Origin: an uncultured Muribaculaceae bacterium
Lineage (GTDB): Bacteria > Bacteroidota > Bacteroidia > Bacteroidales > Muribaculaceae
Assembly (NCBI GenBank): GCA_947525975.1
Contig: CANNVE010000003.1
Coordinates: 1 to 64,000 of the forward strand
DNA: 64,000 nt
Reading direction: 5' to 3'
The notes under the pieces are model-generated. The model worked only from the letters and a program-made list of their open reading frames with translations, had not been told where the DNA came from and did no database searches. The position numbers and the translations under genes are program-made. This document shows positions 1-64,000 of the stretch, piece by piece. How positions within the stretch are numbered: the first letter of the stretch is position 1; every line of letters begins with the position of its first letter.

Positions 1-46
1 GTCCGTGCCCTGAGCTTCAGCGAAGGTAAAGTCAGCGAAGGCAAAG
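1..46. repeat. REP-like repeat, copy 3' of the RAYT gene
   Basis: This stretch contains GAGCTTCAGCGAAGG followed by two further AGTCAGCGAAGGC units. The core CTTC-AGC-GAAG can fold into a small hairpin. Most of the stretch matches bases 1037-1080 on the other side of the transposase, so the gene is bracketed by a roughly 43-bp direct repeat. The stop codon of the transposase gene lies in the last unit. Confidence 0.65.
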
Positions 47-937
47 TCAGCGAAGGCATACCCCCCTTGCGATCGCATTCATCTTAAGGCAGGCGCTCCG
101 CCCGAAAGGCAGAGCCTCTGTCGGCGCTATGATCAGCATCCTGCCGCATGCGCAAAGCCCGAAATCCCTTCCTGCCGGCTTCTCCCTATCGGCAAAAGGC
201 CTGTCAGTGACAAGAATGAAGCGGCCGCCGAGGGCTTCGGCCTCAAGCCTTATCTGCTTTTCTCGCTTGCTTATGAACGGAGATGCCAGCACGCCCCCGT
301 TGGCGGCAGTGTGCAGCCACGCATCCCTGTTTGCTGCAAAAGCGGTATCAGAGTCAGCCCTGTGCACCACCACTTGCTCCTTGAAAGGATTGTCGAGAAG
401 CTGCATATTGCCGTAGGCAGAGCAAGCCGTGCCGTCGATGGTCAGATTGCTGCGGCGCTCAAAGAAAGACGGATTGTCGCGGCGCACGGCCAACCGGTAA
501 GGATTCTCCCTAATGTATGTGTAGATTGTGTCTAAATTTCGCCCCGGTTTCAGTATCTGGTCATTGAATCCGTGCTCAAAGATGGCGGTCATTCCGGTCA
601 GGTTGTTGACTATGCTCTTTATAATGGCTATCTTCCGGCCCAGGATTTCATCCATCTCATGCTCCACGCACAGAAGCAGATGTATGTGGTCGGGCATGAT
701 GGCGTATTGGTAAAGCCTCAGCGCCGGGTGTATGGCGCTTATTTGCCGCAAGGCAATCTTCACAGCCTCTCCAAGCTCTGTGCAAGCGATGTATGGGGCT
801 CCCGGCTGGCCCGGACGGATAGCGCTGCTGCCCGCCAATCTTCCGAAAGGCGGCATCTCCGGGCTCTTCATCAGAGTGATGTGATAGATGCACCTTGAGC
901 GGTAGTCATGCCATCGGGCCCGGTAGTTACTGCTCAT
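47..937 (-). CDS. REP-associated tyrosine transposase (RAYT, IS200-like Y1 family)
   Basis: The 296-residue product matches the HUH/Y1 transposase family that nicks and joins single-stranded DNA at REP palindromes. Visible signs are the HUH metal motif DHIHLLL (about residues 83-89) and the downstream YIRENP segment typical of the catalytic-tyrosine region. The first 20 residues (WHDYRSRCIYHITL) fit the family's N-terminal strand. The C-terminal 100 residues or so are not recognised and may be a lineage-specific extension. The ATG at 935-937 is clean. The gene stands alone between REP-like repeats, which is the usual RAYT arrangement; RAYTs are normally immobile single-copy genes that act on scattered REPs. 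It looks intact. Confidence 0.85.
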   Translation of the reverse strand: MSSNYRARWHDYRSRCIYHITLMKSPEMPPFGRLAGSSAIRPGQPGAPYIACTELGEAVKIALRQISAIHPALRLYQYAIMPDHIHLLLCVEHEMDEILGRKIAIIKSIVNNLTGMTAIFEHGFNDQILKPGRNLDTIYTYIRENPYRLAVRRDNPSFFERRSNLTIDGTACSAYGNMQLLDNPFKEQVVVHRADSDTAFAANRDAWLHTAANGGVLASPFISKREKQIRLEAEALGGRFILVTDRPFADREKPAGRDFGLCACGRMLIIAPTEALPFGRSACLKMNAIARGVCLR

Positions 938-960
938 GGAAGTGAAGATTTAGGAAAAAG

Positions 961-978
961 CCTCGCTGAAGCTCGGCT
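961..978. repeat. REP-like repeat, inverted copy 5' of the RAYT gene
   Basis: GCCTCGCTGAAGCTCGGC is the reverse complement of the GAGCTTCAGCGA(A)GGC unit found elsewhere around the transposase. It lies about 25 bases upstream of the transposase start codon. An inverted copy combined with direct copies recalls the paired REP units (BIME-like) recognised by RAYT enzymes. Confidence 0.55.
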
Positions 979-1036
979 CTGTAACAAAAAATAATTATAG
1001 ATAAATTGGGAAGGAAGGCTTCAGCCGCTTTTTTTT

Positions 1037-1080
1037 GTCTGTGGCCTGAGCTTCAGTGAAGGCAAAGCTTCAGCGAAGGC
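1037..1080. repeat. REP-like repeat, direct copy upstream of the RAYT gene
   Basis: This segment carries two CTTCAG(C/T)GAAGGC units in tandem and aligns with bases 1-42 with few mismatches. It lies between the transposase and the end of comM, so on the minus strand its small hairpins may also help end comM transcription. A T-run (1029-1036) sits just before it. Confidence 0.6.
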
Positions 1081-1082
1081 AT

Positions 1083-2630
1083 TTAATGCACCTTGCCCCA
1101 GCTGCTGCGGTCGAGATTGCGGTAGCTGGCTGCCTCGCGCACGTGGGCCGGCTTCACCTCCGGGCTGCCGTCGAGATCGGCTATCGTGCGCGCCACCTTC
1201 AGGATGCGGTCGTAGGCGCGGGCGCTCATGTCATGCTTTATCATCAGCGTTTCGAGTATCTTGCGGCTTTCATCGTCGAGCTTCACCCATTTTTTCAGCA
1301 GGCGGCTGCTCATCTGCGCGTTGCAGTGCACGCCAGGCTCATCGCGGAAGCGGCTTTCCTGTATGGCGCGGGCTTTGATCACGCGCTGCCGTATTGACTC
1401 GCTCCGCTCGCCTGATCCCCGCTCAGAGAGCTTCTCAAACGGCACGGGCAGTATCTCGCACTGTATGTCGATGCGGTCAAGCAAAGGCCCTGATATGCGG
1501 TTGAGGTATTTGGCCACGGCGCCCGCAGAGCATGTGCAGGCTTTTGTGGGATGGTTGTAGTATCCGCACGGACAGGGATTCATCGAGGCCACAAGCATGA
1601 ATCCCGCCGGATAGTCAACATTGTATTTGGCTCTGGATATGGTGATGGTGCGGTCTTCGAGCGGCTGACGGAGCACTTCGAGCACACCGCGCGAAAATTC
1701 CGGAAATTCGTCGAGGAAGAGGATGCCGTTGTGTGCCAGGGATATTTCGCCCGGCCTGGGGTTGTTGCCTCCGCCAACGAGAGCCACCGGCGAAATCGTG
1801 TGGTGAGGCGAGCGGAACGGACGCGCCGCCATCAGCGAAGTGCCTCGCCGCAGCGCTCCGGCCACGGAGTGTATCTTTGTGGTCTCCAATGCCTCGCGCA
1901 GCGTGAGCGGAGGCATTATCGAAGGAAGGCGCTTGGCCATCATCGACTTGCCTGACCCGGGAGGACCCACGAGCAGTATGTTGTGGCCGCCGGCGCATGC
2001 CACCTCAAAAGCCCTCTTCACGTTTTCCTGGCCGCAGACATCGCTGAAATCGTCTTCAAACCGGGTGCTTGCCCGCGCGAACTCCTCGCGCGTGTTGACC
2101 GTGGTGGGCTCTATCTCCTCATTTCCGGCAAGGAACTCCACCACCTGGCGCAGATTGTCGGCGCCGTAGACCTCAAGATTATTGACGGTGGCAGCCTCCA
2201 CCGCATTGGCCTTGGGCAATATCATTCCCTTGAATCCCATCTCGCGGGCCTTTATGGCCATGGGCAGCACACCCCTCACGGGCAAAAGGCTGCCATCGAG
2301 CGAAAGCTCGCCCATGATCATGTAGGTGCCCTGCTCGGGTACAGGACGCAGCAGCTCGGCGCCTGCGAGGATGCCGATGGCTATTGGCAGGTCATAGGCC
2401 GCGCCCTCCTTGCGCACATCGGCGGGGGCGAGATTGACTATCGTGGAGCGGTGCGGAAATATGTATCCGCTCTGCTTTATGGCCGAGCGCACGCGCTCGA
2501 GGCTCTCCTTGACGGCTGTGTCTGGCAGGCCCACCATGGTGAAGGAAGCGCCGATGTCGACCGACACCTCGATTGTGATGACGATAGCGTCGATGCCCTG
2601 CACGGCCGCACCTTCGATCTTGACGAGCAT
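1083..2630 (-). CDS. comM: YifB/ComM family Mg-chelatase-like AAA+ ATPase
   Basis: ComM-type helicases promote branch migration when single-stranded DNA is integrated during natural transformation; many non-competent bacteria also keep one. The product has 515 residues. An N-terminal Lon-like fold begins MLVKIEGAAVQGIDA, followed by a Walker A motif (GPPGSGKS), the ILFLDEFPEF Walker B region, a Cys-rich insert (CPCGYYNHPTKACTC) and a C-terminal lid. An upstream in-frame extension of 31 residues is possible, but a strong promoter at 2660-2690 lies inside it, so the ATG at 2630 is the likely start. It is transcribed alone, divergently from tRNA-Met. Confidence 0.92.
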   Translation of the reverse strand: MLVKIEGAAVQGIDAIVITIEVSVDIGASFTMVGLPDTAVKESLERVRSAIKQSGYIFPHRSTIVNLAPADVRKEGAAYDLPIAIGILAGAELLRPVPEQGTYMIMGELSLDGSLLPVRGVLPMAIKAREMGFKGMILPKANAVEAATVNNLEVYGADNLRQVVEFLAGNEEIEPTTVNTREEFARASTRFEDDFSDVCGQENVKRAFEVACAGGHNILLVGPPGSGKSMMAKRLPSIMPPLTLREALETTKIHSVAGALRRGTSLMAARPFRSPHHTISPVALVGGGNNPRPGEISLAHNGILFLDEFPEFSRGVLEVLRQPLEDRTITISRAKYNVDYPAGFMLVASMNPCPCGYYNHPTKACTCSAGAVAKYLNRISGPLLDRIDIQCEILPVPFEKLSERGSGERSESIRQRVIKARAIQESRFRDEPGVHCNAQMSSRLLKKWVKLDDESRKILETLMIKHDMSARAYDRILKVARTIADLDGSPEVKPAHVREAASYRNLDRSSWGKVH

Positions 2631-2659
2631 AATTATCCGATTTAATGTGGCTAATACCA

Positions 2660-2690
2660 CAAAATTAGGCAAAATAAGCAAGAAAACAAA
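2660..2690 (-). promoter_or_regulatory. comM promoter (TTTG-N19-TAATTTTG)
   Basis: On the minus strand TTTG (2690-2687) is followed after 19 bases by TAATTTTG (2667-2660), matching the Bacteroidota -33/-7 consensus. Predicted transcription start is near 2656, giving a leader of about 26 bases before the ATG at 2630. Confidence 0.8.
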
Positions 2691-2706
2691 GAATTCTTTG
2701 AAAAAA

Positions 2707-2738
2707 TTTGGAAGTTTCGACAATTCTCGCTAACTTTG
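2707..2738 (+). promoter_or_regulatory. tRNA-Met promoter (TTTG-N20-TAACTTTG)
   Basis: TTTG (2707-2710) and TAACTTTG (2731-2738) are separated by 20 bases, and the tRNA begins 11 bases after the -7 box. It is divergent from and adjacent to the comM promoter. Confidence 0.85.
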
Positions 2739-2748
2739 CACTCGCAAT

Positions 2749-2822
2749 GGCGGGATAGCTCAGTTGGTTAGAGCGTCGGATTCATAACCCGGAGGTCCCG
2801 AGTTCAATTCTCGGTCCCGCTA
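2749..2822 (+). tRNA. tRNA-Met (CAT), elongator type
   Basis: A full 74-base cloverleaf can be drawn. The acceptor stem is GGCGGGA/TCCCGCT with a G1-U72 wobble and discriminator A. The D-arm is GCTC...GAGC, the anticodon loop TTCATAA, and the T-arm CCGAG-TTCAATT-CTCGG. The anticodon stem lacks the three consecutive G-C pairs of initiator tRNA, so this is the elongator form; a lysidine-modified tRNA-Ile2 cannot be excluded from sequence alone. Pair 31-39 is A-C, a mismatch next to the loop. No CCA is encoded. Confidence 0.9.
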
Positions 2823-2824
2823 CG

Positions 2825-2853
2825 AAGGAGAGCCCAACGGCCCTCCTTTTTTT
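2825..2853 (+). terminator. Intrinsic terminator of tRNA-Met
   Basis: AAGGAG...CTCCTT arms with an inner GCC/GGC pairing around a CAAC loop are followed by a run of T. It begins three bases after the tRNA and is oriented to stop its transcription. Confidence 0.85.
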
Positions 2854-2863
2854 ATATGCGCAT

Positions 2864-2908
2864 AATAACGGTCCAGGCGGCCTCATTGAGGCCGCCTGGA
2901 CCGTTATT
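2864..2908. terminator. 45-base perfect palindrome, probable terminator of the barrel gene
   Basis: The two 22-base arms (2864-2885 and 2887-2908) are exact reverse complements around one central base. It lies 14 bases past the stop codon of the minus-strand gene ending at 2923 and just behind the tRNA terminator. The outer AATAAC/GTTATT ends are A/T-rich, as in a two-way terminator. Confidence 0.7.
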
Positions 2909-2922
2909 TGTGGTGTTGGGGG

Positions 2923-3447
2923 TCAGAAGCGGTATGCGATGCCGAAGGCGATGGGGAGCTTCGACCAGTCGTCGACGTATTGGTACTTAACCTCGAAGCT
3001 GCCTACGAGATTGCGAGTAAGTTCGTATTCAAAGCCAAGACCTGCGTTGAAGAGGAATCTGCCCTCTGAATTGTCGCTGTGAAATTCAACTCCGTCGATA
3101 TCAATGTCGATGTCTCCGCCGTCATAGTTGAGGTGCGCGTAGCCGAGGCCTACGATGGGATACATATTGAATCGGGGCGCTACCTTGAACATGTAGTGGG
3201 CGTTGGCGATCAGGTCAAACTGGCTCATGCCCTTATTCTTGGTTATGTAGTCGATGTCGCCTTCCAGACGGATCTTGTCGGTGAGGGTGTACTGGAATTT
3301 GCCGCCGAAGCCGAAATTGGTCGATGAATAATGGCTTTCAAGCGAAGGGACAGCCATCAGGGTGAAGCCGGCTGCCATCTGGCCTCTTTGAGCGTAAGCG
3401 CCTATCGCCATGATAGCGACGAAGAGCAGGGTAAAGATTTTCTTCAT
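2923..3447 (-). CDS. Small outer-membrane beta-barrel protein
   Basis: The 174-residue protein starts with a Sec signal peptide (MKKIFTLLFVAIMAIGAYAQ). The rest has alternating-residue strands (GKFQYTLTDKIRLEGDIDY, RFLFNAGLGFEYELT, SFEVKYQYVDD) and ends in an aromatic residue (AYRF), as expected for an eight-stranded porin-like barrel (OmpW/OMP_b-brl type). The acidic stretch DIDIDIDGVEFHSDN is probably an outer loop. The role is unknown: structural, adhesive or a small channel. Its 5' leader contains a short hairpin, GCGCCT/AGGCGC (3489-3505). It is monocistronic by position. Confidence 0.75.
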   Translation of the reverse strand: MKKIFTLLFVAIMAIGAYAQRGQMAAGFTLMAVPSLESHYSSTNFGFGGKFQYTLTDKIRLEGDIDYITKNKGMSQFDLIANAHYMFKVAPRFNMYPIVGLGYAHLNYDGGDIDIDIDGVEFHSDNSEGRFLFNAGLGFEYELTRNLVGSFEVKYQYVDDWSKLPIAFGIAYRF

Positions 3448-3597
3448 TTTGCTTTGATTTTTTGTTTGGTTTTACACTGAAACGTTGAGCGCCTTTTGCA
3501 GGCGCGTTCATGTAAGAAACAAAGGCTGTGGGCAAAATGTTCAGCTCCGCTTGGCAAAAATGTCAGACCGGGCCTTGGAATGCCGGTGGGCAGGCTT

Positions 3598-4608
3598 TCA
3601 GAAGAGGGAGTTCTGCGGGTCGCGCGCCATGTTGAGGTGGCTGTAGGCCAAAGATGTGACTTCGCGGCCGCGCGGTGTGCGCTTTATGAATCCTTCCTTG
3701 ATCAGGAACGGCTCGTAGACCTCTTCTATCGTGCCCGGATCCTCGCCAAGGGCTGTGGCTATGGTGGTGAGCCCCACCGGGCCTCCGCCAAATTTATTGA
3801 TGATGGTGGTGAGGATCTTGTTGTCGATCTCATCGAGGCCATATCGGTCTATGTTGAGCGCTTCGAGGGCGTATTTGGTGATCTTGGGCTCGATGACGCC
3901 TGTGCCCTTGACTTGCGCGAAATCGCGCACGCGTCGCAGCAGGGCGTTGGCTATGCGCGGAGTGCCGCGAGAGCGCAGCGACACCTCCATGGCTGCCTCC
4001 TCGGTGCACTGCACGCCCAGCAGGCGCGCCGACCGCAGCACTATGCGCTGCAGCACCTTGTGGTCGTAGTATTCAAGATGGCAGTTGATGCCGAATCGCG
4101 CTCTCAACGGCGATGTCAGCAAGCCGCTGCGAGTGGTGGCGCCCACAAGGGTGAATGGGCTCAGGCTCAGCTGCACCGAGCGCGCTCCGGGGCCCTTGTC
4201 GATCATGATGTCGATGCGGAAGTCCTCCATGGCCGAGTAGAGGTATTCCTCCACCACGGGGCTCAGGCGGTGGATCTCGTCGATAAACAGCACGTCGTTT
4301 TCTTCAAGCGAAGTGAGGATTCCGGCCAGGTCTCCCGGCTTGTCAAGCACAGGCCCCGAAGTGATCTTCATGCCCACGCCGAGCTCATTGGCGATGATGC
4401 CTGATAGGGTAGTCTTTCCGAGGCCGGGAGGCCCGAAAAGCAATGTATGGTCAAGGGGCTCGCCCCTTTTGCGGGCAGCCTCGACGAATATCCTCAGGTT
4501 CTCCACAATCTTGTCCTGGCCGCTGAATGCGCCGAATGCGCTCGGGCGCAGTGCTTTTTCGTATTCGCGTTCCGAAGCCGTGTTGCGTATGTCAAATTCT
4601 TCGCTCAT
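3598..4608 (-). CDS. ruvB: Holliday junction branch migration helicase RuvB
   Basis: RuvB is the hexameric AAA+ motor that drives Holliday junction migration with RuvA. The 336 residues are normal length. Walker A is GPPGLGKT (about 59-66), Walker B is VLFIDEIH (about 106-113), sensor 1 follows in [18 protein letters not shown], and a winged-helix C-terminus ends the protein ([17 protein letters not shown]). It starts 18 bases after the GT9 gene, so both are probably on one transcript. ruvA and ruvC are not in the window. Confidence 0.97.
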
Positions 4609-4626
4609 CAGGAGTATTGAAAAAAT

Positions 4627-5694
4627 CTACTTAAGTTTGCCGGCAATCTTCTCGTAGATGGCCTCGGGGCGTATGCCCGTGAGGCACAGCCAGTCGCCTC
4701 GGTGGCATTTCTTGTTGCCGAAGACCGAGCATGGGCGGCATGGCAGCGGCAGCTGCACCATGTCGCTTTCGCTCTGGTGCCATCCCTTGAATCCGCAGTA
4801 GAAGTGTGTGGCTCCCCACACGCTCACCGTGGGGGTGCGCGTCAGGGCTGCCAGGTGCATGTTGGCGCTGTCCATGGTCACGATCACGTCGATGTGGCTC
4901 AGCAGCGCCAGCTCGGCCTTGAAGCCATAGCGCTTGCCGGCGAGCGATGTGACGCAGGGATATTTCGCTGCCCAAGCCTCGGCCACAGCCTGCTCTTCGG
5001 CGCCGGCGCCGAAGATGAATATGCGGCAGTCGGCGCGGTCGGCCACCATGCCCACCACCGTCTCCATCATCTCCACCGGATATATCTTCCCGCGATGGGC
5101 CGCGAAAGGCGCGAATCCCACCCATTTCTGGCCCTCGGGCTTCGGTGCGCTTATGGCGGCGAAGTCAGAGGCCGGAGCCTTGCCGTCGCCGTAGAGGCCG
5201 TTGAATTTAAGGTCTATGGGGTACCCGGCCTTGAAAAATGCCTCGCGGTATCTGGCTCTTGACGATGTCAGCGGCAGCATCACCTTGCTCTCTCGGCGCG
5301 TGAGGGCGCGCTTATGGCTGCGTCCCTTGTTGATGACAGACACCTTCATGCCCCGCAGGCGGCCGAACACGCGCATCAGCTTGGTGCGCAGCACATCGTG
5401 CAGGTCTATGAGCGCCGTAGGACTATAGCGGTCGGCAAGCTCTCCTATGAGCCTGTGCATGCCCTTTATGCCCGTGTAGTCGGTCTTGATGTCTACGCCT
5501 TCGACCACGAGATTGGCCGGGGCGTTGACAAACATTTCCGTGATCTGCTTGCGCGTCACCATCACGAATCGCGTGCGCGGATAGCACAGGCAAGCGCTGT
5601 AGAGCACGGGGATGGTCATGGCCACGTCGCCAAGGGCCGAGAATCTGACCACAATGGCCGTCGCATCCCAATCGGCTGCGCTATTTCGCGCCAT
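4627..5694 (-). CDS. Glycosyltransferase family 9 (heptosyltransferase-like)
   Basis: GT9 enzymes are GT-B fold transferases that add heptose or related sugars to the lipopolysaccharide core from the cytoplasmic face. The 355-residue protein begins with the typical first strand VVRFSALGDVAMTIPVL. Later come GFAPFAAHRGKIYPVE, a nucleotide-sugar-site stretch VTMDSANMHLAALTRTPTVSVWGAT, and a terminal Cys-containing segment (LPCRPCSVFGNKKCHRG) seen in many Bacteroidota members. Its start overlaps the end of the DUF4254 gene by 14 bases, implying translational coupling. The exact sugar and acceptor are unknown. Confidence 0.88.
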   Translation of the reverse strand: MARNSAADWDATAIVVRFSALGDVAMTIPVLYSACLCYPRTRFVMVTRKQITEMFVNAPANLVVEGVDIKTDYTGIKGMHRLIGELADRYSPTALIDLHDVLRTKLMRVFGRLRGMKVSVINKGRSHKRALTRRESKVMLPLTSSRARYREAFFKAGYPIDLKFNGLYGDGKAPASDFAAISAPKPEGQKWVGFAPFAAHRGKIYPVEMMETVVGMVADRADCRIFIFGAGAEEQAVAEAWAAKYPCVTSLAGKRYGFKAELALLSHIDVIVTMDSANMHLAALTRTPTVSVWGATHFYCGFKGWHQSESDMVQLPLPCRPCSVFGNKKCHRGDWLCLTGIRPEAIYEKIAGKLK

Positions 5695-6289
5695 AGAGCA
5701 CAGGATTGGTGTCGGGGTCGTTGTACATCTTCATCTGCCTGTACACCTTCATGTATTTCCTTCCGGCCTCGATGTCGGCCAGCAGCTGGTCTATGGCCGA
5801 GATAAGGTCTTCTTTCTGCTCAAGCAGCACATCGAGCTTGGCGCGGCATTTGGCTATGTGGTCGGCGGCAGCGTCGGTGCGGCTTGTCTCAGCCTGCATG
5901 TGGTAGATCTTCAGGGCCAGGATCGACAGGCGGTCAAGGGCCCAGGCCGGGCTTTCGGTGTTGATTGTGGCGTCGGGCAGGGGAGTCACGTCGGCGTATC
6001 GGCGGCGGAAATATGTGTCTAGCTCTTCCACCATGTCGGTGCGCTCCTGATTCGAGCGGTCGATGCGGCGCTTGATGCCGAGTGCCTCCACGGGGTCGAT
6101 CTGCGGATCGCGTATGATGTCTTCGAGGTGCCATTGCACGGCGTCGATCCAGTTTTTGGCGTATAGGGTGTAGTCGATCAGAGCCGGATCATAGGGATTG
6201 TTGATCGGGGCGTCGACATGGTCGGTCTTGTGGTAGTCCTCAGTGGCGCGAGCGAATACGCTGAATGCGTTTTTTGCGAAATTGCTCAT
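5681..6289 (-). CDS. DUF4254 domain protein, partner of the GT9 enzyme
   Basis: This 202-residue, mostly helical, soluble protein matches the DUF4254 family of Bacteroidota, whose members are usually encoded beside GT9 glycosyltransferases. Recognisable parts are the region NWIDAVQWHLEDIIRDPQ and the basic IKRRIDRSNQERTDMVE helix. Function is not established; the coupling suggests help in LPS-core assembly (inference). The ATG at 6289 is preferred over a TTG two codons upstream. Confidence 0.75.
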   Translation of the reverse strand: MSNFAKNAFSVFARATEDYHKTDHVDAPINNPYDPALIDYTLYAKNWIDAVQWHLEDIIRDPQIDPVEALGIKRRIDRSNQERTDMVEELDTYFRRRYADVTPLPDATINTESPAWALDRLSILALKIYHMQAETSRTDAAADHIAKCRAKLDVLLEQKEDLISAIDQLLADIEAGRKYMKVYRQMKMYNDPDTNPVLYGAK

Positions 6290-6344
6290 ATTCAAAATAT
6301 TGGTTTTGGTGGCTTTGTGAGCCGTTATGTTTTAAGGAGCGGGG

Positions 6345-7070
6345 TCAATCATCAGAGGCCAGAGCCTTGATTTTGCTTGAGATGTAGGGTGTCGATTTCA
6401 CCTCGTCGGCGCGTCGGAAATATTCCAGGGCCTGACGGCGCCTGCCTTCGAGGTCGGCAATGTTGGCAAGGCAGAGCAGGGCGTCGAAGCATCGCGGATC
6501 TATGTCGAGAATCCTGCGCCAGCAGTCGCAGGCGGCGGCTGTCTGGCCGGTGAGCATGTATCCGTCGGCGAGGGTGAGCATGAATCCGATGTTGCGAGGC
6601 GCGCCTTTCAGCATCTTTTGCGCGTAGGCCACCATCTGCGGGCCGTTGCGGCGCGATGCGTAATAGCGCAGCAGGTATGCGTCGAGCGGGCGCTCCATCC
6701 ATTTGTTCTCGCGCGCCGCCTGCAGCATGAAGCGCTCATACATCATGCCTCGGCCCACGGCGTATGACTGCCTCTGCACGTCGGTGAGCACCGAATCGAG
6801 CGGCACGCCGTAGCGCATGGCCTTCTCCAGCAGTTCCATGGGCCTCACAGAGTCTCCGAGCATCTCGTAGGCCACGATTCCGCGCCCGTAAGGCTCGGCC
6901 AGCTCAGGCCGCTCCGAGATCATCAGATTGCACATCGCAGCCGCGCTTCCCCATTCTTTGTATTGGAAAAAGCGGTCGGCCTTGACTTTGGCGTTGTCGT
7001 ATTTCGATTGGGCCGCAGCCCCCGATGCGCACGCCAAAAAGATAATCACTATGAGCAACAATCGATGCAT
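6345..7070 (-). CDS. Secreted tetratricopeptide-repeat protein
   Basis: The 241-residue protein has a signal peptide (MHRLLLIVIIFLACASGAAAQ) followed by helical repeats. The clearest TPR unit is near the C-terminus (CFDALLCLANIADLEGRRR then QALEYFRRADE), and another is GFMLTLADGYMLTGQTAAA. It is probably periplasmic and a protein-binding scaffold; no enzymatic residues are seen. A TTG two codons upstream is also in frame, but the ATG gives a normal signal peptide and sits about 24 bases after the predicted transcription start. Confidence 0.7.
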   Translation of the reverse strand: MHRLLLIVIIFLACASGAAAQSKYDNAKVKADRFFQYKEWGSAAAMCNLMISERPELAEPYGRGIVAYEMLGDSVRPMELLEKAMRYGVPLDSVLTDVQRQSYAVGRGMMYERFMLQAARENKWMERPLDAYLLRYYASRRNGPQMVAYAQKMLKGAPRNIGFMLTLADGYMLTGQTAAACDCWRRILDIDPRCFDALLCLANIADLEGRRRQALEYFRRADEVKSTPYISSKIKALASDD

Positions 7071-7097
7071 GGTCAATAGATTCGGATGTCTCTACCG

Positions 7098-7105
7098 CAA
7101 AGGTA
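7098..7105 (-). promoter_or_regulatory. -7 box (TACCTTTG) for the TPR gene
   Basis: The minus-strand TACCTTTG matches TAnnTTTG and lies 27 bases upstream of the start codon at 7070. No good -33 TTTG is seen at the usual distance. Confidence 0.55.
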
Positions 7106-7151
7106 ATAAATAATTTTGGATTTCCTAATATAATCATCTGTCATTCCTGGC

Positions 7152-8174
7152 TCACCCTTGCGCGTCGATGAAGGGCTTGAGCAGGGCGTTGAGTTGGTCG
7201 GCCTCTACGAGGAAGCCGTCGTGGCCGAATGGCGAGTCGATCTCGGCGTATCGGGCGGCGGGTATCATCGATGCGAGGCGGCGCATCTCTTCGGGGGTGA
7301 AGATTATGTCGGTGGTGAGGCCGATGACCAGGGTGGGGCAGGCTATGGCCGAAAGGGCGGCTTCGAGGCCTCCGCGGCCGCGGCCTGCGTGGTGAGTGTC
7401 AAACGATTGCAGGATGGCCATATAGCTGTAGGCGTCAAACCGGCCTACGAGTTTCTTGCCCTGATAGCGCTGATATGTGCAGGCGCGGTGGTCGGGCGCG
7501 AGGTAGTCTTCGGCCTGCGGGTCTTGCTGGGTGATGTTGTAACCCTTTCCGCCTCGGTAGGTGAGCAGCCCGATGGCTCTGGCGGCTGCAAGGCCTTTGG
7601 CGCCGCCTCCGGGGCGGTCTTCGGCGTATGTGGGGTCGCTCAGGATGGCCATGCGCTGGGTCTCGTCGATGGCTATGGTCCATGGCGATGCGTATGCGTC
7701 AGTGGCTATAAGCGCCAGGCGCTCTATGCGCTGGGGCTGCATCACGGCCCACTCCACAGCCTGGAATCCGCCCACCGAGCTGCCTACGAGGGCGTGGATG
7801 CGGCCTATGCCGAGAGCGTCGGCGAGGATGATGTGCGCCCTCACGATGTCGCGCATCGTGTATTTGGGGAATTTGCTGTAGTATGGCTTCCCGGTGGCCG
7901 GATTCTCGCTCATCGGGCCGGTGGTGCCGTAGCATGATCCTATGATGTTGGCGCAGACGATGAAGTATCTCGCAGGGTCGAGAAATCTGCCTTCGGCCAC
8001 TGTGCCGGGCCACCAGTCGGCCACGTCGCTGTTGGCCGTGAGCGCATGGCACACCCACACCACATTGTCCTTGGCGTCGTTGAGAGTGCCGAAGGTGTGG
8101 TAGGCAATTTCGAGCCGGGGCAGCGATCCGCCCATTTCCAGCTCGAATGGCTCGGGATGCAGGTAATGTTTCAT
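7152..8174 (-). CDS. metX: Homoserine O-acetyltransferase (MetX-like)
   Basis: MetX acetylates (or succinylates) L-homoserine with the acyl-CoA, the first committed step of methionine synthesis. The 340-residue alpha/beta-hydrolase shows the oxyanion region NVVWVCHALTANSD, the family stretch ANIIGSCYGTTGP, the nucleophile elbow GSSVGG (Ser about 133), an Asp in GLTTDIIFTPEE and the His in GHDGFLVE. Its start codon directly abuts the sufS stop codon, so it is the last gene of the suf operon. Acyl-donor preference cannot be read from sequence here. No metY or other methionine gene is nearby. Confidence 0.92.
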   Translation of the reverse strand: MKHYLHPEPFELEMGGSLPRLEIAYHTFGTLNDAKDNVVWVCHALTANSDVADWWPGTVAEGRFLDPARYFIVCANIIGSCYGTTGPMSENPATGKPYYSKFPKYTMRDIVRAHIILADALGIGRIHALVGSSVGGFQAVEWAVMQPQRIERLALIATDAYASPWTIAIDETQRMAILSDPTYAEDRPGGGAKGLAAARAIGLLTYRGGKGYNITQQDPQAEDYLAPDHRACTYQRYQGKKLVGRFDAYSYMAILQSFDTHHAGRGRGGLEAALSAIACPTLVIGLTTDIIFTPEEMRRLASMIPAARYAEIDSPFGHDGFLVEADQLNALLKPFIDAQG

Positions 8175-9389
8175 CTATCGCAGCATTGTTGATACGCGCA
8201 CCAGGGCGTCGACGAACGCGTCGGCCTCGGCCATCGTGTTGTAGACGCCGAATGACGCCCTCACGCAGCCCTCTATGCCGAGAGCCTTCATCAGGGGCTG
8301 CGCGCAGTGGTGGCCTGTGCGCACGGCCACGCCGAGCTTGTCGAGCAGCAGGCCCACGTCGTAATGGTGCTCGCCCTCGATGTTGAATGATATCACTGGC
8401 GATTTGTCGGCGGCGTTGCCGTAGATCTTCAAGCCGGGAATCTCTGCGAGCATGCGCTCTTGCGTGTGCCTCATCAGGGCCACCTCGTGGCGCTCTATAT
8501 CTTCGATGCCTATCGAGTCGATGTATTCAAGCGCTTTGCGCAGGGCGGCAATGCCCACGAAGTCGGGGGTGCCGGCCTCGAACTTGAAGGGGAGCTCGGC
8601 GTAGGTGGTGCCCTCGAATGACACGTGGGCTATCATCTCGCCGCCGCCCTGGTATGGGGGCATCATCTTCAGCAGGTGCTTTTTGCCGTAGAGCACTCCC
8701 ACGCCTGTGGGGCCATACATCTTGTGGGCCGAGAATGCGTAGAAGTCAGCGTCGAGGTCTTGCACGTCGATGCGCATGTGGGGCGAGGCCTGGGCGCCGT
8801 CGATAAGCACGGGCACCCCGCGGCTGTGAGCCTCGGCTATCATGCTCTTGACCGGATTGACCGTGCCGAGCACGTTCGACACATGGCACATCGCCACAAG
8901 GCGCGTGCGCTCGTTGAAGAGCGATGCGTACACGTTGAGGTCGAGCTCGCCACGGGCATTTACGGGCACTACCCTCAGCATGATGCGCTTGCGGCTGCCG
9001 AGCAGCTGCCAGGGCACTATGTTGGAGTGATGCTCCATGACGGTGAGGATGATCTCATCGCCGTTTTCGAGCAGACGCCCGTAGGACGAAGCCACAAGGT
9101 TGATGGCCTCGGTGGTGCCGCGGGTGAAGATCACCTGCTCGGGCGCAGGTGCGTTGATGTAGCGCGCCACAGCCCTGCGCGTGGCTTCCTGTGCGTCGGT
9201 GGCCTCCTGCGAGAGGGTGTGCACGCCACGGTGCACATTGGCCTTGGCCGAGGTGTACATGCGGCTTATCTCGTCGACCACCTGCCTTGGCGTCTGCGAC
9301 GTGGCGGTGTTGTCGAGGTATATCAGAGGCCTTCCGTTGATCTGACGGTCGAGTATGGGGAAGTCCCGCCTTATTTTTTCAATATCCAT
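8175..9389 (-). CDS. sufS: Cysteine desulfurase SufS (type II)
   Basis: SufS takes sulfur from cysteine as a persulfide for Fe-S cluster assembly using PLP. With the ATG at 9389 it has 404 residues. PLP-binding parts are the FTRGTTEAIN turn, the Asp in LIDGAQ and the Schiff-base lysine in AHKMYGPTG (Lys about 223). The catalytic cysteine is in RTGHHCAQPL (Cys about 362), the group II pattern. A 25-residue in-frame extension upstream overlaps the end of sufD and is not needed. No sufE or sufU is seen in the window, so the sulfur-transfer partner must lie elsewhere. Confidence 0.95.
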   Translation of the reverse strand: MDIEKIRRDFPILDRQINGRPLIYLDNTATSQTPRQVVDEISRMYTSAKANVHRGVHTLSQEATDAQEATRRAVARYINAPAPEQVIFTRGTTEAINLVASSYGRLLENGDEIILTVMEHHSNIVPWQLLGSRKRIMLRVVPVNARGELDLNVYASLFNERTRLVAMCHVSNVLGTVNPVKSMIAEAHSRGVPVLIDGAQASPHMRIDVQDLDADFYAFSAHKMYGPTGVGVLYGKKHLLKMMPPYQGGGEMIAHVSFEGTTYAELPFKFEAGTPDFVGIAALRKALEYIDSIGIEDIERHEVALMRHTQERMLAEIPGLKIYGNAADKSPVISFNIEGEHHYDVGLLLDKLGVAVRTGHHCAQPLMKALGIEGCVRASFGVYNTMAEADAFVDALVRVSTMLR

Positions 9390-9421
9390 GATTCTGTGAG
9401 TCTCATAAGTTTCCGCAGGCC

Positions 9422-10786
9422 TTATAGGTTGTCCTGGCATAAGCTGTCCTGGCAGGCCGAGCAAAGGTCATTGTGGCCCGCGAGGCGGCGCTCCACCAGC
9501 TGGCGCAGGCGGCTCTGGAGGGCGGGGATCGAAATGGAGTCGATCACGTCGGCCATGAATGCCTGCATCAGCATCATCTTTGCCTCGGCCTCGGGAATGC
9601 CGCGCGAGCGCATGTAGAAGAGGGCCGTTGCGTCGAGCTGGCCCACAGTGGCGCCGTGGCTGCATTTCACTTCGTCGCAGTATATCTCAAGCTGCGGGCG
9701 GGTATACATCTTCGCCTCCTTGCTTGCGAGTATGTTGCGGTTGCTCTGGTAGGCGTTGGTGTATTTCGCCTCTTCGTCCACGACGATAGATCCGTAGAAT
9801 GAGCCTTTGGCTTCGTCGTCGAGGATGTATTTAAACACTTGGTTGCTCTCGCATTTGGGCGAGTGGTGGCGCACAGTCGTGCGGTTGTCTACAGTCTGCT
9901 TTCCGCCTGCTATGGCCATGCCGCCGATGCGGCATCTTGCCCGCTGCCCGGGGATGTCGATGTCGTATTCGTTGCGTGTGCGGCCGCACATCAGGGTGAT
10001 GCCGTCGGCCACCAGCTCGGCGTCGTCAGATAGGCTGGCGTATGTGTTGCAGAGGCGGCCTGTGTCGGAATTCGACTCTTCGAGCTCGCAATAGTCGAGC
10101 CTTGCGCCTGCGCCGAGGAATATCTCGGTCACTTGGCAGCAGAGCGAGGGGGCAGAGCCGGAGGCAGTGTGGTCGCAGCAGAGCACAGAGGCGCGCGCGC
10201 CCTCCTCGAGGCATATAAGCACCCTTCTTGGCGTTAGCAGCGGTGCCGAGGGATTGAGCAGGTTCACGATCTGCAGAGGCTTCTCCAGAACCACTCCCTT
10301 GGCTATGTGCACAAACAGGCCGTCCTGCGCGAGCAGCGTGTTGAGCATCGTTACGGCGTTGTGGGGGTGGGCTGCAGCCAGTGTGTTGTAGTATCTCCCA
10401 ACCAGGTCAGGATCGGCCTCGGCCGCTTTCGCGAGCGAAGTCACAGTCACGCCGGCGGGCAGGTTGCGCAGCAGGCTCGATGTGGGCCTGAAAGCGTCAT
10501 TGACCACCAATGCCAGCAAGGTGGAGATATTGGGCAGGCCGCATTTGAAGGCTTCGGCGGCGTCTGCCGCGAAAGGCACGCGGTTGATGTTCACTCCGTA
10601 GTCGGGAGCGAGCATGTCGGGCAGGGAGGTCACATCGAAGCTTTCAGCGCCGATTTTGGGCAGGTCAAGCCCCGTGATGGCCTTGAAAGCCTCGGGCCTG
10701 GGCCGGTTTAGCACCTCGGGGGCGTGACCGCACACCTCGGCGGCGTGGTCGCGGTATAGGGTTATGTATTGTTGCAGTGCATCCAT
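9422..10786 (-). CDS. sufD: Fe-S assembly scaffold component SufD
   Basis: SufD pairs with SufB and the ATPase SufC in the cytosolic SufBC2D scaffold that builds [4Fe-4S] clusters. The 454-residue protein has the SufBD right-handed beta-helix core: QVFKYILDDEAKGSFYGSI, then the conserved end region QLEIYCDEVKCSHGATVGQLD and FYMRSRGIPEAEA. It lies 12 bases behind sufC and 32 before sufS. It contains the conserved C-terminal His (KCSHGAT) used at the SufB-SufD interface in studied homologues. Confidence 0.95.
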   Translation of the reverse strand: MDALQQYITLYRDHAAEVCGHAPEVLNRPRPEAFKAITGLDLPKIGAESFDVTSLPDMLAPDYGVNINRVPFAADAAEAFKCGLPNISTLLALVVNDAFRPTSSLLRNLPAGVTVTSLAKAAEADPDLVGRYYNTLAAAHPHNAVTMLNTLLAQDGLFVHIAKGVVLEKPLQIVNLLNPSAPLLTPRRVLICLEEGARASVLCCDHTASGSAPSLCCQVTEIFLGAGARLDYCELEESNSDTGRLCNTYASLSDDAELVADGITLMCGRTRNEYDIDIPGQRARCRIGGMAIAGGKQTVDNRTTVRHHSPKCESNQVFKYILDDEAKGSFYGSIVVDEEAKYTNAYQSNRNILASKEAKMYTRPQLEIYCDEVKCSHGATVGQLDATALFYMRSRGIPEAEAKMMLMQAFMADVIDSISIPALQSRLRQLVERRLAGHNDLCSACQDSLCQDNL

Positions 10787-10798
10787 GGGGCTTCCCTC

Positions 10799-11563
<765 letters not shown>

Positions 11564-11604
11564 ATGTTGTAGTCGTTTTTTTTCGGTTGGGTTAAGCCAG
11601 TGGG

Positions 11605-13071
11605 TCAGCCCACGCCCCCTTCGATGGTGATAGAGAGCAGGCGCTGGGCCTCAACGGCGAATTCCATGGGCAGTTTGTTCATCACCTCTTTGGCGTATCC
11701 GTTCACGATCAGGCCAATGGCCTCTTCGGTGGATATGCCTCGCTGATTGCAGTAGAAGATCTGGTCTTCAGATATCTTTGAGGTTGTGGCTTCGTGCTCC
11801 ACGATGGCCGAGTCATTGTGCACGTCGATGTAGGGGAATGTGTGCGCACCGCAGGTCTGGCTCAGCAGCAGAGAGTCGCACTGTGTGTAGTTGCGCGCTC
11901 CTTCGGCTCCTGGCGCCACGCGCACCAGTCCGCGGTAGGAATTCTGGCTGTGCCCGGCCGAGATGCCTTTTGACACGATCGTAGAGCGCGTGTTTCGGCC
12001 TATGTGTATCATCTTTGTGCCGGTGTCGGCCTGCTGGCGGTTGTTGGTCACGGCCACGGAGTAGAATTCTCCCACCGAGTTGTCGCCCTTGAGTATGCAT
12101 CCGGGGTATTTCCAGGTGATGGCCGATCCGGTCTCTACCTGGGTCCACGATATTTTTGACGCTTCGCCGCGGCATAGTCCGCGCTTGGTCACGAAGTTGT
12201 ATACGCCGCCGCGTCCCTCCTTGTCGCCGGCGTACCAATTCTGCACCGTGGAGTATTTCACCTCGGCGCGGTCTTCGACTATTATTTCTACGATGGCCGC
12301 GTGGAGTTGGTTTTCGTCGCGCATGGGAGCCGTGCATCCTTCGAGGTATGACACGTATGAGTCATCGTCGGCCACTATCAGGGTGCGCTCAAACTGGCCT
12401 GTGCCGGCGGCGTTGATGCGGAAATATGTAGAGAGCTCCATCGGGCATCTCACGCCCTTGGGGATATAGACGAACGATCCGTCGCTGAACACGGCTGAAT
12501 TCAGTGCCGCGAAGAAGTTGTCGGTCGCCGGCACCACCTTGCCCAGGTATTTGCGCACAAGGTCGGGATAGTCGCGCACGGCCTCCGAGAATGAGCAGAA
12601 GATTATGCCGAGCTCGGCAAGTTTTTCCTTGTGGGTGGTGTGCACCGAAACGGAGTCCATCACGGCGTCGACAGCCACGCCGGTCAGCTTTTTCTGCTCT
12701 TCGAGCGAGATGCCGAGCTTATTGAAAGTGTCCACGAGTTGCGGGTCAACCTCGTCGAGGCTCTTGGGCCCTTCTTTTTTCTGCTGCGGGGCGGCGTAGT
12801 AGCTTATCTCCTGATAGTTGATGTCGGGGATGTCGAGGTGTGCCCATCGGGGCATCGACATATTGAGCCATTGGCGGAAGGCCTTGAGCCTGAAGTCGAG
12901 AAGCCACTGCGGCTCGCCCTTCTTTTTCGAGATAAGGCGCACCACGTCTTCCGACAATCCTTTGGGGATTATGTCAGTGTCGATGTCAGTGACGAAGCCG
13001 TATTTGTATTCGCCGTCGCTTTCGCCAAGGATATCGGCATTTTTCTTATTTTCGTTGTCGCAATTCTGCAT
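11605..13071 (-). CDS. sufB: Fe-S assembly scaffold SufB
   Basis: SufB is the scaffold subunit on which clusters form. With ATG at 13071 it has 488 residues; an in-frame TTG 36 bases upstream would add 12 residues and is less likely. Conserved landmarks include [29 protein letters not shown], the VQNWYAGD and NFVTKRG segments, and [15 protein letters not shown] followed by QCDSLLL, the Cys-containing region near the cluster site. It is the first suf gene, 70 bases downstream of cvpA, and probably shares its promoter. Confidence 0.95.
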
Positions 13072-13141
13072 GCTGATGTTTTGATGATATAGTGTCTTTG
13101 TTTTCAACGCGCCGGGACGGCGGTATGTTCGCCCCGGCAGG

Positions 13142-13630
13142 TCAGGTCTTGTCTGAGAATATGTTTTTGACAGTTGGCGATCCCATGATCCTCGGTGCCA
13201 TCTTGCACACGCGCTCGGCCCATACGCCCTTTGGCATCATGTCGGGGGCCATGGCTCCCCACAGGTTCATGGCCAGGCTCAGGCAGAAGATGAAGAGAAA
13301 CAGCTTGAAAATCGCTCCGCAGAGGCGGTCGAGAAATCCTATCTGCATCTTTTTGGCGGCAGCCCTGATGAGGCGTGCCAACGCCCAGGCCGCGAAATAG
13401 GCAGTGACGAACACCATCACGTAGGCGAGCACCGTGAGCACGGCCCGGCTTGACCCGCTCTCGGCCATCGAGCCCAGCCAGTAAGCCGCCTGGTGGCCGA
13501 ATATGCGGCAGGCAACCACTCCCAGCACTATGCCGGCTATAGATCCCAGCTGGGCTATGAGGCCGGCGATGGCGCCCCAGACGATCGCTATCAGAGAGAA
13601 GATTATCAGGAATATCTCAAATGTTGACAT
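13142..13630 (-). CDS. CvpA family membrane protein
   Basis: The 162-residue protein has four hydrophobic helices ([75 protein letters not shown]), matching the CvpA/colicin V production family of inner-membrane proteins. The biochemical role is not settled. In Bacteroidota it often precedes sufB, as here, and carries the operon promoter. Confidence 0.8.
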
Positions 13631-13650
13631 CTATCGAATGTTTGTGCCTG

Positions 13651-13658
13651 CAAAATTA
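13651..13658 (-). promoter_or_regulatory. -7 box (TAATTTTG) of the cvpA-suf-metX operon
   Basis: TAATTTTG on the minus strand places transcription start near 13647, 17 bases before the cvpA ATG. All following genes to metX lie on the same strand with gaps of at most 70 bases, and no other promoter was recognised inside. Confidence 0.65.
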
Positions 13659-13691
13659 GTGATTTTTTTGGAAATAACCATAATGCGGCGC

Positions 13692-16091
13692 CTATTCGAG
13701 GCGGCAGCCTGAGAGCAGCGGCGATGTAAGGTTCAGGGCCAGTCGGCCTTGGTCGTCATTGCGCACGTAGGCCAGCAGCCTGCCACCGTGGGCGCGGCGG
13801 CTTGCCGTCTTGTTGGGGCCCATATCAGCGTTGTCGGCTGTCTCCAGGGCGAGCAGGGAGCCGGCCTCCATGCGGCAGGTGATCTTGTTGTCGGCGAGGG
13901 TCACGAGGCGCCCGTCTTCGTCGACCACCTCTATCAGCACGTGGTTGATGGCTCCGGGCTCTGTGCTCTGCTCGCCGTCGATTCTGGCTCTGATGGCGTA
14001 TGGCCTGCCCGATGTCTCTATCGCGGCGCTCGACAGTTCATTGCCGTCGGCGTCGCAGCCTATGGCCGCAAGGCGTCCGGGAGCGAAAGGCATATCCCAG
14101 TATATCATGCCCGTAGCGTTGTCGTATGGCTTGGTCTCTCCCACCTGCTTGCCGTCGAGCATGAGCCGGGCGTAGGGGGCGTTGGTGTAGCAGACCACTC
14201 TCACGGCTTGTCCCTCGTCGTAGTTCCACACTGCGGGAGCGTCGATCGATAGCATGGGGCGTCCCTTGCGGTCTTTGCCTCCGTTCCTGACGGGGTAGGC
14301 GCCAACGTATGTGAAAGGCTCGTCGAGCCAAAGCGATGCGCGGAATTGTCCCCTCGGCTTCGCGAGGCCGGTGAAGTCGAGCAGGCCTGTGTGCAGGCCG
14401 CGCGATGGCCATCTGCCTGACTCGCCCAGATAGTCGATGCCTGTCCAGAGGAATTGCCCGAATATGAAGTCGTTGTCTTTCACGGCCCTCCATTGGTCAT
14501 AGCCTACGCCCGTCTCGCTGCCGTATATCACACGGTCGGGATAGGCGGCATGGTCGGCGGCGTAGCGGCTTTCGGTGTAGTTGTAGCCGCAGATGTCGAT
14601 GGCGTCGGGATATTCCGTCTGGTTTGACATCACCACTCCGGCCATGGCGCCTGTGGTGGGGCGCGAGTCGTCGACAGCCTTCACGCATGCGTTGAGGCGC
14701 TTTGCTATCGTGCCTATGCGCTCGGCCGAGGGAGCCTTGGGGTCATAGCCGCCGTACATGGGCTGGCTGATGGCCGATCCGTCGCCGTCGAGCACAGGGT
14801 GGGAGTAGGGGTCGTTGGGGTAGTCTACCTCATTGCCTATGCTCCAGAGGAATATGCAGGGGTGGTTGCGGTCGCGCCGCACCATGTCGGTGATGTCGCG
14901 CTCTATCCACTCTTCGAAGAAGTCATATGAGCCTTCAAAGGCGGGGGTGCCGGCGTTCCAGCCCTCCACCCATTTGCGCTTGGGGAATTCCCACTCGTCC
15001 GACACCTCGTCCATCACCAGAAGGCCGAGTTCGTCGCACAGGTCATAAACGTCGGGCGCCTGCGGATTGTGGCTCATGCGCAATGCGTTCACCCCTAGGT
15101 CCTTGAGGTTGGCCAGGCGTCGCCTCCACACCTCCTTCGGCACCACGGCGCCGAGCGCTCCGGCATCGTGGTGTATGCACACGCCCTTCACCTTCATATT
15201 GCGCCCGTTGAGGCTGAATCCATGGTCAGGGCTGAAATCGAGGGTGCGCAGGCCCACAGTCTCTGTGTTGTGGTCGATTGCCTTGCCATCGTGCAGCAGG
15301 GTGGTTTCAAGCCGGTAGAGATACGGGTCGTCTATGTCCCAGAGGCGGGGATTCTTCACTTTGAGGTCGAGATTGGCCATGCCGTCTTTCACTCGGACTT
15401 GGCCCGATGCCACTTTTTTGCCTGCGGCGTCATAGAGCGCGGCCTCTACTTTCTGCGATGTCTGCGGGTTGTCGATCTTCGCCTCTACCCTTACTGTGGC
15501 AGCCTTGTCGGTGATGCCTGTGGCCTTCCAGCCCACTCCCCAGAGCGAGAAATGGCTCTCGGGGGCGGTCACCAGGTATACGTCGCGGTATATGCCCGAG
15601 CCGGTGTACCAGCGCGAGTCGGCCTGCCGGCTGTGGTCTACGCGCACGGCTATTACGTTTTCTCCCTCGTGGAGGTAGGGGGTGAGGTCGTAAAGGAATG
15701 ATACGTATCCGTTGGGGCGATGGCCGAGATGATGGCCGTTGACATACACGTCGCTGCGGTTGTAGACACCCTCGAAATAGACATATCGCTTGGCCTGGGA
15801 TGAGTCCACGTCAAAAGTTTTCCTGTACCAGGCCACGCCTCCGGGCAGATAGCCCTGGCAGCTGGCGAGGGTGGGAGAGGGAAGGCCTTCGATGCTCCAG
15901 TCATGCGGCAGGTTCACTTCGCGCCATTTGGCGTCGGCGTATTCGGCGTTTCGGGCGAGGCTGTCATCGGCGAGGCTGAATTTCCAGCCGGAATTGAAAT
16001 TCCGAGCGTCGCCAAAACCCGGGCCGTAGGCCCAAGCGCACGTGGATGCTAAAATCGATATGGCCATGGCGGCCTGCCTAAGTATCTTCAT
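13692..16091 (-). CDS. Glycoside hydrolase family 2 (beta-galactosidase-like), secreted
   Basis: The 799-residue enzyme has a signal peptide (MKILRQAAMAISILASTCAWA). An N-terminal jelly-roll follows (WREVNLPHDWSIEG, YFEGVYNRSDVYVNGHHLG), then an immunoglobulin-like domain and a TIM barrel. The acid/base Glu is in IFLWSIGNEVDYPND; the candidate nucleophile Glu is in VIYGSETGVGYD. A C-terminal Ig-like domain (VLIEVVDEDGRLVT) ends it. GH2 covers beta-galactosidases, mannosidases and glucuronidases; the layout best fits beta-galactosidase. It probably acts in the periplasm on oligosaccharides. No SusCD pair adjoins it. Confidence 0.85.
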   Translation of the reverse strand: MKILRQAAMAISILASTCAWAYGPGFGDARNFNSGWKFSLADDSLARNAEYADAKWREVNLPHDWSIEGLPSPTLASCQGYLPGGVAWYRKTFDVDSSQAKRYVYFEGVYNRSDVYVNGHHLGHRPNGYVSFLYDLTPYLHEGENVIAVRVDHSRQADSRWYTGSGIYRDVYLVTAPESHFSLWGVGWKATGITDKAATVRVEAKIDNPQTSQKVEAALYDAAGKKVASGQVRVKDGMANLDLKVKNPRLWDIDDPYLYRLETTLLHDGKAIDHNTETVGLRTLDFSPDHGFSLNGRNMKVKGVCIHHDAGALGAVVPKEVWRRRLANLKDLGVNALRMSHNPQAPDVYDLCDELGLLVMDEVSDEWEFPKRKWVEGWNAGTPAFEGSYDFFEEWIERDITDMVRRDRNHPCIFLWSIGNEVDYPNDPYSHPVLDGDGSAISQPMYGGYDPKAPSAERIGTIAKRLNACVKAVDDSRPTTGAMAGVVMSNQTEYPDAIDICGYNYTESRYAADHAAYPDRVIYGSETGVGYDQWRAVKDNDFIFGQFLWTGIDYLGESGRWPSRGLHTGLLDFTGLAKPRGQFRASLWLDEPFTYVGAYPVRNGGKDRKGRPMLSIDAPAVWNYDEGQAVRVVCYTNAPYARLMLDGKQVGETKPYDNATGMIYWDMPFAPGRLAAIGCDADGNELSSAAIETSGRPYAIRARIDGEQSTEPGAINHVLIEVVDEDGRLVTLADNKITCRMEAGSLLALETADNADMGPNKTASRRAHGGRLLAYVRNDDQGRLALNLTSPLLSGCRLE

Positions 16092-16107
16092 GGATTGATT
16101 GAAATTT

Positions 16108-16155
16108 AGTTATAAGATTTATAAAATTTATTAAGGCTTATAAGACTTATAAGAT
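16108..16155. repeat. TTATAAGA-type short repeats between the C40 and GH2 genes
   Basis: The 60-base gap is almost wholly made of TTATAAGA, TTATAAAA and CTTATAAGA units spaced about 10 bases apart, each self-complementary at TTATAA. They could be an operator or promoter region for the GH2 gene or simple-sequence filler; no TAnnTTTG box is seen here. Confidence 0.5.
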
Positions 16156-16755
16156 TCATTTCGCGCTTTTGCCCGTTAGCGCCTCGAACTGCGGCACACG
16201 CCCGCAGCTGTGGAATGCTCGCTCCCAATAGGGGTCGCTCAGGCGGCTCACCATCACGCCGCGCGACGACGAGGCGTGCAGCATGCAGTCTTCGCCCACA
16301 TAAAGCCCCACGTGGCTCACCTTGCGGCTGCCTCGGGCATGGAAAAAGACGAGGTCGCCGGGCTTGAGATCCTTGCGCTTGATCTTGCGGCAGGCCTCGG
16401 CCTGCTTGGCCGAGTTGCGTGGCAGCTTTATGCCGAGCGAGCTGTTGAATGCCTCCATGATGAAGCCCGAGCAGTCGGTGCCCTTGCGCTTTTGGCTGCG
16501 TCCGTATTTGTAGGGTGTGCCCTGCCAGGAATACGCCTCGTCGAGCAGGAGCCTTGTGCAAGATCCGGCAGGTGGCATCATCGCCATCAGTTGCTCCTGC
16601 AGCTCTGCGAGAATAAAAGCCTCGGCCGAGTCGCATTCATACTCGGTGGCGAGGATGTCGTCGTCATAGACATTTGATGATGGGCGTGATGCGCCGCATG
16701 CCGCGAAGAGCCCGCATATCAGCAGGCTCATGGCCGCGCGAATGATTTTTTTCAT
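16156..16755 (-). CDS. NlpC/P60 (C40) cell-wall peptidase, lipoprotein
   Basis: C40 enzymes cut peptidoglycan peptides, typically between D-Glu and the diamino acid. With the ATG at 16755 the product has 199 residues and a lipoprotein signal (MKKIIRAAMSLLICGLFAAC, lipidated Cys at position 20). Catalytic residues are Cys in GTDCSGFI, His in SHVGLYVG and a third polar residue in CMLHASS. A 30-residue in-frame extension upstream is rejected because it would destroy the signal peptide and crosses a -7 box. The box lies three bases from the ATG, so the mRNA may be leaderless. Confidence 0.85.
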   Translation of the reverse strand: MKKIIRAAMSLLICGLFAACGASRPSSNVYDDDILATEYECDSAEAFILAELQEQLMAMMPPAGSCTRLLLDEAYSWQGTPYKYGRSQKRKGTDCSGFIMEAFNSSLGIKLPRNSAKQAEACRKIKRKDLKPGDLVFFHARGSRKVSHVGLYVGEDCMLHASSSRGVMVSRLSDPYWERAFHSCGRVPQFEALTGKSAK

Positions 16756-16758
16756 ACG

Positions 16759-16766
16759 CAAATGTA
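16759..16766 (-). promoter_or_regulatory. -7 box (TACATTTG) directly before the C40 gene
   Basis: TACATTTG ends three bases upstream of the ATG at 16755. With the usual spacing the transcript would begin at or next to the A of the start codon. Confidence 0.5.
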
Positions 16767-16953
16767 GCGAAAAATTCGGAATTGTCGGTCCGAAAAATCC
16801 TAAAAAGGCGAGCGCCCGGCGCCCATAGAGCCAAAACACCATCAATTAGCCTTTTAAATGCAAAAAATTAAACCTAATTATTGAAATTTTATTAATCGTT
16901 AGCGTCATTGGCGAAAGTGAGTTAAATATGAGGTAGTCAATGAAATATTTTAT

Positions 16954-16961
16954 TATCTTTG
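16954..16961 (+). promoter_or_regulatory. -7 box (TATCTTTG) of htrA
   Basis: TATCTTTG followed by GCATAG fits the Bacteroidota -7 element; predicted start near 16965, leaving a leader of about 127 bases before the ATG at 17093. No good TTTG -33 element was found. Confidence 0.6.
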
Positions 16962-17092
16962 CATAGGGAAAAGGGATGATTTCACAATTGCAAATTTTAA
17001 ATTTTGCATTTTAAACCAATCATTATCCCGATTGTCATAAAAATATGAATCAACCAAATCGCATCAATCAACAAAAAAACATACGATAGACT

Positions 17093-18535
17093 ATGAAAAA
17101 AATCTGGAACTTCGCGCTGTGCGCCACTGCTTGCGCAGCCGCGCTTTTCGCAGTGTCAATGGCTTCGGGGAGCGCATCTATGGTGCCTCCGCCCGCTGAC
17201 CAGGAGGCATTTGTGAACGCCGCCGAGAGCACCATCAACGGTGTTGTCTCGGTCAAGAGTTTCGCCACCCCGCGCCAAATGGCCAATCCATACGCTGCTG
17301 ACCCCTTCTTTGAGTTTTTCTTCGGAGGCGGAGGCCGCTCGCAGCAGCCCCAGCAGCCTCGCGAGGAGGGAGACAGGCAGATAGGCCTCGGATCGGGCGT
17401 TATAATCAGTGAGGACGGATACATCGTCACCAACAACCATGTGATAGCCGACGCCGAGCGTCTGGAGGTCACTCTCAACGACAACCGCAACTACGATGCT
17501 GTGGTCATCGGCACCGACCCTGCCACTGACCTGGCCCTCATAAAGATCGAGGCCCCTGACCTGCACGTGATCCCGATGGGCAACAGCGAGGATCTGCGCG
17601 TGGGCGAGTGGGTGCTCGCCGTCGGCAATCCCTTCGGATTCACCTCTACCGTGACCTCCGGCATCGTCAGCGCCAAGGCGCGCAACATATCGTCGATGTC
17701 GCACCAAGGCTCAAGGGGCATCGAGGCCTACATACAGACCGACGCCGCCCTCAACGCCGGAAACTCGGGCGGAGCACTCGTCAACCTTAAGGGCGAGCTT
17801 GTGGGCATCAACACCGCCATCTATTCGCAGACGGGCAACTACGCCGGATGCTCTTTCGCGATCCCCACTTCAATCGTCAACAAGGTGATCGGTGACATCA
17901 AGGATTTCGGCGCTGTGCAGCGTGCCATGCTGGGCGTGACGTTTGAGGAGCTCACCCCCGAGCTTATAAAGAAAGAAGGCATCAAGGGCGCCAACGCCGG
18001 AATCGTGGTGCGCAGCGTGGTCGACGGATCGGCTGCCGTGGAAGCAGGCCTCGAGGAGGGCGACGTGATCACACGCATAAACGGCGCTCCGATAGCCAAC
18101 ACCGCCCAGATACAGGAGGCTATGGCCAAGTGCAGCCCCGGCGACAAGGTGACGGTGGAATATGTGCGTGACGGAAACACGATCACCGACACTGCAGTGC
18201 TCCGCAACAGCCAGGGCAACACCAAGATACTGAAGGCCGCCAAATTCTCTGACCTCGGATGCTCATTCGACAAGGTGGGTGCCGAGGCAGCCAAGAAGCT
18301 CAACATACGCCACGGCGTGCAGGTGGCCGAGATCGGCGACGGCCCGATGCGCAAGGCCGGCGTAAAGGCCGGATTCATCATCACCAGCATCAACGGATAC
18401 CGCATGACTGACCCCAAGGACGTGGAGAAACTCTACAACCAGATCATGAAGGATGAAGACGAAGACAAGGTGCTCTTCATCAAAGGCATATATCCCGACG
18501 GCGGCGCCAACTACTACGCCGTGCCCATCGGCTGA
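17093..18535 (+). CDS. Periplasmic HtrA/DegP-family serine protease
   Basis: DegP/DegQ proteins degrade or refold damaged envelope proteins. The 480-residue product has an N-terminal signal or anchor (WNFALCATACAAALFAVS) and a flexible Gly/Gln-rich loop (FFFGGGGRSQQPQQPREEG). The trypsin-like domain has a visible triad: His116 in TNNHVIAD, Asp146 in DPATDLAL, Ser225 in NAGNSGGAL. Two PDZ domains follow (about 270-370 and 390-475). It has its own promoter and ends at a strong convergent terminator shared with rpoD. Confidence 0.95.
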   Translation: MKKIWNFALCATACAAALFAVSMASGSASMVPPPADQEAFVNAAESTINGVVSVKSFATPRQMANPYAADPFFEFFFGGGGRSQQPQQPREEGDRQIGLGSGVIISEDGYIVTNNHVIADAERLEVTLNDNRNYDAVVIGTDPATDLALIKIEAPDLHVIPMGNSEDLRVGEWVLAVGNPFGFTSTVTSGIVSAKARNISSMSHQGSRGIEAYIQTDAALNAGNSGGALVNLKGELVGINTAIYSQTGNYAGCSFAIPTSIVNKVIGDIKDFGAVQRAMLGVTFEELTPELIKKEGIKGANAGIVVRSVVDGSAAVEAGLEEGDVITRINGAPIANTAQIQEAMAKCSPGDKVTVEYVRDGNTITDTAVLRNSQGNTKILKAAKFSDLGCSFDKVGAEAAKKLNIRHGVQVAEIGDGPMRKAGVKAGFIITSINGYRMTDPKDVEKLYNQIMKDEDEDKVLFIKGIYPDGGANYYAVPIG

Positions 18536-18554
18536 CCATGCGCGCATAAGCAAT

Positions 18555-18588
18555 AGCGGCGCTGACTCCATCTGGGGTCAGCGCCGCT
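18555..18588. terminator. Bidirectional hairpin between htrA and rpoD
   Basis: AGCGGCGCTGAC pairs exactly with GTCAGCGCCGCT; two more G-C pairs and one T-G wobble extend the stem around a four-base loop. It lies 20 bases after the htrA stop and 52 before the rpoD stop, with T-rich DNA on the plus side, so it can serve both convergent genes. Confidence 0.8.
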
Positions 18589-18639
18589 TTGCGTTTTGGG
18601 GCTGTTGCTATGTTTTTTTTTCTGTGCGGAAGGCTTGCC

Positions 18640-19500
18640 TCAGGATGCGAGGTAGGTCTTCAGGAGTTTGCTCTTCTGCCCTTTGAGGCGGCGGATGGCC
18701 TTTTCCTTGATCTGGCGCACGCGTTCGCGCGTGAGGTCAAATTTGGCGCCAATCTCCTCGAGGGTCATCTCCTGGCAGCCGATGCCGAAGAACATCTTCA
18801 GGATCTCGCGTTCGCGCTCATGGAGCTGCTTGAGGGCGCGGTCGATCTCTTTTGAAAGAGACTCCTGGGTGAGCGTGGCGTCGGCCATAGGCGAGTCGTC
18901 GTTGGTGAGCACATCGAGCAGGCTGTTGTCCTCGCCCTCCACGAAGGGGGCGTCGACTGAAATGTGCCTGCCTGAGACCTTGAGCGTGTCGGCGATCTTC
19001 TCAACAGGTACGTCAAGCGTGTTGGCGAGTTCTTCCGGAGAGGGTCTGCGTTCGTTCTCCTGCTCGAATTTCGAGAGTGCCTTGCTGATTTTGTTGAGAG
19101 ATCCCACCTGGTTGAGGGGCAGGCGCACGATGCGCGACTGCTCGGCCAAGGCCTGAAGGATCGATTGGCGTATCCACCACACGGCGTAAGAGATGAATTT
19201 GAATCCGCGGGTCTCGTCAAACTTTTGGGCGGCCTTGATCAGGCCCACATTGCCCTCGTTGATGAGGTCGGGAAGAGACAGTCCCTGGTTTTGATACTGT
19301 TTTGCCACCGACACCACGAAGCGTAGGTTGGCGCGGGTGAGCTTGTCAAGGGCGTGGCGGTCGCCCTGGCGTATGCGCTGGGCGAGCTCCACCTCCTCTT
19401 CTACAGAGATCAGTTCCTCACGGCCTATTTCCTGCAGATACTTGTCGAGGGATGCGCTTTCACGGTTGGTGATGGATTTGGTGATTTTGAGTTGTCTCAT
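18640..19500 (-). CDS. rpoD: Primary RNA polymerase sigma factor (sigma-70/RpoD, Bacteroidota type)
   Basis: The 286-residue protein is the short primary sigma of Bacteroidota, lacking the large region 1.1 of proteobacterial RpoD. Region 1.2 is [15 protein letters not shown]. Region 2 includes [19 protein letters not shown] and [16 protein letters not shown], region 3 follows [16 protein letters not shown], and region 4 has the helix-turn-helix [23 protein letters not shown]. It recognises the TTTG/TAnnTTTG promoters seen throughout the window. Confidence 0.96.
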
Positions 19501-19542
19501 TTCTCTTGTTTAGACTGTGTATATAATATGCCTATTAGTTGG

Positions 19543-19550
19543 CAAAGTTA
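19543..19550 (-). promoter_or_regulatory. -7 box (TAACTTTG) of rpoD
   Basis: A perfect TAnnTTTG element on the minus strand, 42 bases upstream of the rpoD ATG; predicted start near 19539. The -33 region is weak. Confidence 0.65.
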
Positions 19551-19648
19551 CAATATTTAATTGACTTAACGTGCTTTTTGAGACAAATGTTGTGAATAAA
19601 TCCGTTAGTTTAGCGTTTATTTGCTTAATTTTCGGCCTTTATGCACGA

Positions 19649-20377
19649 TTATCTTATCAAAGGCAATTTCGTGGCGCGCAGGGCGGCGCGGGCGCGGGCT
19701 GAGCTGTCGCCGTAGTATGAATTGCACAGGGCGTGAAATTCGCCTGAGTGGTTCATGTGTGTCAGATGCGCCAGTTCGTGGCAGATGACGTAGCGCCTCA
19801 GGTCTGACGGGTAGAACACAAGAAGGGCCGAGAGCTTTATCTCGCCCTTGCTCGTGCAAAGGCCGAGTGTGCGCTGTCCGCGCGAGATGCTCCACTGCCG
19901 CGGCTCTACGCCGAGCATTGCCGAGATGTCCCGCGCTTGAGGCAGCAATATGCCGGGGGCGTACCTTTGCGCTATGCGGCGCAATACTGCGTCAATGCCT
20001 TTTATGGCCGGGGCCGAGGCGATGTCGATGTCGGCGGCAACGTGTACGCAGGCCTCCATCGGGGCGGGGAAGGTGGCCCTTATGGATTGTGAGATTTTAT
20101 CGCTTTGCCTGATGTCGACGGTGATTTCCTGGGTCTGTATACGCTGCCCTATGCTGTAGAGGGGCGGGGTGCGGTGGCTTTCAATGAAGTCAGAAGCGCC
20201 TCGCAAAAATTCAAGCGCTTCGTTGTAGGGCTGGCCGTAGGGCGCGGTGAGTGAAAGCATAGGGCCTTTCCAGCGCAGCCGCATCGATCGGGCGTTGCGC
20301 CTCACAGTCACGGCTACATCGCCAATGCCGGGAAAATTTATGGTGGCGGTGCGCAGAATGCGGTCAGTCAATGGCAT
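19649..20377 (-). CDS. YgjP-like zinc metallopeptidase (DUF45/M48-type)
   Basis: The 242-residue protein carries the zinc motif HELAHLTHMNHSGEF near the C-terminus (HExxH plus a downstream His) and the family N-terminus VTVRRNARSMRLRWKG, matching the YgjP/DUF45 group of predicted cytoplasmic metallopeptidases. Substrates are unknown. A 21-residue in-frame extension overlaps nadK and is not needed; the ATG at 20377 lies one base after the nadK stop codon, so the two are coupled. Confidence 0.85.
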   Translation of the reverse strand: MPLTDRILRTATINFPGIGDVAVTVRRNARSMRLRWKGPMLSLTAPYGQPYNEALEFLRGASDFIESHRTPPLYSIGQRIQTQEITVDIRQSDKISQSIRATFPAPMEACVHVAADIDIASAPAIKGIDAVLRRIAQRYAPGILLPQARDISAMLGVEPRQWSISRGQRTLGLCTSKGEIKLSALLVFYPSDLRRYVICHELAHLTHMNHSGEFHALCNSYYGDSSARARAALRATKLPLIR

Positions 20378-20378
20378 T

Positions 20379-21236
20379 TTATTCGTTCCAATGCAGTTTT
20401 TCGCGGAGTGTTGACGCGAAAGTGCGGCCCTTGAGCTCAATGATGAGGATCGGGAATGCGGCCTTCCTCAGCTTCACCTCCGAGCCTATGGGCAGGGTGC
20501 AAGGCCTGCCGTCGAGGGCTATGCGGAAAGCGTGGGCGCGACCCTCGACGCGGATGTCGATCTCCGCGTCGTCGCTCACCACCAGCGGACGCATGCCGAG
20601 CGAGTGGGCGGCGATTGGCGTCAGAGACCACACCGGAGCCGTGGGCTGCAGCACGGGGCCGCCTACCGACAGGTTGTAGGCCGTGCTGCCCGTGGGGGTC
20701 GACACTATAAGGCCGTCGGCCCTGTAGTCGGCGAGGAATGCGCCGTTGATGTCGGTCTTGGCCGAGATCATCGAGGCATTTTCCTCCTTCATCACAGCCA
20801 CCTCATTGAGGGCGAAAGGCCAGGAGTCGATGGACGGCGATATCACCTGGAGCAGGCTGCGACGAGACACACTGAAATCGCCCGAGGCCAAAATGGCAGG
20901 GATCTCGGGCAGCATGTCGGTGCTTGCCGACGAAAGGAAGCCAAGATGGCCGGCGTTGACGCCGAGTATGGGTATCTGCTTGTCGGCCACCCACATGGCA
21001 GTGCGCAGGAATGTGCCGTCGCCGCCTATGCTGATGGCCAGGTCGGCATCGAAGTCAGGGTCTGACACCACTCGGCGCACAGCAGACAGCCTCGGCAGCA
21101 TAAGGTGGCTGAGGCAGTCGTAAAGCTTGCGGTGCATCACTATCTCGGCTCCGGCCAGAGCCAGCGCATCAAAAAAAGCCGAAAGCGGCTCCACATTGTT
21201 CTCTTGTCGGCGACTGCCGTATACGGCTATCTTCAT
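20379..21236 (-). CDS. nadK: NAD kinase
   Basis: NadK phosphorylates NAD to NADP using ATP. The 285 residues show the catalytic GGDGTFLR motif (about 71-78) and DGLIVSTPTGSTAYNLSVGGP, which shapes the NAD site. The NE/D-type stretch appears as LNEVAVMKEE. Normal length and cytoplasmic. It sits between the ACT-like gene and the YgjP-like gene on the same strand, the usual Bacteroidales order next to pdxJ. Confidence 0.96.
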   Translation of the reverse strand: MKIAVYGSRRQENNVEPLSAFFDALALAGAEIVMHRKLYDCLSHLMLPRLSAVRRVVSDPDFDADLAISIGGDGTFLRTAMWVADKQIPILGVNAGHLGFLSSASTDMLPEIPAILASGDFSVSRRSLLQVISPSIDSWPFALNEVAVMKEENASMISAKTDINGAFLADYRADGLIVSTPTGSTAYNLSVGGPVLQPTAPVWSLTPIAAHSLGMRPLVVSDDAEIDIRVEGRAHAFRIALDGRPCTLPIGSEVKLRKAAFPILIIELKGRTFASTLREKLHWNE

Positions 21237-21254
21237 ATGAATCAGGCTTTACTC

Positions 21255-21308
21255 ATTCAGCATTCTGAATTCAGCATTCAGCATTTCATTCTACATTCAG
21301 CATTCAGC
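21255..21308. repeat. Five ATTCAGC short repeats between the ACT gene and nadK
   Basis: ATTCAGC occurs at 21255, 21269, 21276, 21295 and 21302, interspersed with ATTCTGA and TTTCATTCT variants. The block fills most of the 77-base spacer between two genes of one transcript, so it would lie in the mRNA. No stable hairpin is obvious. Confidence 0.5.
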
Positions 21309-21313
21309 ATTAA

Positions 21314-21676
21314 CTAAACCTCCAGGTATCTCAACAATTCGTTGGCCCGCGAGCGCATGCGATCGTTGTCTTCGGCGTGATTGCTCTTCGCGTCGAGTAT
21401 GTCATAGCCATATCGCTGGAGCGATCGGGAGATGGCCTCGGCGTTGCGGTGGTTGACGCGGATTTCCACCACGATGTCAGCCATATCACTTGGCGTGGAA
21501 GTGACGTTGAGATTCAGCAGGTGGGCATTGCAGTCCTCGACGGCGTGGGCTATGTGCGAAGCGCTGTAATGGCCGCGCATGCATCCCAGCACGAGGGTGC
21601 TCTCATCCTCCAGCGGAGGAAAAAGCCTGTGAAAATCGTTGCTCGTCGCATCTTTTGGTGTAATTTCTTTCGTCAT
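21314..21676 (-). CDS. ACT-like domain protein (short relative of the nadK-linked CBS protein)
   Basis: The 120-residue product resembles the C-terminal ACT-like part of the CBS-domain proteins usually encoded beside nadK in Bacteroidales: SASHIAHAVEDCNAHLLNLNV and ISRSLQRYGYDILDAK match beta-alpha-beta ACT elements. The two CBS domains expected in front are absent; about 35 polar residues take their place. A small-ligand sensing role is inferred. The ATG at 21676 is chosen because a -7 box lies at 21716-21723, within the longer reading frame. Confidence 0.6.
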   Translation of the reverse strand: MTKEITPKDATSNDFHRLFPPLEDESTLVLGCMRGHYSASHIAHAVEDCNAHLLNLNVTSTPSDMADIVVEIRVNHRNAEAISRSLQRYGYDILDAKSNHAEDNDRMRSRANELLRYLEV

Positions 21677-21715
21677 TTGATAAATTCTCGCTATTTTTGC
21701 TGTTAATTTAAAATA

Positions 21716-21723
21716 CAAAGTTA
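21716..21723 (-). promoter_or_regulatory. -7 box (TAACTTTG) for ACT-nadK-YgjP transcript
   Basis: Perfect TAnnTTTG on the minus strand; predicted start near 21712, leader about 36 bases. It decides the ACT gene start. Confidence 0.65.
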
Positions 21724-21805
21724 CTAATTTTCCCCGAAATAACCCAACGTTATTAGGATATAAACAAATAAAGACTGCTTCTAGGTCTCAAAATCTGCTA
21801 AAATA

Positions 21806-22519
21806 ATGACACATTTAAGTGTAAACATCAATAAAGTGGCCACTTTGCGAAATGCACGTGGAGAGAACGTGCCCAACGTGGAGCAAGTGGCCATAGATTG
21901 CGAATCATTTGGTGCCGACGGCATCACTGTGCATCCCCGTCCCGACGAGAGGCACATACGCCATGACGATGTATTCGCCCTGCGCCCCTTGGTCAAGACT
22001 GAGTTTAACATCGAGGGATATCCGTCAGAAGATTTCATGTCGCTCGTGCTTAAGGCGCGCCCCGAGCAGGTGACTCTGGTGCCCGACGCCCCCGACGCGC
22101 TGACATCATGCGCCGGATGGAATGTGGCCGCCCACCTCGATTTCCTCACCGGCATAGTCGACCGGCTCAAAGACGCCGGCATACGCACCTCAATCTTCGT
22201 CGACCCCGACCCTGAGCAGATAAAGCTTGCGGCCAAGACCGGTGCCGACCGCGTGGAGCTGTACACGAAGCCCTATGCCGACCTTTACCCCAAGGATCCC
22301 GCCGCAGCCGTAGCCCCGTTTGTCGAGGCGAGCGAGGCCGCCCACAAATGCGGGCTGGGCGTCAATGCCGGGCATGACCTCAATCTGGAGAATCTCCGAT
22401 ACATGCATGAGCACCTGCCCTACCTCAACGAGGTGTCGATAGGCCATGCCCTCATCAGTGATGCCCTGTATCTGGGACTCCGCGAGGCAATCAGGCAATA
22501 CAAAGAGTGCCTGCGCTGA
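21806..22519 (+). CDS. pdxJ: Pyridoxine 5'-phosphate synthase
   Basis: PdxJ condenses 3-amino-2-oxopropyl phosphate with deoxyxylulose 5-phosphate to form pyridoxine 5'-phosphate. The 237-residue TIM barrel has the diagnostic start [16 protein letters not shown] and [14 protein letters not shown] (active-site His/Arg), with [15 protein letters not shown] and [14 protein letters not shown] near the end. It opens a plus-strand run leading into exbB after a 34-base gap. No clear TAnnTTTG element was found in its upstream region. Confidence 0.96.
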
Positions 22520-22553
22520 AACAATCAACTAAATTCATTGCTAAATCATTGAA

Positions 22554-23183
22554 ATGGAGCAGACTCTTTCAATCTGGGACCTGTGCCTGCAAGGCGGCTG
22601 GGTGATGATAGTGCTCGCTGTGCTGGCCATAATCAGCATATATATACTCATAGAGCGGGCCATTGTGGTAAACAAGGCCGCTAAAGTCGACGAGACATTC
22701 ATGAAGCGCATCAGCGACTACATACACGAAAATGACCTCGAAAGCGCTGTGCGCCTGTGCAAGAATTCGGATTCGCCATATAGCCGCTTGATACTCAAAG
22801 GAATCAACCGCATTGGCCGACCGATGAACGACGTGCTCGTGGCCATCGAAAACACCGGAAATCTCGAGGTAGCAGCCCTCAGCAAAGGCTTTGCCTGGCT
22901 TGCCACCACTGCAGCCGGAGCGCCTATGCTCGGCTTTCTCGGCACAGTAATTGGCATGGTGGAGGCTTTCTACTCGATAGCCTCGGCCGGCAACAGCGCC
23001 TCGATCGGCTCATTCGCCGGCGGCATCTACACCGCGCTTGTCACCACTGTGGCCGGCCTGGTGGTGGGCATCCTCGCCCTCTTCGCCTACAACTACCTGG
23101 TGGCCCGCGTCAACAAAGTCATGAACCTCATGGAATCCAAAACCATGGAATTCATGGACCTCCTCAACGAGCCTGCCTGCTGA
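22554..23183 (+). CDS. exbB: ExbB/TolQ/MotA-family proton channel subunit
   Basis: The 209-residue inner-membrane protein has three helices: WVMIVLAVLAIISIYILIE, then a cytoplasmic loop, FAWLATTAAGAPMLGFLGTV and ALVTTVAGLVVGILALFAYN. The last two carry the conserved small and Thr residues of the ExbB pore. With ExbD it converts the proton gradient into movement of TonB, powering outer-membrane uptake. Its normal partner exbD follows only after an inserted macrodomain gene. Confidence 0.93.
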   Translation: MEQTLSIWDLCLQGGWVMIVLAVLAIISIYILIERAIVVNKAAKVDETFMKRISDYIHENDLESAVRLCKNSDSPYSRLILKGINRIGRPMNDVLVAIENTGNLEVAALSKGFAWLATTAAGAPMLGFLGTVIGMVEAFYSIASAGNSASIGSFAGGIYTALVTTVAGLVVGILALFAYNYLVARVNKVMNLMESKTMEFMDLLNEPAC

Positions 23184-23203
23184 CCCCCGATTGTGATAAG
23201 AAT

Positions 23204-23680
23204 ATGATACATTACGTCAATGGAGACTTGCTTGAAAGCAGCGCGGAGGCTTTGGTCAATGCTGTGAATATTGTTGGTGTCATGGGCAAAGGCATTGCTT
23301 TGCAGTTTCGAGAGGCTTTTCCGGGAAATTATATGTTATATCGACAAGCATGCAAAGATAAAAGATTGAGCGTAGGTGAGTTGTTAGTGACAGAAGAGAC
23401 AACTAAAACGCATGGCTGTAAGATCATAATTAATTTCCCTACTAAAAAGCACTGGCGCAATCCATCAGAATATTTCTATATAGAAGATGGGCTAAAGGCA
23501 TTGTGTAAGGAGATCAAGGATAGAGGCATTCATTCCATTGCGATTCCTCCACTGGGTGCGGGGAACGGTGGCTTAGACTGGGCTAAAGTAAAGCCGATGA
23601 TTGAGGCTTCATTGTCAGACGTTGATTGTGACATCTATCTTTATGAGCCATTAGAAACGGCTCTGCCAAATAAATATTAA
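23204..23680 (+). CDS. DarG/TARG1-like macrodomain protein
   Basis: The 158-residue protein is a lone macrodomain of the DarG/TARG1 type, which removes ADP-ribose from DNA bases or acidic residues. Key stretches are the ligand loop VNAVNIVGVMGKGIAL (about 18-33), the catalytic-lysine segment NFPTKKHWRNPS (Lys81/82) and PPLGAGNGGLDW (about 115-126). It lacks the C-terminal part of full DarG, and no DarT toxin (DUF4433) is nearby. It lies 20 bases after exbB and 4 before exbD and is visibly AT-richer, with codons such as TTA, AGA and ATA unlike its neighbours, suggesting transfer into the operon. Confidence 0.88.
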   Translation: MIHYVNGDLLESSAEALVNAVNIVGVMGKGIALQFREAFPGNYMLYRQACKDKRLSVGELLVTEETTKTHGCKIIINFPTKKHWRNPSEYFYIEDGLKALCKEIKDRGIHSIAIPPLGAGNGGLDWAKVKPMIEASLSDVDCDIYLYEPLETALPNKY

Positions 23681-23684
23681 TATT

Positions 23685-24095
23685 ATGGCATTGAAGAGAC
23701 AAAACGATATGTTGGCGACATTTTCGATGGCATCGCTCACCGATGTCATCTTTCTGCTGCTGGTGTTTTTTATGGCTACGTCCACATTCGTCTTCCCCAC
23801 AGCCGTGGAGGTGAATCTGCCGCAGAGCAGCGAGCAGACGTCGGCCAAGCCGCTGACGCGCGTCTATGTAGATTCGCTCGGCGTGGTCTCGGCCGCTTAC
23901 GCCGACGGCGAGGTGCAGCAATTCTCGCCTGAAGACCTTGCCGTATATCTTCAGACGATAATGGCACAGGACACCACGCAGCATGCTGTGGCCGTATACG
24001 CCGACAAGGCTGTGGAATACGGCAAGGTGGTCGACGTGCTCAATGTCGGCACCAAGGCCGGAGTGAAGATGGTGCTCGCCACGCGGGCCAATTAA
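23685..24095 (+). CDS. exbD: ExbD/TolR biopolymer transport protein
   Basis: The 136-residue protein has one N-terminal helix with the proton-carrying aspartate (MASLTDVIFLLLVFFMATST) and a periplasmic domain (RVYVDSLGVVSAAYADGE...). It is the partner of ExbB in the TonB motor. Its start lies four bases after the macrodomain stop codon in a very AT-rich sequence, so its translation signal now comes from the end of that gene. Confidence 0.92.
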   Translation: MALKRQNDMLATFSMASLTDVIFLLLVFFMATSTFVFPTAVEVNLPQSSEQTSAKPLTRVYVDSLGVVSAAYADGEVQQFSPEDLAVYLQTIMAQDTTQHAVAVYADKAVEYGKVVDVLNVGTKAGVKMVLATRAN

Positions 24096-24110
24096 ATCGA
24101 CAAATCCCCC

Positions 24111-24911
24111 ATGATCTCTCCCCGCATATATTCCGCCGTAGGCACGACGCTCGCTGTGGCGATGTCCGTGCTGCTGATGATGTGCTCGCATCTGTCGCTT
24201 GCCGATGACAAGGTGGATGCCATAGGCCAGGACGCCGTAGAGCTTGAAATGGAGGAGTACATAGACGTGATGGATATGCCGGCTGCCCCCAACATGGTGG
24301 GCGAGGAGCCGGCTGCAGCCCAAAGCGAGGAGCAAAACGAATCACAGCCCACACCGGCCTCCGGCACCGACCTTGCCGATGCCGGCGCCCCGGGCGATCC
24401 GCCGCAGGTGGTGGCTTCTGAAGAGCCTTCGCCGGTGAAGGAGCAGAAAAAGCCCGAGAAGCCCAAAGGGCCGTCGAAGGAGGAACTGAAACGCCGTGAA
24501 GAGCAGCGCCAGGCGCAGAATGAGGTCTCCAACGCATTCAACCACGCTTCAGGAAAGCACAATACGAGCAACGGACAGGCCGACAACGGCAATAGCGGAC
24601 GCCCCGACAGCCCATCGGCCCAAGGCGCTCACACGGGCCATGGCACCGGAAGCGCAGGCGACGGATGGGCCATACCGTCATACGGCGCCGTGAAAAGCCC
24701 CGTCACGGGCAGCGTGAAGATGACGCTGACCATCGACCGGGCAGGCCGTGTGACCGACGTTAAGTTCACCGGCGGCGATGCTCCGGCGGCCACAAACCAG
24801 ACCGTCAGGAACGCTTGCGCCATCGAAGTGCGCCGCCATCAGTTCACGCGCTCCAACCCGGAGACTGCACCCGAGACATCGCGCGCCTACATCACGTATA
24901 CATTCCGATAA
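24111..24911 (+). CDS. TonB-like energy transducer
   Basis: The 266-residue protein has one N-terminal membrane helix (VGTTLAVAMSVLLMMCSHL), a long Pro/Glu/Lys/Ala-rich periplasm-spanning linker (PSPVKEQKKPEKPKGPSKEE) and a TonB-type C-terminal domain (VKMTLTIDRAGRVTDVKFTGG to RAYITYTFR). It probably couples the ExbBD motor to outer-membrane receptors. It starts 15 bases after exbD, completing the exbB-exbD-tonB unit. Confidence 0.85.
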   Translation: MISPRIYSAVGTTLAVAMSVLLMMCSHLSLADDKVDAIGQDAVELEMEEYIDVMDMPAAPNMVGEEPAAAQSEEQNESQPTPASGTDLADAGAPGDPPQVVASEEPSPVKEQKKPEKPKGPSKEELKRREEQRQAQNEVSNAFNHASGKHNTSNGQADNGNSGRPDSPSAQGAHTGHGTGSAGDGWAIPSYGAVKSPVTGSVKMTLTIDRAGRVTDVKFTGGDAPAATNQTVRNACAIEVRRHQFTRSNPETAPETSRAYITYTFR

Positions 24912-24953
24912 TAACCAATCTAAAATACCATTATTCAAAAAATCCAATATCAA

Positions 24954-26774
24954 ATGAAGTCAAAGCTGTTGCTGCTATTTTGCCTTTTGTGCCATTTCGC
25001 ATGGGGGCAGCGCATCGCCGTGCTGAGCGATGTGCACGTAACACCCGGAAACGCCAATGAGAAAGCCCTCAAAGAGGCTGTGAATGAGATCAACTCGCAG
25101 GAATTTGACCTTGTGGTCGTGAACGGCGATCTCACCAACGAGGGCAGCGATGAGCAGTTGTCGGTGGTGAAGGGCATACTCGATGGCATTAGCCATCCGC
25201 TCTTCGTGCTCCCGGGCAACCATGAAAACAACTGGAGCCAGAGCGCCACAAAGACATTCGTTGACCTTTGGGGAAATGACCGCTTTGTGACCGAGGCCGA
25301 TTCACTGCTGATCGTGGGCATAAATTGCGGCCCCTACATGAAGATGGGTGATGGCCACATCAAGCAGGAAGACCTGCACTGGCTGAAGTCGACCCTCGAC
25401 AGCCGCCTGAAGCCAGGCATGAGGGTGCTGTCGTTCTGCCACTATCCAATACGCAAGGATGACCTTGACAACTATGTGACGTATGCCCGAGTGCTTGAGA
25501 ATTACCCCGTCATTGCCCACATCAACGGCCACTACCACCGCTGGATACGCTATGACGTAGGCGATATGCCCTGCGCCATGACACGCGCGCTCGACATGGG
25601 CAACGGCAACTACGGATACGCCATCATCGACATCGATCCAAGCTGGATGCACATCTACAACAAGCAGATCGGCAAAGCGCCTGAAGCGATGTTCGCCTTC
25701 CCGGCAAAGTCCAAGCATAAGCCTATGCAGGCCGAGCCGGCGCCGGCTCTCGTGAGTCCCGAAGGATTCACCGTGAATCGAGTGTGGGCCGACAGCGCAT
25801 CGGTCTTCACGCGTCTGGCCGCTGACAATGACGCCGTATATTTCGGCACATCTACAGGCGTGTGCAAGGCCGTCGACGCAAAGACCGGTCAGCTGCTTTG
25901 GCAAAAGCCCATGGGCGCATCGATTTTCTCGCGTCCGGTGCTTCTTGGCAACGGCAAGGTGGCCTACCCCACCGCCTCCGGCATCGTGATTCTCGACCGC
26001 ATTTCCGGAAAGGAAATCAAGAATCTGCCTTCAAAAGAAGGCCCGTATGTGGCCGACGGCATCCTCTCGGCTGATGGCAAATCATATTTCCAGGGCGGAT
26101 ACAAGCGTTTTGAAAAGCGCAATCCGAAGACCGGAAAGCTCGCCTGGAGCTATGACTCCATCTACAACTATTGCCAGGCTGCGCCCGCTCTCTATGGCGA
26201 TGACATCATATTCGGCGCCTGGGACACATATCTGCGCTGTCTCGACGGCAAGACCGGCAAGCTGCGCTGGAAGTGGAACAACGGCAAGGCTGCCAATATG
26301 CTCGGACCGGGCAATGTGGTGCCTGTGGTCAATGAAGACTATGTGGTCATCGTGGCCCCCGACCGCTTTATGACCATGCTCGACCGCAAGACCGGGAAAG
26401 AGCTTTGGCGCGACAATTCACACCGCTATCGCGAGAGCCTCGGCTCGGGAGATGCCGGCAAGAAGGCATACGCCAAGACCATGGACGGCGAGCTCGTGTG
26501 CGTAGACGCCACTTCGCCCGAATTCAAGGAATTGTGGATCACCGATATGGGTCTTGGCTATGAGCACGCTCCCTGCATCGTGCTTGAGCAGGACGGCGTC
26601 ATCTACGCCGGATCGCGCCGCGGACTGGTCACCGCCCTGGATGCCTCCACAGGCAAGGTGATATGGCAGTTGCCGCTTGGCGAAAGCGAAATCAACGGCT
26701 TTGACGTGGCTCCCGACGGCTCTGTCTGGACCTCACTGATCGAAGGCACTGTCTACCGCATAGCGAAGAACTGA
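24954..26774 (+). CDS. Secreted metallophosphoesterase fused to a PQQ-type beta-propeller
   Basis: The 606-residue protein has a signal peptide (MKSKLLLLFCLLCHFAWG), then a calcineurin-like phosphoesterase domain with every metal motif: SDVH (Asp26, His28), NGDLTNEG (Asp59), GNHE (Asn89, His90), FCHYP and NGHYH. From about residue 265 PQQ/WD40-like repeats follow, with recurring motifs such as VDAKTGQLLWQKP, LDGKTGKLRWKW and LDRKTGKELWRD, forming a propeller. The substrate is unknown; an extracytoplasmic phosphomonoester or diester is likely. It follows tonB by 42 bases and ends in a long shared terminator. Confidence 0.85.
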   Translation: MKSKLLLLFCLLCHFAWGQRIAVLSDVHVTPGNANEKALKEAVNEINSQEFDLVVVNGDLTNEGSDEQLSVVKGILDGISHPLFVLPGNHENNWSQSATKTFVDLWGNDRFVTEADSLLIVGINCGPYMKMGDGHIKQEDLHWLKSTLDSRLKPGMRVLSFCHYPIRKDDLDNYVTYARVLENYPVIAHINGHYHRWIRYDVGDMPCAMTRALDMGNGNYGYAIIDIDPSWMHIYNKQIGKAPEAMFAFPAKSKHKPMQAEPAPALVSPEGFTVNRVWADSASVFTRLAADNDAVYFGTSTGVCKAVDAKTGQLLWQKPMGASIFSRPVLLGNGKVAYPTASGIVILDRISGKEIKNLPSKEGPYVADGILSADGKSYFQGGYKRFEKRNPKTGKLAWSYDSIYNYCQAAPALYGDDIIFGAWDTYLRCLDGKTGKLRWKWNNGKAANMLGPGNVVPVVNEDYVVIVAPDRFMTMLDRKTGKELWRDNSHRYRESLGSGDAGKKAYAKTMDGELVCVDATSPEFKELWITDMGLGYEHAPCIVLEQDGVIYAGSRRGLVTALDASTGKVIWQLPLGESEINGFDVAPDGSVWTSLIEGTVYRIAKN

Positions 26775-26777
26775 TTC

Positions 26778-26832
26778 CAACAATAAAACGCAGGAGGCTG
26801 CCTTTGAGGCAGCCTCCTGCGTTTTATTGTTG
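26778..26832. terminator. 55-base bidirectional terminator with perfect 26-base arms
   Basis: Arms 26778-26803 and 26807-26832 are exact reverse complements around a TTG loop. It starts four bases after the phosphoesterase stop codon; the outer AACAATAAAA/TTTTATTGTT ends supply T-runs on both strands. The last two Gln codons and the stop codon of xerD lie inside one arm. Confidence 0.9.
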
Positions 26833-27747
26833 CCGGTTGCGGGGGTGGAATGTGAGTATCTGCTGGCGCAGGGCCGTGGTGTCGGTGTGGAGGTAGATTT
26901 GCGTTGTGGCTATGGATTCGTGGCCGAGCATCATCTGTATGGCCCTCAGATTGGCTCCTCCTTCGAGCAGATGGGTGGCGAATGAGTGGCGGAGCGCATG
27001 GGGCGAAATGGGGCGGTCCACGCCAGCGGCGAGTGCCAGGTCGCGTATGATGTAGAATACCATCACGCGGGTGAGCCTGCGGCCCCTGCGGTTGAGAAAC
27101 AGGATGTCTTCCTCGCCGTTTTTGATGTCAAGTTCTCCCCGCGCTTCGAGATAGTCAGTTATGCGGTCAATGGCGGCATCGCTCATTGGCACTACGCGCT
27201 CCTTGTTGCCTTTGCCTTCTATGAGCAAGGCTTTCTCGTTGAAGTATATGTGGCTGATCTGGAGATTGCATAGCTCCGACACACGCAGTCCGCAGCTGTA
27301 TAGGGTCTCTATTATCGCCAGATTCCTGCTTCCCTCGGGCTTGTTGAGGTCAATCGCGGCCTCCATGGCGTCTATTTCCTCCACGGTGAGCACTTCGGGC
27401 AGCCTCTGCGACAGACGCGGTGATTCAAGCAGGGCGGTGGGGTCTTTGTCGATGTATCGCTCCAGGCGCATGAACCGGTAGAATGACCTCAGGCCGCTTA
27501 TGATGCGGGCCTGCGAGCGGGGCGATATGCCCACGTCGTGAAGCGAGGCCACAAAGGCCTGCACATCGGCGTCGCTCACCGACTGCAGGGCCGGGCATAG
27601 TGTGTCAGACGCGGCCCAATCCGCGAATTTGCGCACATCGGCCAGATACGCCATGCGCGTGTTGGCGGTCATGCCGCGCTCAAGCTGCAGGTAGGACCTG
27701 TAGGCGTCGAGCAGCTTCTCGTATTCGGGAGCAGGTATCAGATCCAT
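26824..27747 (-). CDS. xerD: XerD-type tyrosine recombinase
   Basis: XerC/D recombinases resolve chromosome dimers at dif with FtsK. The 307-residue protein has an N-terminal SAM-like DNA-binding domain (LDAYRSYLQLERGMTANTR) and a catalytic domain with Arg155 (GLRVSEL), Lys179 (GKGNKER), His250 and Arg253 (HALRHSF), His276 (GHESI) and nucleophile Tyr285 (IYLHTD). It carries no integrase-type extra domain. The ATG at 27747 overlaps the upstream permease gene by 10 bases; a much longer frame upstream is just the shadow of the permease. Confidence 0.9.
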   Translation of the reverse strand: MDLIPAPEYEKLLDAYRSYLQLERGMTANTRMAYLADVRKFADWAASDTLCPALQSVSDADVQAFVASLHDVGISPRSQARIISGLRSFYRFMRLERYIDKDPTALLESPRLSQRLPEVLTVEEIDAMEAAIDLNKPEGSRNLAIIETLYSCGLRVSELCNLQISHIYFNEKALLIEGKGNKERVVPMSDAAIDRITDYLEARGELDIKNGEEDILFLNRRGRRLTRVMVFYIIRDLALAAGVDRPISPHALRHSFATHLLEGGANLRAIQMMLGHESIATTQIYLHTDTTALRQQILTFHPRNRQQ

Positions 27748-28547
27748 CTCCTCAACAGCGGCTGTGAGGCCTTGAAGACAGCGAAGACGCCCACCATTAT
27801 CATCACTATGATCGCCGAGCAGGGGACATCGACAATAGCGCCCACGCATAGCCCAGCTACGCAGCTGATCAGAGATATGGCCACCGAAGCAGCCATCATG
27901 GGGCCAAAGCGCTGGAAATACACCTCTGCGGCCATCATGGGCAGCGACAGCATCGACATCAGCAGCATCACCCCCACAAGCCTTATGGTGAGCACTATGC
28001 AGATGGCCACAAACACGGTCATCGTATAGTTGATCCGGCGCACGGGCAGGCCTATGACCTTGGAGAAGTCGCGGTCGAAGGCGCACATCACTATCTGTTT
28101 ATAATAGATTGCGAAGAATGCTATGAGCGCGACTGTGAATATGCCGAAAGCGATTATGTCGGCGCGCGTGATGGTGAGGATGTTGCCGAAAAGGAACGAA
28201 TTGAGCTCAGGCACGTATCCGGGCGTCATGAACACGAATATCACGCCGATGGCCATGCCGATGGCCCAGACCACGGCTATGGCCGAGTCCTCCCTCACCC
28301 TGAAGCGCGACGACATCCACTCCACGCCCACCGATGAGGCTATGGCAAAGGCTCCGGCCATCACCACAGGGTTGATGCCGAGGAAATACCCCAGGCCAAG
28401 GCCGCCGAAGCAGGCGTGGGTCACTCCGCCCGATATGGCCACAAGGCGGCGGGTGATGATGTATGTGCCTATCATTGCCGCCGAGACGCTGATGATCAGC
28501 ACCCCGAGCAGGGCGTTGCGGAAAAATTCGTATTGCAGCAGGTCCAT
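27738..28547 (-). CDS. Metal ABC transporter permease (ABC-3 family)
   Basis: The 269-residue protein has about eight hydrophobic helices and the ABC-3 pattern (RRLVAISGGVTHACFGGLGLG; DRDFSKVIGLPVRRINY; SMLSLPMMAAE) shared with ZnuB and MntB permeases, which import zinc, manganese or iron. No ATPase, binding protein or metal regulator lies beside it, so the partners are elsewhere in the genome. The metal cannot be named. It starts 22 bases after the small Cys-rich membrane protein gene and overlaps xerD. Confidence 0.9.
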   Translation of the reverse strand: MDLLQYEFFRNALLGVLIISVSAAMIGTYIITRRLVAISGGVTHACFGGLGLGYFLGINPVVMAGAFAIASSVGVEWMSSRFRVREDSAIAVVWAIGMAIGVIFVFMTPGYVPELNSFLFGNILTITRADIIAFGIFTVALIAFFAIYYKQIVMCAFDRDFSKVIGLPVRRINYTMTVFVAICIVLTIRLVGVMLLMSMLSLPMMAAEVYFQRFGPMMAASVAISLISCVAGLCVGAIVDVPCSAIIVMIMVGVFAVFKASQPLLRRWI

Positions 28548-28569
28548 TGCGATGTCAGTGGTGTCGGTG

Positions 28570-28998
28570 TTATGATTCGTGGGCCGTTTTGGCCAGCCTG
28601 GCTTCTGACACGATCATCAGCAGCTCTTCGCGCACGGGGGGCGGGAGCGCTATGCCGCGCAGCTGCAGGCTGCGTGCCCAGCCGGCTATGTCGGAGGGCT
28701 GCATCGTGAGCAGCACGTCGCGGAATTGCTCTATCTCATCGTCGCTGTATTGCTCGGGGCTGCGGCCCTTGTAGGCGTCGAGCTCCTCGTCTTCGTAATA
28801 TACTATTCCGGGGCTGACAGAGGCCAGCAGGGAGTCCTTCTCGCAGGTGACGTGCATGCCGCAGCATTCCTCTTCCTCCGGCTCCTCTGCAGCCGCAGGG
28901 GCGTCAGCGGGCTCTTGAGCCGATGTGAGCCTGTGGTGGGCATATAGCAGCGCTCCTACGCCCACCAAGGCCCCGAGAATGATGAGGGCTACGATCAT
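28570..28998 (-). CDS. Small membrane-anchored protein with a CC-x2-H-x3-C motif
   Basis: The 142-residue protein has one N-terminal helix (MIVALIILGALVGVGALLYA), an Ala/Glu/Pro-rich linker and the segment EEEECCGMHVTCEKDSLLA, whose two adjacent Cys, His and third Cys could bind a metal or form disulfides. A conserved-looking helical region follows (YSDDEIEQFRDVLLTMQPSD, ARSLQLRGIALP). I recall similar uncharacterised proteins beside aroA in other Bacteroidales; no function is known to me. It overlaps the aroA stop by four bases (ATGA) and precedes a metal permease gene. Confidence 0.7.
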   Translation of the reverse strand: MIVALIILGALVGVGALLYAHHRLTSAQEPADAPAAAEEPEEEECCGMHVTCEKDSLLASVSPGIVYYEDEELDAYKGRSPEQYSDDEIEQFRDVLLTMQPSDIAGWARSLQLRGIALPPPVREELLMIVSEARLAKTAHES

Positions 28999-30290
28999 AT
29001 CTGCCCCTCCTCCTCCTGCTCGATTGCGGGTATGTCATCGAGGCTGTCGTATTCCTCGACCGTGAATCCTGCCTGGCGCAGGTGATCCCAATATTCCGGA
29101 TAGGATTTGGTCACGCATTCCGCGCCCGTGATCATGAGGCCTGCGAGGAATATCGATACGGGGGCGAAGGCCATGGCCATGCGGTGGTCGCCGTATGTCT
29201 CTATCGGCAGCACGTCTCTGACGGGGATGCGGGCTCCTGTCCATTCGATCACGCCCTCGGCGGGGATGTCGAGGCGGAACGACAGCTTGGCGGCCTCGCT
29301 GCGCAGGGCTTCGAGCCTGTCGGTCTCTTTTATGCGCAGTGTCTCAAGCCCCTCTATGCGGAAAGGCAGGCCCATCATGCAGCAAGCCACCACCATGGTC
29401 TGGGCTATGTCGGGCATATCGGCCAGATTCATGTTGATGCGCGAATACACCTCGGGCGAGGGGTTGAGGCACACTGACGATGGGTCGTCCTCAGCCTGCT
29501 CGGTGAATACGCCAAGCTGCTCGAATATCTTGGCTATGGCGCTGTCGCCCTGCAGCGATGGCATGGACATCTGGCGCAGCGTGATCCAGCCGCCTGACAT
29601 GGCCGCTATCTGATACCAGTATGATGCCGCGCTCCAGTCGCGCTCGATAGGGGCGTCTGATGGCTTGTAATCGCCCGGCTCTACATCTATGATGTTGCCA
29701 TAGCGCTCGGCTATGGCGCCGCTGCGCTGCATCATGCCTATCGACATGTCGATATAGGGCAGCGACGCTATCTCGCCTTTGAGCGTGAGGCGCAGAGGCG
29801 AGGAGAATGTGGGAGCCACCATCAGCAGAGCCGATGCGAACTGCGAGCTTATGGTTCCGGGCATCTCCACTTCTCCGCCGTGCAGGCGGCAGCCTTTGAT
29901 GCGCAGAGGCGGGAATCCCTCGGCGTCGGCATATTCTATGTCGGCGCCGCATGAGCGCAGGGCATCGACAAGAGGGCCGATGGGGCGCTCGCGCATGCGC
30001 TCGTTGCCGTCGAGAATCACGTCGGAGCCGGGGATGCAGGCGAAGTATGCGGTTAGGAAGCGCATGGCTGTGCCCGCCGGGCCGACGTTGACGGTGTTGC
30101 CCGCAAACGCGTCGGTGGCGAGAGCCGTGCGCACGGCCTCGGTGTCATCGCATTGGGCCACCGTAGACAATGGGGCCGCCCCCGGGGTGAGGGCATTGAT
30201 GATGAGCGCGCGGTTGCTCATGCTCTTGCTCAGGGGCAGCTCGATGGCCGCGTCTATGATTTCCTCCGGAGGAAAGATTCTTGCGATCAT
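28995..30290 (-). CDS. aroA: 3-phosphoshikimate 1-carboxyvinyltransferase (EPSP synthase)
   Basis: AroA transfers the enolpyruvyl group of PEP to shikimate 3-phosphate in aromatic amino-acid synthesis. With the ATG at 30290 it has 431 residues. Landmarks are the N-terminal LPLSKSMSNRALIINAL, GPAGTAMRFLTAY (PEP/S3P site), GEVEMPGTISSQFASALLM, LRIKETDRLEALRSE and YGDHRMAMAFAP. The alternative 28-residue upstream extension overlaps glgB and is rejected. It follows glgB by 11 bases. Confidence 0.95.
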   Translation of the reverse strand: MIARIFPPEEIIDAAIELPLSKSMSNRALIINALTPGAAPLSTVAQCDDTEAVRTALATDAFAGNTVNVGPAGTAMRFLTAYFACIPGSDVILDGNERMRERPIGPLVDALRSCGADIEYADAEGFPPLRIKGCRLHGGEVEMPGTISSQFASALLMVAPTFSSPLRLTLKGEIASLPYIDMSIGMMQRSGAIAERYGNIIDVEPGDYKPSDAPIERDWSAASYWYQIAAMSGGWITLRQMSMPSLQGDSAIAKIFEQLGVFTEQAEDDPSSVCLNPSPEVYSRINMNLADMPDIAQTMVVACCMMGLPFRIEGLETLRIKETDRLEALRSEAAKLSFRLDIPAEGVIEWTGARIPVRDVLPIETYGDHRMAMAFAPVSIFLAGLMITGAECVTKSYPEYWDHLRQAGFTVEEYDSLDDIPAIEQEEEGQI

Positions 30291-30301
30291 GCGTCTTTCT
30301 C

Positions 30302-32425
30302 TTATTTTTTCTTCCTTTCCCTCACCTTTTTCAGCACCATGGCCGAGCGGCTCGGGAGATAGAGTTTCAGCCACTCCACACCGGCAGGGGAGTAGAGTTC
30401 GTCATGTATGGTCAGGTGCTCGACTTTCTCGTCAATGTTGCCGTATCCGCCGAAGGCAGGATTGTCGGTGGTCAGCACCGTGCGGTATTTGCCGCCGGGA
30501 GCGAGGATGCCGTATCCGTCGAATGATTTTGACGGGTTGAAGTTGAACACGAACACCAGGTCGCCGCGCATGAACGCGAGCACCTGGTCATCGTCCTTCT
30601 CCCAGAGTTTCTGCACGGGCAGCGCCTGGAAATTGAATACTCCCGACACCAGATGCACCATGGCGTTGTCGAAATTCTGCAGATAGATGTATTTCAGGTC
30701 CTCGCGGTCTACGAGATCCCATTGGCGGCGTGCGTATTTGTAGCTCCAGCCGTTGCCTTCGCGGGGGAAGTCGATCCACTCCGGGTGTCCGAATTCATTG
30801 CCCATGAAGTTGAGGTATCCGCCGTTGATCGATGCCAGGGTCACGAGGCGTATCATCTTGTGGAGAGCCATGCCTCGGGCCACTACCATGTTGTCGTCGT
30901 CCTTCATCATGTGCCAGTACATCTCCTTGTCGATCAGGCGGAATATCACTGTCTTGTCGCCCACCAGTGCCTGGTCGTGGCTCTCGACGTATGATATGGT
31001 CTTCTCGTCGGCGCGCCGGTTGGTGAGCTCCCAGAATATCGATGTCGGATGCCAATCCTCGTCCTTCTTTTCCTTAAGCGTCTTGATCCAGTAGTCGGGG
31101 ATGCCCATTGCCATGCGGTAGTCAAATCCGATGCCTCCGTCGGCCACCGGAGTAGCCAGGCCGGGCATGCCGCTCATCTCCTCGGCTATGGTGATGGCGT
31201 GCGGATTGACCATGTGTATCAGTTTGTTGGCCAAGGTGAGATAGGTGATGGCATTTGTGTCCTGGCCGCCGTTGTAGTAGTCTTCGTATCCGCCGAATGC
31301 CTGTCCGAGACCGTGGTTGTAATAAAGCATCGAGGTCACGCCGTCGAAGCGGAAGCCGTCGAAATGGAATTCGTCGAGCCAGTATTTGCAGTTTGAGAGC
31401 AGGAAGTGTATCACCTCGTTTTTGCCGTAATCGAAGCAGAGCGAATCCCAAGCCGGATGCTCGCGGCGTCCGTCGCCGTAGAAATATTGGTCGTAGCTGC
31501 CGTCGAGGCGTCCGAGGCCTTCGAGCTCGTTCTTCACGGCGTGTGAGTGCACGATGTCCATGATCACGGCGATGCCGAGCTCATGGGCGGCGTCGATCAG
31601 CTCCTTCAGCTCCTCGGGTGTGCCGAAGCGGCTCGACGGGGCGTAGAAATTGGATACGTGGTAACCGAACGACCCGTAGTAAGGGTGCTCCTGTATGGCC
31701 ATGATCTGTATGGCGTTGTATCCGTCGACGGCGATGCGCGGAAGCACTTTCTCGCGGAATTCGGCGTATGTGCCCACGCCCTCCTTCTCCTGCGCCATGC
31801 CTATGTGGCATTCGTAGATCAGCAGGGGCTTGGTGTCGGGCTTGAAGGCTTTGTCTTTCCATTCGTATTGAGTGGCAGGCTCCCACACCTGTGCCGAGAA
31901 GATATGGGTGTTTTCGTCTTGCACCACCCGGTTGGCGTAGGCGGGTATGCGCTCGCCCAAGCCGCCGTTCCAGTGCACAATCATCTTGTAGAGGTCGCCC
32001 TGATGCACGTCGTTGGGGCCGAGGTTTATCTCCCACACGCCGTTGCCCACGGGCTGCAGGCTGTATTTGATCTCTTCTTTCCAGTTTGAGAAATCGCCTA
32101 CGAGGGTGATGGCTGTGGCGTTGGGCGCCCATTCGCGGAATACCCATCCGTCGGCTGTGCGGTGGAGACCGAAATATTTGTGTGCGTTGGCAAAGTCGAC
32201 GAGCGATCCGCATGCGCTTGTGAGTTCCGCTTCCTTGCGCAGTGCGTCGGCATGGCGGCCTTCGATAGCCTCTGCGAATGGCTCGAGCCAGGGGTCGTTG
32301 CGCACGATCGCCAAAGCGGCCTTGGCTGGCTTGGCCTTTTTCGCGGTGACTGATTTTTTTACTGTGGCCGTCTTTTTTACGACCTTCTTTTTCGAGGCGT
32401 CAGCCTCGGATGACTTCTTTGCCAT
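30302..32425 (-). CDS. glgB: 1,4-alpha-glucan branching enzyme with Lys/Ala-rich N-terminal tail
   Basis: The enzyme makes alpha-1,6 branches in glycogen. The 707-residue protein resembles the eukaryote-like GH13_8 group: a carbohydrate-binding N-domain (VFREWAPNATAITLVGDFSN) and a catalytic barrel with nucleophile Asp in FDGFRFDGVTSM, acid/base Glu in IAEEMSGMPG and the third Asp in YVESHDQALVGDK. Before the enzyme begins (at IVRNDPWLEPF) there are about 40 residues of Lys, Ala, Val, Thr and Ser (MAKKSSEADASKKKVVKKTA and on) resembling a histone H1-type tail. It lies 72 bases after nadB, perhaps in one transcript. Confidence 0.93.
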   Translation of the reverse strand: MAKKSSEADASKKKVVKKTATVKKSVTAKKAKPAKAALAIVRNDPWLEPFAEAIEGRHADALRKEAELTSACGSLVDFANAHKYFGLHRTADGWVFREWAPNATAITLVGDFSNWKEEIKYSLQPVGNGVWEINLGPNDVHQGDLYKMIVHWNGGLGERIPAYANRVVQDENTHIFSAQVWEPATQYEWKDKAFKPDTKPLLIYECHIGMAQEKEGVGTYAEFREKVLPRIAVDGYNAIQIMAIQEHPYYGSFGYHVSNFYAPSSRFGTPEELKELIDAAHELGIAVIMDIVHSHAVKNELEGLGRLDGSYDQYFYGDGRREHPAWDSLCFDYGKNEVIHFLLSNCKYWLDEFHFDGFRFDGVTSMLYYNHGLGQAFGGYEDYYNGGQDTNAITYLTLANKLIHMVNPHAITIAEEMSGMPGLATPVADGGIGFDYRMAMGIPDYWIKTLKEKKDEDWHPTSIFWELTNRRADEKTISYVESHDQALVGDKTVIFRLIDKEMYWHMMKDDDNMVVARGMALHKMIRLVTLASINGGYLNFMGNEFGHPEWIDFPREGNGWSYKYARRQWDLVDREDLKYIYLQNFDNAMVHLVSGVFNFQALPVQKLWEKDDDQVLAFMRGDLVFVFNFNPSKSFDGYGILAPGGKYRTVLTTDNPAFGGYGNIDEKVEHLTIHDELYSPAGVEWLKLYLPSRSAMVLKKVRERKKK

Positions 32426-32497
32426 GGGGATTTAGGTTTGAGAATAATTACCTTGAAATCAACAAGCGGGCGGCAGCGATGGTTCGGGCGCGCGGCG

Positions 32498-34075
32498 TCA
32501 GGAATTGTGCTCTGCCGGTGGATAGTCGACCGTGTAGTGCAGGCCGCGGCTTTCTTTCCGCTCCTTGGCCTGGCGCATGATCAGGTATCCTACGTTGATT
32601 ATGTTTCGCAACTCGCATATCTGGCGCGATGCTTTAGAATATTTGAAGAGCTTTTCGGTCTCTTCGTAGAGGATGTCGAGGCGGTTCCATGCGCGGTCGA
32701 GGCGCAGATTGCTGCGCACGATGCCCACGTATGTGCCCATGATCTGGCCCACCTCGCGTATGCTTTGGGTGATGAGCACCATTTCTTCGGGATGGGTGGT
32801 GCCTTCGTCGTTCCACTGCGGCACATCGGTGCGCAGCGATATGTGCTTTATGGCTTCCCGGGTGTGCTTTGAGGCCGCATCGGCGTAGACCACAGCCTCT
32901 ATCAGCGAGTTTGAGGCCAGGCGGTTGCCGCCGTGAAGGCCCGTGCATGAGCATTCGCCGATGGCGTAGAGGTGCTTGATCGACGACTCTCCGTTTCCGT
33001 CGACCTTGATGCCGCCGCAGAGGTAGTGGGCGGCGGGGGCCACGGGTATGTAGTCCTTGGTGATGTCGATGCCCATCGACAGGCATTTCTTGTAGATGTT
33101 GGGGAAATGGTGCCTCGTCTCTTCGGGGTCTTTGTGGGTGACATCGAGGTATACGTGGTCGCTGCCGCTCTGCTTCATTTCGCTGTCGATGGCGCGGGCC
33201 ACGATGTCGCGGGGCGCGAGCGAGAGGCGAGGGTCATATTTGTGCATGAATTCCTCACCCTTGATGTTGCGCAGCACTGCGCCGTATCCACGCATGGCCT
33301 CGGTGATGAGGAATGCAGGGCGGTCGCCGGGATGGAAAAACGCTGTGGGGTGGAATTGTATGAACTCCATGTCCTCCACCGTGCCTTTGGCGCGGTAGAC
33401 CATCGCTATGCCGTCGCCTGTGGCCACAAGGGGGTTGGTGGTGGTCTGGTAGACGGCGCCGCATCCGCCTGTGGCCATGACGGTCACTCTCGACAGGAAT
33501 GTGTCGACCGAGCCGCTCTCCTCATTGAGCACGTAGGCTCCGTAGCAAGTGATGTCGGGGGTGCGTCGGGTCACTATCTTGCCCAGATGGTGCTGGGTGA
33601 TGATCTCTATGGCGAAATGATGCTCGTAGACATCGATCTGAGGATTCGCCTTCACAGCCTTTATCAGGCTGTCTTGTATTTCAAAGCCGGTGTTGTCGGC
33701 GTGGTGCAGGATGCGGAATTCCGAGTGTCCGCCCTCTCGGTGCAGGTCAAAGTCTCCGTTTTCTTTCTTGTCGAAGTCGACACCCCAGTCGATCAGGGCC
33801 TTGATTTGTCCCGGAGCCTCTGTCACCACTTTTCGCACGGCTTCAGGGTCGCTGAGGTAGTCGCCCGCTATCATCGTGTCGTTGATATGCTTCTCGAAGT
33901 TGTCCACTTCAAGGTTTGTCACTGATGCCACTCCTCCTTGCGCCAAGGCGGTGTTGGCCTCATCGAGGGTTGACTTGCATATAAGGGCCACACGGCCTGT
34001 GCCGGCTACCTTAAGGGCAAAGCTCATGCCGGCCACGCCCGAGCCGATCACCAGATAATCATATTCGCGTGTCAT
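32498..34075 (-). CDS. nadB: L-aspartate oxidase
   Basis: NadB oxidises L-aspartate to iminoaspartate with FAD, the first step of NAD synthesis. The 525-residue protein begins with the dinucleotide motif YDYLVIGSGVAGMSFAL and has the succinate-dehydrogenase-family segments LAQGGVASVT, REGGHSEFRILHHAD, GCGAVYQTTTNP, ECSCTGLHGGNRLASNSLIEA and a C-terminal helical domain. The ATG at 34075 is preferred to a GTG 51 bases upstream because a -7 box lies between them. nadA and nadC are not in the window. Confidence 0.94.
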   Translation of the reverse strand: MTREYDYLVIGSGVAGMSFALKVAGTGRVALICKSTLDEANTALAQGGVASVTNLEVDNFEKHINDTMIAGDYLSDPEAVRKVVTEAPGQIKALIDWGVDFDKKENGDFDLHREGGHSEFRILHHADNTGFEIQDSLIKAVKANPQIDVYEHHFAIEIITQHHLGKIVTRRTPDITCYGAYVLNEESGSVDTFLSRVTVMATGGCGAVYQTTTNPLVATGDGIAMVYRAKGTVEDMEFIQFHPTAFFHPGDRPAFLITEAMRGYGAVLRNIKGEEFMHKYDPRLSLAPRDIVARAIDSEMKQSGSDHVYLDVTHKDPEETRHHFPNIYKKCLSMGIDITKDYIPVAPAAHYLCGGIKVDGNGESSIKHLYAIGECSCTGLHGGNRLASNSLIEAVVYADAASKHTREAIKHISLRTDVPQWNDEGTTHPEEMVLITQSIREVGQIMGTYVGIVRSNLRLDRAWNRLDILYEETEKLFKYSKASRQICELRNIINVGYLIMRQAKERKESRGLHYTVDYPPAEHNS

Positions 34076-34097
34076 TGCAAAAAGATTTTGTATTGCG

Positions 34098-34105
34098 CAA
34101 ATATA
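34098..34105 (-). promoter_or_regulatory. -7 box (TATATTTG) of nadB
   Basis: TATATTTG on the minus strand predicts a start near 34094 and a leader of about 19 bases. It rules out the upstream GTG start. Confidence 0.6.
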
Positions 34106-34272
34106 ACTATTTTCTATGACACGCACAAGTTTAATGTGCAGGGTGCCGCAGTCCCTAAGATGTCAAGCGAAGGATGTGGCGGCTTGAATCTAAATGCTAT
34201 GGGGTTGGAAACTAAACCTATGCGTTTCAAACATAATGCGATTGATTATTCGTTTCGGGAGATTTCTCTTGC

Positions 34273-34280
34273 TAATTTTG
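34273..34280 (+). promoter_or_regulatory. -7 box (TAATTTTG) upstream of the TPR/leader-peptide genes
   Basis: TAATTTTG fits the -7 element; start would be near 34284, about 25 bases before the small upstream ORF. The -33 region is weak. Confidence 0.5.
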
Positions 34281-34308
34281 CCATCGTAAACACATAAAGG
34301 CGCATATC

Positions 34309-34392
34309 ATGGCGATACAGAGTCCCGCGCTTTTGATAGTTAAAATCATTAATGCCGACGAGAGGATGACCGAGGCGATGAGAAAACGATGA
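34309..34392 (+). CDS. 27-residue upstream ORF overlapping the next start codon
   Basis: ATG at 34309 opens 27 codons (MAIQSPALLIVKIINADERM and seven more residues) and the TGA stop overlaps the ATG of the next gene in an ATGA. That geometry is typical of translational coupling. The peptide has a short hydrophobic patch and a basic end (MRKR). It is preceded by a plausible -7 box. It could be a real leader peptide or chance; no homology is recognised. Confidence 0.4.
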   Translation: MAIQSPALLIVKIINADERMTEAMRKR

Positions 34393-35996
34393 AAACAAAT
34401 GTCTTTATCTGTATTTTGATTTTATGGGCTGTCGACGCGCAGGCTCAATATTCCAAGTTCGCCCAAACTTGGAAAGCCGTTGCCGTAGGCAAAGTGGCGC
34501 AGGGTGTCAATAGTGCGTTGAACTACACGCCTCCGGTAGTGTCTATGCCTGGAGCAGGCATCGGCGTCTCGGGTGTCCGCGGTCAAGGAGCGCCGGAAAT
34601 CAAGCTGCCGTCATTGACGTCATTCGAGGGTGCTCTTGCCAAGATGCCCACAGAGGTTCCTCGTATTAAATCTCCTTATGACGAGGCATATGAGAGACTT
34701 ATGCCCGAGGTGCTGTCGGGAAAGCATGACACTGTGCCTTCACGCCTGCTTTGGGTGGGCAGCTTGGCGGCCTCGCGTGGCGATTCTTTGTTTGCCGAGT
34801 TCTGTCTGATGAAAGCCATGACCGAGCGCCTCAGCCTTGATGATGTGGCCACCTACTCTGTGAGGGGCATGGCAGGCCTGCGCCACCGCCTGCCTTACCT
34901 GACGAGGTTTGTTATAGAGAAAGACTTCATAGTCAATTCAATCAACGCATCGGAAGGCGTGCGCAGCGCCGGCGATGATGATTCGTCTGTAGCCGTGGAC
35001 CTTTGCGAAAGATATGCTCCCGGCTATGAGTCGCTTGCAAGACTGGCGTATTCGCCCAACATACTGACCGACAAAGAGGCGTACATCGATGCCGCGGTCG
35101 CGGCCATTGATCTGAAGGTTGAGTACTATCCTCTTACGCAGGAATACCTCTATACGGCCTTAGCCAATAATCTGAGCGAGGCCGGCGAGTGCGGCGAGAT
35201 AATAGATCTGTTTTCAAAGTCGCCGTTAGAAGCTTATGCTTGCACCAATGCCAGCCTCCTGCTTTTGCTGTGCGACTGCCTTGTGCAGGAAGGTGACTTT
35301 GAAAAAGCGGAAAAATGCCGTGATATGGCCCGAGAGCTTGATCCGGAGCTTGAAGCTGAATACAACGAGGAGATATACAGGAATTACATGGATTATTGTG
35401 TAGGCAATCCTTCTGATTTTGATTCGGCGGTGGCTTTGGTCGACGCCGGCGGCTCCGACCGCCCGATAATAGCGCTTGAACTGATGCAGAGATGGCTTGA
35501 AAATCTCCCGCAATCTGCAGAGGTGACCTGCGAGTGGGTGGAATTTGATGATTTGCCTGAGGAGTGGAAGCCTAATGTAGAAGCGGTTGCGAGAATGGTC
35601 GATTATGTTAGGGAGGATGACGTGCCTACCCTCATCGATCGGCAGGTGATGATGTATCTAAATGGAGCCACAGGCATTTATTTCAGTGAATATCAGCAAC
35701 AGGCCTTCTCCGATATCATATCGCTTTCAGACCAACTGCCCATTGACGGCGACAATGACAAGACATTCACTCTGCTTGCAGGCATCATGCGCGCCAATCT
35801 GGAGGCGCATGGCCTTGATAAGCCGAAAGAAGCGGTAAAGTGGTTGAAAAAGTATGAGAAGCTTGTTGGTGATCCCACGGTAGACAGGGACAGCGCATCG
35901 GACTATTTCAAATATCTATCCGAAGCTTATGCCAAGTTGGGCAAAAAGAAGCAGGCCGAGAAATACAGCTTGCTATCCGCTGAAATTCAGCCTTGA
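34389..35996 (+). CDS. Secreted helical-repeat (TPR-like) protein of unknown function
   Basis: The 535-residue protein has a signal peptide (MKTNVFICILILWAVDAQAQ), a Gly/Pro-rich stretch (about 50-80) and then many helical hairpins of TPR type, clearest at ASLLLLLCDCLVQEGDFEKA and at the C-terminus YFKYLSEAYAKLGKKKQAEK. No catalytic motif is seen. It is probably periplasmic and protein-binding. Its 3' end overlaps the convergent suhB gene by 10 bases, and it is somewhat less GC-rich than its neighbours. Confidence 0.65.
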   Translation: MKTNVFICILILWAVDAQAQYSKFAQTWKAVAVGKVAQGVNSALNYTPPVVSMPGAGIGVSGVRGQGAPEIKLPSLTSFEGALAKMPTEVPRIKSPYDEAYERLMPEVLSGKHDTVPSRLLWVGSLAASRGDSLFAEFCLMKAMTERLSLDDVATYSVRGMAGLRHRLPYLTRFVIEKDFIVNSINASEGVRSAGDDDSSVAVDLCERYAPGYESLARLAYSPNILTDKEAYIDAAVAAIDLKVEYYPLTQEYLYTALANNLSEAGECGEIIDLFSKSPLEAYACTNASLLLLLCDCLVQEGDFEKAEKCRDMARELDPELEAEYNEEIYRNYMDYCVGNPSDFDSAVALVDAGGSDRPIIALELMQRWLENLPQSAEVTCEWVEFDDLPEEWKPNVEAVARMVDYVREDDVPTLIDRQVMMYLNGATGIYFSEYQQQAFSDIISLSDQLPIDGDNDKTFTLLAGIMRANLEAHGLDKPKEAVKWLKKYEKLVGDPTVDRDSASDYFKYLSEAYAKLGKKKQAEKYSLLSAEIQP

Positions 35997-36787
35997 CCAA
36001 GTGCCTGCCGGAGGGCCTTCTTTGTTATGGTCAGCAGGCGGTCGAGATTTTGAGGAGAGTTGGCGGCTATCACGCCCGACGGCGCAGTCGGGGAGAGTGG
36101 GGCGCCGTCGGGGCGCAGGAGCGAGCCGCCGGCCTCTGTGACGATGAGCGATGCGGCGGCGAAGTCCCAGGGACTGAGCGCGTACTCAAAGTATAGCTCG
36201 CACCGGCCTGCGGCCACATAGCAGAGCTCGGGGGCTGCCGCTCCAAGGCGGCGCACGTCGTTGCATTGGCTGAATGTCTCCGCTATTATGCCGGCGCACA
36301 CGGCGGTGTGCTCCTTGTGGTAGACAGGCAGGGCCGTGAACATGATGGAGTCGGCGAATACTCTGTCTGACACCCTTATAGGCTTGCCGTTGAGCCAAGC
36401 CCCTCGGCCTTTCTCGGCGGAAAACATCTCGCCGGTGCGGGGCAGATACACAGCGCCCATGACCACTTCCGGACCTTTGGCAAGAGCCACGCTCACAGCG
36501 CATTGGTGCAGCCCGCGGGCGTAATTGGCGGTGCCGTCGATGGGGTCGATGATCCAGGTGAAGGCCGAGTCGGTCTTGTCGGGAACGTCCGAGAGGTCAG
36601 CCTCCTCGCACAGGAATGCCGAGCCGGGCATCAGGCGCGCTAATTCCCTCTTCAGGAATTCCTGCACATTGATGTCTGACGATGTGACGATATTCTCGTA
36701 TCCGTGCTTTTGCATCACTTCTGCCGGATTGTCGATCATGAGAGCGGACGCTTCCTTCACCACTTCCCGCAATTTTTCTATGGTCAT
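35987..36787 (-). CDS. Inositol monophosphatase family phosphatase (SuhB-like)
   Basis: The 266-residue enzyme belongs to the Mg/Li-sensitive phosphatase family. Metal motifs are EEADLS (Glu), WIIDPIDGTANYARG (about 93-107) and the C-terminal SPWDFAAASLIVTEAGG. Members hydrolyse inositol phosphates, fructose bisphosphate or similar sugars; the substrate here is not determinable. It starts 12 bases after the trmH-family gene and its stop overlaps the convergent TPR gene. Confidence 0.9.
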   Translation of the reverse strand: MTIEKLREVVKEASALMIDNPAEVMQKHGYENIVTSSDINVQEFLKRELARLMPGSAFLCEEADLSDVPDKTDSAFTWIIDPIDGTANYARGLHQCAVSVALAKGPEVVMGAVYLPRTGEMFSAEKGRGAWLNGKPIRVSDRVFADSIMFTALPVYHKEHTAVCAGIIAETFSQCNDVRRLGAAAPELCYVAAGRCELYFEYALSPWDFAAASLIVTEAGGSLLRPDGAPLSPTAPSGVIAANSPQNLDRLLTITKKALRQALGQG

Positions 36788-36799
36788 CTTGGTATGTGT

Positions 36800-37330
36800 T
36801 TAATAGTTAATCGACGAAGCGAACTGCCAGATGGCTATGCCGGCGCTCACCGACACATTGAGCGAATGCTTGGTGCCCTTCTGCGGAATTTCGAGATAGA
36901 ATGAGCATGCGTCGACCACAGCCTGATCCACGCCCTCAACCTCATTGCCTATCACCAAGGCATACTTGCGGCCTTGCTCCGGCTTGAAATCCTGGAGCAT
37001 CACGCTTCCCTGCACCTGCTCAAGGCAGCACACCTCGTATCCGTCGTCTTTGAGGCGTTTGACGGCCTGAAGCGTGTCGGCGCAATATTCCCAGTCGACG
37101 GAGTCTTCGGCGCCGAGAGCTGTCTTGTGTATCTCGGGCGATGGCGGGGTGGCGCTTATGCCGCAAAGCACTATGCGCTCCACGCCAAATCCGTCGCAGG
37201 TGCGGAAGAGCGAACCGATATTGTTGAGCGAGCGCACATTGTCAACCACGATCGCCAGCGGCAATTTGCCCAGGGCTTTGTATTCCTCTATGTCCGGGCG
37301 GTTGAGGTCCCAAATCGTCTTTTTCTGCAT
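36800..37330 (-). CDS. SpoU/TrmH-family RNA 2'-O-methyltransferase
   Basis: The 176-residue protein is a SPOUT-fold methyltransferase without the N-terminal RNA-binding domain of RlmB. Motif 1 is VVDNVRSLNNIGSLFRTCDG, motif 2 ALVIGNEVEGVD and motif 3 LEIPQKGTKHSLNVSVSAGI, which together form the trefoil-knot SAM site. It could modify tRNA (TrmH or TrmL) or rRNA. It is first in a transcript with the phosphatase gene. Confidence 0.9.
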   Translation of the reverse strand: MQKKTIWDLNRPDIEEYKALGKLPLAIVVDNVRSLNNIGSLFRTCDGFGVERIVLCGISATPPSPEIHKTALGAEDSVDWEYCADTLQAVKRLKDDGYEVCCLEQVQGSVMLQDFKPEQGRKYALVIGNEVEGVDQAVVDACSFYLEIPQKGTKHSLNVSVSAGIAIWQFASSINY

Positions 37331-37348
37331 AAGTTATAATTGACTGCG

Positions 37349-37356
37349 CAAAGTTA
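37349..37356 (-). promoter_or_regulatory. -7 box (TAACTTTG) of the trmH-suhB transcript
   Basis: Perfect TAnnTTTG on the minus strand; start near 37345, leader about 15 bases. Confidence 0.65.
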
Positions 37357-37423
37357 GCGAAAAAAACAATCATCCCGGCATCATGGCCCGTCTTTTGTCT
37401 CGGGATTTACCCCTTGCCGAAAG

Positions 37424-37480
37424 CCAAAGATTTTGGAATTCTTGACATATTCGGCCAAAAAGATTTTGGAATTTTTGACA
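37424..37480. repeat. Two direct copies of a CCAAA(AA)GATTTTGGAATT unit
   Basis: Copies at 37424-37447 and 37455-37480 share CCAAA..GATTTTGGAATTnTTGACA with few differences. Each copy also holds a CCAAA/TTTGG inverted repeat. Read on the minus strand they encode the repeated peptide SKIPKSF/SRIPKSL, but no full gene surrounds it. The pair lies about 95-150 bases upstream of trmH and downstream of the AraC gene. It could be an operator or the remnant of a lost gene. Confidence 0.5.
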
Positions 37481-37609
37481 AAGAAGTTGGATTCTCGTTG
37501 AAATTCAGTGGTATAGCGTAAGTGGAATACATACGCAAGGAACTGGACATCGTTTGCCTGCCTGTGTATATGGCGGGGTTGCTTTGAATAGAGGCTTGCG
37601 GAGATCGGA

Positions 37610-38512
37610 TTATGTGTTGAACGTGTCTCGGTATTGCTGCGGCGTGAACGATGTGTGCCTGCGAAACAGTCGCGTGAAATACGACGGGTCGGTGTATCCT
37701 ACCTCCATGGCCACTTCGCTGATGGGCATGGATTCTGTGGAGAACAGCACTTTGGCCCTTGACAGCCTCAGGTTGATGACGTATTGCCTTGGCGATATGC
37801 CTACTTCGGCCCGAAAGAGCCTGATGAAATGGTCGGTGGAGAGGCATGCTATTTCGGCCACCTCGTCGATAGAGAATTCCTCTTTGTAGTGGTCGTTTAT
37901 GAAATCAAGGGCCGAGCGCACCCGGCTGTCTGAAAATTCATATTTCGGGGTGGCCCGCTCCACGAAGCGCGAAAGAAGCTGCAGCAGGGCGCCGGCAGAA
38001 AAGAGGCGCTCGTGGAGGCTGCGCTCGCGGCTTTGTCTCACGCATTCCATCAGCGAGTGCCTGTTGTCATAGACCGACGGATTCGGGTGGCTCAGGCGCA
38101 TGTCTGCGTTTCGCTTCCATAGCCGCTCAAAGAGGCGCAGGTCATCGCGGCTTCCCTCTATCTCCACCGGCAGGTCATACCGCTCAAACAGGTTTTCTCC
38201 CGGCGGCAACTCTTCGAGGATGTGTATGTAGTAGTGGTCGAAGACCCCGGTGTTGATGTTGGAGTGCGGGGTCAGGGCCGGCACCATATACATATGCCCC
38301 GGCGTGAGGGTGTGCTCCACGCCATTGAGGATCAATGCCGCGCTGCCTTTGGTGACGTAATACAGGCGCGTGAAGGGGCTGCATACATTCCGGTAGTTCC
38401 AGGTGCCTCGCTCCTGCGCGAAGCCTACGTTGAGCATGACGAGGTTGGCCGGAGAGTACTTTCGTTCGTGGCGGCTGGCTTCGTGGTCTAAGGTGGTATA
38501 CTTCGTGGGCAT
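37610..38512 (-). CDS. AraC-family transcriptional regulator
   Basis: The 300-residue protein has a cupin-type sugar-sensing N-terminal domain (RLYYVTKGSAALILNGVEHT, PGHMYMVPALTPHS) and a C-terminal pair of helix-turn-helix motifs (FSIDEVAEIACLSTDHFIRL and ISEVAMEVGYTDPSYFTRLF). It is divergent from the GH29 gene with their -7 boxes 68 bases apart, so it probably controls the glycosidase genes to its right. The ligand is unknown; a sugar released by those enzymes is a reasonable guess. Confidence 0.9.
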   Translation of the reverse strand: MPTKYTTLDHEASRHERKYSPANLVMLNVGFAQERGTWNYRNVCSPFTRLYYVTKGSAALILNGVEHTLTPGHMYMVPALTPHSNINTGVFDHYYIHILEELPPGENLFERYDLPVEIEGSRDDLRLFERLWKRNADMRLSHPNPSVYDNRHSLMECVRQSRERSLHERLFSAGALLQLLSRFVERATPKYEFSDSRVRSALDFINDHYKEEFSIDEVAEIACLSTDHFIRLFRAEVGISPRQYVINLRLSRAKVLFSTESMPISEVAMEVGYTDPSYFTRLFRRHTSFTPQQYRDTFNT

Positions 38513-38550
38513 TGTAAAAAAAAACAGATTGGCGGCATGATCTCACAGTG

Positions 38551-38558
38551 CAAAGATA
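38551..38558 (-). promoter_or_regulatory. -7 box (TATCTTTG) of the AraC-type regulator
   Basis: Minus-strand TATCTTTG, 38 bases upstream of the regulator's ATG; it shares a 161-base divergent region with the GH29 promoter, where operator sites would be expected. Confidence 0.6.
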
Positions 38559-38626
38559 GGCACAAAATCTCGATTTTGTCCTATGAACACGGCTTTTTTA
38601 TTCTTCTCGGCTTGTAAAATAATCCA

Positions 38627-38634
38627 TAAATTTG
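38627..38634 (+). promoter_or_regulatory. -7 box (TAAATTTG) of the GH29 gene
   Basis: TAAATTTG followed by CAC, about 40 bases before the ATG. No good -33 TTTG is present, which would suit activator-dependent expression by the divergent AraC protein. Confidence 0.55.
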
Positions 38635-38673
38635 CACAACTTTAATCCGTTTTAATCAAAAAAAGGAAATATC

Positions 38674-40308
38674 ATGAAGTTGACAGGAATATTATTGGCG
38701 CTCCTGACTCCGTGCGCCCTTTGGGCACAGCAAGAAGTGATCGCTGTCTCGGAAGATCATGAGCCGATGGCTAAAGGCAAATATTCGCCTGACTGGGAAT
38801 CACTATCCGCCTATGAGGTGCCGGAATGGTTCCGCGATGCCAAATTCGGAATATGGGCGCATTGGGGGCCGCAATGCGTCGAGGGCTCCGGCGACTGGAT
38901 GGCGAGGTCTATGTATATCGAAGGCTCAAGCCAATATGACCACCACGTAAAGAACTACGGGCATCCGTCTGAATTCGGATTCAAAGATGTGCTGCCGCTG
39001 TTCAAGGCCGAGAATTGGGATCCTGACTATCTGGTGGGCCTCTACAAGAAGCTCGGCGCCAGATATTTCTTCGCTCTTGGCAATCACCATGACAATTTCG
39101 ATCTTTGGGACAGCAAATACCAGGAATGGAATTCCATGCGCATAGGTCCCAAGCGAGACATACTCGGAGAATGGGCGCGCGCATGCAAAAAGCATGACAT
39201 CAAATTCGGCGTGAGCCTTCACGCTGACCATGCCTGGACCTGGTATGAGCCATCGCGCCGATATGACCGCAAGGGTCCTAAAGCCGGAGTGCCGTATGAC
39301 GGACTTCTGACCAAGGCCGACGGCAAGGGCAAATGGTGGGAAGGCCTCGACCCTCAGAATCTCTATGCCCAGAACCATCCCGCGAGCCGCGCCACATGGG
39401 CCGACGGCATGATACACCGCCAATGGGGCTGGGGCGATGGGGCGGCTGCGCCAACGGCGGAGTACTGCACTAATTTCTATGACCGCACCCTCGACGTGAT
39501 CAACCGCTACGACCCTGATCTGCTGTATTTCGATGTCACAGAGCTGCCGTTCTATCCGGTGAGCGACGCGGGCCTGAAGATAGCCGCGCATTTCTACAAC
39601 CGAAATGAGGCCATGCACCCCGGCGATTTCTCGGCTGTGCTATTCGGCAAGATATTGCCCGAAGAGCATCGCAAAGCGATGGTGTGGGATGTGGAGAGGG
39701 GTGCCCCAAATTACATTCCCGAGCTGCCTTGGCAGACTTGCACCTGCATCGGAGACTGGCACTATAACACGTCGACTTACGAAAACAACTGGTATAAGTC
39801 GCCCGGGCAAGTGATACGCCTGCTCGCCGACGTGGTGAGCAAGAACGGCAACCTGCTGCTGAGCGTGCCCCTGCGCGCCGACGGCACATTCGACGAGAAG
39901 GAGGAGAAAATCATAGAAGAGATAGGCCGGTGGATGAACCGCAACGGAGAGGGCATCTACGGCACCCGCCCATGGGAGGTGTTTGGCGAGGGGCCCATCG
40001 CCGACTCAGACATATCGATCAATGCGCAGGGATTCAACGAAGGCGCTTACCTCAACGCCGGAGCATCGGAAATACGCTTCACCCAGACTCCGAAGCACCT
40101 CTACGCCATAGCGCTTGACTGGCCCGAAGACAATGTGATTGTCATCAAGTCGCTGGCCAAGGGATCAGACCTGTGGAGAAAAAACATCAAGAGCGCCGAG
40201 CTGGTTGGCTACGGCAAGGTGAAGTGCGAGCGCACAGCCGACGGCCTCCGCGTTGAGCTCCCGTCCGAGGCTCGCACCATGATCCCGGTGATAAAGATCA
40301 AAAAGTGA
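38674..40308 (+). CDS. GH29 alpha-L-fucosidase, secreted
   Basis: GH29 enzymes remove terminal alpha-L-fucose with retention. The 544-residue protein has a signal peptide (MKLTGILLALLTPCALWAQ) and the family start WFRDAKFGIWAHWGPQCVEG. The barrel segments are ARYFFALGNHHDNFDLWDS and FGVSLHADHAWTW, and DPDLLYFDVTELPFYP carries the candidate nucleophile Asp. Then follow GDWHYN and the NGNLLLSVPLRADG segment and a C-terminal beta-sandwich. Product and linkage preference are not determinable. It is followed by the GH106-like gene after 76 bases. Confidence 0.92.
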   Translation: MKLTGILLALLTPCALWAQQEVIAVSEDHEPMAKGKYSPDWESLSAYEVPEWFRDAKFGIWAHWGPQCVEGSGDWMARSMYIEGSSQYDHHVKNYGHPSEFGFKDVLPLFKAENWDPDYLVGLYKKLGARYFFALGNHHDNFDLWDSKYQEWNSMRIGPKRDILGEWARACKKHDIKFGVSLHADHAWTWYEPSRRYDRKGPKAGVPYDGLLTKADGKGKWWEGLDPQNLYAQNHPASRATWADGMIHRQWGWGDGAAAPTAEYCTNFYDRTLDVINRYDPDLLYFDVTELPFYPVSDAGLKIAAHFYNRNEAMHPGDFSAVLFGKILPEEHRKAMVWDVERGAPNYIPELPWQTCTCIGDWHYNTSTYENNWYKSPGQVIRLLADVVSKNGNLLLSVPLRADGTFDEKEEKIIEEIGRWMNRNGEGIYGTRPWEVFGEGPIADSDISINAQGFNEGAYLNAGASEIRFTQTPKHLYAIALDWPEDNVIVIKSLAKGSDLWRKNIKSAELVGYGKVKCERTADGLRVELPSEARTMIPVIKIKK

Positions 40309-40384
40309 AAAAGAGGCGCCGCCTGAATGAGATGTCTGGGCGATCGATATGATAGGCCTCAAATAAGGATTATAAATACCATCA

Positions 40385-43300
40385 ATGGATATGAACACAT
40401 ATCGTCTGTCGTTTTTGACGGTTTTATCTTTTGTAGGTGTGGGGTATGTCTCGGCTTCTGCAGCGTTGGTGGCGGATAGGCCTGTGGAGCAGAGGCTTTG
40501 CCCGCATAACGCTGATGATCTTGCAGAGCCTGACTGCGACGCCAAAAAACTCAAGGACCTTTTCAAAAATCCGCCGAAAGGCTATGGCAACGTTCCTTTT
40601 TATTGGTGGAACGGAGACTCTATCGACAGGGAGCGCCTTTCCGATCAACTTCAAATTCTTGCGGATGGGGCGGTCGATGGCTTCTCGGTGAGCTATATCC
40701 ATACTCATCCGCAAATTGACAAGGCATTGAATGCCGGGGGCTACGGGAGCTTTGGGAAGGCAGATCCGGGCGCGCCGGCTGCCTTCAGCGATGAATGGTG
40801 GGACACGTGGAATTGGTTTGCCGGGAAATGCGCCGACAAAGGTATAGGTCTTGGCTTAGATGACTATGTGTTAGGGTGGAAGGGCAATGGATATTATGTC
40901 GATGAGGTATTGTCGATGCCGTCCTTTGCCGGATACCCCGGAAGGCTTGAAATCAATAAACGCGTGTTGCGCCCGGATGAGAGATTCATTGCGCCTTATG
41001 ATTCGAGCCTAATATCTCTGACCATGTATCCATCCGGCAAAAGTTTTTTGCCGCAAAAGCCGGAGGGGAGGCTTGAAATACATAATGACACGGGTGTGGA
41101 GCAGGTGCTCTACGAGATAACGGCATCCCCGTCGCCAGAACTTCATCCTGATTATGGAAGACTGCTAACGGAGACCTATTTCGACCGGTTTGAACAGCGC
41201 CTTGATGCCAAAGCGCGCCAGAGCCTTGACTATTTCTTTCAAGACGAATTAGACTATAAGTTGAATATCAGGTCATGGGCTGAAGACATGCCTGTAGAGT
41301 TTATGAAGCGCAAAGGATACGATGTGCGACCGTATTTGGCGGCTTTATTTGACACAATAGGCCCGATCACCCCCAAAGTGAGGCTCGATTATGCCGATGT
41401 GGTGACCCGGCTTTCAGAAGAGCGATATTTCAAGCCTGTCTTTGACTGGCATAATGATCGCGGACTCATTTATGGATGCGACAATTTAGGCCGTGGGTTG
41501 CAGCCTACAGAATATCTTGACTATTTCAGGCTGACCAGCTGGTTCACGGCGCCGGGAAATGATGCTCCGGCCAAAGGGTCGAGTTTCCGTCAGACAAAGG
41601 TGTCGAGCTCCATAAGTCACGTCTACGGACGTCCACGCACTTGGCTTGAGGCGTTCCATAGCATGGGGTGGGACAGCAATGGCGAATGGCTCACCTATCA
41701 GCTTGATCATCATCTCATAGCTGGAGGAAATCTATTGTGCATGCACGGTCTGTACTATTCCACCCATGGAGGATGGTGGGAGTGGGCGCCCCCGTGTTTT
41801 CATTTCCGTATGCCTTATTGGCCGCATATGAAAGAATGGCTGACCTATGCGCGTCGCATGTGCTTCGTCTTAAGCCAGGGGCACCATGTATGCGATATAT
41901 CCATTTTGTATCCGACTGAATCAATGCAGGCCTATCCGGAAGCGTCAGCCAAGGCTATGTGGGACATCGCTGACCGACTGAGCGCGTGTGGTCTTGACTA
42001 TGATTTTGTCGACTTCCGGTCGGTATCGGAGGCTTCGATCGCTAATGGTAGGCTTGAGATTGGCGACGAAAGCTACAGAGTGCTCATACTGCCTGACGTA
42101 ATGGCCATGCATGCCTCCACATTGGATAAAATTTACGAATTCAGTCAGCGGGGGGGCATAGTGCTGTCGACTGATAATTCATTCAAGGCAACCTCCAGGC
42201 GTGGAGAAGGCGACGTAGAGGCATTGTCTATTTGGAGGTCTATTTTCAACGGAGATGGACAATCAAGGATAATCCCCTCGGCAGACATCCCCGGTCTAAT
42301 CCCAATGATGCTTACTCCTGATTTCTCGTCGCAGTCTAAAAAAGGCAGAGTCCTGCATCGCAGGATTGGAGTTCACGATCTATACATGGTGATGGATGTG
42401 GAAAAGGGCGATGAACTCTTTTTTAGAGCCAAAGGTGATCTTGAGCGTTGGAACGCCAAAGACGGCACGGTCGAGCGGTATCCTGTCTTGAGGCAAGATG
42501 ACACCGGCACCTGGATTAAAGTCGATGAAGGGGAATCCGGCTCTATTCTCTTCATGTTTTCGCCCGGACAGCCTTTATGGCGGACGGGAAAAGACGATTC
42601 CCGCGTACTGGTGAAAATTGACTCTATTGGCGGCGAATGGGATGTGGATATATTGCCTACCATGGATAACAAGTGGGGCGATTTCCGTCTGCCGGCATCT
42701 GATGAACTTATTGGCCCTGAAGCGAGAGAATTTTGTTGCAGATACCTTGGCGACCGGCAAAGCCTCAATGACGAAGCCCGTGACGTATATGGTTTTGGTC
42801 CATTTATGGAGATGCGCGTGATAGACGCGGCGGCCGATATTGACGCTTTTCTTGCCAAGCCGGGTTTTATGGAGGATGCGGAAGGCTGGAAGCCATACGT
42901 TTTCTCTTGGCAATATGGAGTCAAAGACAGCCCCGGATCGCAAGGATATCACGGGCTTAAGGCGAAGGTCGACGACCGGTTCTTGATTTTGGACAGAGGC
43001 GGTCATCAGATATACCGCACTTATCTCTATGCTTCTGATGACGGCTTGTATCAGGCTGTGACAGAGGGCGTCAGGCCTCACCGTATCTTTGTCGACGGAC
43101 AAAGGCTCGATTGCGATTCTATTGAGTTGGAAAAAGGATGGCATAGCCTTGTGCTGGCGTATGCTGATACGCCTGCTGCTGAATACAGCCTGGGATCGAA
43201 GAAAGAAGAATATGTCGACAATCGTCAGCGCAGCGCGGTGGTCTTTTTCCGTGCGCTGAAGCCTGAGTTGAATGAAAATGATCCTTACGGCGATATTGTG

Positions 43301-43972
43301 GCAATGAAATGGTACGGAAGCAGGCATCTTCCATACAGTCTTGTCAAGGGTGACGGCTTATGGGAATATTCGTTTGAGACGGCACCGGGCACTCGGTACA
43401 TGGATCTGAATGTTAATGGAAAGATCACGGAGATTCGGGTCGATGGCCATATTATTGATAAGTCGGCAATAAAGTGTCATGAAGCCGGCTGTCGTGTCGA
43501 AATCGGTCAGAATGACGGAAGAAGCCGTCGCATAAGGTTGATCGGAAATCCTGAAATAGGATTTGACGAAGCCGCTTTTTTCAATGGCCCGGTGAAATTT
43601 AACTGTGGAAAAGGCAAACTGGAGGCCGGCAACTGGACAAATCAAGGAGGCCTTAAATACTACTCCGGAGGGATGCGTTACATCAAGACCGTGGCGATTA
43701 AAAAGGTAAAGGATATGCGTGTCGAGCTTGATCTTGGGCTTGTCGACGCTACATGTGAGATATCTGTCAACGGCAAAAGAGTGAATTATCTGATGGGCAA
43801 GCCCTATAGCCTGGATATTACGGATTTTGTAGAAGATGGTGATAATGAGATCGAAGTATTGGTCTATAGTTCGCTCTCCAATCATTTGCAGACAGTGCCC
43901 TCGTCATATCGCAGCAATCCACGGTCAGGGTTGATTGGTCCGGTCTCACTGAAATACTATATGATTGATTGA
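40385..43972 (+). CDS. Large secreted GH106-like glycoside hydrolase
   Basis: The 1195-residue protein has an N-terminal hydrophobic signal region (LSFLTVLSFVGVGYVSASA). Its catalytic part begins like GH106 alpha-L-rhamnosidases (FKNPPKGYGNVPFYWWNGD) and contains FFQDELDYKLNIRSWAED followed by FMKRKGYDVRPYLAALF, the pattern of that clan's acidic region. A glutamine-amidotransferase-like segment (YRVLILPDVMAMHASTLDKI) and C-terminal galactose-binding-type beta-sandwiches follow (WEYSFETAPGTRYMDLNVNG; VELDLGLVDATCEISVNGKR). The family assignment is by pattern and the substrate is inferred. Its DNA is visibly AT-richer than both flanking hydrolase genes. Confidence 0.65.
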   Translation: MDMNTYRLSFLTVLSFVGVGYVSASAALVADRPVEQRLCPHNADDLAEPDCDAKKLKDLFKNPPKGYGNVPFYWWNGDSIDRERLSDQLQILADGAVDGFSVSYIHTHPQIDKALNAGGYGSFGKADPGAPAAFSDEWWDTWNWFAGKCADKGIGLGLDDYVLGWKGNGYYVDEVLSMPSFAGYPGRLEINKRVLRPDERFIAPYDSSLISLTMYPSGKSFLPQKPEGRLEIHNDTGVEQVLYEITASPSPELHPDYGRLLTETYFDRFEQRLDAKARQSLDYFFQDELDYKLNIRSWAEDMPVEFMKRKGYDVRPYLAALFDTIGPITPKVRLDYADVVTRLSEERYFKPVFDWHNDRGLIYGCDNLGRGLQPTEYLDYFRLTSWFTAPGNDAPAKGSSFRQTKVSSSISHVYGRPRTWLEAFHSMGWDSNGEWLTYQLDHHLIAGGNLLCMHGLYYSTHGGWWEWAPPCFHFRMPYWPHMKEWLTYARRMCFVLSQGHHVCDISILYPTESMQAYPEASAKAMWDIADRLSACGLDYDFVDFRSVSEASIANGRLEIGDESYRVLILPDVMAMHASTLDKIYEFSQRGGIVLSTDNSFKATSRRGEGDVEALSIWRSIFNGDGQSRIIPSADIPGLIPMMLTPDFSSQSKKGRVLHRRIGVHDLYMVMDVEKGDELFFRAKGDLERWNAKDGTVERYPVLRQDDTGTWIKVDEGESGSILFMFSPGQPLWRTGKDDSRVLVKIDSIGGEWDVDILPTMDNKWGDFRLPASDELIGPEAREFCCRYLGDRQSLNDEARDVYGFGPFMEMRVIDAAADIDAFLAKPGFMEDAEGWKPYVFSWQYGVKDSPGSQGYHGLKAKVDDRFLILDRGGHQIYRTYLYASDDGLYQAVTEGVRPHRIFVDGQRLDCDSIELEKGWHSLVLAYADTPAAEYSLGSKKEEYVDNRQRSAVVFFRALKPELNENDPYGDIVAMKWYGSRHLPYSLVKGDGLWEYSFETAPGTRYMDLNVNGKITEIRVDGHIIDKSAIKCHEAGCRVEIGQNDGRSRRIRLIGNPEIGFDEAAFFNGPVKFNCGKGKLEAGNWTNQGGLKYYSGGMRYIKTVAIKKVKDMRVELDLGLVDATCEISVNGKRVNYLMGKPYSLDITDFVEDGDNEIEVLVYSSLSNHLQTVPSSYRSNPRSGLIGPVSLKYYMID

Positions 43973-44038
43973 GTCTGGTATAAGTTGTTGTCGTGTTTTT
44001 AGGCACGCAGATTGTGTATTTTCAGTCAGAAGCGGAGA

Positions 44039-44070
44039 TTTGGAGTATAGATCCGAAATCATTATCTTTG
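44039..44070 (+). promoter_or_regulatory. Promoter of the GH127 gene (TTTG-N20-TATCTTTG)
   Basis: TTTG at 44039-44042 and TATCTTTG at 44063-44070 with 20 bases between; start near 44074, leader about 39 bases. It shows that the GH127 gene can be expressed separately from the two hydrolases upstream. Confidence 0.8.
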
Positions 44071-44112
44071 CATAGAAAATATTTACTCTGAATAATTATC
44101 ACAATCTGCGAA

Positions 44113-46029
44113 ATGAAGATTCTACAGACAATTGCGCTGCTGGGAGCGTTTTCGCTTTCTGCGGGTGTGCATGCCCAATCAGTATATCCCGGCCAACATG
44201 AAGGGAAGCTGGCCATTGAGACGACGGTGCCGGTCAAGGCCTGCAGCTTCGACCTCAAGGACGTGCGCCTGCTGCCTGGCCGCGTGCATGACAATCTGAT
44301 GCGCGACTCCGTGTGGATGTCATCGATACAGGTAGGGCGCCTGCTGCATAGTTTCCGCAATAACGCCGGTGTATTCGCCGGGCTTGAGGGCGGATACGAA
44401 AGCGTGAAAAAGCTCGGGGGCTGGGAGTCGCTCGACTGCGACCTGCGAGGCCACACCACCGGCCACCTGCTTTCGGCCTACGGTCTGATGTACGCCGCTA
44501 CGGGCGCCGAGGTGTTCAAGCTCAAGGGCGACAGCCTGGTGTCGGGCCTCAGAGAGGTGCAGGATGCCCTCGGCGGCGGATACCTGAGCGCTTATCCCGA
44601 AGAGCTCATCAACCGCAATCTGCGCGGCAAGAGCGTGTGGGCGCCATGGTACACCCTGCACAAGCTTTTCGCCGGCCTCATGGACCAATACCTATACGCC
44701 GACAACAAAGAGGCTCTGGAAGTGGTGAAAAAGATGGGAGATTGGGCCTATGGCAAGCTCATAGGCCAGCCCGAGGAGACGCGGAGGCTGATGCTGCGCA
44801 ATGAATTCGGCGGCATGAACGAGGCTTTCTACAACCTCTATGCCATCACCGGCGACGGGCGATACAAGGAGCTCGCCGAATATTTCTACCACAACGACGT
44901 GATCGACCCTTTGGCCGAAGGCAATGCCGATTTCGGCACGAAGCATACCAACACCTTCATCCCCAAGGTGATAGGCGAGGCGCGCAATCATGAGATCTCG
45001 GGCGCTGCCCGCAGCGGCGATATCTCAAGGCTCTTCTGGAACGAGATGACCCACCACCACTCTTTCGTCACCGGCTCAAGCAGCCAGAAAGAGCACTTTT
45101 TCGACACGGCCAATTTCTCTAAATTCATCAACGGATACACCGGCGAGACCTGCTGCACCTACAATATGCTCAAGCTGTCGCGCCACCTCTTCTGCCTCGA
45201 AGTCTCGCCCGAGGTGGCTGACTACTATGAGCGCGCGCTCTACAACCACATCCTGGCGCAGCAGGATCCCGAGTCGGGCATGGTGTGCTACTTCCTGCCT
45301 TTGCTCAGCGGGGCCTACAAGGTCTACAGCACTCCGGAGCAGTCATTCTGGTGCTGCGTGGGCAGCGGCTTTGAGAGCCATGCCAAATATGCCGAGGCCA
45401 TATATTATCACGATGCCGACGATCTCTACGTCAATCTTTTCATCCCGTCAAGGCTCTCTTGGGCAGAAAAAGGCCTTGTGCTGAGCCAGCACACCGACTT
45501 CCCGGAATCAGACGTGACCCGATTCGAGATCGAAGAGGCGCCTTCCGCAAAAATGGGCATCAAGCTGCGCTATCCGTCATGGAGCGGGAAGCCGCAGGTT
45601 AAGGTCAACGGCAAGACGGTGGCTGTCAAAGGAGGCCCGTCATCGTACATCTCCATCGACCGCCGATGGAAAAAGGGTGACAAGATTGAAGTGAAGTATC
45701 CGATGTCGCTCCGCGTGGAGACGGCGCCCGACACCCGCAGCCGCGGCGCGCTGCTATACGGCCCTGTGGTGCTTGCCGGCGACCTGGGAGCCGAGGGCGT
45801 CACGCCATTCTCTGACCCTACGGTGAGAAACGACTATTACACATACGATTATAAGATTCCCGCAGGCCTCGACACAGGTCTGGCGGTGGATATCGACAAT
45901 CCCTCGGCTTCAGTCATGAAAGAAGGCGACGGACTCCGGTTCGCTACTGCCGACGGCAAAAAGCTGAGGCCTCTCTATGACACCCACCGCACCCGATATG
46001 TGGTGTACTGGGACATCAAAGCCGACTGA
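44113..46029 (+). CDS. GH127 beta-L-arabinofuranosidase-like enzyme, secreted
   Basis: GH127 enzymes use a zinc-bound cysteine as nucleophile. The 638-residue protein has a signal peptide (MKILQTIALLGAFSLSAGVHA) and the family start DVRLLPGRVHDNLMRDS. Zinc/catalytic residues fit the known layout: Glu345 and Cys347 in GETCCTYN, and the Cys414-Cys415 pair in SFWCCVGSG, where the second Cys is the expected nucleophile. An (alpha/alpha)6 barrel is followed by beta-sandwich domains (FEIEEAPSAKMGIKLRYPSW). Linkage and substrate are inferred from the family (beta-L-arabinofuranosides; some relatives act on other sugars). Confidence 0.92.
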   Translation: MKILQTIALLGAFSLSAGVHAQSVYPGQHEGKLAIETTVPVKACSFDLKDVRLLPGRVHDNLMRDSVWMSSIQVGRLLHSFRNNAGVFAGLEGGYESVKKLGGWESLDCDLRGHTTGHLLSAYGLMYAATGAEVFKLKGDSLVSGLREVQDALGGGYLSAYPEELINRNLRGKSVWAPWYTLHKLFAGLMDQYLYADNKEALEVVKKMGDWAYGKLIGQPEETRRLMLRNEFGGMNEAFYNLYAITGDGRYKELAEYFYHNDVIDPLAEGNADFGTKHTNTFIPKVIGEARNHEISGAARSGDISRLFWNEMTHHHSFVTGSSSQKEHFFDTANFSKFINGYTGETCCTYNMLKLSRHLFCLEVSPEVADYYERALYNHILAQQDPESGMVCYFLPLLSGAYKVYSTPEQSFWCCVGSGFESHAKYAEAIYYHDADDLYVNLFIPSRLSWAEKGLVLSQHTDFPESDVTRFEIEEAPSAKMGIKLRYPSWSGKPQVKVNGKTVAVKGGPSSYISIDRRWKKGDKIEVKYPMSLRVETAPDTRSRGALLYGPVVLAGDLGAEGVTPFSDPTVRNDYYTYDYKIPAGLDTGLAVDIDNPSASVMKEGDGLRFATADGKKLRPLYDTHRTRYVVYWDIKAD

Positions 46030-46083
46030 TACAGTTTAGAACTGATAGCCAATACCACGGCATACCCAAATAAAATGTGCGCA

Positions 46084-46102
46084 ATTGTAACACATTGTAA
46101 CA
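46084..46102 (+). promoter_or_regulatory. Tandem ATTGTAACA direct repeat next to the -33 element
   Basis: ATTGTAACA occurs exactly twice (46084-46092 and 46094-46102), a 10-base period or one helical turn, ending six bases before the -33 TTTG of the membrane-fusion gene. The position suits an activator or repressor site. The regulator is unknown. Confidence 0.5.
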
Positions 46103-46107
46103 TTTTT

Positions 46108-46139
46108 TTTGGGTATGTCTTTTTTTTTCAGTAATTTTG
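46108..46139 (+). promoter_or_regulatory. Promoter of the membrane-fusion gene (TTTG-N20-TAATTTTG)
   Basis: TTTG 46108-46111 and TAATTTTG 46132-46139, 20 bases apart. Start near 46143, giving a leader of about 136 bases before ATG 46279. Confidence 0.8.
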
Positions 46140-46278
46140 CCAACCGCATCCTAAACCAAATTCATTGTATATAGAAAAATTTTAATTAAGGAATAGACCC
46201 AATCGATGAACATCTTGCCCCATGCGTTGTTTTCTAAAAACACACAAGGAGTCAGCACCGTTTCATTCAACAACAACA

Positions 46279-47307
46279 ATGAGAGGCAAATATACCATAC
46301 TTGGCGCCGCTATCTGTCTGCTTTGCGCCTCATGCCAGCAAGATAAGGCGACCCCGGAGACCCAGGCCGTGAAAGTAGAGGCCATGGCTATCGAGCCCAC
46401 CCTGCTCACAGGATTGCGCATATACCCCGGCACCGTAGAGGAGTCGGAGGGTATAGACGTGTCTTTTTCTGTGGCCGGGATGATGGACAGCATCATGGTG
46501 CGCGAGGGGGATTTCGTGCGCAAGGGGCAAGTGATTGGCCGCATCAACTCAAAGGGATTGCAGCGCGATTACGACGAGGCAAAGGCCGCTCTTGACAAGA
46601 TGCAGGCATACCATGACGAAATGAAAGCCCGGTACGAAAAGCGCCTGCTTTCGGAGATGAAGTGGGCAGGAGTGCGCTCGGCCCTGCTCAAATCAAAGAG
46701 CAATGCCGCCATTGCCGCCAAGGCTCTTGACGATGCCACGCTCCTGGCGCCTTTCACCGGATACGTCTCGAAGAGATACTGCGATGCGGGCCATGTGGTG
46801 GCTCCGTCGGTGCCGGTGATAAAGCTTGCCAACATCGATGATGCCCACATACTCATATCCATCCCCGAGGATGAGATCTCAAACCTTTCGATCGGCGACA
46901 CCGCAAGCGTGTCGATAGGCCGGATCGGCCACCAGGCCTTTATTGGAGAGGTGGTGGAGCGCAGCGTCACAGCCAAGCCATCGACTGGGGCGTACACAGT
47001 GCGTATAGGCGTCGACAACACTGACTATAGCATACGCCCCGGCATGGACTGCAATGTGAAGATCAACAGCGGAGCGCCGGTGCTCGGCATAGTGCTTCCG
47101 CCGCACCTGGTGATGAGTGACGCCGACAACAGCCAATACGTATGGATCGCCTACCGGGGCAAAGCCCTTAAAAGAGCCGTCGAGATAGGCGGCCACACTG
47201 ACAGCGGCGTCATCATCGACGCCGGAGTGTCGGTCGGAGACTCGATCATCACCACAGGCCGGCTCAACGTCAACGAGTTCTCGCCGGTGCTCATAGCCAA
47301 CCGCTGA
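46279..47307 (+). CDS. Periplasmic membrane-fusion lipoprotein (RND adaptor family)
   Basis: The 342-residue protein is a lipoprotein (MRGKYTILGAAICLLCASC, lipid Cys 19) with the membrane-fusion fold. Its lipoyl half-motifs (VSFSVAGMMDSIMVREGDFV and LLAPFTGYVSKRYCDAGHVV) flank a short helical hairpin (about 95-140). A beta-barrel domain follows (HILISIPEDEISNLSIGD). Such proteins bridge inner-membrane RND pumps and TolC channels, but neither is adjacent; the next gene is secDF. A 19-residue upstream extension is possible but would spoil the lipobox position. Confidence 0.85.
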   Translation: MRGKYTILGAAICLLCASCQQDKATPETQAVKVEAMAIEPTLLTGLRIYPGTVEESEGIDVSFSVAGMMDSIMVREGDFVRKGQVIGRINSKGLQRDYDEAKAALDKMQAYHDEMKARYEKRLLSEMKWAGVRSALLKSKSNAAIAAKALDDATLLAPFTGYVSKRYCDAGHVVAPSVPVIKLANIDDAHILISIPEDEISNLSIGDTASVSIGRIGHQAFIGEVVERSVTAKPSTGAYTVRIGVDNTDYSIRPGMDCNVKINSGAPVLGIVLPPHLVMSDADNSQYVWIAYRGKALKRAVEIGGHTDSGVIIDAGVSVGDSIITTGRLNVNEFSPVLIANR

Positions 47308-47382
47308 CGTCTCTACATAGCCCGGCGCGATTCTCTCCGCAGGGCTGCATTTTCTTGAAAACAAACATTAGTTTATACCGTC

Positions 47383-47416
47383 GGGCACAGGCTTTAAAGG
47401 CCTGTGCCCTTGCTTT
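47383..47416 (+). terminator. Intrinsic terminator after the membrane-fusion gene
   Basis: GGGCACAGGC and GCCTGTGCCC pair perfectly around a seven-base TTTAAAG loop (47383-47409), followed by TTGCTTTA. It separates the adaptor transcript from the secDF promoter. Confidence 0.8.
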
Positions 47417-47460
47417 ATGCAGGCCTCGAGGCCCAAAAATATCCAAAATAAAATCGGAAT

Positions 47461-47491
47461 TTTGTTATTTGTGAGAAAAATCGTATATTTG
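47461..47491 (+). promoter_or_regulatory. Promoter of secDF (TTTG-N19-TATATTTG)
   Basis: TTTG 47461-47464 and TATATTTG 47484-47491 with 19 bases between; start near 47495, leader about 53 bases. Confidence 0.8.
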
Positions 47492-47547
47492 CAGGCTGAA
47501 TAGCTTACCAGAAAATTAATTAATCAATCTAAACATATTTTCTAAAC

Positions 47548-50460
47548 ATGCAAGACAAAGGAAAATTAGGTAGTGTCGTTGCCGGCATTATCGCCGTCTT
47601 CCTGGTGATTGTGTGCTTGTTCTATCTTTCATTCTCCTTTGTATCATCATCTTACGAGAAGAAAGCTGAGCAGTTTGCGCAAAATCTGCAGAAGACCACC
47701 AACAAGCTCAACGACGACAACGTCTACAACCAGGCCTACAAGCACTATATGGACTCGGTTGGAGAAGAAAAGGTGTACGCAGGGCTTTATACCCTCAACG
47801 ATGTGCGCAAATGGGGCGTAGGCCTTGGCCTCGACCTCAAGGGCGGTATGAACGTGATCCTCGAGGTGGACATGCCCGACATGCTCCGCTCTATCTCATA
47901 CAAGGCCAAAGACGCCAAGTTTGAGGCTGCCATCGACTCTGCGCAGGCTGTGATGAAGGTGCGCCCCTCGGCCGACTTCTTCACCACATTCATGCAGGAA
48001 TACCGCAAGCTCGAGCCCACGATTGACCTCTCTGTCGTGTTCAAGGACAATCTCGTGCCCGCAGGCAGCGATGACCAGAAGGCCGTCAGCATCCTCAAGG
48101 ATAAGATGCACTCCATCACCGAGACTGCCGCCAACAACGTGCTCCGCAAGCGTATCGACCAGTTTGGCGTGGTTTCGCCCAACATCCAGATACTCCAGGG
48201 CAAGGACGGCCAGGTGCTCCTCGAGCTCCCCGGCGTGAAGGACCACCAGCGTGTGCGCGAGCTGCTCCAGCGCTCGGCTGTGCTCGAATTCTTCAACACC
48301 TATCGTGTGCGTGAGGTGCAGGATAAGCTCGTGGCGCTCGCCAACAAGGCTGCCCAGGACTCTACCCTTTCGCCCGCATACGCAGCCGTAGTGGCAAACC
48401 TGCCCAACCAGTATGCCGACGGCGTGCTTGTAGGCTACCTGCCCAGCGAGATGGACATCACCGAATTCAACGCCTTCATCAATTCTCCCCAGGCCAAGCT
48501 CTATCTCCCCACAGACCTCAAGCTGCGCTGGGGCGTAAAGGAGGACGTGCACCGCTATAAGGACCAGAACGGCAAGGACGCAGAAGTGAAGCTCGGCTTC
48601 CCTCTCTACGCTCTCCGCGGCCAGGCTGTGCTTTCGGGCGGCGTTGTCACCGACGCATCGACCAACTATGACCCCATCAAGGGCAATGAAATCTCTATGC
48701 GCATGAACGCCGAAGGCGCTCACCGCTGGGCCCAGGTCACTGCTGCCAACGCAGCCGACGGCCAGCGCCCCATAGCCATCGTGCTTGACGACCATGTATA
48801 CTCGGCTCCACGCGTCAACGACGCCATCGAGGGTGGCCAGTCATCAATCACCGGCGACTTCACCATCGACGAAGCCACTGACCTTGCCAACGTGCTTAAG
48901 AGCGGCGAGATGAACGCCAAGATCAACATCATCTCAGACATGGTGATCGGTCCGAGCCTCGGCGCGCAGGCCATCCAGGCCGGCATCACATCGTTTGTGG
49001 TGGCTCTCGTGCTCCTGATGATCTTCATGATGATGTTCTACGGCGTGATCCCCGGCCTCGTAGCCGACCTCTGCCTCGTGTTCAACCTCTTCTTCACTCT
49101 CGGCATTCTGGCTTCGTTCCAGGCAGTGCTCACCATGAGCGGCATCGCCGGTATCGTGCTCTCGCTCGGCATGGCGGTTGACGCCAACGTGCTTATCTTC
49201 GAGCGCGCCAAGGAAGAGCTCCGCTCTGGCAAGAACAGCCGCCAGGCTCTCAGCGATGGCTACAGCAACGCATTCTCGGCCATCTTTGACTCTAACCTGA
49301 CCTCAATCATCACAGGCCTCATCCTGCTCCTCTACGGCACAGGCCCCATCAAGGGCTTCGCCACCACCCTCATCATCGGCATCATCTGCTCGTTCTTCAC
49401 CGCTGTCTTCCTCAGCCGCATCTTCTTCAATTGGATCATGAAGAGCAAGACTTTCGACAACATGTCGTTCTCGACTCCGCTGTCGCGCAAGATGTTTGTC
49501 AACGCCCACTACAACTTCCTTGGCATGCGCAAGGGCAGCTTCGCCGCTGTCTTCGTGGTGATCGCCATCGTAGTGGCATCGCTCTGCCTCCAGGGCCTCA
49601 ATCAGGGCATCGACTTTTCGGGCGGACGCAACTATGTGGCCAAGTTTGACCAGCCCGTCGACGTAGATCAGATCCGCGCCGAGCTGGCTCCCGAATTCGA
49701 GGGCGCATCTGTGCAGGTGATCACCATCGAGAGCTCTAACCAGGTGCGTATCTCCACCAACTACAAGATCAACGATGAGAGCGAGGGCGTAGAGACCGAA
49801 ATCACAGGCAAGCTCTTCAAGGTGCTCAAGCCCTACATGAAGGGTGACATCACACCCGAGGAGTTCTCTACAGCCGACTCCGCGCTCGGCCTCGTGAGCT
49901 CGCAGAAGGTAGGCCCGTCAGTGGCCGACGACATGCGCACAGACGCTTACATAGCCGTTGTGCTCTCGCTCATCGCCATGTTCCTCTACATCCTGCTCCG
50001 ATTCCGCAACATCGCCTTCTCTGTGGGCGCTCTCGCTGCGGTTGCGTTCACAGCGTTCACCATCATCGGCTTCTACTCGATCTTCTCTGAGGTGTTCCCC
50101 TTCGCCATGGAGGTTGACCAGACCTTCATCGCCGCCATCCTCACCGTGATCGGATATCAGATCAACGACACCGTGGTGGTATTCGACCGTGTGCGCGAAA
50201 ACCTCGGCCTCTATCCCAAGCAGTCATTCTACGAAACCGTCAACCAGTCGATCAACTCCACACTCGGTCGTACGATCATGACCTCCGTATCGACCCTGCT
50301 CGTGCTCGTCTGCATCTTCATCCTCGGCGGCGACGCTATCCGCAGCTTCACATTCGCCATGCTCTTCGGCGTAATCATCGGCACCCTCGCCACCATCTTC
50401 GTGGCATCGCCCGTGGCCTACCTCGTTGAGAACCGCCAGGCAAAGAAAGCCAAGAAATAA
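47548..50460 (+). CDS. secDF: Fused protein translocase subunits SecD-SecF
   Basis: SecDF uses proton motive force to pull exported proteins through SecYEG. The 970-residue protein joins SecD (about 1-640) and SecF (from about 655). SecD shows GLGLDLKGGMNVILEVDMPD, a periplasmic P1 region (NVLRKRIDQFGVVSPNIQ, LPGVKDHQRVRELL) and six helices with GMAVDANVLIFERAKEE. SecF shows GLNQGIDFSGGRNYVAKF and its helices with GYQINDTVVVFDRVRENL. The fused form is normal for Bacteroidota. It has its own promoter and ends in a bidirectional palindrome. Confidence 0.97.
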   Translation: MQDKGKLGSVVAGIIAVFLVIVCLFYLSFSFVSSSYEKKAEQFAQNLQKTTNKLNDDNVYNQAYKHYMDSVGEEKVYAGLYTLNDVRKWGVGLGLDLKGGMNVILEVDMPDMLRSISYKAKDAKFEAAIDSAQAVMKVRPSADFFTTFMQEYRKLEPTIDLSVVFKDNLVPAGSDDQKAVSILKDKMHSITETAANNVLRKRIDQFGVVSPNIQILQGKDGQVLLELPGVKDHQRVRELLQRSAVLEFFNTYRVREVQDKLVALANKAAQDSTLSPAYAAVVANLPNQYADGVLVGYLPSEMDITEFNAFINSPQAKLYLPTDLKLRWGVKEDVHRYKDQNGKDAEVKLGFPLYALRGQAVLSGGVVTDASTNYDPIKGNEISMRMNAEGAHRWAQVTAANAADGQRPIAIVLDDHVYSAPRVNDAIEGGQSSITGDFTIDEATDLANVLKSGEMNAKINIISDMVIGPSLGAQAIQAGITSFVVALVLLMIFMMMFYGVIPGLVADLCLVFNLFFTLGILASFQAVLTMSGIAGIVLSLGMAVDANVLIFERAKEELRSGKNSRQALSDGYSNAFSAIFDSNLTSIITGLILLLYGTGPIKGFATTLIIGIICSFFTAVFLSRIFFNWIMKSKTFDNMSFSTPLSRKMFVNAHYNFLGMRKGSFAAVFVVIAIVVASLCLQGLNQGIDFSGGRNYVAKFDQPVDVDQIRAELAPEFEGASVQVITIESSNQVRISTNYKINDESEGVETEITGKLFKVLKPYMKGDITPEEFSTADSALGLVSSQKVGPSVADDMRTDAYIAVVLSLIAMFLYILLRFRNIAFSVGALAAVAFTAFTIIGFYSIFSEVFPFAMEVDQTFIAAILTVIGYQINDTVVVFDRVRENLGLYPKQSFYETVNQSINSTLGRTIMTSVSTLLVLVCIFILGGDAIRSFTFAMLFGVIIGTLATIFVASPVAYLVENRQAKKAKK

Positions 50461-50482
50461 GCTTCGGCAAATTTAAATATTG

Positions 50483-50522
50483 AGGAGAGGCCGTCTAAAC
50501 AGCTGTTTAGACGGCCTCTCCT
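50483..50522. terminator. 40-base perfect palindrome between secDF and the nucleoside kinase
   Basis: Two 20-base arms meet at AGCT with no unpaired centre (50483-50502 / 50503-50522). It lies 22 bases after the secDF stop codon and 82 before the stop of the convergent kinase gene. T-rich sequence follows within a few bases on the plus side. Confidence 0.8.
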
Positions 50523-50604
50523 ACTTTCAAAATATGTTAGATGTGTGGAGGTGCGTTTCGGAGAAACGCGCGGGTTATCAAGTTCGAGCCTTGCCTTTGG
50601 GATG

Positions 50605-52272
50605 TCAGTATTTGAAGGAGGATCCGCCGAGGAATTCGCGCAGCAGGGAGGTGGAGGGGATGTGCGACTCTTCGATGGGCTGGAAGTAGCTCAGGAATTT
50701 CTGCAGGCGGTAGGCTTCGGCGTATTCGGGTATGTCGCGCGGCACTCGTCTGAGAAGGTCGTCGGCGTAGTATTTCATCACTCCGAGCTCAAAGAGCAGC
50801 GAGGAGTTGAATGTGGCGTCAGCGTTCTCCTGGTATGGGAATATCCATTTTTCCTCACCACGGCGCACGCTGGGCCACCGGCGTATGGTCTCGGCGGCCG
50901 ATACGCCGCGGTATTTGTGGTCGCGTATGATGCGCCGCAGGAGGCGGTTGTCGGTTGTCGGCACCCAGTTGTGGTCGTCGATCGACAGGGTGGTGAGGGC
51001 TGACACGTAGAGGCGGAATTTCATCTTCTCCTCGATGTGGCTGGTGAGCTCGGGGTTAAGGCCGTGGATGCCCTCGATGAGCAGGATCGATCCCGGCTCG
51101 AGCTTTATGGTGTTGCCTTTGTATTCGCGCTCGCCGGTCTGGAAATTGTATGTCGGGAGCATAACTTCCTTGCCGTCGAGCACATCGTTTAGGTCTTTGT
51201 TGAATTGCTCAAGGTCGAGGGCGTAGAGCGATTCGTAATCATAGTCTCCCGTTTCGTCTTTAGGGGTGTGCACCCGGTCGACGAAATAGTTGTCGAGCGA
51301 CACCATCTGAGGCTTAAGCAGGTTGGTCATCAGCTGTATGGCGAGCCTCTTGGTGGTGGTGGTCTTGCCTGACGATGAAGGGCCTGCTATCATCACGATG
51401 CGTGCTCCGCCCTGGCGGTATCTCTCGGTGATGTCTTCGGCTATGCGGGCTATCATCTTTTCGTGCAGAGCCTCGGCCACATTGATCAGCATGGGGGAAC
51501 GGCCCTGGAGCACAGCCTCGTTGAGCTCGCCCACGTTGCGCACCCCGAGTATGTTGTTGAATTCAAGATGCTCGGTGAAAGCCTGGTACATTTTTTCCTG
51601 GGTCACGTGCTGCGGTGTCCGCGAAGGGCAGTCCTTGTCGTATGCGTAGAGCAGGAATCCTTGCTTGTAGGGCTGAAGGTCGAATACGTCGAGTATGCCT
51701 GTGCTCGCGGCAAGAGTGCCGTAATAGCTGTCGCAGATGCCGTCGAGGCGGTAGTATGTGGTGTAGAGGTCGTGTATGGTGCGCAGCAGCCTCACCTTGT
51801 CGGTCAGGCCTTGGTCGTTGAATATCTTTATGACGTCTTCGGTCAGCCTCTCTTTGCGCTTCAGCGGCAGATCGGCATTGATTATGGCTCTCATCTCGGC
51901 TTTGAGCGCCTCTACGGTGGGCTTGTCGATCTCATGCTCCAGCCCTATGAGCCGGCAATAATATCCCTTCGAAATGGAGTGGGATATGCGCAAGGTGCAT
52001 GAGGGATAGAGCTTCGACACAGCGCGGTAGAGCACCATGCAGAGCGACCTCACGTAGGTGCGTTCGGCCGAGGGGTGGGTCTTGGGCAGGTATTCAACCA
52101 TCTTGGGCATGAACACCTGGAATCTCAGGTTCTCGGTCTTGTTGTTGACTCTCGCGCAGATGGGGTCGAAGCCCAAAGGCAGGCGCCCTGCTATGTCGAG
52201 CAGCGTCTCGCCGCCCTGAATGTCGACGTAGTGGCCAGTATTGACGCAGTAGATTTTGAGTTGATCGCTCAT
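50605..52272 (-). CDS. Nucleoside (uridine) kinase with N-terminal TGS-type domain
   Basis: The 555-residue protein combines an N-terminal TGS/ThrRS-like region (LKIYCVNTGHYVDIQGGETL to about 60; the next 200 residues resemble the tRNA-synthetase editing-type domain) with a C-terminal uridine-kinase/phosphoribulokinase fold. The kinase part has a P-loop GPSSSGKT (about 297-304), SLDNYFVDR and LIEGIHGLNPEL. Bacteroidota proteins of this kind are annotated as nucleoside kinases; the role of the N-terminal part is unknown. A 61-base leader with a short GGGGCT/AGCCCC hairpin precedes it. Confidence 0.85.
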   Translation of the reverse strand: MSDQLKIYCVNTGHYVDIQGGETLLDIAGRLPLGFDPICARVNNKTENLRFQVFMPKMVEYLPKTHPSAERTYVRSLCMVLYRAVSKLYPSCTLRISHSISKGYYCRLIGLEHEIDKPTVEALKAEMRAIINADLPLKRKERLTEDVIKIFNDQGLTDKVRLLRTIHDLYTTYYRLDGICDSYYGTLAASTGILDVFDLQPYKQGFLLYAYDKDCPSRTPQHVTQEKMYQAFTEHLEFNNILGVRNVGELNEAVLQGRSPMLINVAEALHEKMIARIAEDITERYRQGGARIVMIAGPSSSGKTTTTKRLAIQLMTNLLKPQMVSLDNYFVDRVHTPKDETGDYDYESLYALDLEQFNKDLNDVLDGKEVMLPTYNFQTGEREYKGNTIKLEPGSILLIEGIHGLNPELTSHIEEKMKFRLYVSALTTLSIDDHNWVPTTDNRLLRRIIRDHKYRGVSAAETIRRWPSVRRGEEKWIFPYQENADATFNSSLLFELGVMKYYADDLLRRVPRDIPEYAEAYRLQKFLSYFQPIEESHIPSTSLLREFLGGSSFKY

Positions 52273-52336
52273 AGATTATCGTGATTCTTAAAGTTGAAAC
52301 ATCTGTGATTGGCGGGGCTGCGGAAAGCCCCCTACG

Positions 52337-52344
52337 CAAAATTA
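52337..52344 (-). promoter_or_regulatory. -7 box (TAATTTTG) of the nucleoside kinase gene
   Basis: Minus-strand TAATTTTG; start near 52333. The leader contains a small hairpin with six G-C-rich pairs at 52314-52331, immediately after the start site. Confidence 0.6.
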
Positions 52345-52462
52345 ACAAAAAAGAGGGTGAATGTGCCCGATTGCGGCGCTTTTTTTTCTCTTTTCGTCCT
52401 TATAGAGGCGTATTGGTGAAGCGATGCAATAAAATGGCGGATTTCGCGTTAGATATATTGCT

Positions 52463-53065
52463 ATGCAATTGATATTCGCCACCAACAACCAACATAAGCT
52501 GCAGGAACTGCGCCAGATCGCGGGCGGCGGCCTCGATATTGTGGGGCTTGCCGATATAGGCTGCAGCCAGGAGATCCCCGAGACCGGGACCACCCTTCGT
52601 GATAACGCTTTGCAGAAGGCCCGGTTTGTGCATGACAGATACGGCTGCGCGTGCTTCGCCGATGACACAGGCCTCGAGGTCGATGCCCTTGGCGGCGCTC
52701 CGGGCGTGTATTCCGCCCGCTGGGCGGCCATGGAGCTCGGCCTTGACCATCCAGATTCGGAGCGGAATGTGAGCCTCATGCTTGAGCGCATGGAGGGTGC
52801 AGCCTCGCGCACAGCGCGTTTCCGCACGGCCATAGCGCTCATCACAGCCGATGGCGCCGAGCATGTGGTGGAAGGCGTGGTCGAGGGCGAGATAGCGACT
52901 GAAAGGCACGGAGAGGGCGGATTCGGCTATGATCCGATATTCGTGCCTTCGGGGTGGAGCAAGACGTTTGCCGAAGCCTCGGCAGAGGAAAAAAACGCTG
53001 TGAGCCATCGCGGTCGCGCCACCCGCGCCCTTGCCGATCTGATGCGCGGATTAGGCTTGATCTGA
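52463..53065 (+). CDS. rdgB: Non-canonical purine NTP pyrophosphatase (RdgB/HAM1)
   Basis: RdgB hydrolyses dITP, XTP and related damaged nucleotides to monophosphates. The 200 residues show the start LIFATNNQHKLQELRQI, the metal/base segment CFADDTGLEVDALGGAPGVYSARWA, GEGGFGYDPIFVPSG, and the end NAVSHRGRATRALADL. Normal length. The PorZ-like gene follows after 36 bases and is probably co-transcribed. No convincing promoter box was found in its 190-base upstream region. Confidence 0.96.
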   Translation: MQLIFATNNQHKLQELRQIAGGGLDIVGLADIGCSQEIPETGTTLRDNALQKARFVHDRYGCACFADDTGLEVDALGGAPGVYSARWAAMELGLDHPDSERNVSLMLERMEGAASRTARFRTAIALITADGAEHVVEGVVEGEIATERHGEGGFGYDPIFVPSGWSKTFAEASAEEKNAVSHRGRATRALADLMRGLGLI

Positions 53066-53101
53066 CATACCGGAACATTTATTCACACATTCACTGACTC
53101 T

Positions 53102-55558
53102 ATGGTAAAGAAATACATCACGGCCATGCTTATCTGCCTTGTCGCGGCCATGCCCCGGCTTTTGGCGGCCGGCGCCGACGGCTGGAGCAAATATCCCCTC
53201 TACAGCGAAGAGATCACATCTGTGGTCGCGGCCAAGGATAAGGTCTACTATGTGTCGTGCGGCAATCTGTTCTCGTTTGACGAGACTACGCAGGAGACAT
53301 ACTGCTACAGCAGCCTCAATAAGCTCACCGGCGATGTGGTGAGAGAGATTTACTACAGCCATGCCGACGGCTTTCTGCTGATAGTGTATGATGACGCCAA
53401 TCTCGATGTGCTTTATGACGACGGCTCGCTCCTGAATCTGCCCGAGATAAGAGACTCGTCTATCACGTCGTCAAAGGCCATAAACGATGTGGATTTCGGC
53501 GAGGGCATCATGCTCATAGGCACTGATTTCGGCATAGTGGTCTATGATCTGGCCAAGATGGAAGTGCGCGAGTCGGGCATATTCAACCTGAAGGTCAACG
53601 CCGTTTTGATAGAGAAAGACCGATTGGTCATCTACGCTCCGGGTTCAGACAGCTATTTTCTGTGGTATTCGCCTATATCCGGGCGCCACAACAATATGTC
53701 AAAGTTCAGCCCGATTGGCTGGGGCCTGCTCACCGACGCTGCTTTCAGCCTGTCAGACACCAGGTATCTATTCCGCAATTATCTCACCGGCGAGCTCTAC
53801 TACAGAGACACCAACGCTGACCGCACCGGTTGGGCAAGCGGAAATGTATCGCTCGGCGTGTTCTCCAAGCTTCCGCTGAAACCTTTCAAGGGCGGATACT
53901 ATACCATCGATGACACGGATTTCGTCTGCATAGTCGATGGCGAGGTCCGCCGCACTCCCCTTCCGGAGGATCTTCGCGGGCAGAGGCCGGCTATTTATGC
54001 CGACGCCGCACGCATCTGGCTTGCTGACAGAGAGGGCATAGCGAAGTATGACCTGTCAAATCCCAATTCGCCAGAGGTGCTGTATGACAAGGCATTTCCC
54101 ATAGGAGCCACCACCGTCTCTGAAGTCGGATTCATGAGATGGTCGGCGGGCGGCGACAGGCTATATGTTTCGAATCTGCCATTCTCCAACTATAAGTCAT
54201 GGAGCGCGGTTGAGGGTTCGGACCAATATCAGACGCTTAATATCATAGAAAACGGCTTCCCGCGCGATGCGTCGCTCATGGAGGCTTCGGCCGAGCATGA
54301 GCATTACTCTGTGAAGTGGCAGAATCTCCACGGCAACAAGCGCATGTACGGCGATCCCAACTCGATGGTCGAAGATCCCGATGACCCTGCCAAATTCTAC
54401 TGCTCCACCAATTTCGAGGGCGTCTACGTGGTCAGATACAATGACCAGACCGGCGAATATGAGGAGATCGGGAGGTTCACCGACAAGAATTCGCCCATGC
54501 CCAATGTCTCAGGCTATCGCTCGCAGGATCTCAACATCGACCCGCAGGGAAATCTGTGGGTAGGCTATCTCGGCGGAGATGCCGGATACTGCATGCTCCC
54601 TGCGGCCAAGCGCCGCAAAAATCCTGACGAGATTGTGATGTCAGATTGGAAAAATGTGGCCAAGCTCTCTGTCGACGCGGTGACGGGCAAGGACATGAAA
54701 TCGCTGATATGCCGGAAGTCGAATATGATATTTTTCTTCCCGGGAAATTATGACGGATACATCACGGCTCTTGACACCAAGGGCTCATACGACGACCTCA
54801 CTGACGATGTGGCATATACCTGGACCCGATTCACCGATCAGGACGGCATTACATTCGAGCCCCCGACACACATCACTTCGGCCATCGAGGATGACCGCGG
54901 CAGGGTATGGATAGGCACCTCGCGCGGCATTTTTGAGATATCGAATCCGTCGCAGGCTACAAATCCATCGATGAAGGTGCGTCGCATTAAGGTGCCCCGC
55001 AATGACGGCACTGACTATGCCGACTATCTTCTCGACACTGACATGATCTATTGGATGTCGCTTGACCCGGCCGGCCGCAAATGGGTGGCCACCGAGGGGT
55101 CGGGGCTGTTTCTGGTGAGTGAGACCGGCGACAAGATTCTGCGTAATTTCACTGTCGATAATTCGCCTCTGCCCTCAAATCTGGTGACTTCGGTGGAGTG
55201 TGATCCCCACAGCAACAAGGTGTATGTGGGCACCCTCAAAGGCTTGTATTCATTCTTGAGCGATGCGTCGCCCGGCATGGACGACCTGAGCGATATACTC
55301 GCATATCCCAATCCCGTGCGGCCTGAATACACCGGCGAGGTGACCATCACCGGGCTTATGGATAATTCGATAGTGAAGATTGCCGACGCCCAGGGCAATG
55401 TCATATACCAGACGCGCTCGCAAGGAGGCATGGCTTCGTGGAATCCCTATACGGCATCGGGAGCCAGGGTGCGCACGGGGGTATATTTCATCTACGTCAC
55501 CTCATCTGACGGCTCGCGTCAGGTGGGAAAAGTGTCGAAGGTGATGGTGGTCAACTAA
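53102..55558 (+). CDS. PorZ-like two-propeller secreted protein
   Basis: The 818-residue protein has a signal peptide (MVKKYITAMLICLVAAMPRLLA). Two successive beta-propellers follow, with two-component-regulator-type blades such as ITSAIEDDRGRVWIGTSRGI and LNIDPQGNLWVGYLG. A C-terminal sandwich (ILAYPNPVRPEYTGEVTITG to the end VGKVSKVMVVN) resembles type IX secretion C-terminal domains. This is the layout of PorZ, which presents A-LPS to the type IX sortase. No other type IX genes are in the window, so its role may differ. Its 3' end overlaps recO by eight bases. Confidence 0.75.
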   Translation: MVKKYITAMLICLVAAMPRLLAAGADGWSKYPLYSEEITSVVAAKDKVYYVSCGNLFSFDETTQETYCYSSLNKLTGDVVREIYYSHADGFLLIVYDDANLDVLYDDGSLLNLPEIRDSSITSSKAINDVDFGEGIMLIGTDFGIVVYDLAKMEVRESGIFNLKVNAVLIEKDRLVIYAPGSDSYFLWYSPISGRHNNMSKFSPIGWGLLTDAAFSLSDTRYLFRNYLTGELYYRDTNADRTGWASGNVSLGVFSKLPLKPFKGGYYTIDDTDFVCIVDGEVRRTPLPEDLRGQRPAIYADAARIWLADREGIAKYDLSNPNSPEVLYDKAFPIGATTVSEVGFMRWSAGGDRLYVSNLPFSNYKSWSAVEGSDQYQTLNIIENGFPRDASLMEASAEHEHYSVKWQNLHGNKRMYGDPNSMVEDPDDPAKFYCSTNFEGVYVVRYNDQTGEYEEIGRFTDKNSPMPNVSGYRSQDLNIDPQGNLWVGYLGGDAGYCMLPAAKRRKNPDEIVMSDWKNVAKLSVDAVTGKDMKSLICRKSNMIFFFPGNYDGYITALDTKGSYDDLTDDVAYTWTRFTDQDGITFEPPTHITSAIEDDRGRVWIGTSRGIFEISNPSQATNPSMKVRRIKVPRNDGTDYADYLLDTDMIYWMSLDPAGRKWVATEGSGLFLVSETGDKILRNFTVDNSPLPSNLVTSVECDPHSNKVYVGTLKGLYSFLSDASPGMDDLSDILAYPNPVRPEYTGEVTITGLMDNSIVKIADAQGNVIYQTRSQGGMASWNPYTASGARVRTGVYFIYVTSSDGSRQVGKVSKVMVVN

Positions 55559-56273
55559 AGAGCTCCCGCACCACTCCGATCGACGGCAGCGTGTTGAGGC
55601 GCGCGTAGTGCAGGCTGTAGTAGTCAAGCGCCAGGTCGAGCATTTCATTGCGCTGTGCTCTGTTGAGGCGCATCAGGCCGAGGCTGCGGCCTGACAGGCG
55701 GCTTAGGATGTGCAGGGCCTTTGCTCTTTCCGGGTCGAGCGCGTGGGTGTGAGGCGGCGGGGCTGTCACGTATCGGGCTTCGCGCATGTCGAAGTATCGG
55801 CCTTCGGCGTATGTGCCCATGTCCGGCTCAATGCCGAGAAATATGCTCAGGCGATATAGAAAACTTAAATGGAAATTGGCCAAGGCGTTGCCTCTGGCCT
55901 TTTTTAATGCCGACGCAGTCTCGATAAGGAAATCGGTGAGGGCGGTGTCGGGGCCGCTGTCTTTGAGGGCTGCGTATAGGAAATCAGCCAGGAACATCGC
56001 TATCGCCGCCGCTGCGGGGTTGGTGATCTGGCCGGCGCCTATGGGCCTTACGTCTTTAAGCCGCGAGATGTCCCGGCCCGGGCGTATGTCGGCGATGGCC
56101 TCGAAGGTGCCGAATGGCATCATGATGGCCCTGCGGCGCTGTGCTTCGCGCCCGTTGCCCGAGGGTATGGAAACGGCCATCCGGCCATATTCGCGGCTCC
56201 AGATGGTCGCTATAGAGGCTGTATCGCTGTATTTGACGCTGCGCAGCGCTATGCATGTGACAGGGCATTCCAT
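55551..56273 (-). CDS. recO: DNA repair protein RecO
   Basis: RecO anneals single strands and helps load RecA with RecR. The 240-residue protein has the N-terminal OB-fold (CIALRSVKYSDTASIATIWS, GRMAVSIP) and a helical C-terminal domain (LANFHLSFLYRLSIFLGIEP). The zinc-binding cysteines of some RecO proteins are not seen, which is common in Bacteroidota. It faces the PorZ-like gene tail to tail with overlapping stop codons and lies beside the CACGGATT repeat unit. Confidence 0.88.
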   Translation of the reverse strand: MECPVTCIALRSVKYSDTASIATIWSREYGRMAVSIPSGNGREAQRRRAIMMPFGTFEAIADIRPGRDISRLKDVRPIGAGQITNPAAAAIAMFLADFLYAALKDSGPDTALTDFLIETASALKKARGNALANFHLSFLYRLSIFLGIEPDMGTYAEGRYFDMREARYVTAPPPHTHALDPERAKALHILSRLSGRSLGLMRLNRAQRNEMLDLALDYYSLHYARLNTLPSIGVVRELFS

Positions 56274-56354
56274 TTCTTGATATTTATAACACAGATTTCA
56301 CGCAGTATGAAGGGAGAATGCGGATTTTTATTGCACTGATATTGATGGGATGGA

Positions 56355-56389
56355 ATATACCACGGATTTCACGGATTACACGGATTTTA
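56355..56389 (+). repeat. Outer left copy of the CACGGATTn repeat
   Basis: It matches the first 35 bases of the unit at 56401 and contains three tandem CACGGATTn 9-mers after ATATAC. Spacing to the second copy is 46 bases. Confidence 0.75.
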
Positions 56390-56401
56390 GTTTTGGGAGG
56401 A

Positions 56402-56439
56402 TATACCACGGATTTCACGGATTACACGGATTTTTATTT
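56402..56439 (+). repeat. Inner left 38-bp inverted repeat
   Basis: It carries CACGGATTT, CACGGATTA, CACGGATTTTT in a row and is the exact reverse complement of 56869-56906. It ends 14 bases from the stop codon of the GxxExxY gene. Confidence 0.85.
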
Positions 56440-56453
56440 TAAGGATTTATGGT

Positions 56454-56822
56454 TTAGAATATTCTTATGATTTTCTTTAAAGAGAGTTCGCCGAAATTTA
56501 GGAGGATGCCTATCTTATGACCGGATATTTTTATATAGTTCAGCAATTGGGCTTCATGTACGGGAAGGATTTGAGATAGGGCTTTACATTCAACGATTAT
56601 ACTGTCGTAACAAATAAAATCAGCATAGTAGTCATGTTTTAGCGGGATTCCTTTATATGTGGCCACGAGGTGCATTTCCCTCACATAGGGAATGTTTCTT
56701 CTTTGAAATTCAATCTCAAGCGCATCTTGATATACATATTCAGAATATCCGCATCCCAATGTGTTGTGAACTTCTAAAGCAGCGCCGATTATATTGTATC
56801 TTTCAGTTTCTTTGACAAGCAT
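56454..56822 (-). CDS. GxxExxY protein (PD-(D/E)xK_3-like)
   Basis: The 122-residue protein has the family motif GCGYSEYVY (Gly25, Glu28, Tyr31) and the nuclease-like core Asp68 (DYYADF) with Glu78-x-Lys80 (IIVECKALS). An HEAQLLNYI helix follows, and the protein is complete (KKIIRIF end). GxxExxY proteins are widespread, short and of unknown function; the fold prediction is a PD-(D/E)xK nuclease. It is intact, AT-rich and flanked by the 38-bp inverted repeats, with no partner gene. Confidence 0.85.
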   Translation of the reverse strand: MLVKETERYNIIGAALEVHNTLGCGYSEYVYQDALEIEFQRRNIPYVREMHLVATYKGIPLKHDYYADFICYDSIIVECKALSQILPVHEAQLLNYIKISGHKIGILLNFGELSLKKIIRIF

Positions 56823-56868
56823 ATTAAAACAATATCCGTATAACTTAATTATGGAACTTAAATCCGTG

Positions 56869-56906
56869 AAATAAAAATCCGTGTAATCCGTGAAATCCGT
56901 GGTATA
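56869..56906 (-). repeat. Right 38-bp inverted repeat
   Basis: It is the exact reverse complement of 56402-56439 and sits 46 bases upstream of the GxxExxY start codon. An extra partial unit (AATCCGTGAA, 56861-56870) adjoins it. Confidence 0.85.
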
Positions 56907-56933
56907 CTATTCTCCACCGAGGTACGTGGTTAA

Positions 56934-57704
56934 TTATTCCACACCTAAGATTTTGCTCCAGAAGGGGCGCATTTTGCGTGATGGCCAGCCGTGGCAGCCC
57001 ATGGGGAGGCGGCGCCCGTTGAGCTCGTAGCACCACGCCGGGTATTTGTCGAATGCGAAGTCAAGCGCCTCCATGGCGGTAGGATAGGTGAAGCTCTCCT
57101 GCATGGCCCAGAACACGTCTTCGGGCTGCCCCTTGGGGCCGATCTCGTTGAGGGCGGCCAATTCCCCCGCTTTCAGCCGGCACACGTTCTCGTGGCTTGA
57201 GATTTTGCGCAGCGACAGGCCGCCGTTGCCCACTTTGTCGTAGATGGCAATCTTTGAATACAGCCCCTTTCTCCGGCGGCGCCAATCCTCCGCCTTCTTT
57301 ATCCACGACATCGGCGGATAGCGGTTGATGCGGCGTTTCAGCCATGGCGCGCCCACATAGTCGTATCCTTTCGCGCACCACTCGTCGAGCCGGTCGCTGA
57401 AGATGTAAGTGTCAAGCTGGGCCACGAGCATATATTCGTATTGGCTGAAAGCGGCGTAGAAGTCGGGCGAAGTCATGAGCCTGTTGTAGCCTTTGATGCC
57501 CTTGAAGTATTGCGGATCGAAGTCTATGGTCTTAAGTGCGGGATATTGTGACAGGACGCGGCTAAGGTCGAGTCCACGTGGCTTCACCACGTATATGTCG
57601 CGGTTTGAGAGGGTGTGGCAGATGCTGCGCAGCGACAATGCTTCGTCGGCTGTGATCGTGTCTTTGTACATAGGCACGATTACTGCTATTTTCTTTTCAG
57701 GCAT
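56934..57704 (-). CDS. DUF5672 family protein (glycosyltransferase-like)
   Basis: The 256-residue protein matches the DUF5672 family, often found in polysaccharide and LPS clusters. It begins IAVIVPMYKDTITADEALSL and has EYMLVAQLDTYIFSDRLDEW (a DxD-like acidic segment), YDYVGAPWLKRR, and VGNGGLSLRKIS then QPEDVFW, features reminiscent of GT-A acceptor sites. It is probably a cytoplasmic sugar transferase; donor and acceptor are unknown. Its 5' end overlaps the kinase-like gene by 19 bases. Confidence 0.8.
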   Translation of the reverse strand: MPEKKIAVIVPMYKDTITADEALSLRSICHTLSNRDIYVVKPRGLDLSRVLSQYPALKTIDFDPQYFKGIKGYNRLMTSPDFYAAFSQYEYMLVAQLDTYIFSDRLDEWCAKGYDYVGAPWLKRRINRYPPMSWIKKAEDWRRRRKGLYSKIAIYDKVGNGGLSLRKISSHENVCRLKAGELAALNEIGPKGQPEDVFWAMQESFTYPTAMEALDFAFDKYPAWCYELNGRRLPMGCHGWPSRKMRPFWSKILGVE

Positions 57705-58417
57705 ATTGATTTCAGCTTTTTCAGTATGGCTTTTTTGCGTTGGAAGGCCTCAAGGCGCGAGATCACCTTGGTGGCGAATCTCTCCTCGTCCCAGCCTCTG
57801 ACCCGGGCGTACGCGCTGGCAATCTTTGACAGCAAGTCGCGGTCGGGGGTGAGGCGCATAAGGTTTTCGGCGCAGGCCTTTTGCCCCGGATTCCTCTTTA
57901 TTTTGGTGCGGTTGGTGTCGATGAATCGGAATTCACCGTCTGTGTCGGCATAGATGTTTGTCAGGTTTAGGTCTCCGTGCATGATGCCGGCGGCGTGCAT
58001 GCGCGCTATTTCTGCTGCAAGCCTGGCTATCATGTCGGCGTCGTCGGCCGATAGTGTATCATTGAGGCAAGCGCCGGTCACAGGCAGGCATACGAAAAAA
58101 GAGCCCCTGAAGAGCGGCCAGCGCCCATCGATGATATATGCCACCGGAGTGGGCGAGTAGAAACCCTCGCGGTTGAAGATGCAGCCGTATTTATACGCTT
58201 TCTTGGCCTTGCATGTGTTGAGGAAGGCGAATTGCAGCTTTAGGAAGAAATTCGGCTTTTTGTATCTCTTCACCACCACATCCAGGCCATCCCACCGCAT
58301 GGCTCTCACCCGGTTGCGCCCGTCGTGCAGGGATATGCCCTCGCTGTCGAACCGCTCCGGAAGTGCGTTGATTTCGGCGGATAAGGCTGAAAAATCGGGA
58401 TTGATCTTGACAATCAT
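57686..58417 (-). CDS. LPS-kinase-like protein (InaA/WaaP/Kdo kinase type)
   Basis: The 243-residue protein has a small-molecule protein-kinase fold of the lipopolysaccharide-kinase group: the ATP lysine in DVVVKRYKK (Lys50), the catalytic loop MHGDLNLTN (about 146-154, Asp149) and the metal Asp in RFIDTNRTK (Asp167). Such enzymes phosphorylate Kdo or heptose in lipid A-core. It lies inside an envelope cluster and overlaps both neighbours (19 bases with DUF5672, four with the barrel gene). Confidence 0.85.
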   Translation of the reverse strand: MIVKINPDFSALSAEINALPERFDSEGISLHDGRNRVRAMRWDGLDVVVKRYKKPNFFLKLQFAFLNTCKAKKAYKYGCIFNREGFYSPTPVAYIIDGRWPLFRGSFFVCLPVTGACLNDTLSADDADMIARLAAEIARMHAAGIMHGDLNLTNIYADTDGEFRFIDTNRTKIKRNPGQKACAENLMRLTPDRDLLSKIASAYARVRGWDEERFATKVISRLEAFQRKKAILKKLKSICLKRK

Positions 58418-59601
58418 TTCTTTTTGAATCTTTTTATCAGGAACGACGGGCTGGCCTTGAATGTGACTCCGATAGCGAAGTTTGTGGCGGCGCTCTCACG
58501 CGATTTCACTCCGTCGGCTATCTTGTCGCAAGCCAGCAGTTGATACACCTGCGCATCGGCTGAGATAGAGAATCCGGGCGTGAATGTATAGGCGTAGGAT
58601 AGAGACAGGGTCACGGTCTGTGGATCGTCGAGAAGCGTACCCGGATATTTGGATGATGCCACGCCCCATAGCGGCATGCCGAGCAGAGGCATGAACTTAT
58701 GCGCGCTGTAATATCCGAGCGATGCCTTAAGGCCCCAGAGGTCGGCGTCGGCGTGGGCGTACCAGGCTGTGCCATTGTCGTAGGGCCATGCTTTTCCGGC
58801 CTGCTGGAACGAGGCGAGGAAATCGGCTTCGATCTGCACGTATCTGATTCCCGATCCGGCTATGTTGAAACGTGCTCCGAAGCCCGCTGCAGCGTTGATC
58901 ATGGTGTTGACGCCCGGAATCTCATCTGTGTCGATTTCGCCGCCCCTATGCTCTATCAATGCTTGGAGCGGAGAGTAGAAGTGAGTGTCGGCTTCGGGCG
59001 AATTGTATCTGAAGTGTGACGAAAGGCCCACAAAGAAATTCTCGCGGTAGGGCGAATTGTTGTAGATGAACGTGCGCCAGTCGGCCCAAAGGTCGAAGTC
59101 GGCCCATGGCCTGCTGTAGAGTATCTGCAGGCCGGCTTCGGGGTCGGCGGTCAGAGCGAGCTCGGGGGAATATAGCATAGGCAGCAGCCGATGGCTTTCG
59201 CCTCCGTGTATGTTTCCGAGCACGAATGTCACGCCGCAAGGCGCCGTGGCTTCAGCCCGCAGAAACGGAAGAGCGTGCAGGCCCTTCGACGAATTTTCCG
59301 GGTCATATTCCGGAACGGAAAGATAGTTGCCGTTGGGGTATCTGTCGGCTCCCCAATAGTGCATCATGTAGGCGCCGGCTTCGATTCTCACGTTTTTGGC
59401 AGGCGTGTACGAAAGGGTGGGGGTTAGGCGGAATCCCGGCAGCGAATATCCCTTCATCAGAGTGGTGAATTCGTTGTTGACGAAGAATAGGTTGGCGTCT
59501 ACGTTCAGCCTCAGTTCGCGTGGCTTGCCCATGTCGGGAGTCTGCGCCGCTGCCGCCGCTATCGATGCGATGGCTGCTATTATGGCTATTGCTTTTCTCA
59601 T
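58414..59601 (-). CDS. Outer-membrane beta-barrel protein of unknown function
   Basis: The 395-residue protein has a signal peptide (MRKAIAIIAAIASIAAAAAQ) and repeated amphipathic strands (FDLWADWRTFIYNNSPYREN, NAAAGFGARFNIAGSGIRYV, TVTLSLSYAYTFTPGFSISA), typical of a barrel of 12-16 strands. No family is recognised. Its stop codon overlaps the kinase-like gene start by four bases, so it is translationally coupled to envelope-modification genes and may belong to the same pathway. Confidence 0.7.
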   Translation of the reverse strand: MRKAIAIIAAIASIAAAAAQTPDMGKPRELRLNVDANLFFVNNEFTTLMKGYSLPGFRLTPTLSYTPAKNVRIEAGAYMMHYWGADRYPNGNYLSVPEYDPENSSKGLHALPFLRAEATAPCGVTFVLGNIHGGESHRLLPMLYSPELALTADPEAGLQILYSRPWADFDLWADWRTFIYNNSPYRENFFVGLSSHFRYNSPEADTHFYSPLQALIEHRGGEIDTDEIPGVNTMINAAAGFGARFNIAGSGIRYVQIEADFLASFQQAGKAWPYDNGTAWYAHADADLWGLKASLGYYSAHKFMPLLGMPLWGVASSKYPGTLLDDPQTVTLSLSYAYTFTPGFSISADAQVYQLLACDKIADGVKSRESAATNFAIGVTFKASPSFLIKRFKKK

Positions 59602-59641
59602 TGGGAGGTGTGCTTGGATTGTGGATTGGTTCTATGGAGGT

Positions 59642-60361
59642 CTATGAATTGATGTCTTTGATCAGAGGAATGCCCTCGGCGGCGAACCTGTTTTCGAGGG
59701 GCGTAGGGTCGAGGCCTGCCTGTATCACGGCTGTGAAGGGGACGTCGCAGTGGCTGGCCGTCATGGGCTGTCCCATCCATGAAATGCGGTCGGGGTGAAA
59801 GATTGATCGGGCGAGTTTCACTGCGGGCATCACATTTCGCGCCTTGCCTATGCCGAAGACGGCCAGAGTGCAGTCGCCGGCCTGCGAGTCGATCCATTCG
59901 ATCGCTTTCTTCAGGCGCTCGGTGTTGCCGTCTATGCCGCCAATCCATGCGTAGTACGCCGCTTGTGGAGAGTGCGATGGCTTGCCGTCAAATGCGGTGT
60001 CGACGATTGTCTCTACCGTGGCTCCGTTCAGGTCAGAGGGATACAGATCGCGCAGTCTGCCGGAGGGGAATATCCATCGGTCCACGCCCGCCTTTACATC
60101 AGCCGGAATTCCTTTCGGCGGCTTTGAGTTGGGCATGATCCGCATAGTCACTTTGGGTTTGCGCTTCGCTATTGACCGGGCTGAAATTGCGGCCATGGCA
60201 TCCTTGATGCGGAATGCAGTTATTTCATCGTCGCAGCGGCTGTCGATGGCGTAGCGCACTTGCATCGATGTCAGCGGGCTCAGCCATGAGGGGTGCACTA
60301 TGGTGTCGGCCTCCGTGGCTCTGATGGCATCATTCAGGTTTGCGGGTAGAATTATGATCAT
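59642..60361 (-). CDS. Uncharacterised cytoplasmic protein in an envelope cluster
   Basis: The 239-residue protein is not assigned to a family with confidence. It has no signal or membrane segment. A Rossmann-like second half is suggested by TLAVFGIGKARNVMPAVKLA and YYAWIGGIDGNTERLKKAIE, which recalls glycosyltransferase or nucleotide-binding proteins. The ATG overlaps the upstream sulfatase gene by 32 bases; the next in-frame Met is much further in, so the overlap is probably real. It precedes the barrel gene by 40 bases. Confidence 0.55.
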   Translation of the reverse strand: MIIILPANLNDAIRATEADTIVHPSWLSPLTSMQVRYAIDSRCDDEITAFRIKDAMAAISARSIAKRKPKVTMRIMPNSKPPKGIPADVKAGVDRWIFPSGRLRDLYPSDLNGATVETIVDTAFDGKPSHSPQAAYYAWIGGIDGNTERLKKAIEWIDSQAGDCTLAVFGIGKARNVMPAVKLARSIFHPDRISWMGQPMTASHCDVPFTAVIQAGLDPTPLENRFAAEGIPLIKDINS

Positions 60362-62126
60362 GGTTATTATCTTTCAGCAGGTCAAATTTAATGATGTCGG
60401 AACTGATTTTTCGGGCTTCGCGCTGGTGCTCGTCGCCTTTTTGCGGCTCGGCATGGGATGGCGAGAGGGCTGACTGGCCCATGCCCGTCCAGGCGTGTCG
60501 GCGCAGGCCCATCAGGTCAGTTATCGTGGAGTATACGTCTACTTGCCCTATCTGTTTGTCGATGCGGCCATGCACCGGAGAGTTGAGTATTATAAGGGGA
60601 ACTTCCGCCTCGGGCTTCAGTAGGGCTGCGGCCTCCGGGATGGAGAGCCATTCGGCGCGGTTTGTGCCGAGAGCCTCGTGATCGCCTACGATTACCACCA
60701 TTGTGCTGTCCCAGTCGGGGCGGCTTTTGAGATATTCGATCATGGGGCGAAGCGAGCGGTCGGTGTAGTTGGCCATGGTCATGTAGTCGCGCATGCGTTC
60801 GGGGTAGTCGCCTTTGATGTCTATGCCCTGCAGCTCTTTCTGCAGCCTGAAGGGATTATGTCCGGAATATGTCACGAGGTGTATGTAGGCCGGTTGTCCC
60901 TCGGGCCAGAGGCCGCCTTTGAGCTTGTCGACGCTTTGGGTCATGAAGGCTCCGTCGCTGAGTTTGGCGGGGTTGCCGACCATTTCAGTCATCTCCCAGC
61001 AGTCGCGCGAGAGCATAGTGTCAATTTCGAACGCCTTCGCCACGAGGCTTTGATTCCAGGTGATAGGCTTGTCGATGGTGAGAAGCATGGTGCGTGTGTC
61101 GGCGTTGCGGCGATGCATGGCTTCGGGTATCGAGTGGTAGGTGTGGTCGGGGTATCGCATGCTCCATACGGCGTCGTCGAGCGGCATCATGCCGGCGAGC
61201 ATCAGCAGCTGTCCGTCGATGCTTCGCCCGGTGCCAGCCTGAGAGAGAACGTGTGGGATATAGAGGGTAGTAGAGTCGGTGACGAGGCTGTTGAGGTAGG
61301 GGGTAATGGTCTTGTCGCCGTCGGCTTTGGCTCCGATGAGCCAGCTTTCGAGCGACTCGCAGAATATCACCACGAGGTTGCGCCTTCCCTCGCGCTCGGC
61401 TATGGGATAGCCGGCGTCGAGCTCGCTCTGCCTGGCGCGCCAGGCAGCAACCCGCTGCCTGGCGGCCGGAGTTATCGAATCCTCTGCCGAAAAGCTGCCG
61501 GCGAGCAGGGTCGCCGGCACTGTGTATATCACCGGGGGCGTGGTGGAGTAATAGCAGCTGCCGCGCATGGTCTCGATGTGCGAGTTGATGCCACCGCGGC
61601 CTAAAGCGAATGCCGCCGAGACTGCGGTCAGCGCGCCTATGAGGATGAAGAGCGCAGTCAGCGGGGTAGGGTGGGGGTGCTCCTTAGATCTGCGTCCGAT
61701 CATTATTGATGAAGCGATGGCGATGATTGCGGGAATGGAGTCGCACCATCTTACCGAGTCGGTGATGCTCGCGGTGAAGTCGCTGAGGTTTCCGGCGAGC
61801 ATGTAGCTTGAGAGCGGAATCCAGCTCAGGTAGGTGCGGCAATACATAAGGTTGGCTTCGAGGATGGCGGCGAATGTCAGCCAGACAACCAGCTGCACCC
61901 ATCGGCGCGCTCCGAGCGCTGTGGGCAGCGCGAGCAATAGGGCGAGTATCGCGGTATTGATGTAGACTTCGGGAAACGACATGCCTCGGAAGGTGGTGGA
62001 CCAGCTCCAGAGCATCGACCATGATATGACCATGGCGAATCCGCCTAAGGCTGCCATGAATCCGTCAGAGCGGAAGAGTCTCTTCCAAGATCCTTTATTT
62101 AATGTGAGATCATATTTTTTTTTCAT
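60330..62126 (-). CDS. LtaS-type membrane sulfatase/phosphotransferase
   Basis: The 598-residue protein has about five N-terminal helices and a periplasmic alkaline-phosphatase-superfamily domain. Visible metal/catalytic sites are VVIFCESLESWLIGAK, the catalytic-Thr region QAGTGRSIDGQLL and VVIVGDHEALG; IHLVTYSGHNPF supplies another His. Relatives transfer phosphoglycerol or phosphoethanolamine to lipids and glycans. Beside LPS genes a lipid A or core modification is likely (inference). A -7 box four bases before the ATG suggests a leaderless mRNA; Met24 is an alternative start still in front of the first helix. Confidence 0.85.
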   Translation of the reverse strand: MKKKYDLTLNKGSWKRLFRSDGFMAALGGFAMVISWSMLWSWSTTFRGMSFPEVYINTAILALLLALPTALGARRWVQLVVWLTFAAILEANLMYCRTYLSWIPLSSYMLAGNLSDFTASITDSVRWCDSIPAIIAIASSIMIGRRSKEHPHPTPLTALFILIGALTAVSAAFALGRGGINSHIETMRGSCYYSTTPPVIYTVPATLLAGSFSAEDSITPAARQRVAAWRARQSELDAGYPIAEREGRRNLVVIFCESLESWLIGAKADGDKTITPYLNSLVTDSTTLYIPHVLSQAGTGRSIDGQLLMLAGMMPLDDAVWSMRYPDHTYHSIPEAMHRRNADTRTMLLTIDKPITWNQSLVAKAFEIDTMLSRDCWEMTEMVGNPAKLSDGAFMTQSVDKLKGGLWPEGQPAYIHLVTYSGHNPFRLQKELQGIDIKGDYPERMRDYMTMANYTDRSLRPMIEYLKSRPDWDSTMVVIVGDHEALGTNRAEWLSIPEAAALLKPEAEVPLIILNSPVHGRIDKQIGQVDVYSTITDLMGLRRHAWTGMGQSALSPSHAEPQKGDEHQREARKISSDIIKFDLLKDNNHDHNSTRKPE

Positions 62127-62130
62127 AACG

Positions 62131-62138
62131 CAAATTTA
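62131..62138 (-). promoter_or_regulatory. -7 box (TAAATTTG) directly before the sulfatase gene
   Basis: TAAATTTG ends four bases upstream of the ATG at 62126; the same short layout as the C40 gene, with CGT(T)ATG following the box. Predicted start is one base before the ATG. Confidence 0.5.
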
Positions 62139-62368
62139 CGAAAAAAATCGGCTAAACCCGAGCAAAACCGGATGATGATGAGGCTAAATCCAGTAGGCGT
62201 GGATTTCGGCGTGTAGATTGATTTTCCGAATGAGGTAGTAATTTTTGCGTATGTGCCTGTAGATTAAGCGGATGATTGAATTTTGAGGCTTTGAGATTTT
62301 CACGGACGGCGGTTCTCGGACGGGTGGAGGCGTTTTTTCGATTCTCGGGAGCGTTTGTCGAATGCCCA

Positions 62369-62400
62369 TTTGTGCAATTGGCAAATTTTGCGTAACTTTG
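62369..62400 (+). promoter_or_regulatory. Promoter of ybeY-mnmG (TTTG-N20-TAACTTTG)
   Basis: TTTG 62369-62372 and TAACTTTG 62393-62400; start near 62404, leader about 15 bases. The rest of the 292-base gap (62139-62368) shows no gene or RNA. Confidence 0.8.
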
Positions 62401-62418
62401 TGAGTTAATCTTGATGAT

Positions 62419-62850
62419 ATGCCAAACTCTATCCTTTGGAATAATCAAAACGTAGACCTGCCGGCCATCGACTATCCCCGAGTTGAGAAGTGGATAGCCG
62501 ACGTGGCTCGCGCTCACGGGCGCATACTCGGTGACATTGCCTACATCTTCTGCGACGATGAGAAGATCATCGAAGTCAACCGTCAGTTTCTGCAGCATGA
62601 CTATTACACCGACATCATCACCTTCGATTATGGCAGAGGCAAGCTGATCAGCGGAGATATGTTTATCTCGCTCGACACTGTGGCCTCCAACGCCGAGGGG
62701 TTGGGCGCAGCGTATATGACCGAGTTGCACAGGGTGATCATACACGGCATCTTGCATCTATGCGGCATCAATGACAAAGGCCCCGGCGAGCGTGAGATCA
62801 TGGAGCGCAACGAAGACGAGGCTTTAAGACTTTACGGCCATGACTTTTGA
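62419..62850 (+). CDS. ybeY: Endoribonuclease YbeY
   Basis: YbeY is a zinc-dependent RNase needed for 16S rRNA 3' maturation and ribosome quality control. The 143-residue protein has the family core [12 protein letters not shown] and the metal motif as [18 protein letters not shown], with two clear His. The third His of the classical HGxLHLxGyDH is replaced by residues of NDKG, a variation I recall from other Bacteroidota. The start of mnmG overlaps its end by 11 bases. Confidence 0.92.
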
Positions 62851-64000
62851 TTTTGACGTTATAGTCGTTGGCGGAGGCCACGCCGGGTGTGAGGCCGCCG
62901 CTGCCGCTGCCAATATCGGCGCGCGCACACTGCTGATCACTATGGATATGGACAAACTCGCGCAGATGAGTTGCAATCCTGCAGTGGGTGGCATTGCTAA
63001 AGGTCAGATAGTCAGAGAGATAGATGCGCTTGGCGGTCAGATGGGCATTGTCACTGACCGCACGGCCATACAATTTCGCATGCTCAACCGCTCAAAGGGG
63101 CCGGCAATGTGGAGCCCGCGCGCACAGTCAGACCGCAATCGCTTCTCGGCTTTGTGGAGGCTCACGCTTGAGTCGATCCCCAACCTGTCGATGTGGCAGG
63201 ATTCTGTGTCAGACCTTATAGTAGAGACCGCCGGCGATGGGCTGCCGTGCGTCAAGGGCGTGGTCACTGTGCAGGGCGCGAGGTTCAGCGCTGACAGAGT
63301 AGTGCTCACAAATGGCACCTTCCTCAATGGCCTCATGCATATAGGGCGCGCCCAATTCCCGGGCGGACGCATCGGCGAGCCTGCCTCTACCGGCCTCACC
63401 GAGTCGCTGAAGGCTCTCGGCTTCAGGGCCGACCGCATGAAGACCGGGACACCGGTGCGCATCGACGGTCGCACCATAGATTTCAGCCTCACCACCCCGC
63501 AGGGTGGCGAGGACGACTTCCATAAGTTCTCTTATCTGCCCGAAGTGGGCCGCGAACTCAAGCAGCGCCCATGCTATATAGCCTCGACCAATGCAGAAAC
63601 CCATGAGGTGCTCCGCCGAGGCCTGCCCGATTCGCCTCTCTACAATGGCCAGATACAGAGCATAGGGCCGAGGTATTGCCCCAGCATCGAGACAAAGATA
63701 GTGACATTCGCCGACAAGGATTCGCATTTGCTCTTCATAGAGCCGGAAGGCGAGGACACGGTGGAATACTATCTCAACGGATTCTCGTCGTCGCTGCCGA
63801 TCGACGTGCAGTTTGATGCCCTGCGCACTGTGCCCGCTCTGCGTGAGGCGCAGATGTATCGCCCCGGCTATGCCATAGAATACGACTTTTTCGACCCCAC
63901 GCAGCTCAGGCACACGCTTGAGACCAAACTTGTGTCGGGTCTGTTCTTCGCCGGCCAGATCAACGGCACCACAGGATATGAGGAAGCCGCCGGGCAGGGC
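62840..64000 (+). CDS. mnmG: tRNA uridine-34 carboxymethylaminomethyl enzyme MnmG (5' part)
   Basis: MnmG with MnmE modifies the wobble uridine of several tRNAs using FAD. The first 387 codons are present; the gene runs off the window end. Seen are the FAD motif [20 protein letters not shown], the Cys-containing [51 protein letters not shown], the [12 protein letters not shown] stretch and [21 protein letters not shown] at the edge. The ATG at 62840 lies inside the ybeY end, implying coupled translation. Confidence 0.95.

What the first reader, a model, noticed from the sequence alone, without database searches (positions are those of the whole stretch)
56355..56906. GxxExxY nuclease-like gene enclosed by a perfect 38-bp inverted repeat made of CACGGATTn units
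Seen: 56402-56439 and 56869-56906 are exact reverse complements, each with three tandem CACGGATTn 9-mers; a further direct copy lies at 56355. Together they enclose a single intact GxxExxY gene and nothing else. The DNA is much more AT-rich than recO and the envelope genes beside it. From memory, CCACGGATT-type repeats also flank GxxExxY genes in other phyla, but the pairing has no described mechanism that I know of. The PD-(D/E)xK-like protein may recognise or cut these repeats, making a self-linked cassette or non-autonomous mobile unit.
Basis: partly seen in the sequence, partly recalled or inferred. Interest (0 to 1): 0.8.

Follow-up and report, generated by a model that had tools for sequence, protein, structure and literature searches.

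The report
Nuclease genes with matching repeat arms
Small nuclease genes found in many bacterial phyla sit between mirror-image arrays of a short repeat whose sequence differs from gene to gene and tracks the protein, and gene-less copies of such arrays are scattered over the chromosome, which points to an undescribed kind of self-linked DNA element.

Summary
In detail: a perfect 38-bp inverted repeat of CACGGATTn units encloses one intact GxxExxY (PDDEXK_3) gene in a 36% GC insert that the nearest relative lacks. It is not a local oddity. Of 155 GxxExxY genes of the same phylum, 123 have inverted flanks above the 95th percentile of control ORFs. The arms are imperfect tandem heptamers (CRCDRAK, 8-11 bp apart) pointing inward; the motif held in 36 loci from other phyla, about 50-fold or more over background. 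Each gene has its own unit, shared by its two arms but rarely by paralogues of the same genome, and the unit covaries with the protein (residue 8 Thr goes with G at unit position 5 in 71 of 72 genes). Gene-less arrays are dispersed, mainly in genomes that hold a GxxExxY gene. Two close relatives carry different gene-plus-arm cassettes at one site. The model has a Cas4-like core. Best reading: a REPtron-like element built on an unrelated nuclease that recognises its own arms and spreads gene-less copies in trans. Binding, cutting and movement are inferred. Against it: G473 has 97 arrays and no gene found, the gene-bearing unit shows no recent copies, and no target-site duplication was found.

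The parts
56274..56949 (.). stretch absent from the nearest relative G473, where recO and the DUF5672 gene are about 28 bp apart
   Evidence: DNA homology with L112 ends at 56273 and resumes at 56950
56285..56340 (+). decayed third copy of the left arm (TATAACACAGATTTCACGC..)
   Evidence: 83% match of 56285-56307 to the other two copies; extent to 56340 read by eye
56355..56394 (+). second, direct copy of the left arm, three CACGGATT units
   Evidence: 95% over 40 nt
56402..56439 (+). left arm, three CACGGATTn units
   Evidence: exact reverse complement of 56869-56906
56454..56822 (-). GxxExxY (PDDEXK_3) nuclease-like gene, 122 aa; the residues invariant in 30 homologues (D68, E78, K80, Q92, Y96) are present
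   Evidence: model mean pLDDT 93.1
56861..56868 (-). additional CACGGATT unit inside the right arm
56869..56906 (-). right arm, three CACGGATTn units

Best explanation
The feature is one member of a widespread family of chromosomal elements: one small PD-(D/E)xK (Cas4-like) nuclease gene between two inward-facing arrays of imperfect tandem heptamers. SHOWN by sequence comparison: the gene-array link, its inverted symmetry, the gene-specific unit, covariation of unit and protein, excess of dispersed arrays in genomes holding the gene, empty sites, one replacement of gene plus arms between near-identical flanks, and low dN/dS of the gene. INFERRED: the protein binds its own units (the 8-11 bp spacing is near one helical turn, so perhaps several copies along one face), cuts or nicks within the paired arms (duplex or extruded hairpin), and this starts copying or excision of arm-bounded DNA; gene-less pairs are copied in trans, as REPINs are thought to be by RAYTs, while the gene-bearing unit is mostly inherited vertically.
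For: Symmetry: own-flank score median 17 (n=155) against 9.5 for 125 control ORFs, p=4.8e-32; 123 of 155 above the control 95th percentile. Inward tandems 7.9 and 9.9 per kb next to the gene, 0-0.5 beyond 500 bp. Other phyla: 12.1 and 14.3 per kb against 0-0.25; 31 of 34 above the control 95th percentile. Arms share the majority heptamer in 87 of 143 (permuted mean 19, max 35); own arms 26 of 42 against cross-paralogue 4 of 62 in the same genomes. Unit follows protein; residue 8 / unit position 5: Thr:G 71, Thr:A 1, Ser:A 46, Ser:G 27, 70/1/44/26 after removing 95% duplicates, Thr:G 18 of 18 and Ser:A 9 of 14 in other phyla. Dispersed tandems: CGCAAAG 974 in 152 genomes with the gene, 40 in 144 without; CACAGAG 522 and 9; 0 of 5000 family-stratified shuffles reach it. 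Empty site; cassette replacement with 95% identical flanks; crcB next to nth without the gene in 5 of 30 loci. dN/dS about 0.02-0.09 in 5 pairs.
Against: G473 has 97 CACGGATT tandems but no GxxExxY hit at 94% completeness; G172 (8 CGCAAAG) and G304 (5 CACAGAG) also lack the gene, and two family members without the gene (G056, G097) have 1-2 exact CACGGATT tandems. 32 of 155 genes do not exceed the control 95th percentile, and 40 of 157 have no CRCDRAK tandem within 300 bp. No sampled pair of genes in one genome is over 80% identical in DNA, so no recent copying of the gene-bearing unit is seen. No target-site duplication was found. Genomes whose sampled genes have other units can still have 49-101 CGCAAAG tandems (their genes were not all sampled). 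The covarying residues were picked from about 110 residues and four unit positions. No biochemistry.
Confidence: 0.6

Rival explanations
1. The arms are binding sites that regulate or protect the nuclease gene, or hairpins that a domesticated nuclease processes for the host; dispersed arrays spread by other means.
For: Low dN/dS, syntenic orthologues between species and no recent same-genome copies, G473 arrays without a gene.
Against: Excess of dispersed arrays in gene-bearing genomes within families and whole-cassette replacement are not expected of plain operators.
Confidence: 0.17
2. Homing-type drive: the nuclease cuts alleles that lack the element, and repair from an element-bearing copy carries gene and arms along at fixed intergenic sites; the arms mark or protect the site and dispersed arrays are remnants.
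For: Empty sites and replacement exactly between conserved genes.
Against: Does not by itself explain the inverted tandem units, their covariation with the protein or the many gene-less pairs without gene remnants.
Confidence: 0.13
3. The gene is a passenger: another enzyme, for example a REP-type HuH transposase, moves the arrays and GxxExxY merely tends to be caught between them.
For: Some genomes have arrays without a detected GxxExxY gene. RAYT presence could not be searched.
Against: Gene-by-gene match of arms, different units at paralogues of one genome, covariation with the GxxExxY protein.
Confidence: 0.06
4. A defence or toxin-like system with the repeats as marks of self.
For: Weak Cas4 similarity in PADLOC for two of three proteins (E 7e-5 and 0.002).
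Against: No PADLOC hit for the window protein; no second gene inside the arms here.
Confidence: 0.04

Closest known systems
REPtron / REPIN with RAYT (TnpA-REP); abstracts of PMC3116915 and PMC8266576 read
   Same: Enzyme gene associated with cognate short repeats; dispersed extragenic inverted doublets able to form hairpins; enzyme and repeat groups coevolve.
   Different: The enzyme there is a HuH tyrosine transposase, here a PD-(D/E)xK nuclease; repeats there are single palindromes of about 20-40 bp, here arms of 2-4 tandem heptamers; found here in many phyla.
GxxExxY protein family TIGR04256 / PDDEXK_3 PF13366
   Same: The window gene is a full-length member.
   Different: The held literature shows only the name in gene lists (passages; listings); no link to repeats seen there.
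Cas4 / RecB / lambda-exonuclease-like nucleases
Free-standing homing endonuclease genes (recalled)
   Same: Intergenic nuclease gene, empty alleles, local replacement.
   Different: Inverted tandem arms and dispersed gene-less copies are not part of such genes as I know them.
MITEs and IS elements (recalled)
   Same: Inverted ends, short gene-less derivatives beside a coding element.
   Different: No DDE or HuH transposase in the window element, no target-site duplication found, no recent copies of the coding unit.

Membership tests
TIGR04256 / PF13366 (GxxExxY, PDDEXK_3) | profile score above the curated cut-off | tested here: met
   134.4 bits against 35; 127.4 bits against 22
TIGR04256 / PF13366 (GxxExxY, PDDEXK_3) | D..ExK catalytic residues | tested here: met
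   D68, E78, K80 invariant in 30 homologues including the window protein; activity not tested
REPtron (RAYT + REP) | HuH Y1 transposase gene between the repeats | tested here: not met
   the enclosed ORF is PDDEXK_3
REPtron (RAYT + REP) | dispersed extragenic inverted doublets of the cognate repeat | tested here: met
   22 clusters in 17 own-genome regions, none in an ORF of 90 aa or more; 10 have both orientations, each + then - (one reads as two elements), 12 have one orientation
REPtron (RAYT + REP) | repeat is a single REP palindrome rather than a tandem array | tested here: not met
   arms are tandem 9-mers/heptamers
Transposon / MITE | inverted ends with gene-less derivatives | tested here: met
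Transposon / MITE | target-site duplication | tested here: inconclusive
   none seen; flanks too diverged at the empty sites
Transposon / MITE | recent copies of the coding unit in one genome | tested here: not met
   no sampled same-genome pair over 80% DNA identity; not all copies were sampled
Cas4 | Cas4-like fold | tested here: met
   4ic1 best
Cas4 | cas1/cas2 neighbours and a CRISPR array | tested here: not met
   immediate neighbours in the window are recO and a DUF5672 gene; not examined across the other loci

The most novel reading that the evidence does not exclude
GxxExxY genes define a new, phylum-spanning class of genome element: a minimal Cas4-like nuclease that recognises inward arrays of its own heptamer through a partly readable residue-to-base code (residue 8 with unit position 5; residues 65/67 beside the catalytic Asp68 with position 2; residues 46/69 with position 4) and spreads gene-less array pairs in trans. 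It would account for CACAGAG-, CGCAAAG-, CACGAAG- and CACGGATT-type repeats in many bacteria.
Probability: 0.52. Interest if true: 0.92.

Novelty: categorically new. Interest (0 to 1): 0.85.

Why it matters
GxxExxY genes were found in 152 of 296 genomes of the phylum and in many other phyla, yet the held papers that name the family only list it. If the arms are its recognition sites, one family would explain both an orphan nuclease and a broad class of unexplained bacterial repeats, give a second, unrelated solution to the REP-RAYT arrangement, and supply many naturally varied protein-DNA pairs from which a recognition code can be read and tested.

Tried and rejected
Chance or composition: rejected by shuffles, control ORFs and cross-pairs. 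The reversed-pattern control was 0 in the own genome; over the 296 genomes it summed, by my hand tally, to about 50 for CGCAAAG against 1014 matches and about 35 for CACAGAG against 531 (mostly two genomes), so genomes without the gene are near that background. Phage cargo: 1 confirmed relative in a pattern scan of IMG/VR with the A2 set, no match in 50,697 phage records with one protein at E 1e-5, 8 of 72,556 plasmid records; one alga virus lists a GxxExxY gene (passage). Rfam: no match at gathering score in 4 loci. Remnants of the gene in gene-less elements: none by tblastn in 37 loci except the known second gene in L098. Target-site duplications: sought by indel scan of 18 syntenic pairs and at the yaaA site without success. 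Longer synteny of G000:C3 with G473:C11: only about 11 kb around recO and one inverted block of about 7 kb. Literature: repeat strings gave 0 papers and 1 irrelevant listing; family names gave lists only; broader terms gave nothing relevant by title and abstract.

Dropped or biased rows: the 161 genes of the phylum are high-scoring matches picked from capped lists, not a random draw, and not all copies of a genome. 6 of 161 were left out of the symmetry test and 4 of 161 out of the tandem count for short flanks. The 80 named loci are the best 80 of 574 confirmed, ranked by likeness to one protein type. 65 of 241 genes without three CRCDRAK units are outside the covariation tests. Five of the 241 proteins are at least 95% identical to another, two of them the same genome in two collections; the residue-8 table was recounted without them, the other tests were not. 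2 of 36 other-phyla loci were left out of the symmetry test. 1 of 14 yaaA-site elements was left out. 3 of 8 orthologue pairs of unequal length gave no dN/dS. CRCDRAK was read from the loci; only the other-phyla loci are a hold-out for it. Residue 8 was found with all sets pooled, so one search is a split, not a true hold-out.

Full report
The observation. The inverted repeat is exact over 38 bp at the stated coordinates. It has three CACGGATT units per arm, a further unit inside the right arm, one direct copy and one decayed copy to the left. It encloses the GxxExxY gene. The insert is 36% GC against 60% and 57% for its neighbours. In G473, whose RecO is 80% identical, recO and the DUF5672 gene lie about 28 bp apart and the whole stretch is missing.

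The own genome. CACGGATTnCACGGATT occurs at 42 places, the reversed control at none. There are two GxxExxY genes; the second has arms of another unit, ACAGGAG. The 17 regions fetched around the dispersed places hold 22 clusters of two or more units, none inside an ORF of 90 aa or more. Ten clusters have both orientations, each + then - like the gene-bearing one (L100, ++--+---, reads as two elements in a row); twelve have one orientation only.

Is the link general? I used 161 high-scoring GxxExxY genes from genomes of the same phylum. That this phylum is Bacteroidota in the wide sense is inferred from loci identical or near-identical to named Ignavibacteria, Bacteroidia and Flavobacterium records. 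Comparing each gene's upstream 300 bp with the reverse complement of its downstream 300 bp gave a median of 17 (n=155) against 9.5 for 125 ORFs of the same loci (p=4.8e-32) and 9.5 for mismatched loci; 89 of 155 beat all of 20 mismatched partners. Against the ORFs, 123 of 155 exceed the 95th percentile and 95 the 99th. Direct-repeat scores are also high in part of the loci (44 of 155 above 18.5), which I did not pursue. The arms are imperfect tandem heptamers. The commonest are CACAGAG, CGCAAAG, CGCAGAG, CACAAAG, CACGGAG and CACGAAG; T-ending kinds such as CGCAGAT, CACAGAT and CACGGAT are rarer. Successive units are mostly 9 or 10 bp apart (229 and 213), then 8 or 11 (81 and 65). Inward tandems of CRCDRAK stand at 7.9 and 9.9 per kb in the first 100 bp on the two sides, outward ones at 2.1 and 2.4, and inward ones at 0-0.5 beyond 500 bp. 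Of 157 genes 70 have an inward tandem on both sides within 300 bp, 47 on one and 40 on neither; several of the 40 have other repeated units.

Other phyla. A scan of named genomes kept the best 80 of 574 confirmed loci; 36 are outside the Bacteroidota-Chlorobi-Ignavibacteria group by their titles. In these the motif taken gave 12.1 and 14.3 per kb beside the gene against 0-0.25 beyond 500 bp, and 31 of 34 exceed the control 95th percentile in the symmetry test, p=3.8e-15 against 70 ORFs. The titles include Planctomycetota, Chloroflexota, Cyanobacteria, Acidobacteria, several proteobacterial classes, Verrucomicrobia, Sumerlaeota, Omnitrophota, Nitrospinota and Hydrogenedentota.

Each gene has its own unit. 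In 143 genes with two or more units on each side, both arms share the majority heptamer in 87 (permuted mean 19, maximum 35), and unit position 7 in 143. In multi-copy genomes own arms match in 26 of 42, arms of different paralogues in 4 of 62. This speaks against a genome-wide mutational cause. The unit follows the protein. The nearest homologue below 60% identity in another genome has the same whole unit in 44 of 176 (permuted mean 24, maximum 36) and the same position 7 in 153 (mean 130, maximum 144); at that cut positions 2, 4 and 5 exceed the permuted mean but not the maximum. Below 70%, positions 2 and 5 exceed it (121 against 116; 122 against 114), position 4 does not. The strongest single pairing is residue 8 with unit position 5: Thr with G 71, with A 1; Ser with A 46, with G 27; 70, 1, 44, 26 after removing near-duplicates. 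On 30 independent pairs the change Ser-Thr with A-G is seen 9 times and its reverse once. Taken alone, the other phyla give Thr:G 18 of 18 and Ser:A 9 of 14 (p=7e-5), and Ile67 with A at position 2 in 11 of 11. Residues 65, 67 and 69 lie on the strand that carries Asp68, residue 8 in the first helix. I call this suggestive of a recognition code, no more: the residues were picked from about 110 and four unit positions, with all sets pooled.

Dispersed copies and the gene. Over 296 genomes CGCAAAG tandems total 974 in the 152 genomes with a gene and 40 in the 144 without; CACAGAG tandems 522 and 9. Shuffling within the 21 families that have both states did not reach the observed value in 5000 trials. 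These counts include the genes' own arms. Genomes with a sampled gene of a given unit have more tandems of that unit than genomes whose sampled genes have other units (CACAGAG median 5.5 against 0, p=2.5e-4; CGCAAAG 6 against 2, p=0.002), though some of the latter have 49-101 CGCAAAG copies. Of twenty dispersed places read in two genomes, 15 are inward pairs, 3 have one orientation and 2 (L336, L339) begin with the - arm; many have outer ends of the type AACC...GGTT. L336 lies within a long open frame, so not every one is clearly intergenic. At one site behind yaaA, 14 of 30 loci have units in both orientations, and in 3 of 13 aligned elements the inner stem has matched changes on both sides (L420, L422, L426; one more, L427, has a one-sided change; read).

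Movement. Gene-bearing units look mostly stable: no sampled same-genome pair is over 80% identical, orthologues keep their neighbours, and dN/dS is about 0.02-0.09 in 5 of 8 pairs that could be scored. But between crcB and nth, G449 and G456 carry genes of 45% amino-acid identity with unrelated arms, while flanks are 95% identical over 1373 and 787 bp. In 5 of 30 examined loci crcB lies beside nth with no GxxExxY hit (the junction was read only in L386). A second, looser case is L150/L190.

What speaks against. G473 has 97 arrays and no gene found. Its assembly is 94% complete and a gene between repeats is easily lost, but I could not show that. G172 and G304 are smaller cases, and in the family sample 2 of the 6 genomes with the exact CACGGATT tandem have no gene hit. 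There is no target duplication, no recent copy of the gene-bearing unit and no biochemistry.

Comparison. It works like a REPtron: enzyme gene, cognate repeats, dispersed inverted doublets (abstracts of PMC3116915 and PMC8266576). It is not one: the enzyme is unrelated and the repeats are built differently. I found no description of the pairing in the held library; most subscription papers and preprints are not in it.

Noticed in passing
L010, L015, L018, L061 (own genome): A second palindrome, GTGCGTTTCKGAGAAACGCACCTCC, lies beside several CACGGATT elements.
   Followed up: no
L414, L422: A different short palindrome (TCCCGA..TCGGGA type) sits inside an array unit, as if inserted there.
   Followed up: no
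L410-L439, downstream of yaaA: A further degenerate array with units like TNCTAAG / TTCTGAG precedes the CGCAAAG element at the same site.
   Followed up: no
L358, L359: Arms of some GxxExxY genes repeat a much longer composite unit (CACGGAG or CACGAAG plus about 20 bp).
   Followed up: no
L023, L036, L041, L049, L050 and others: Long direct repeats (32-86 bp) flank some GxxExxY genes in addition to the inverted arms.
   Followed up: no
L362 1992-2941: The nth gene beside the replaced cassette in G449 is split over two frames.
   Followed up: no
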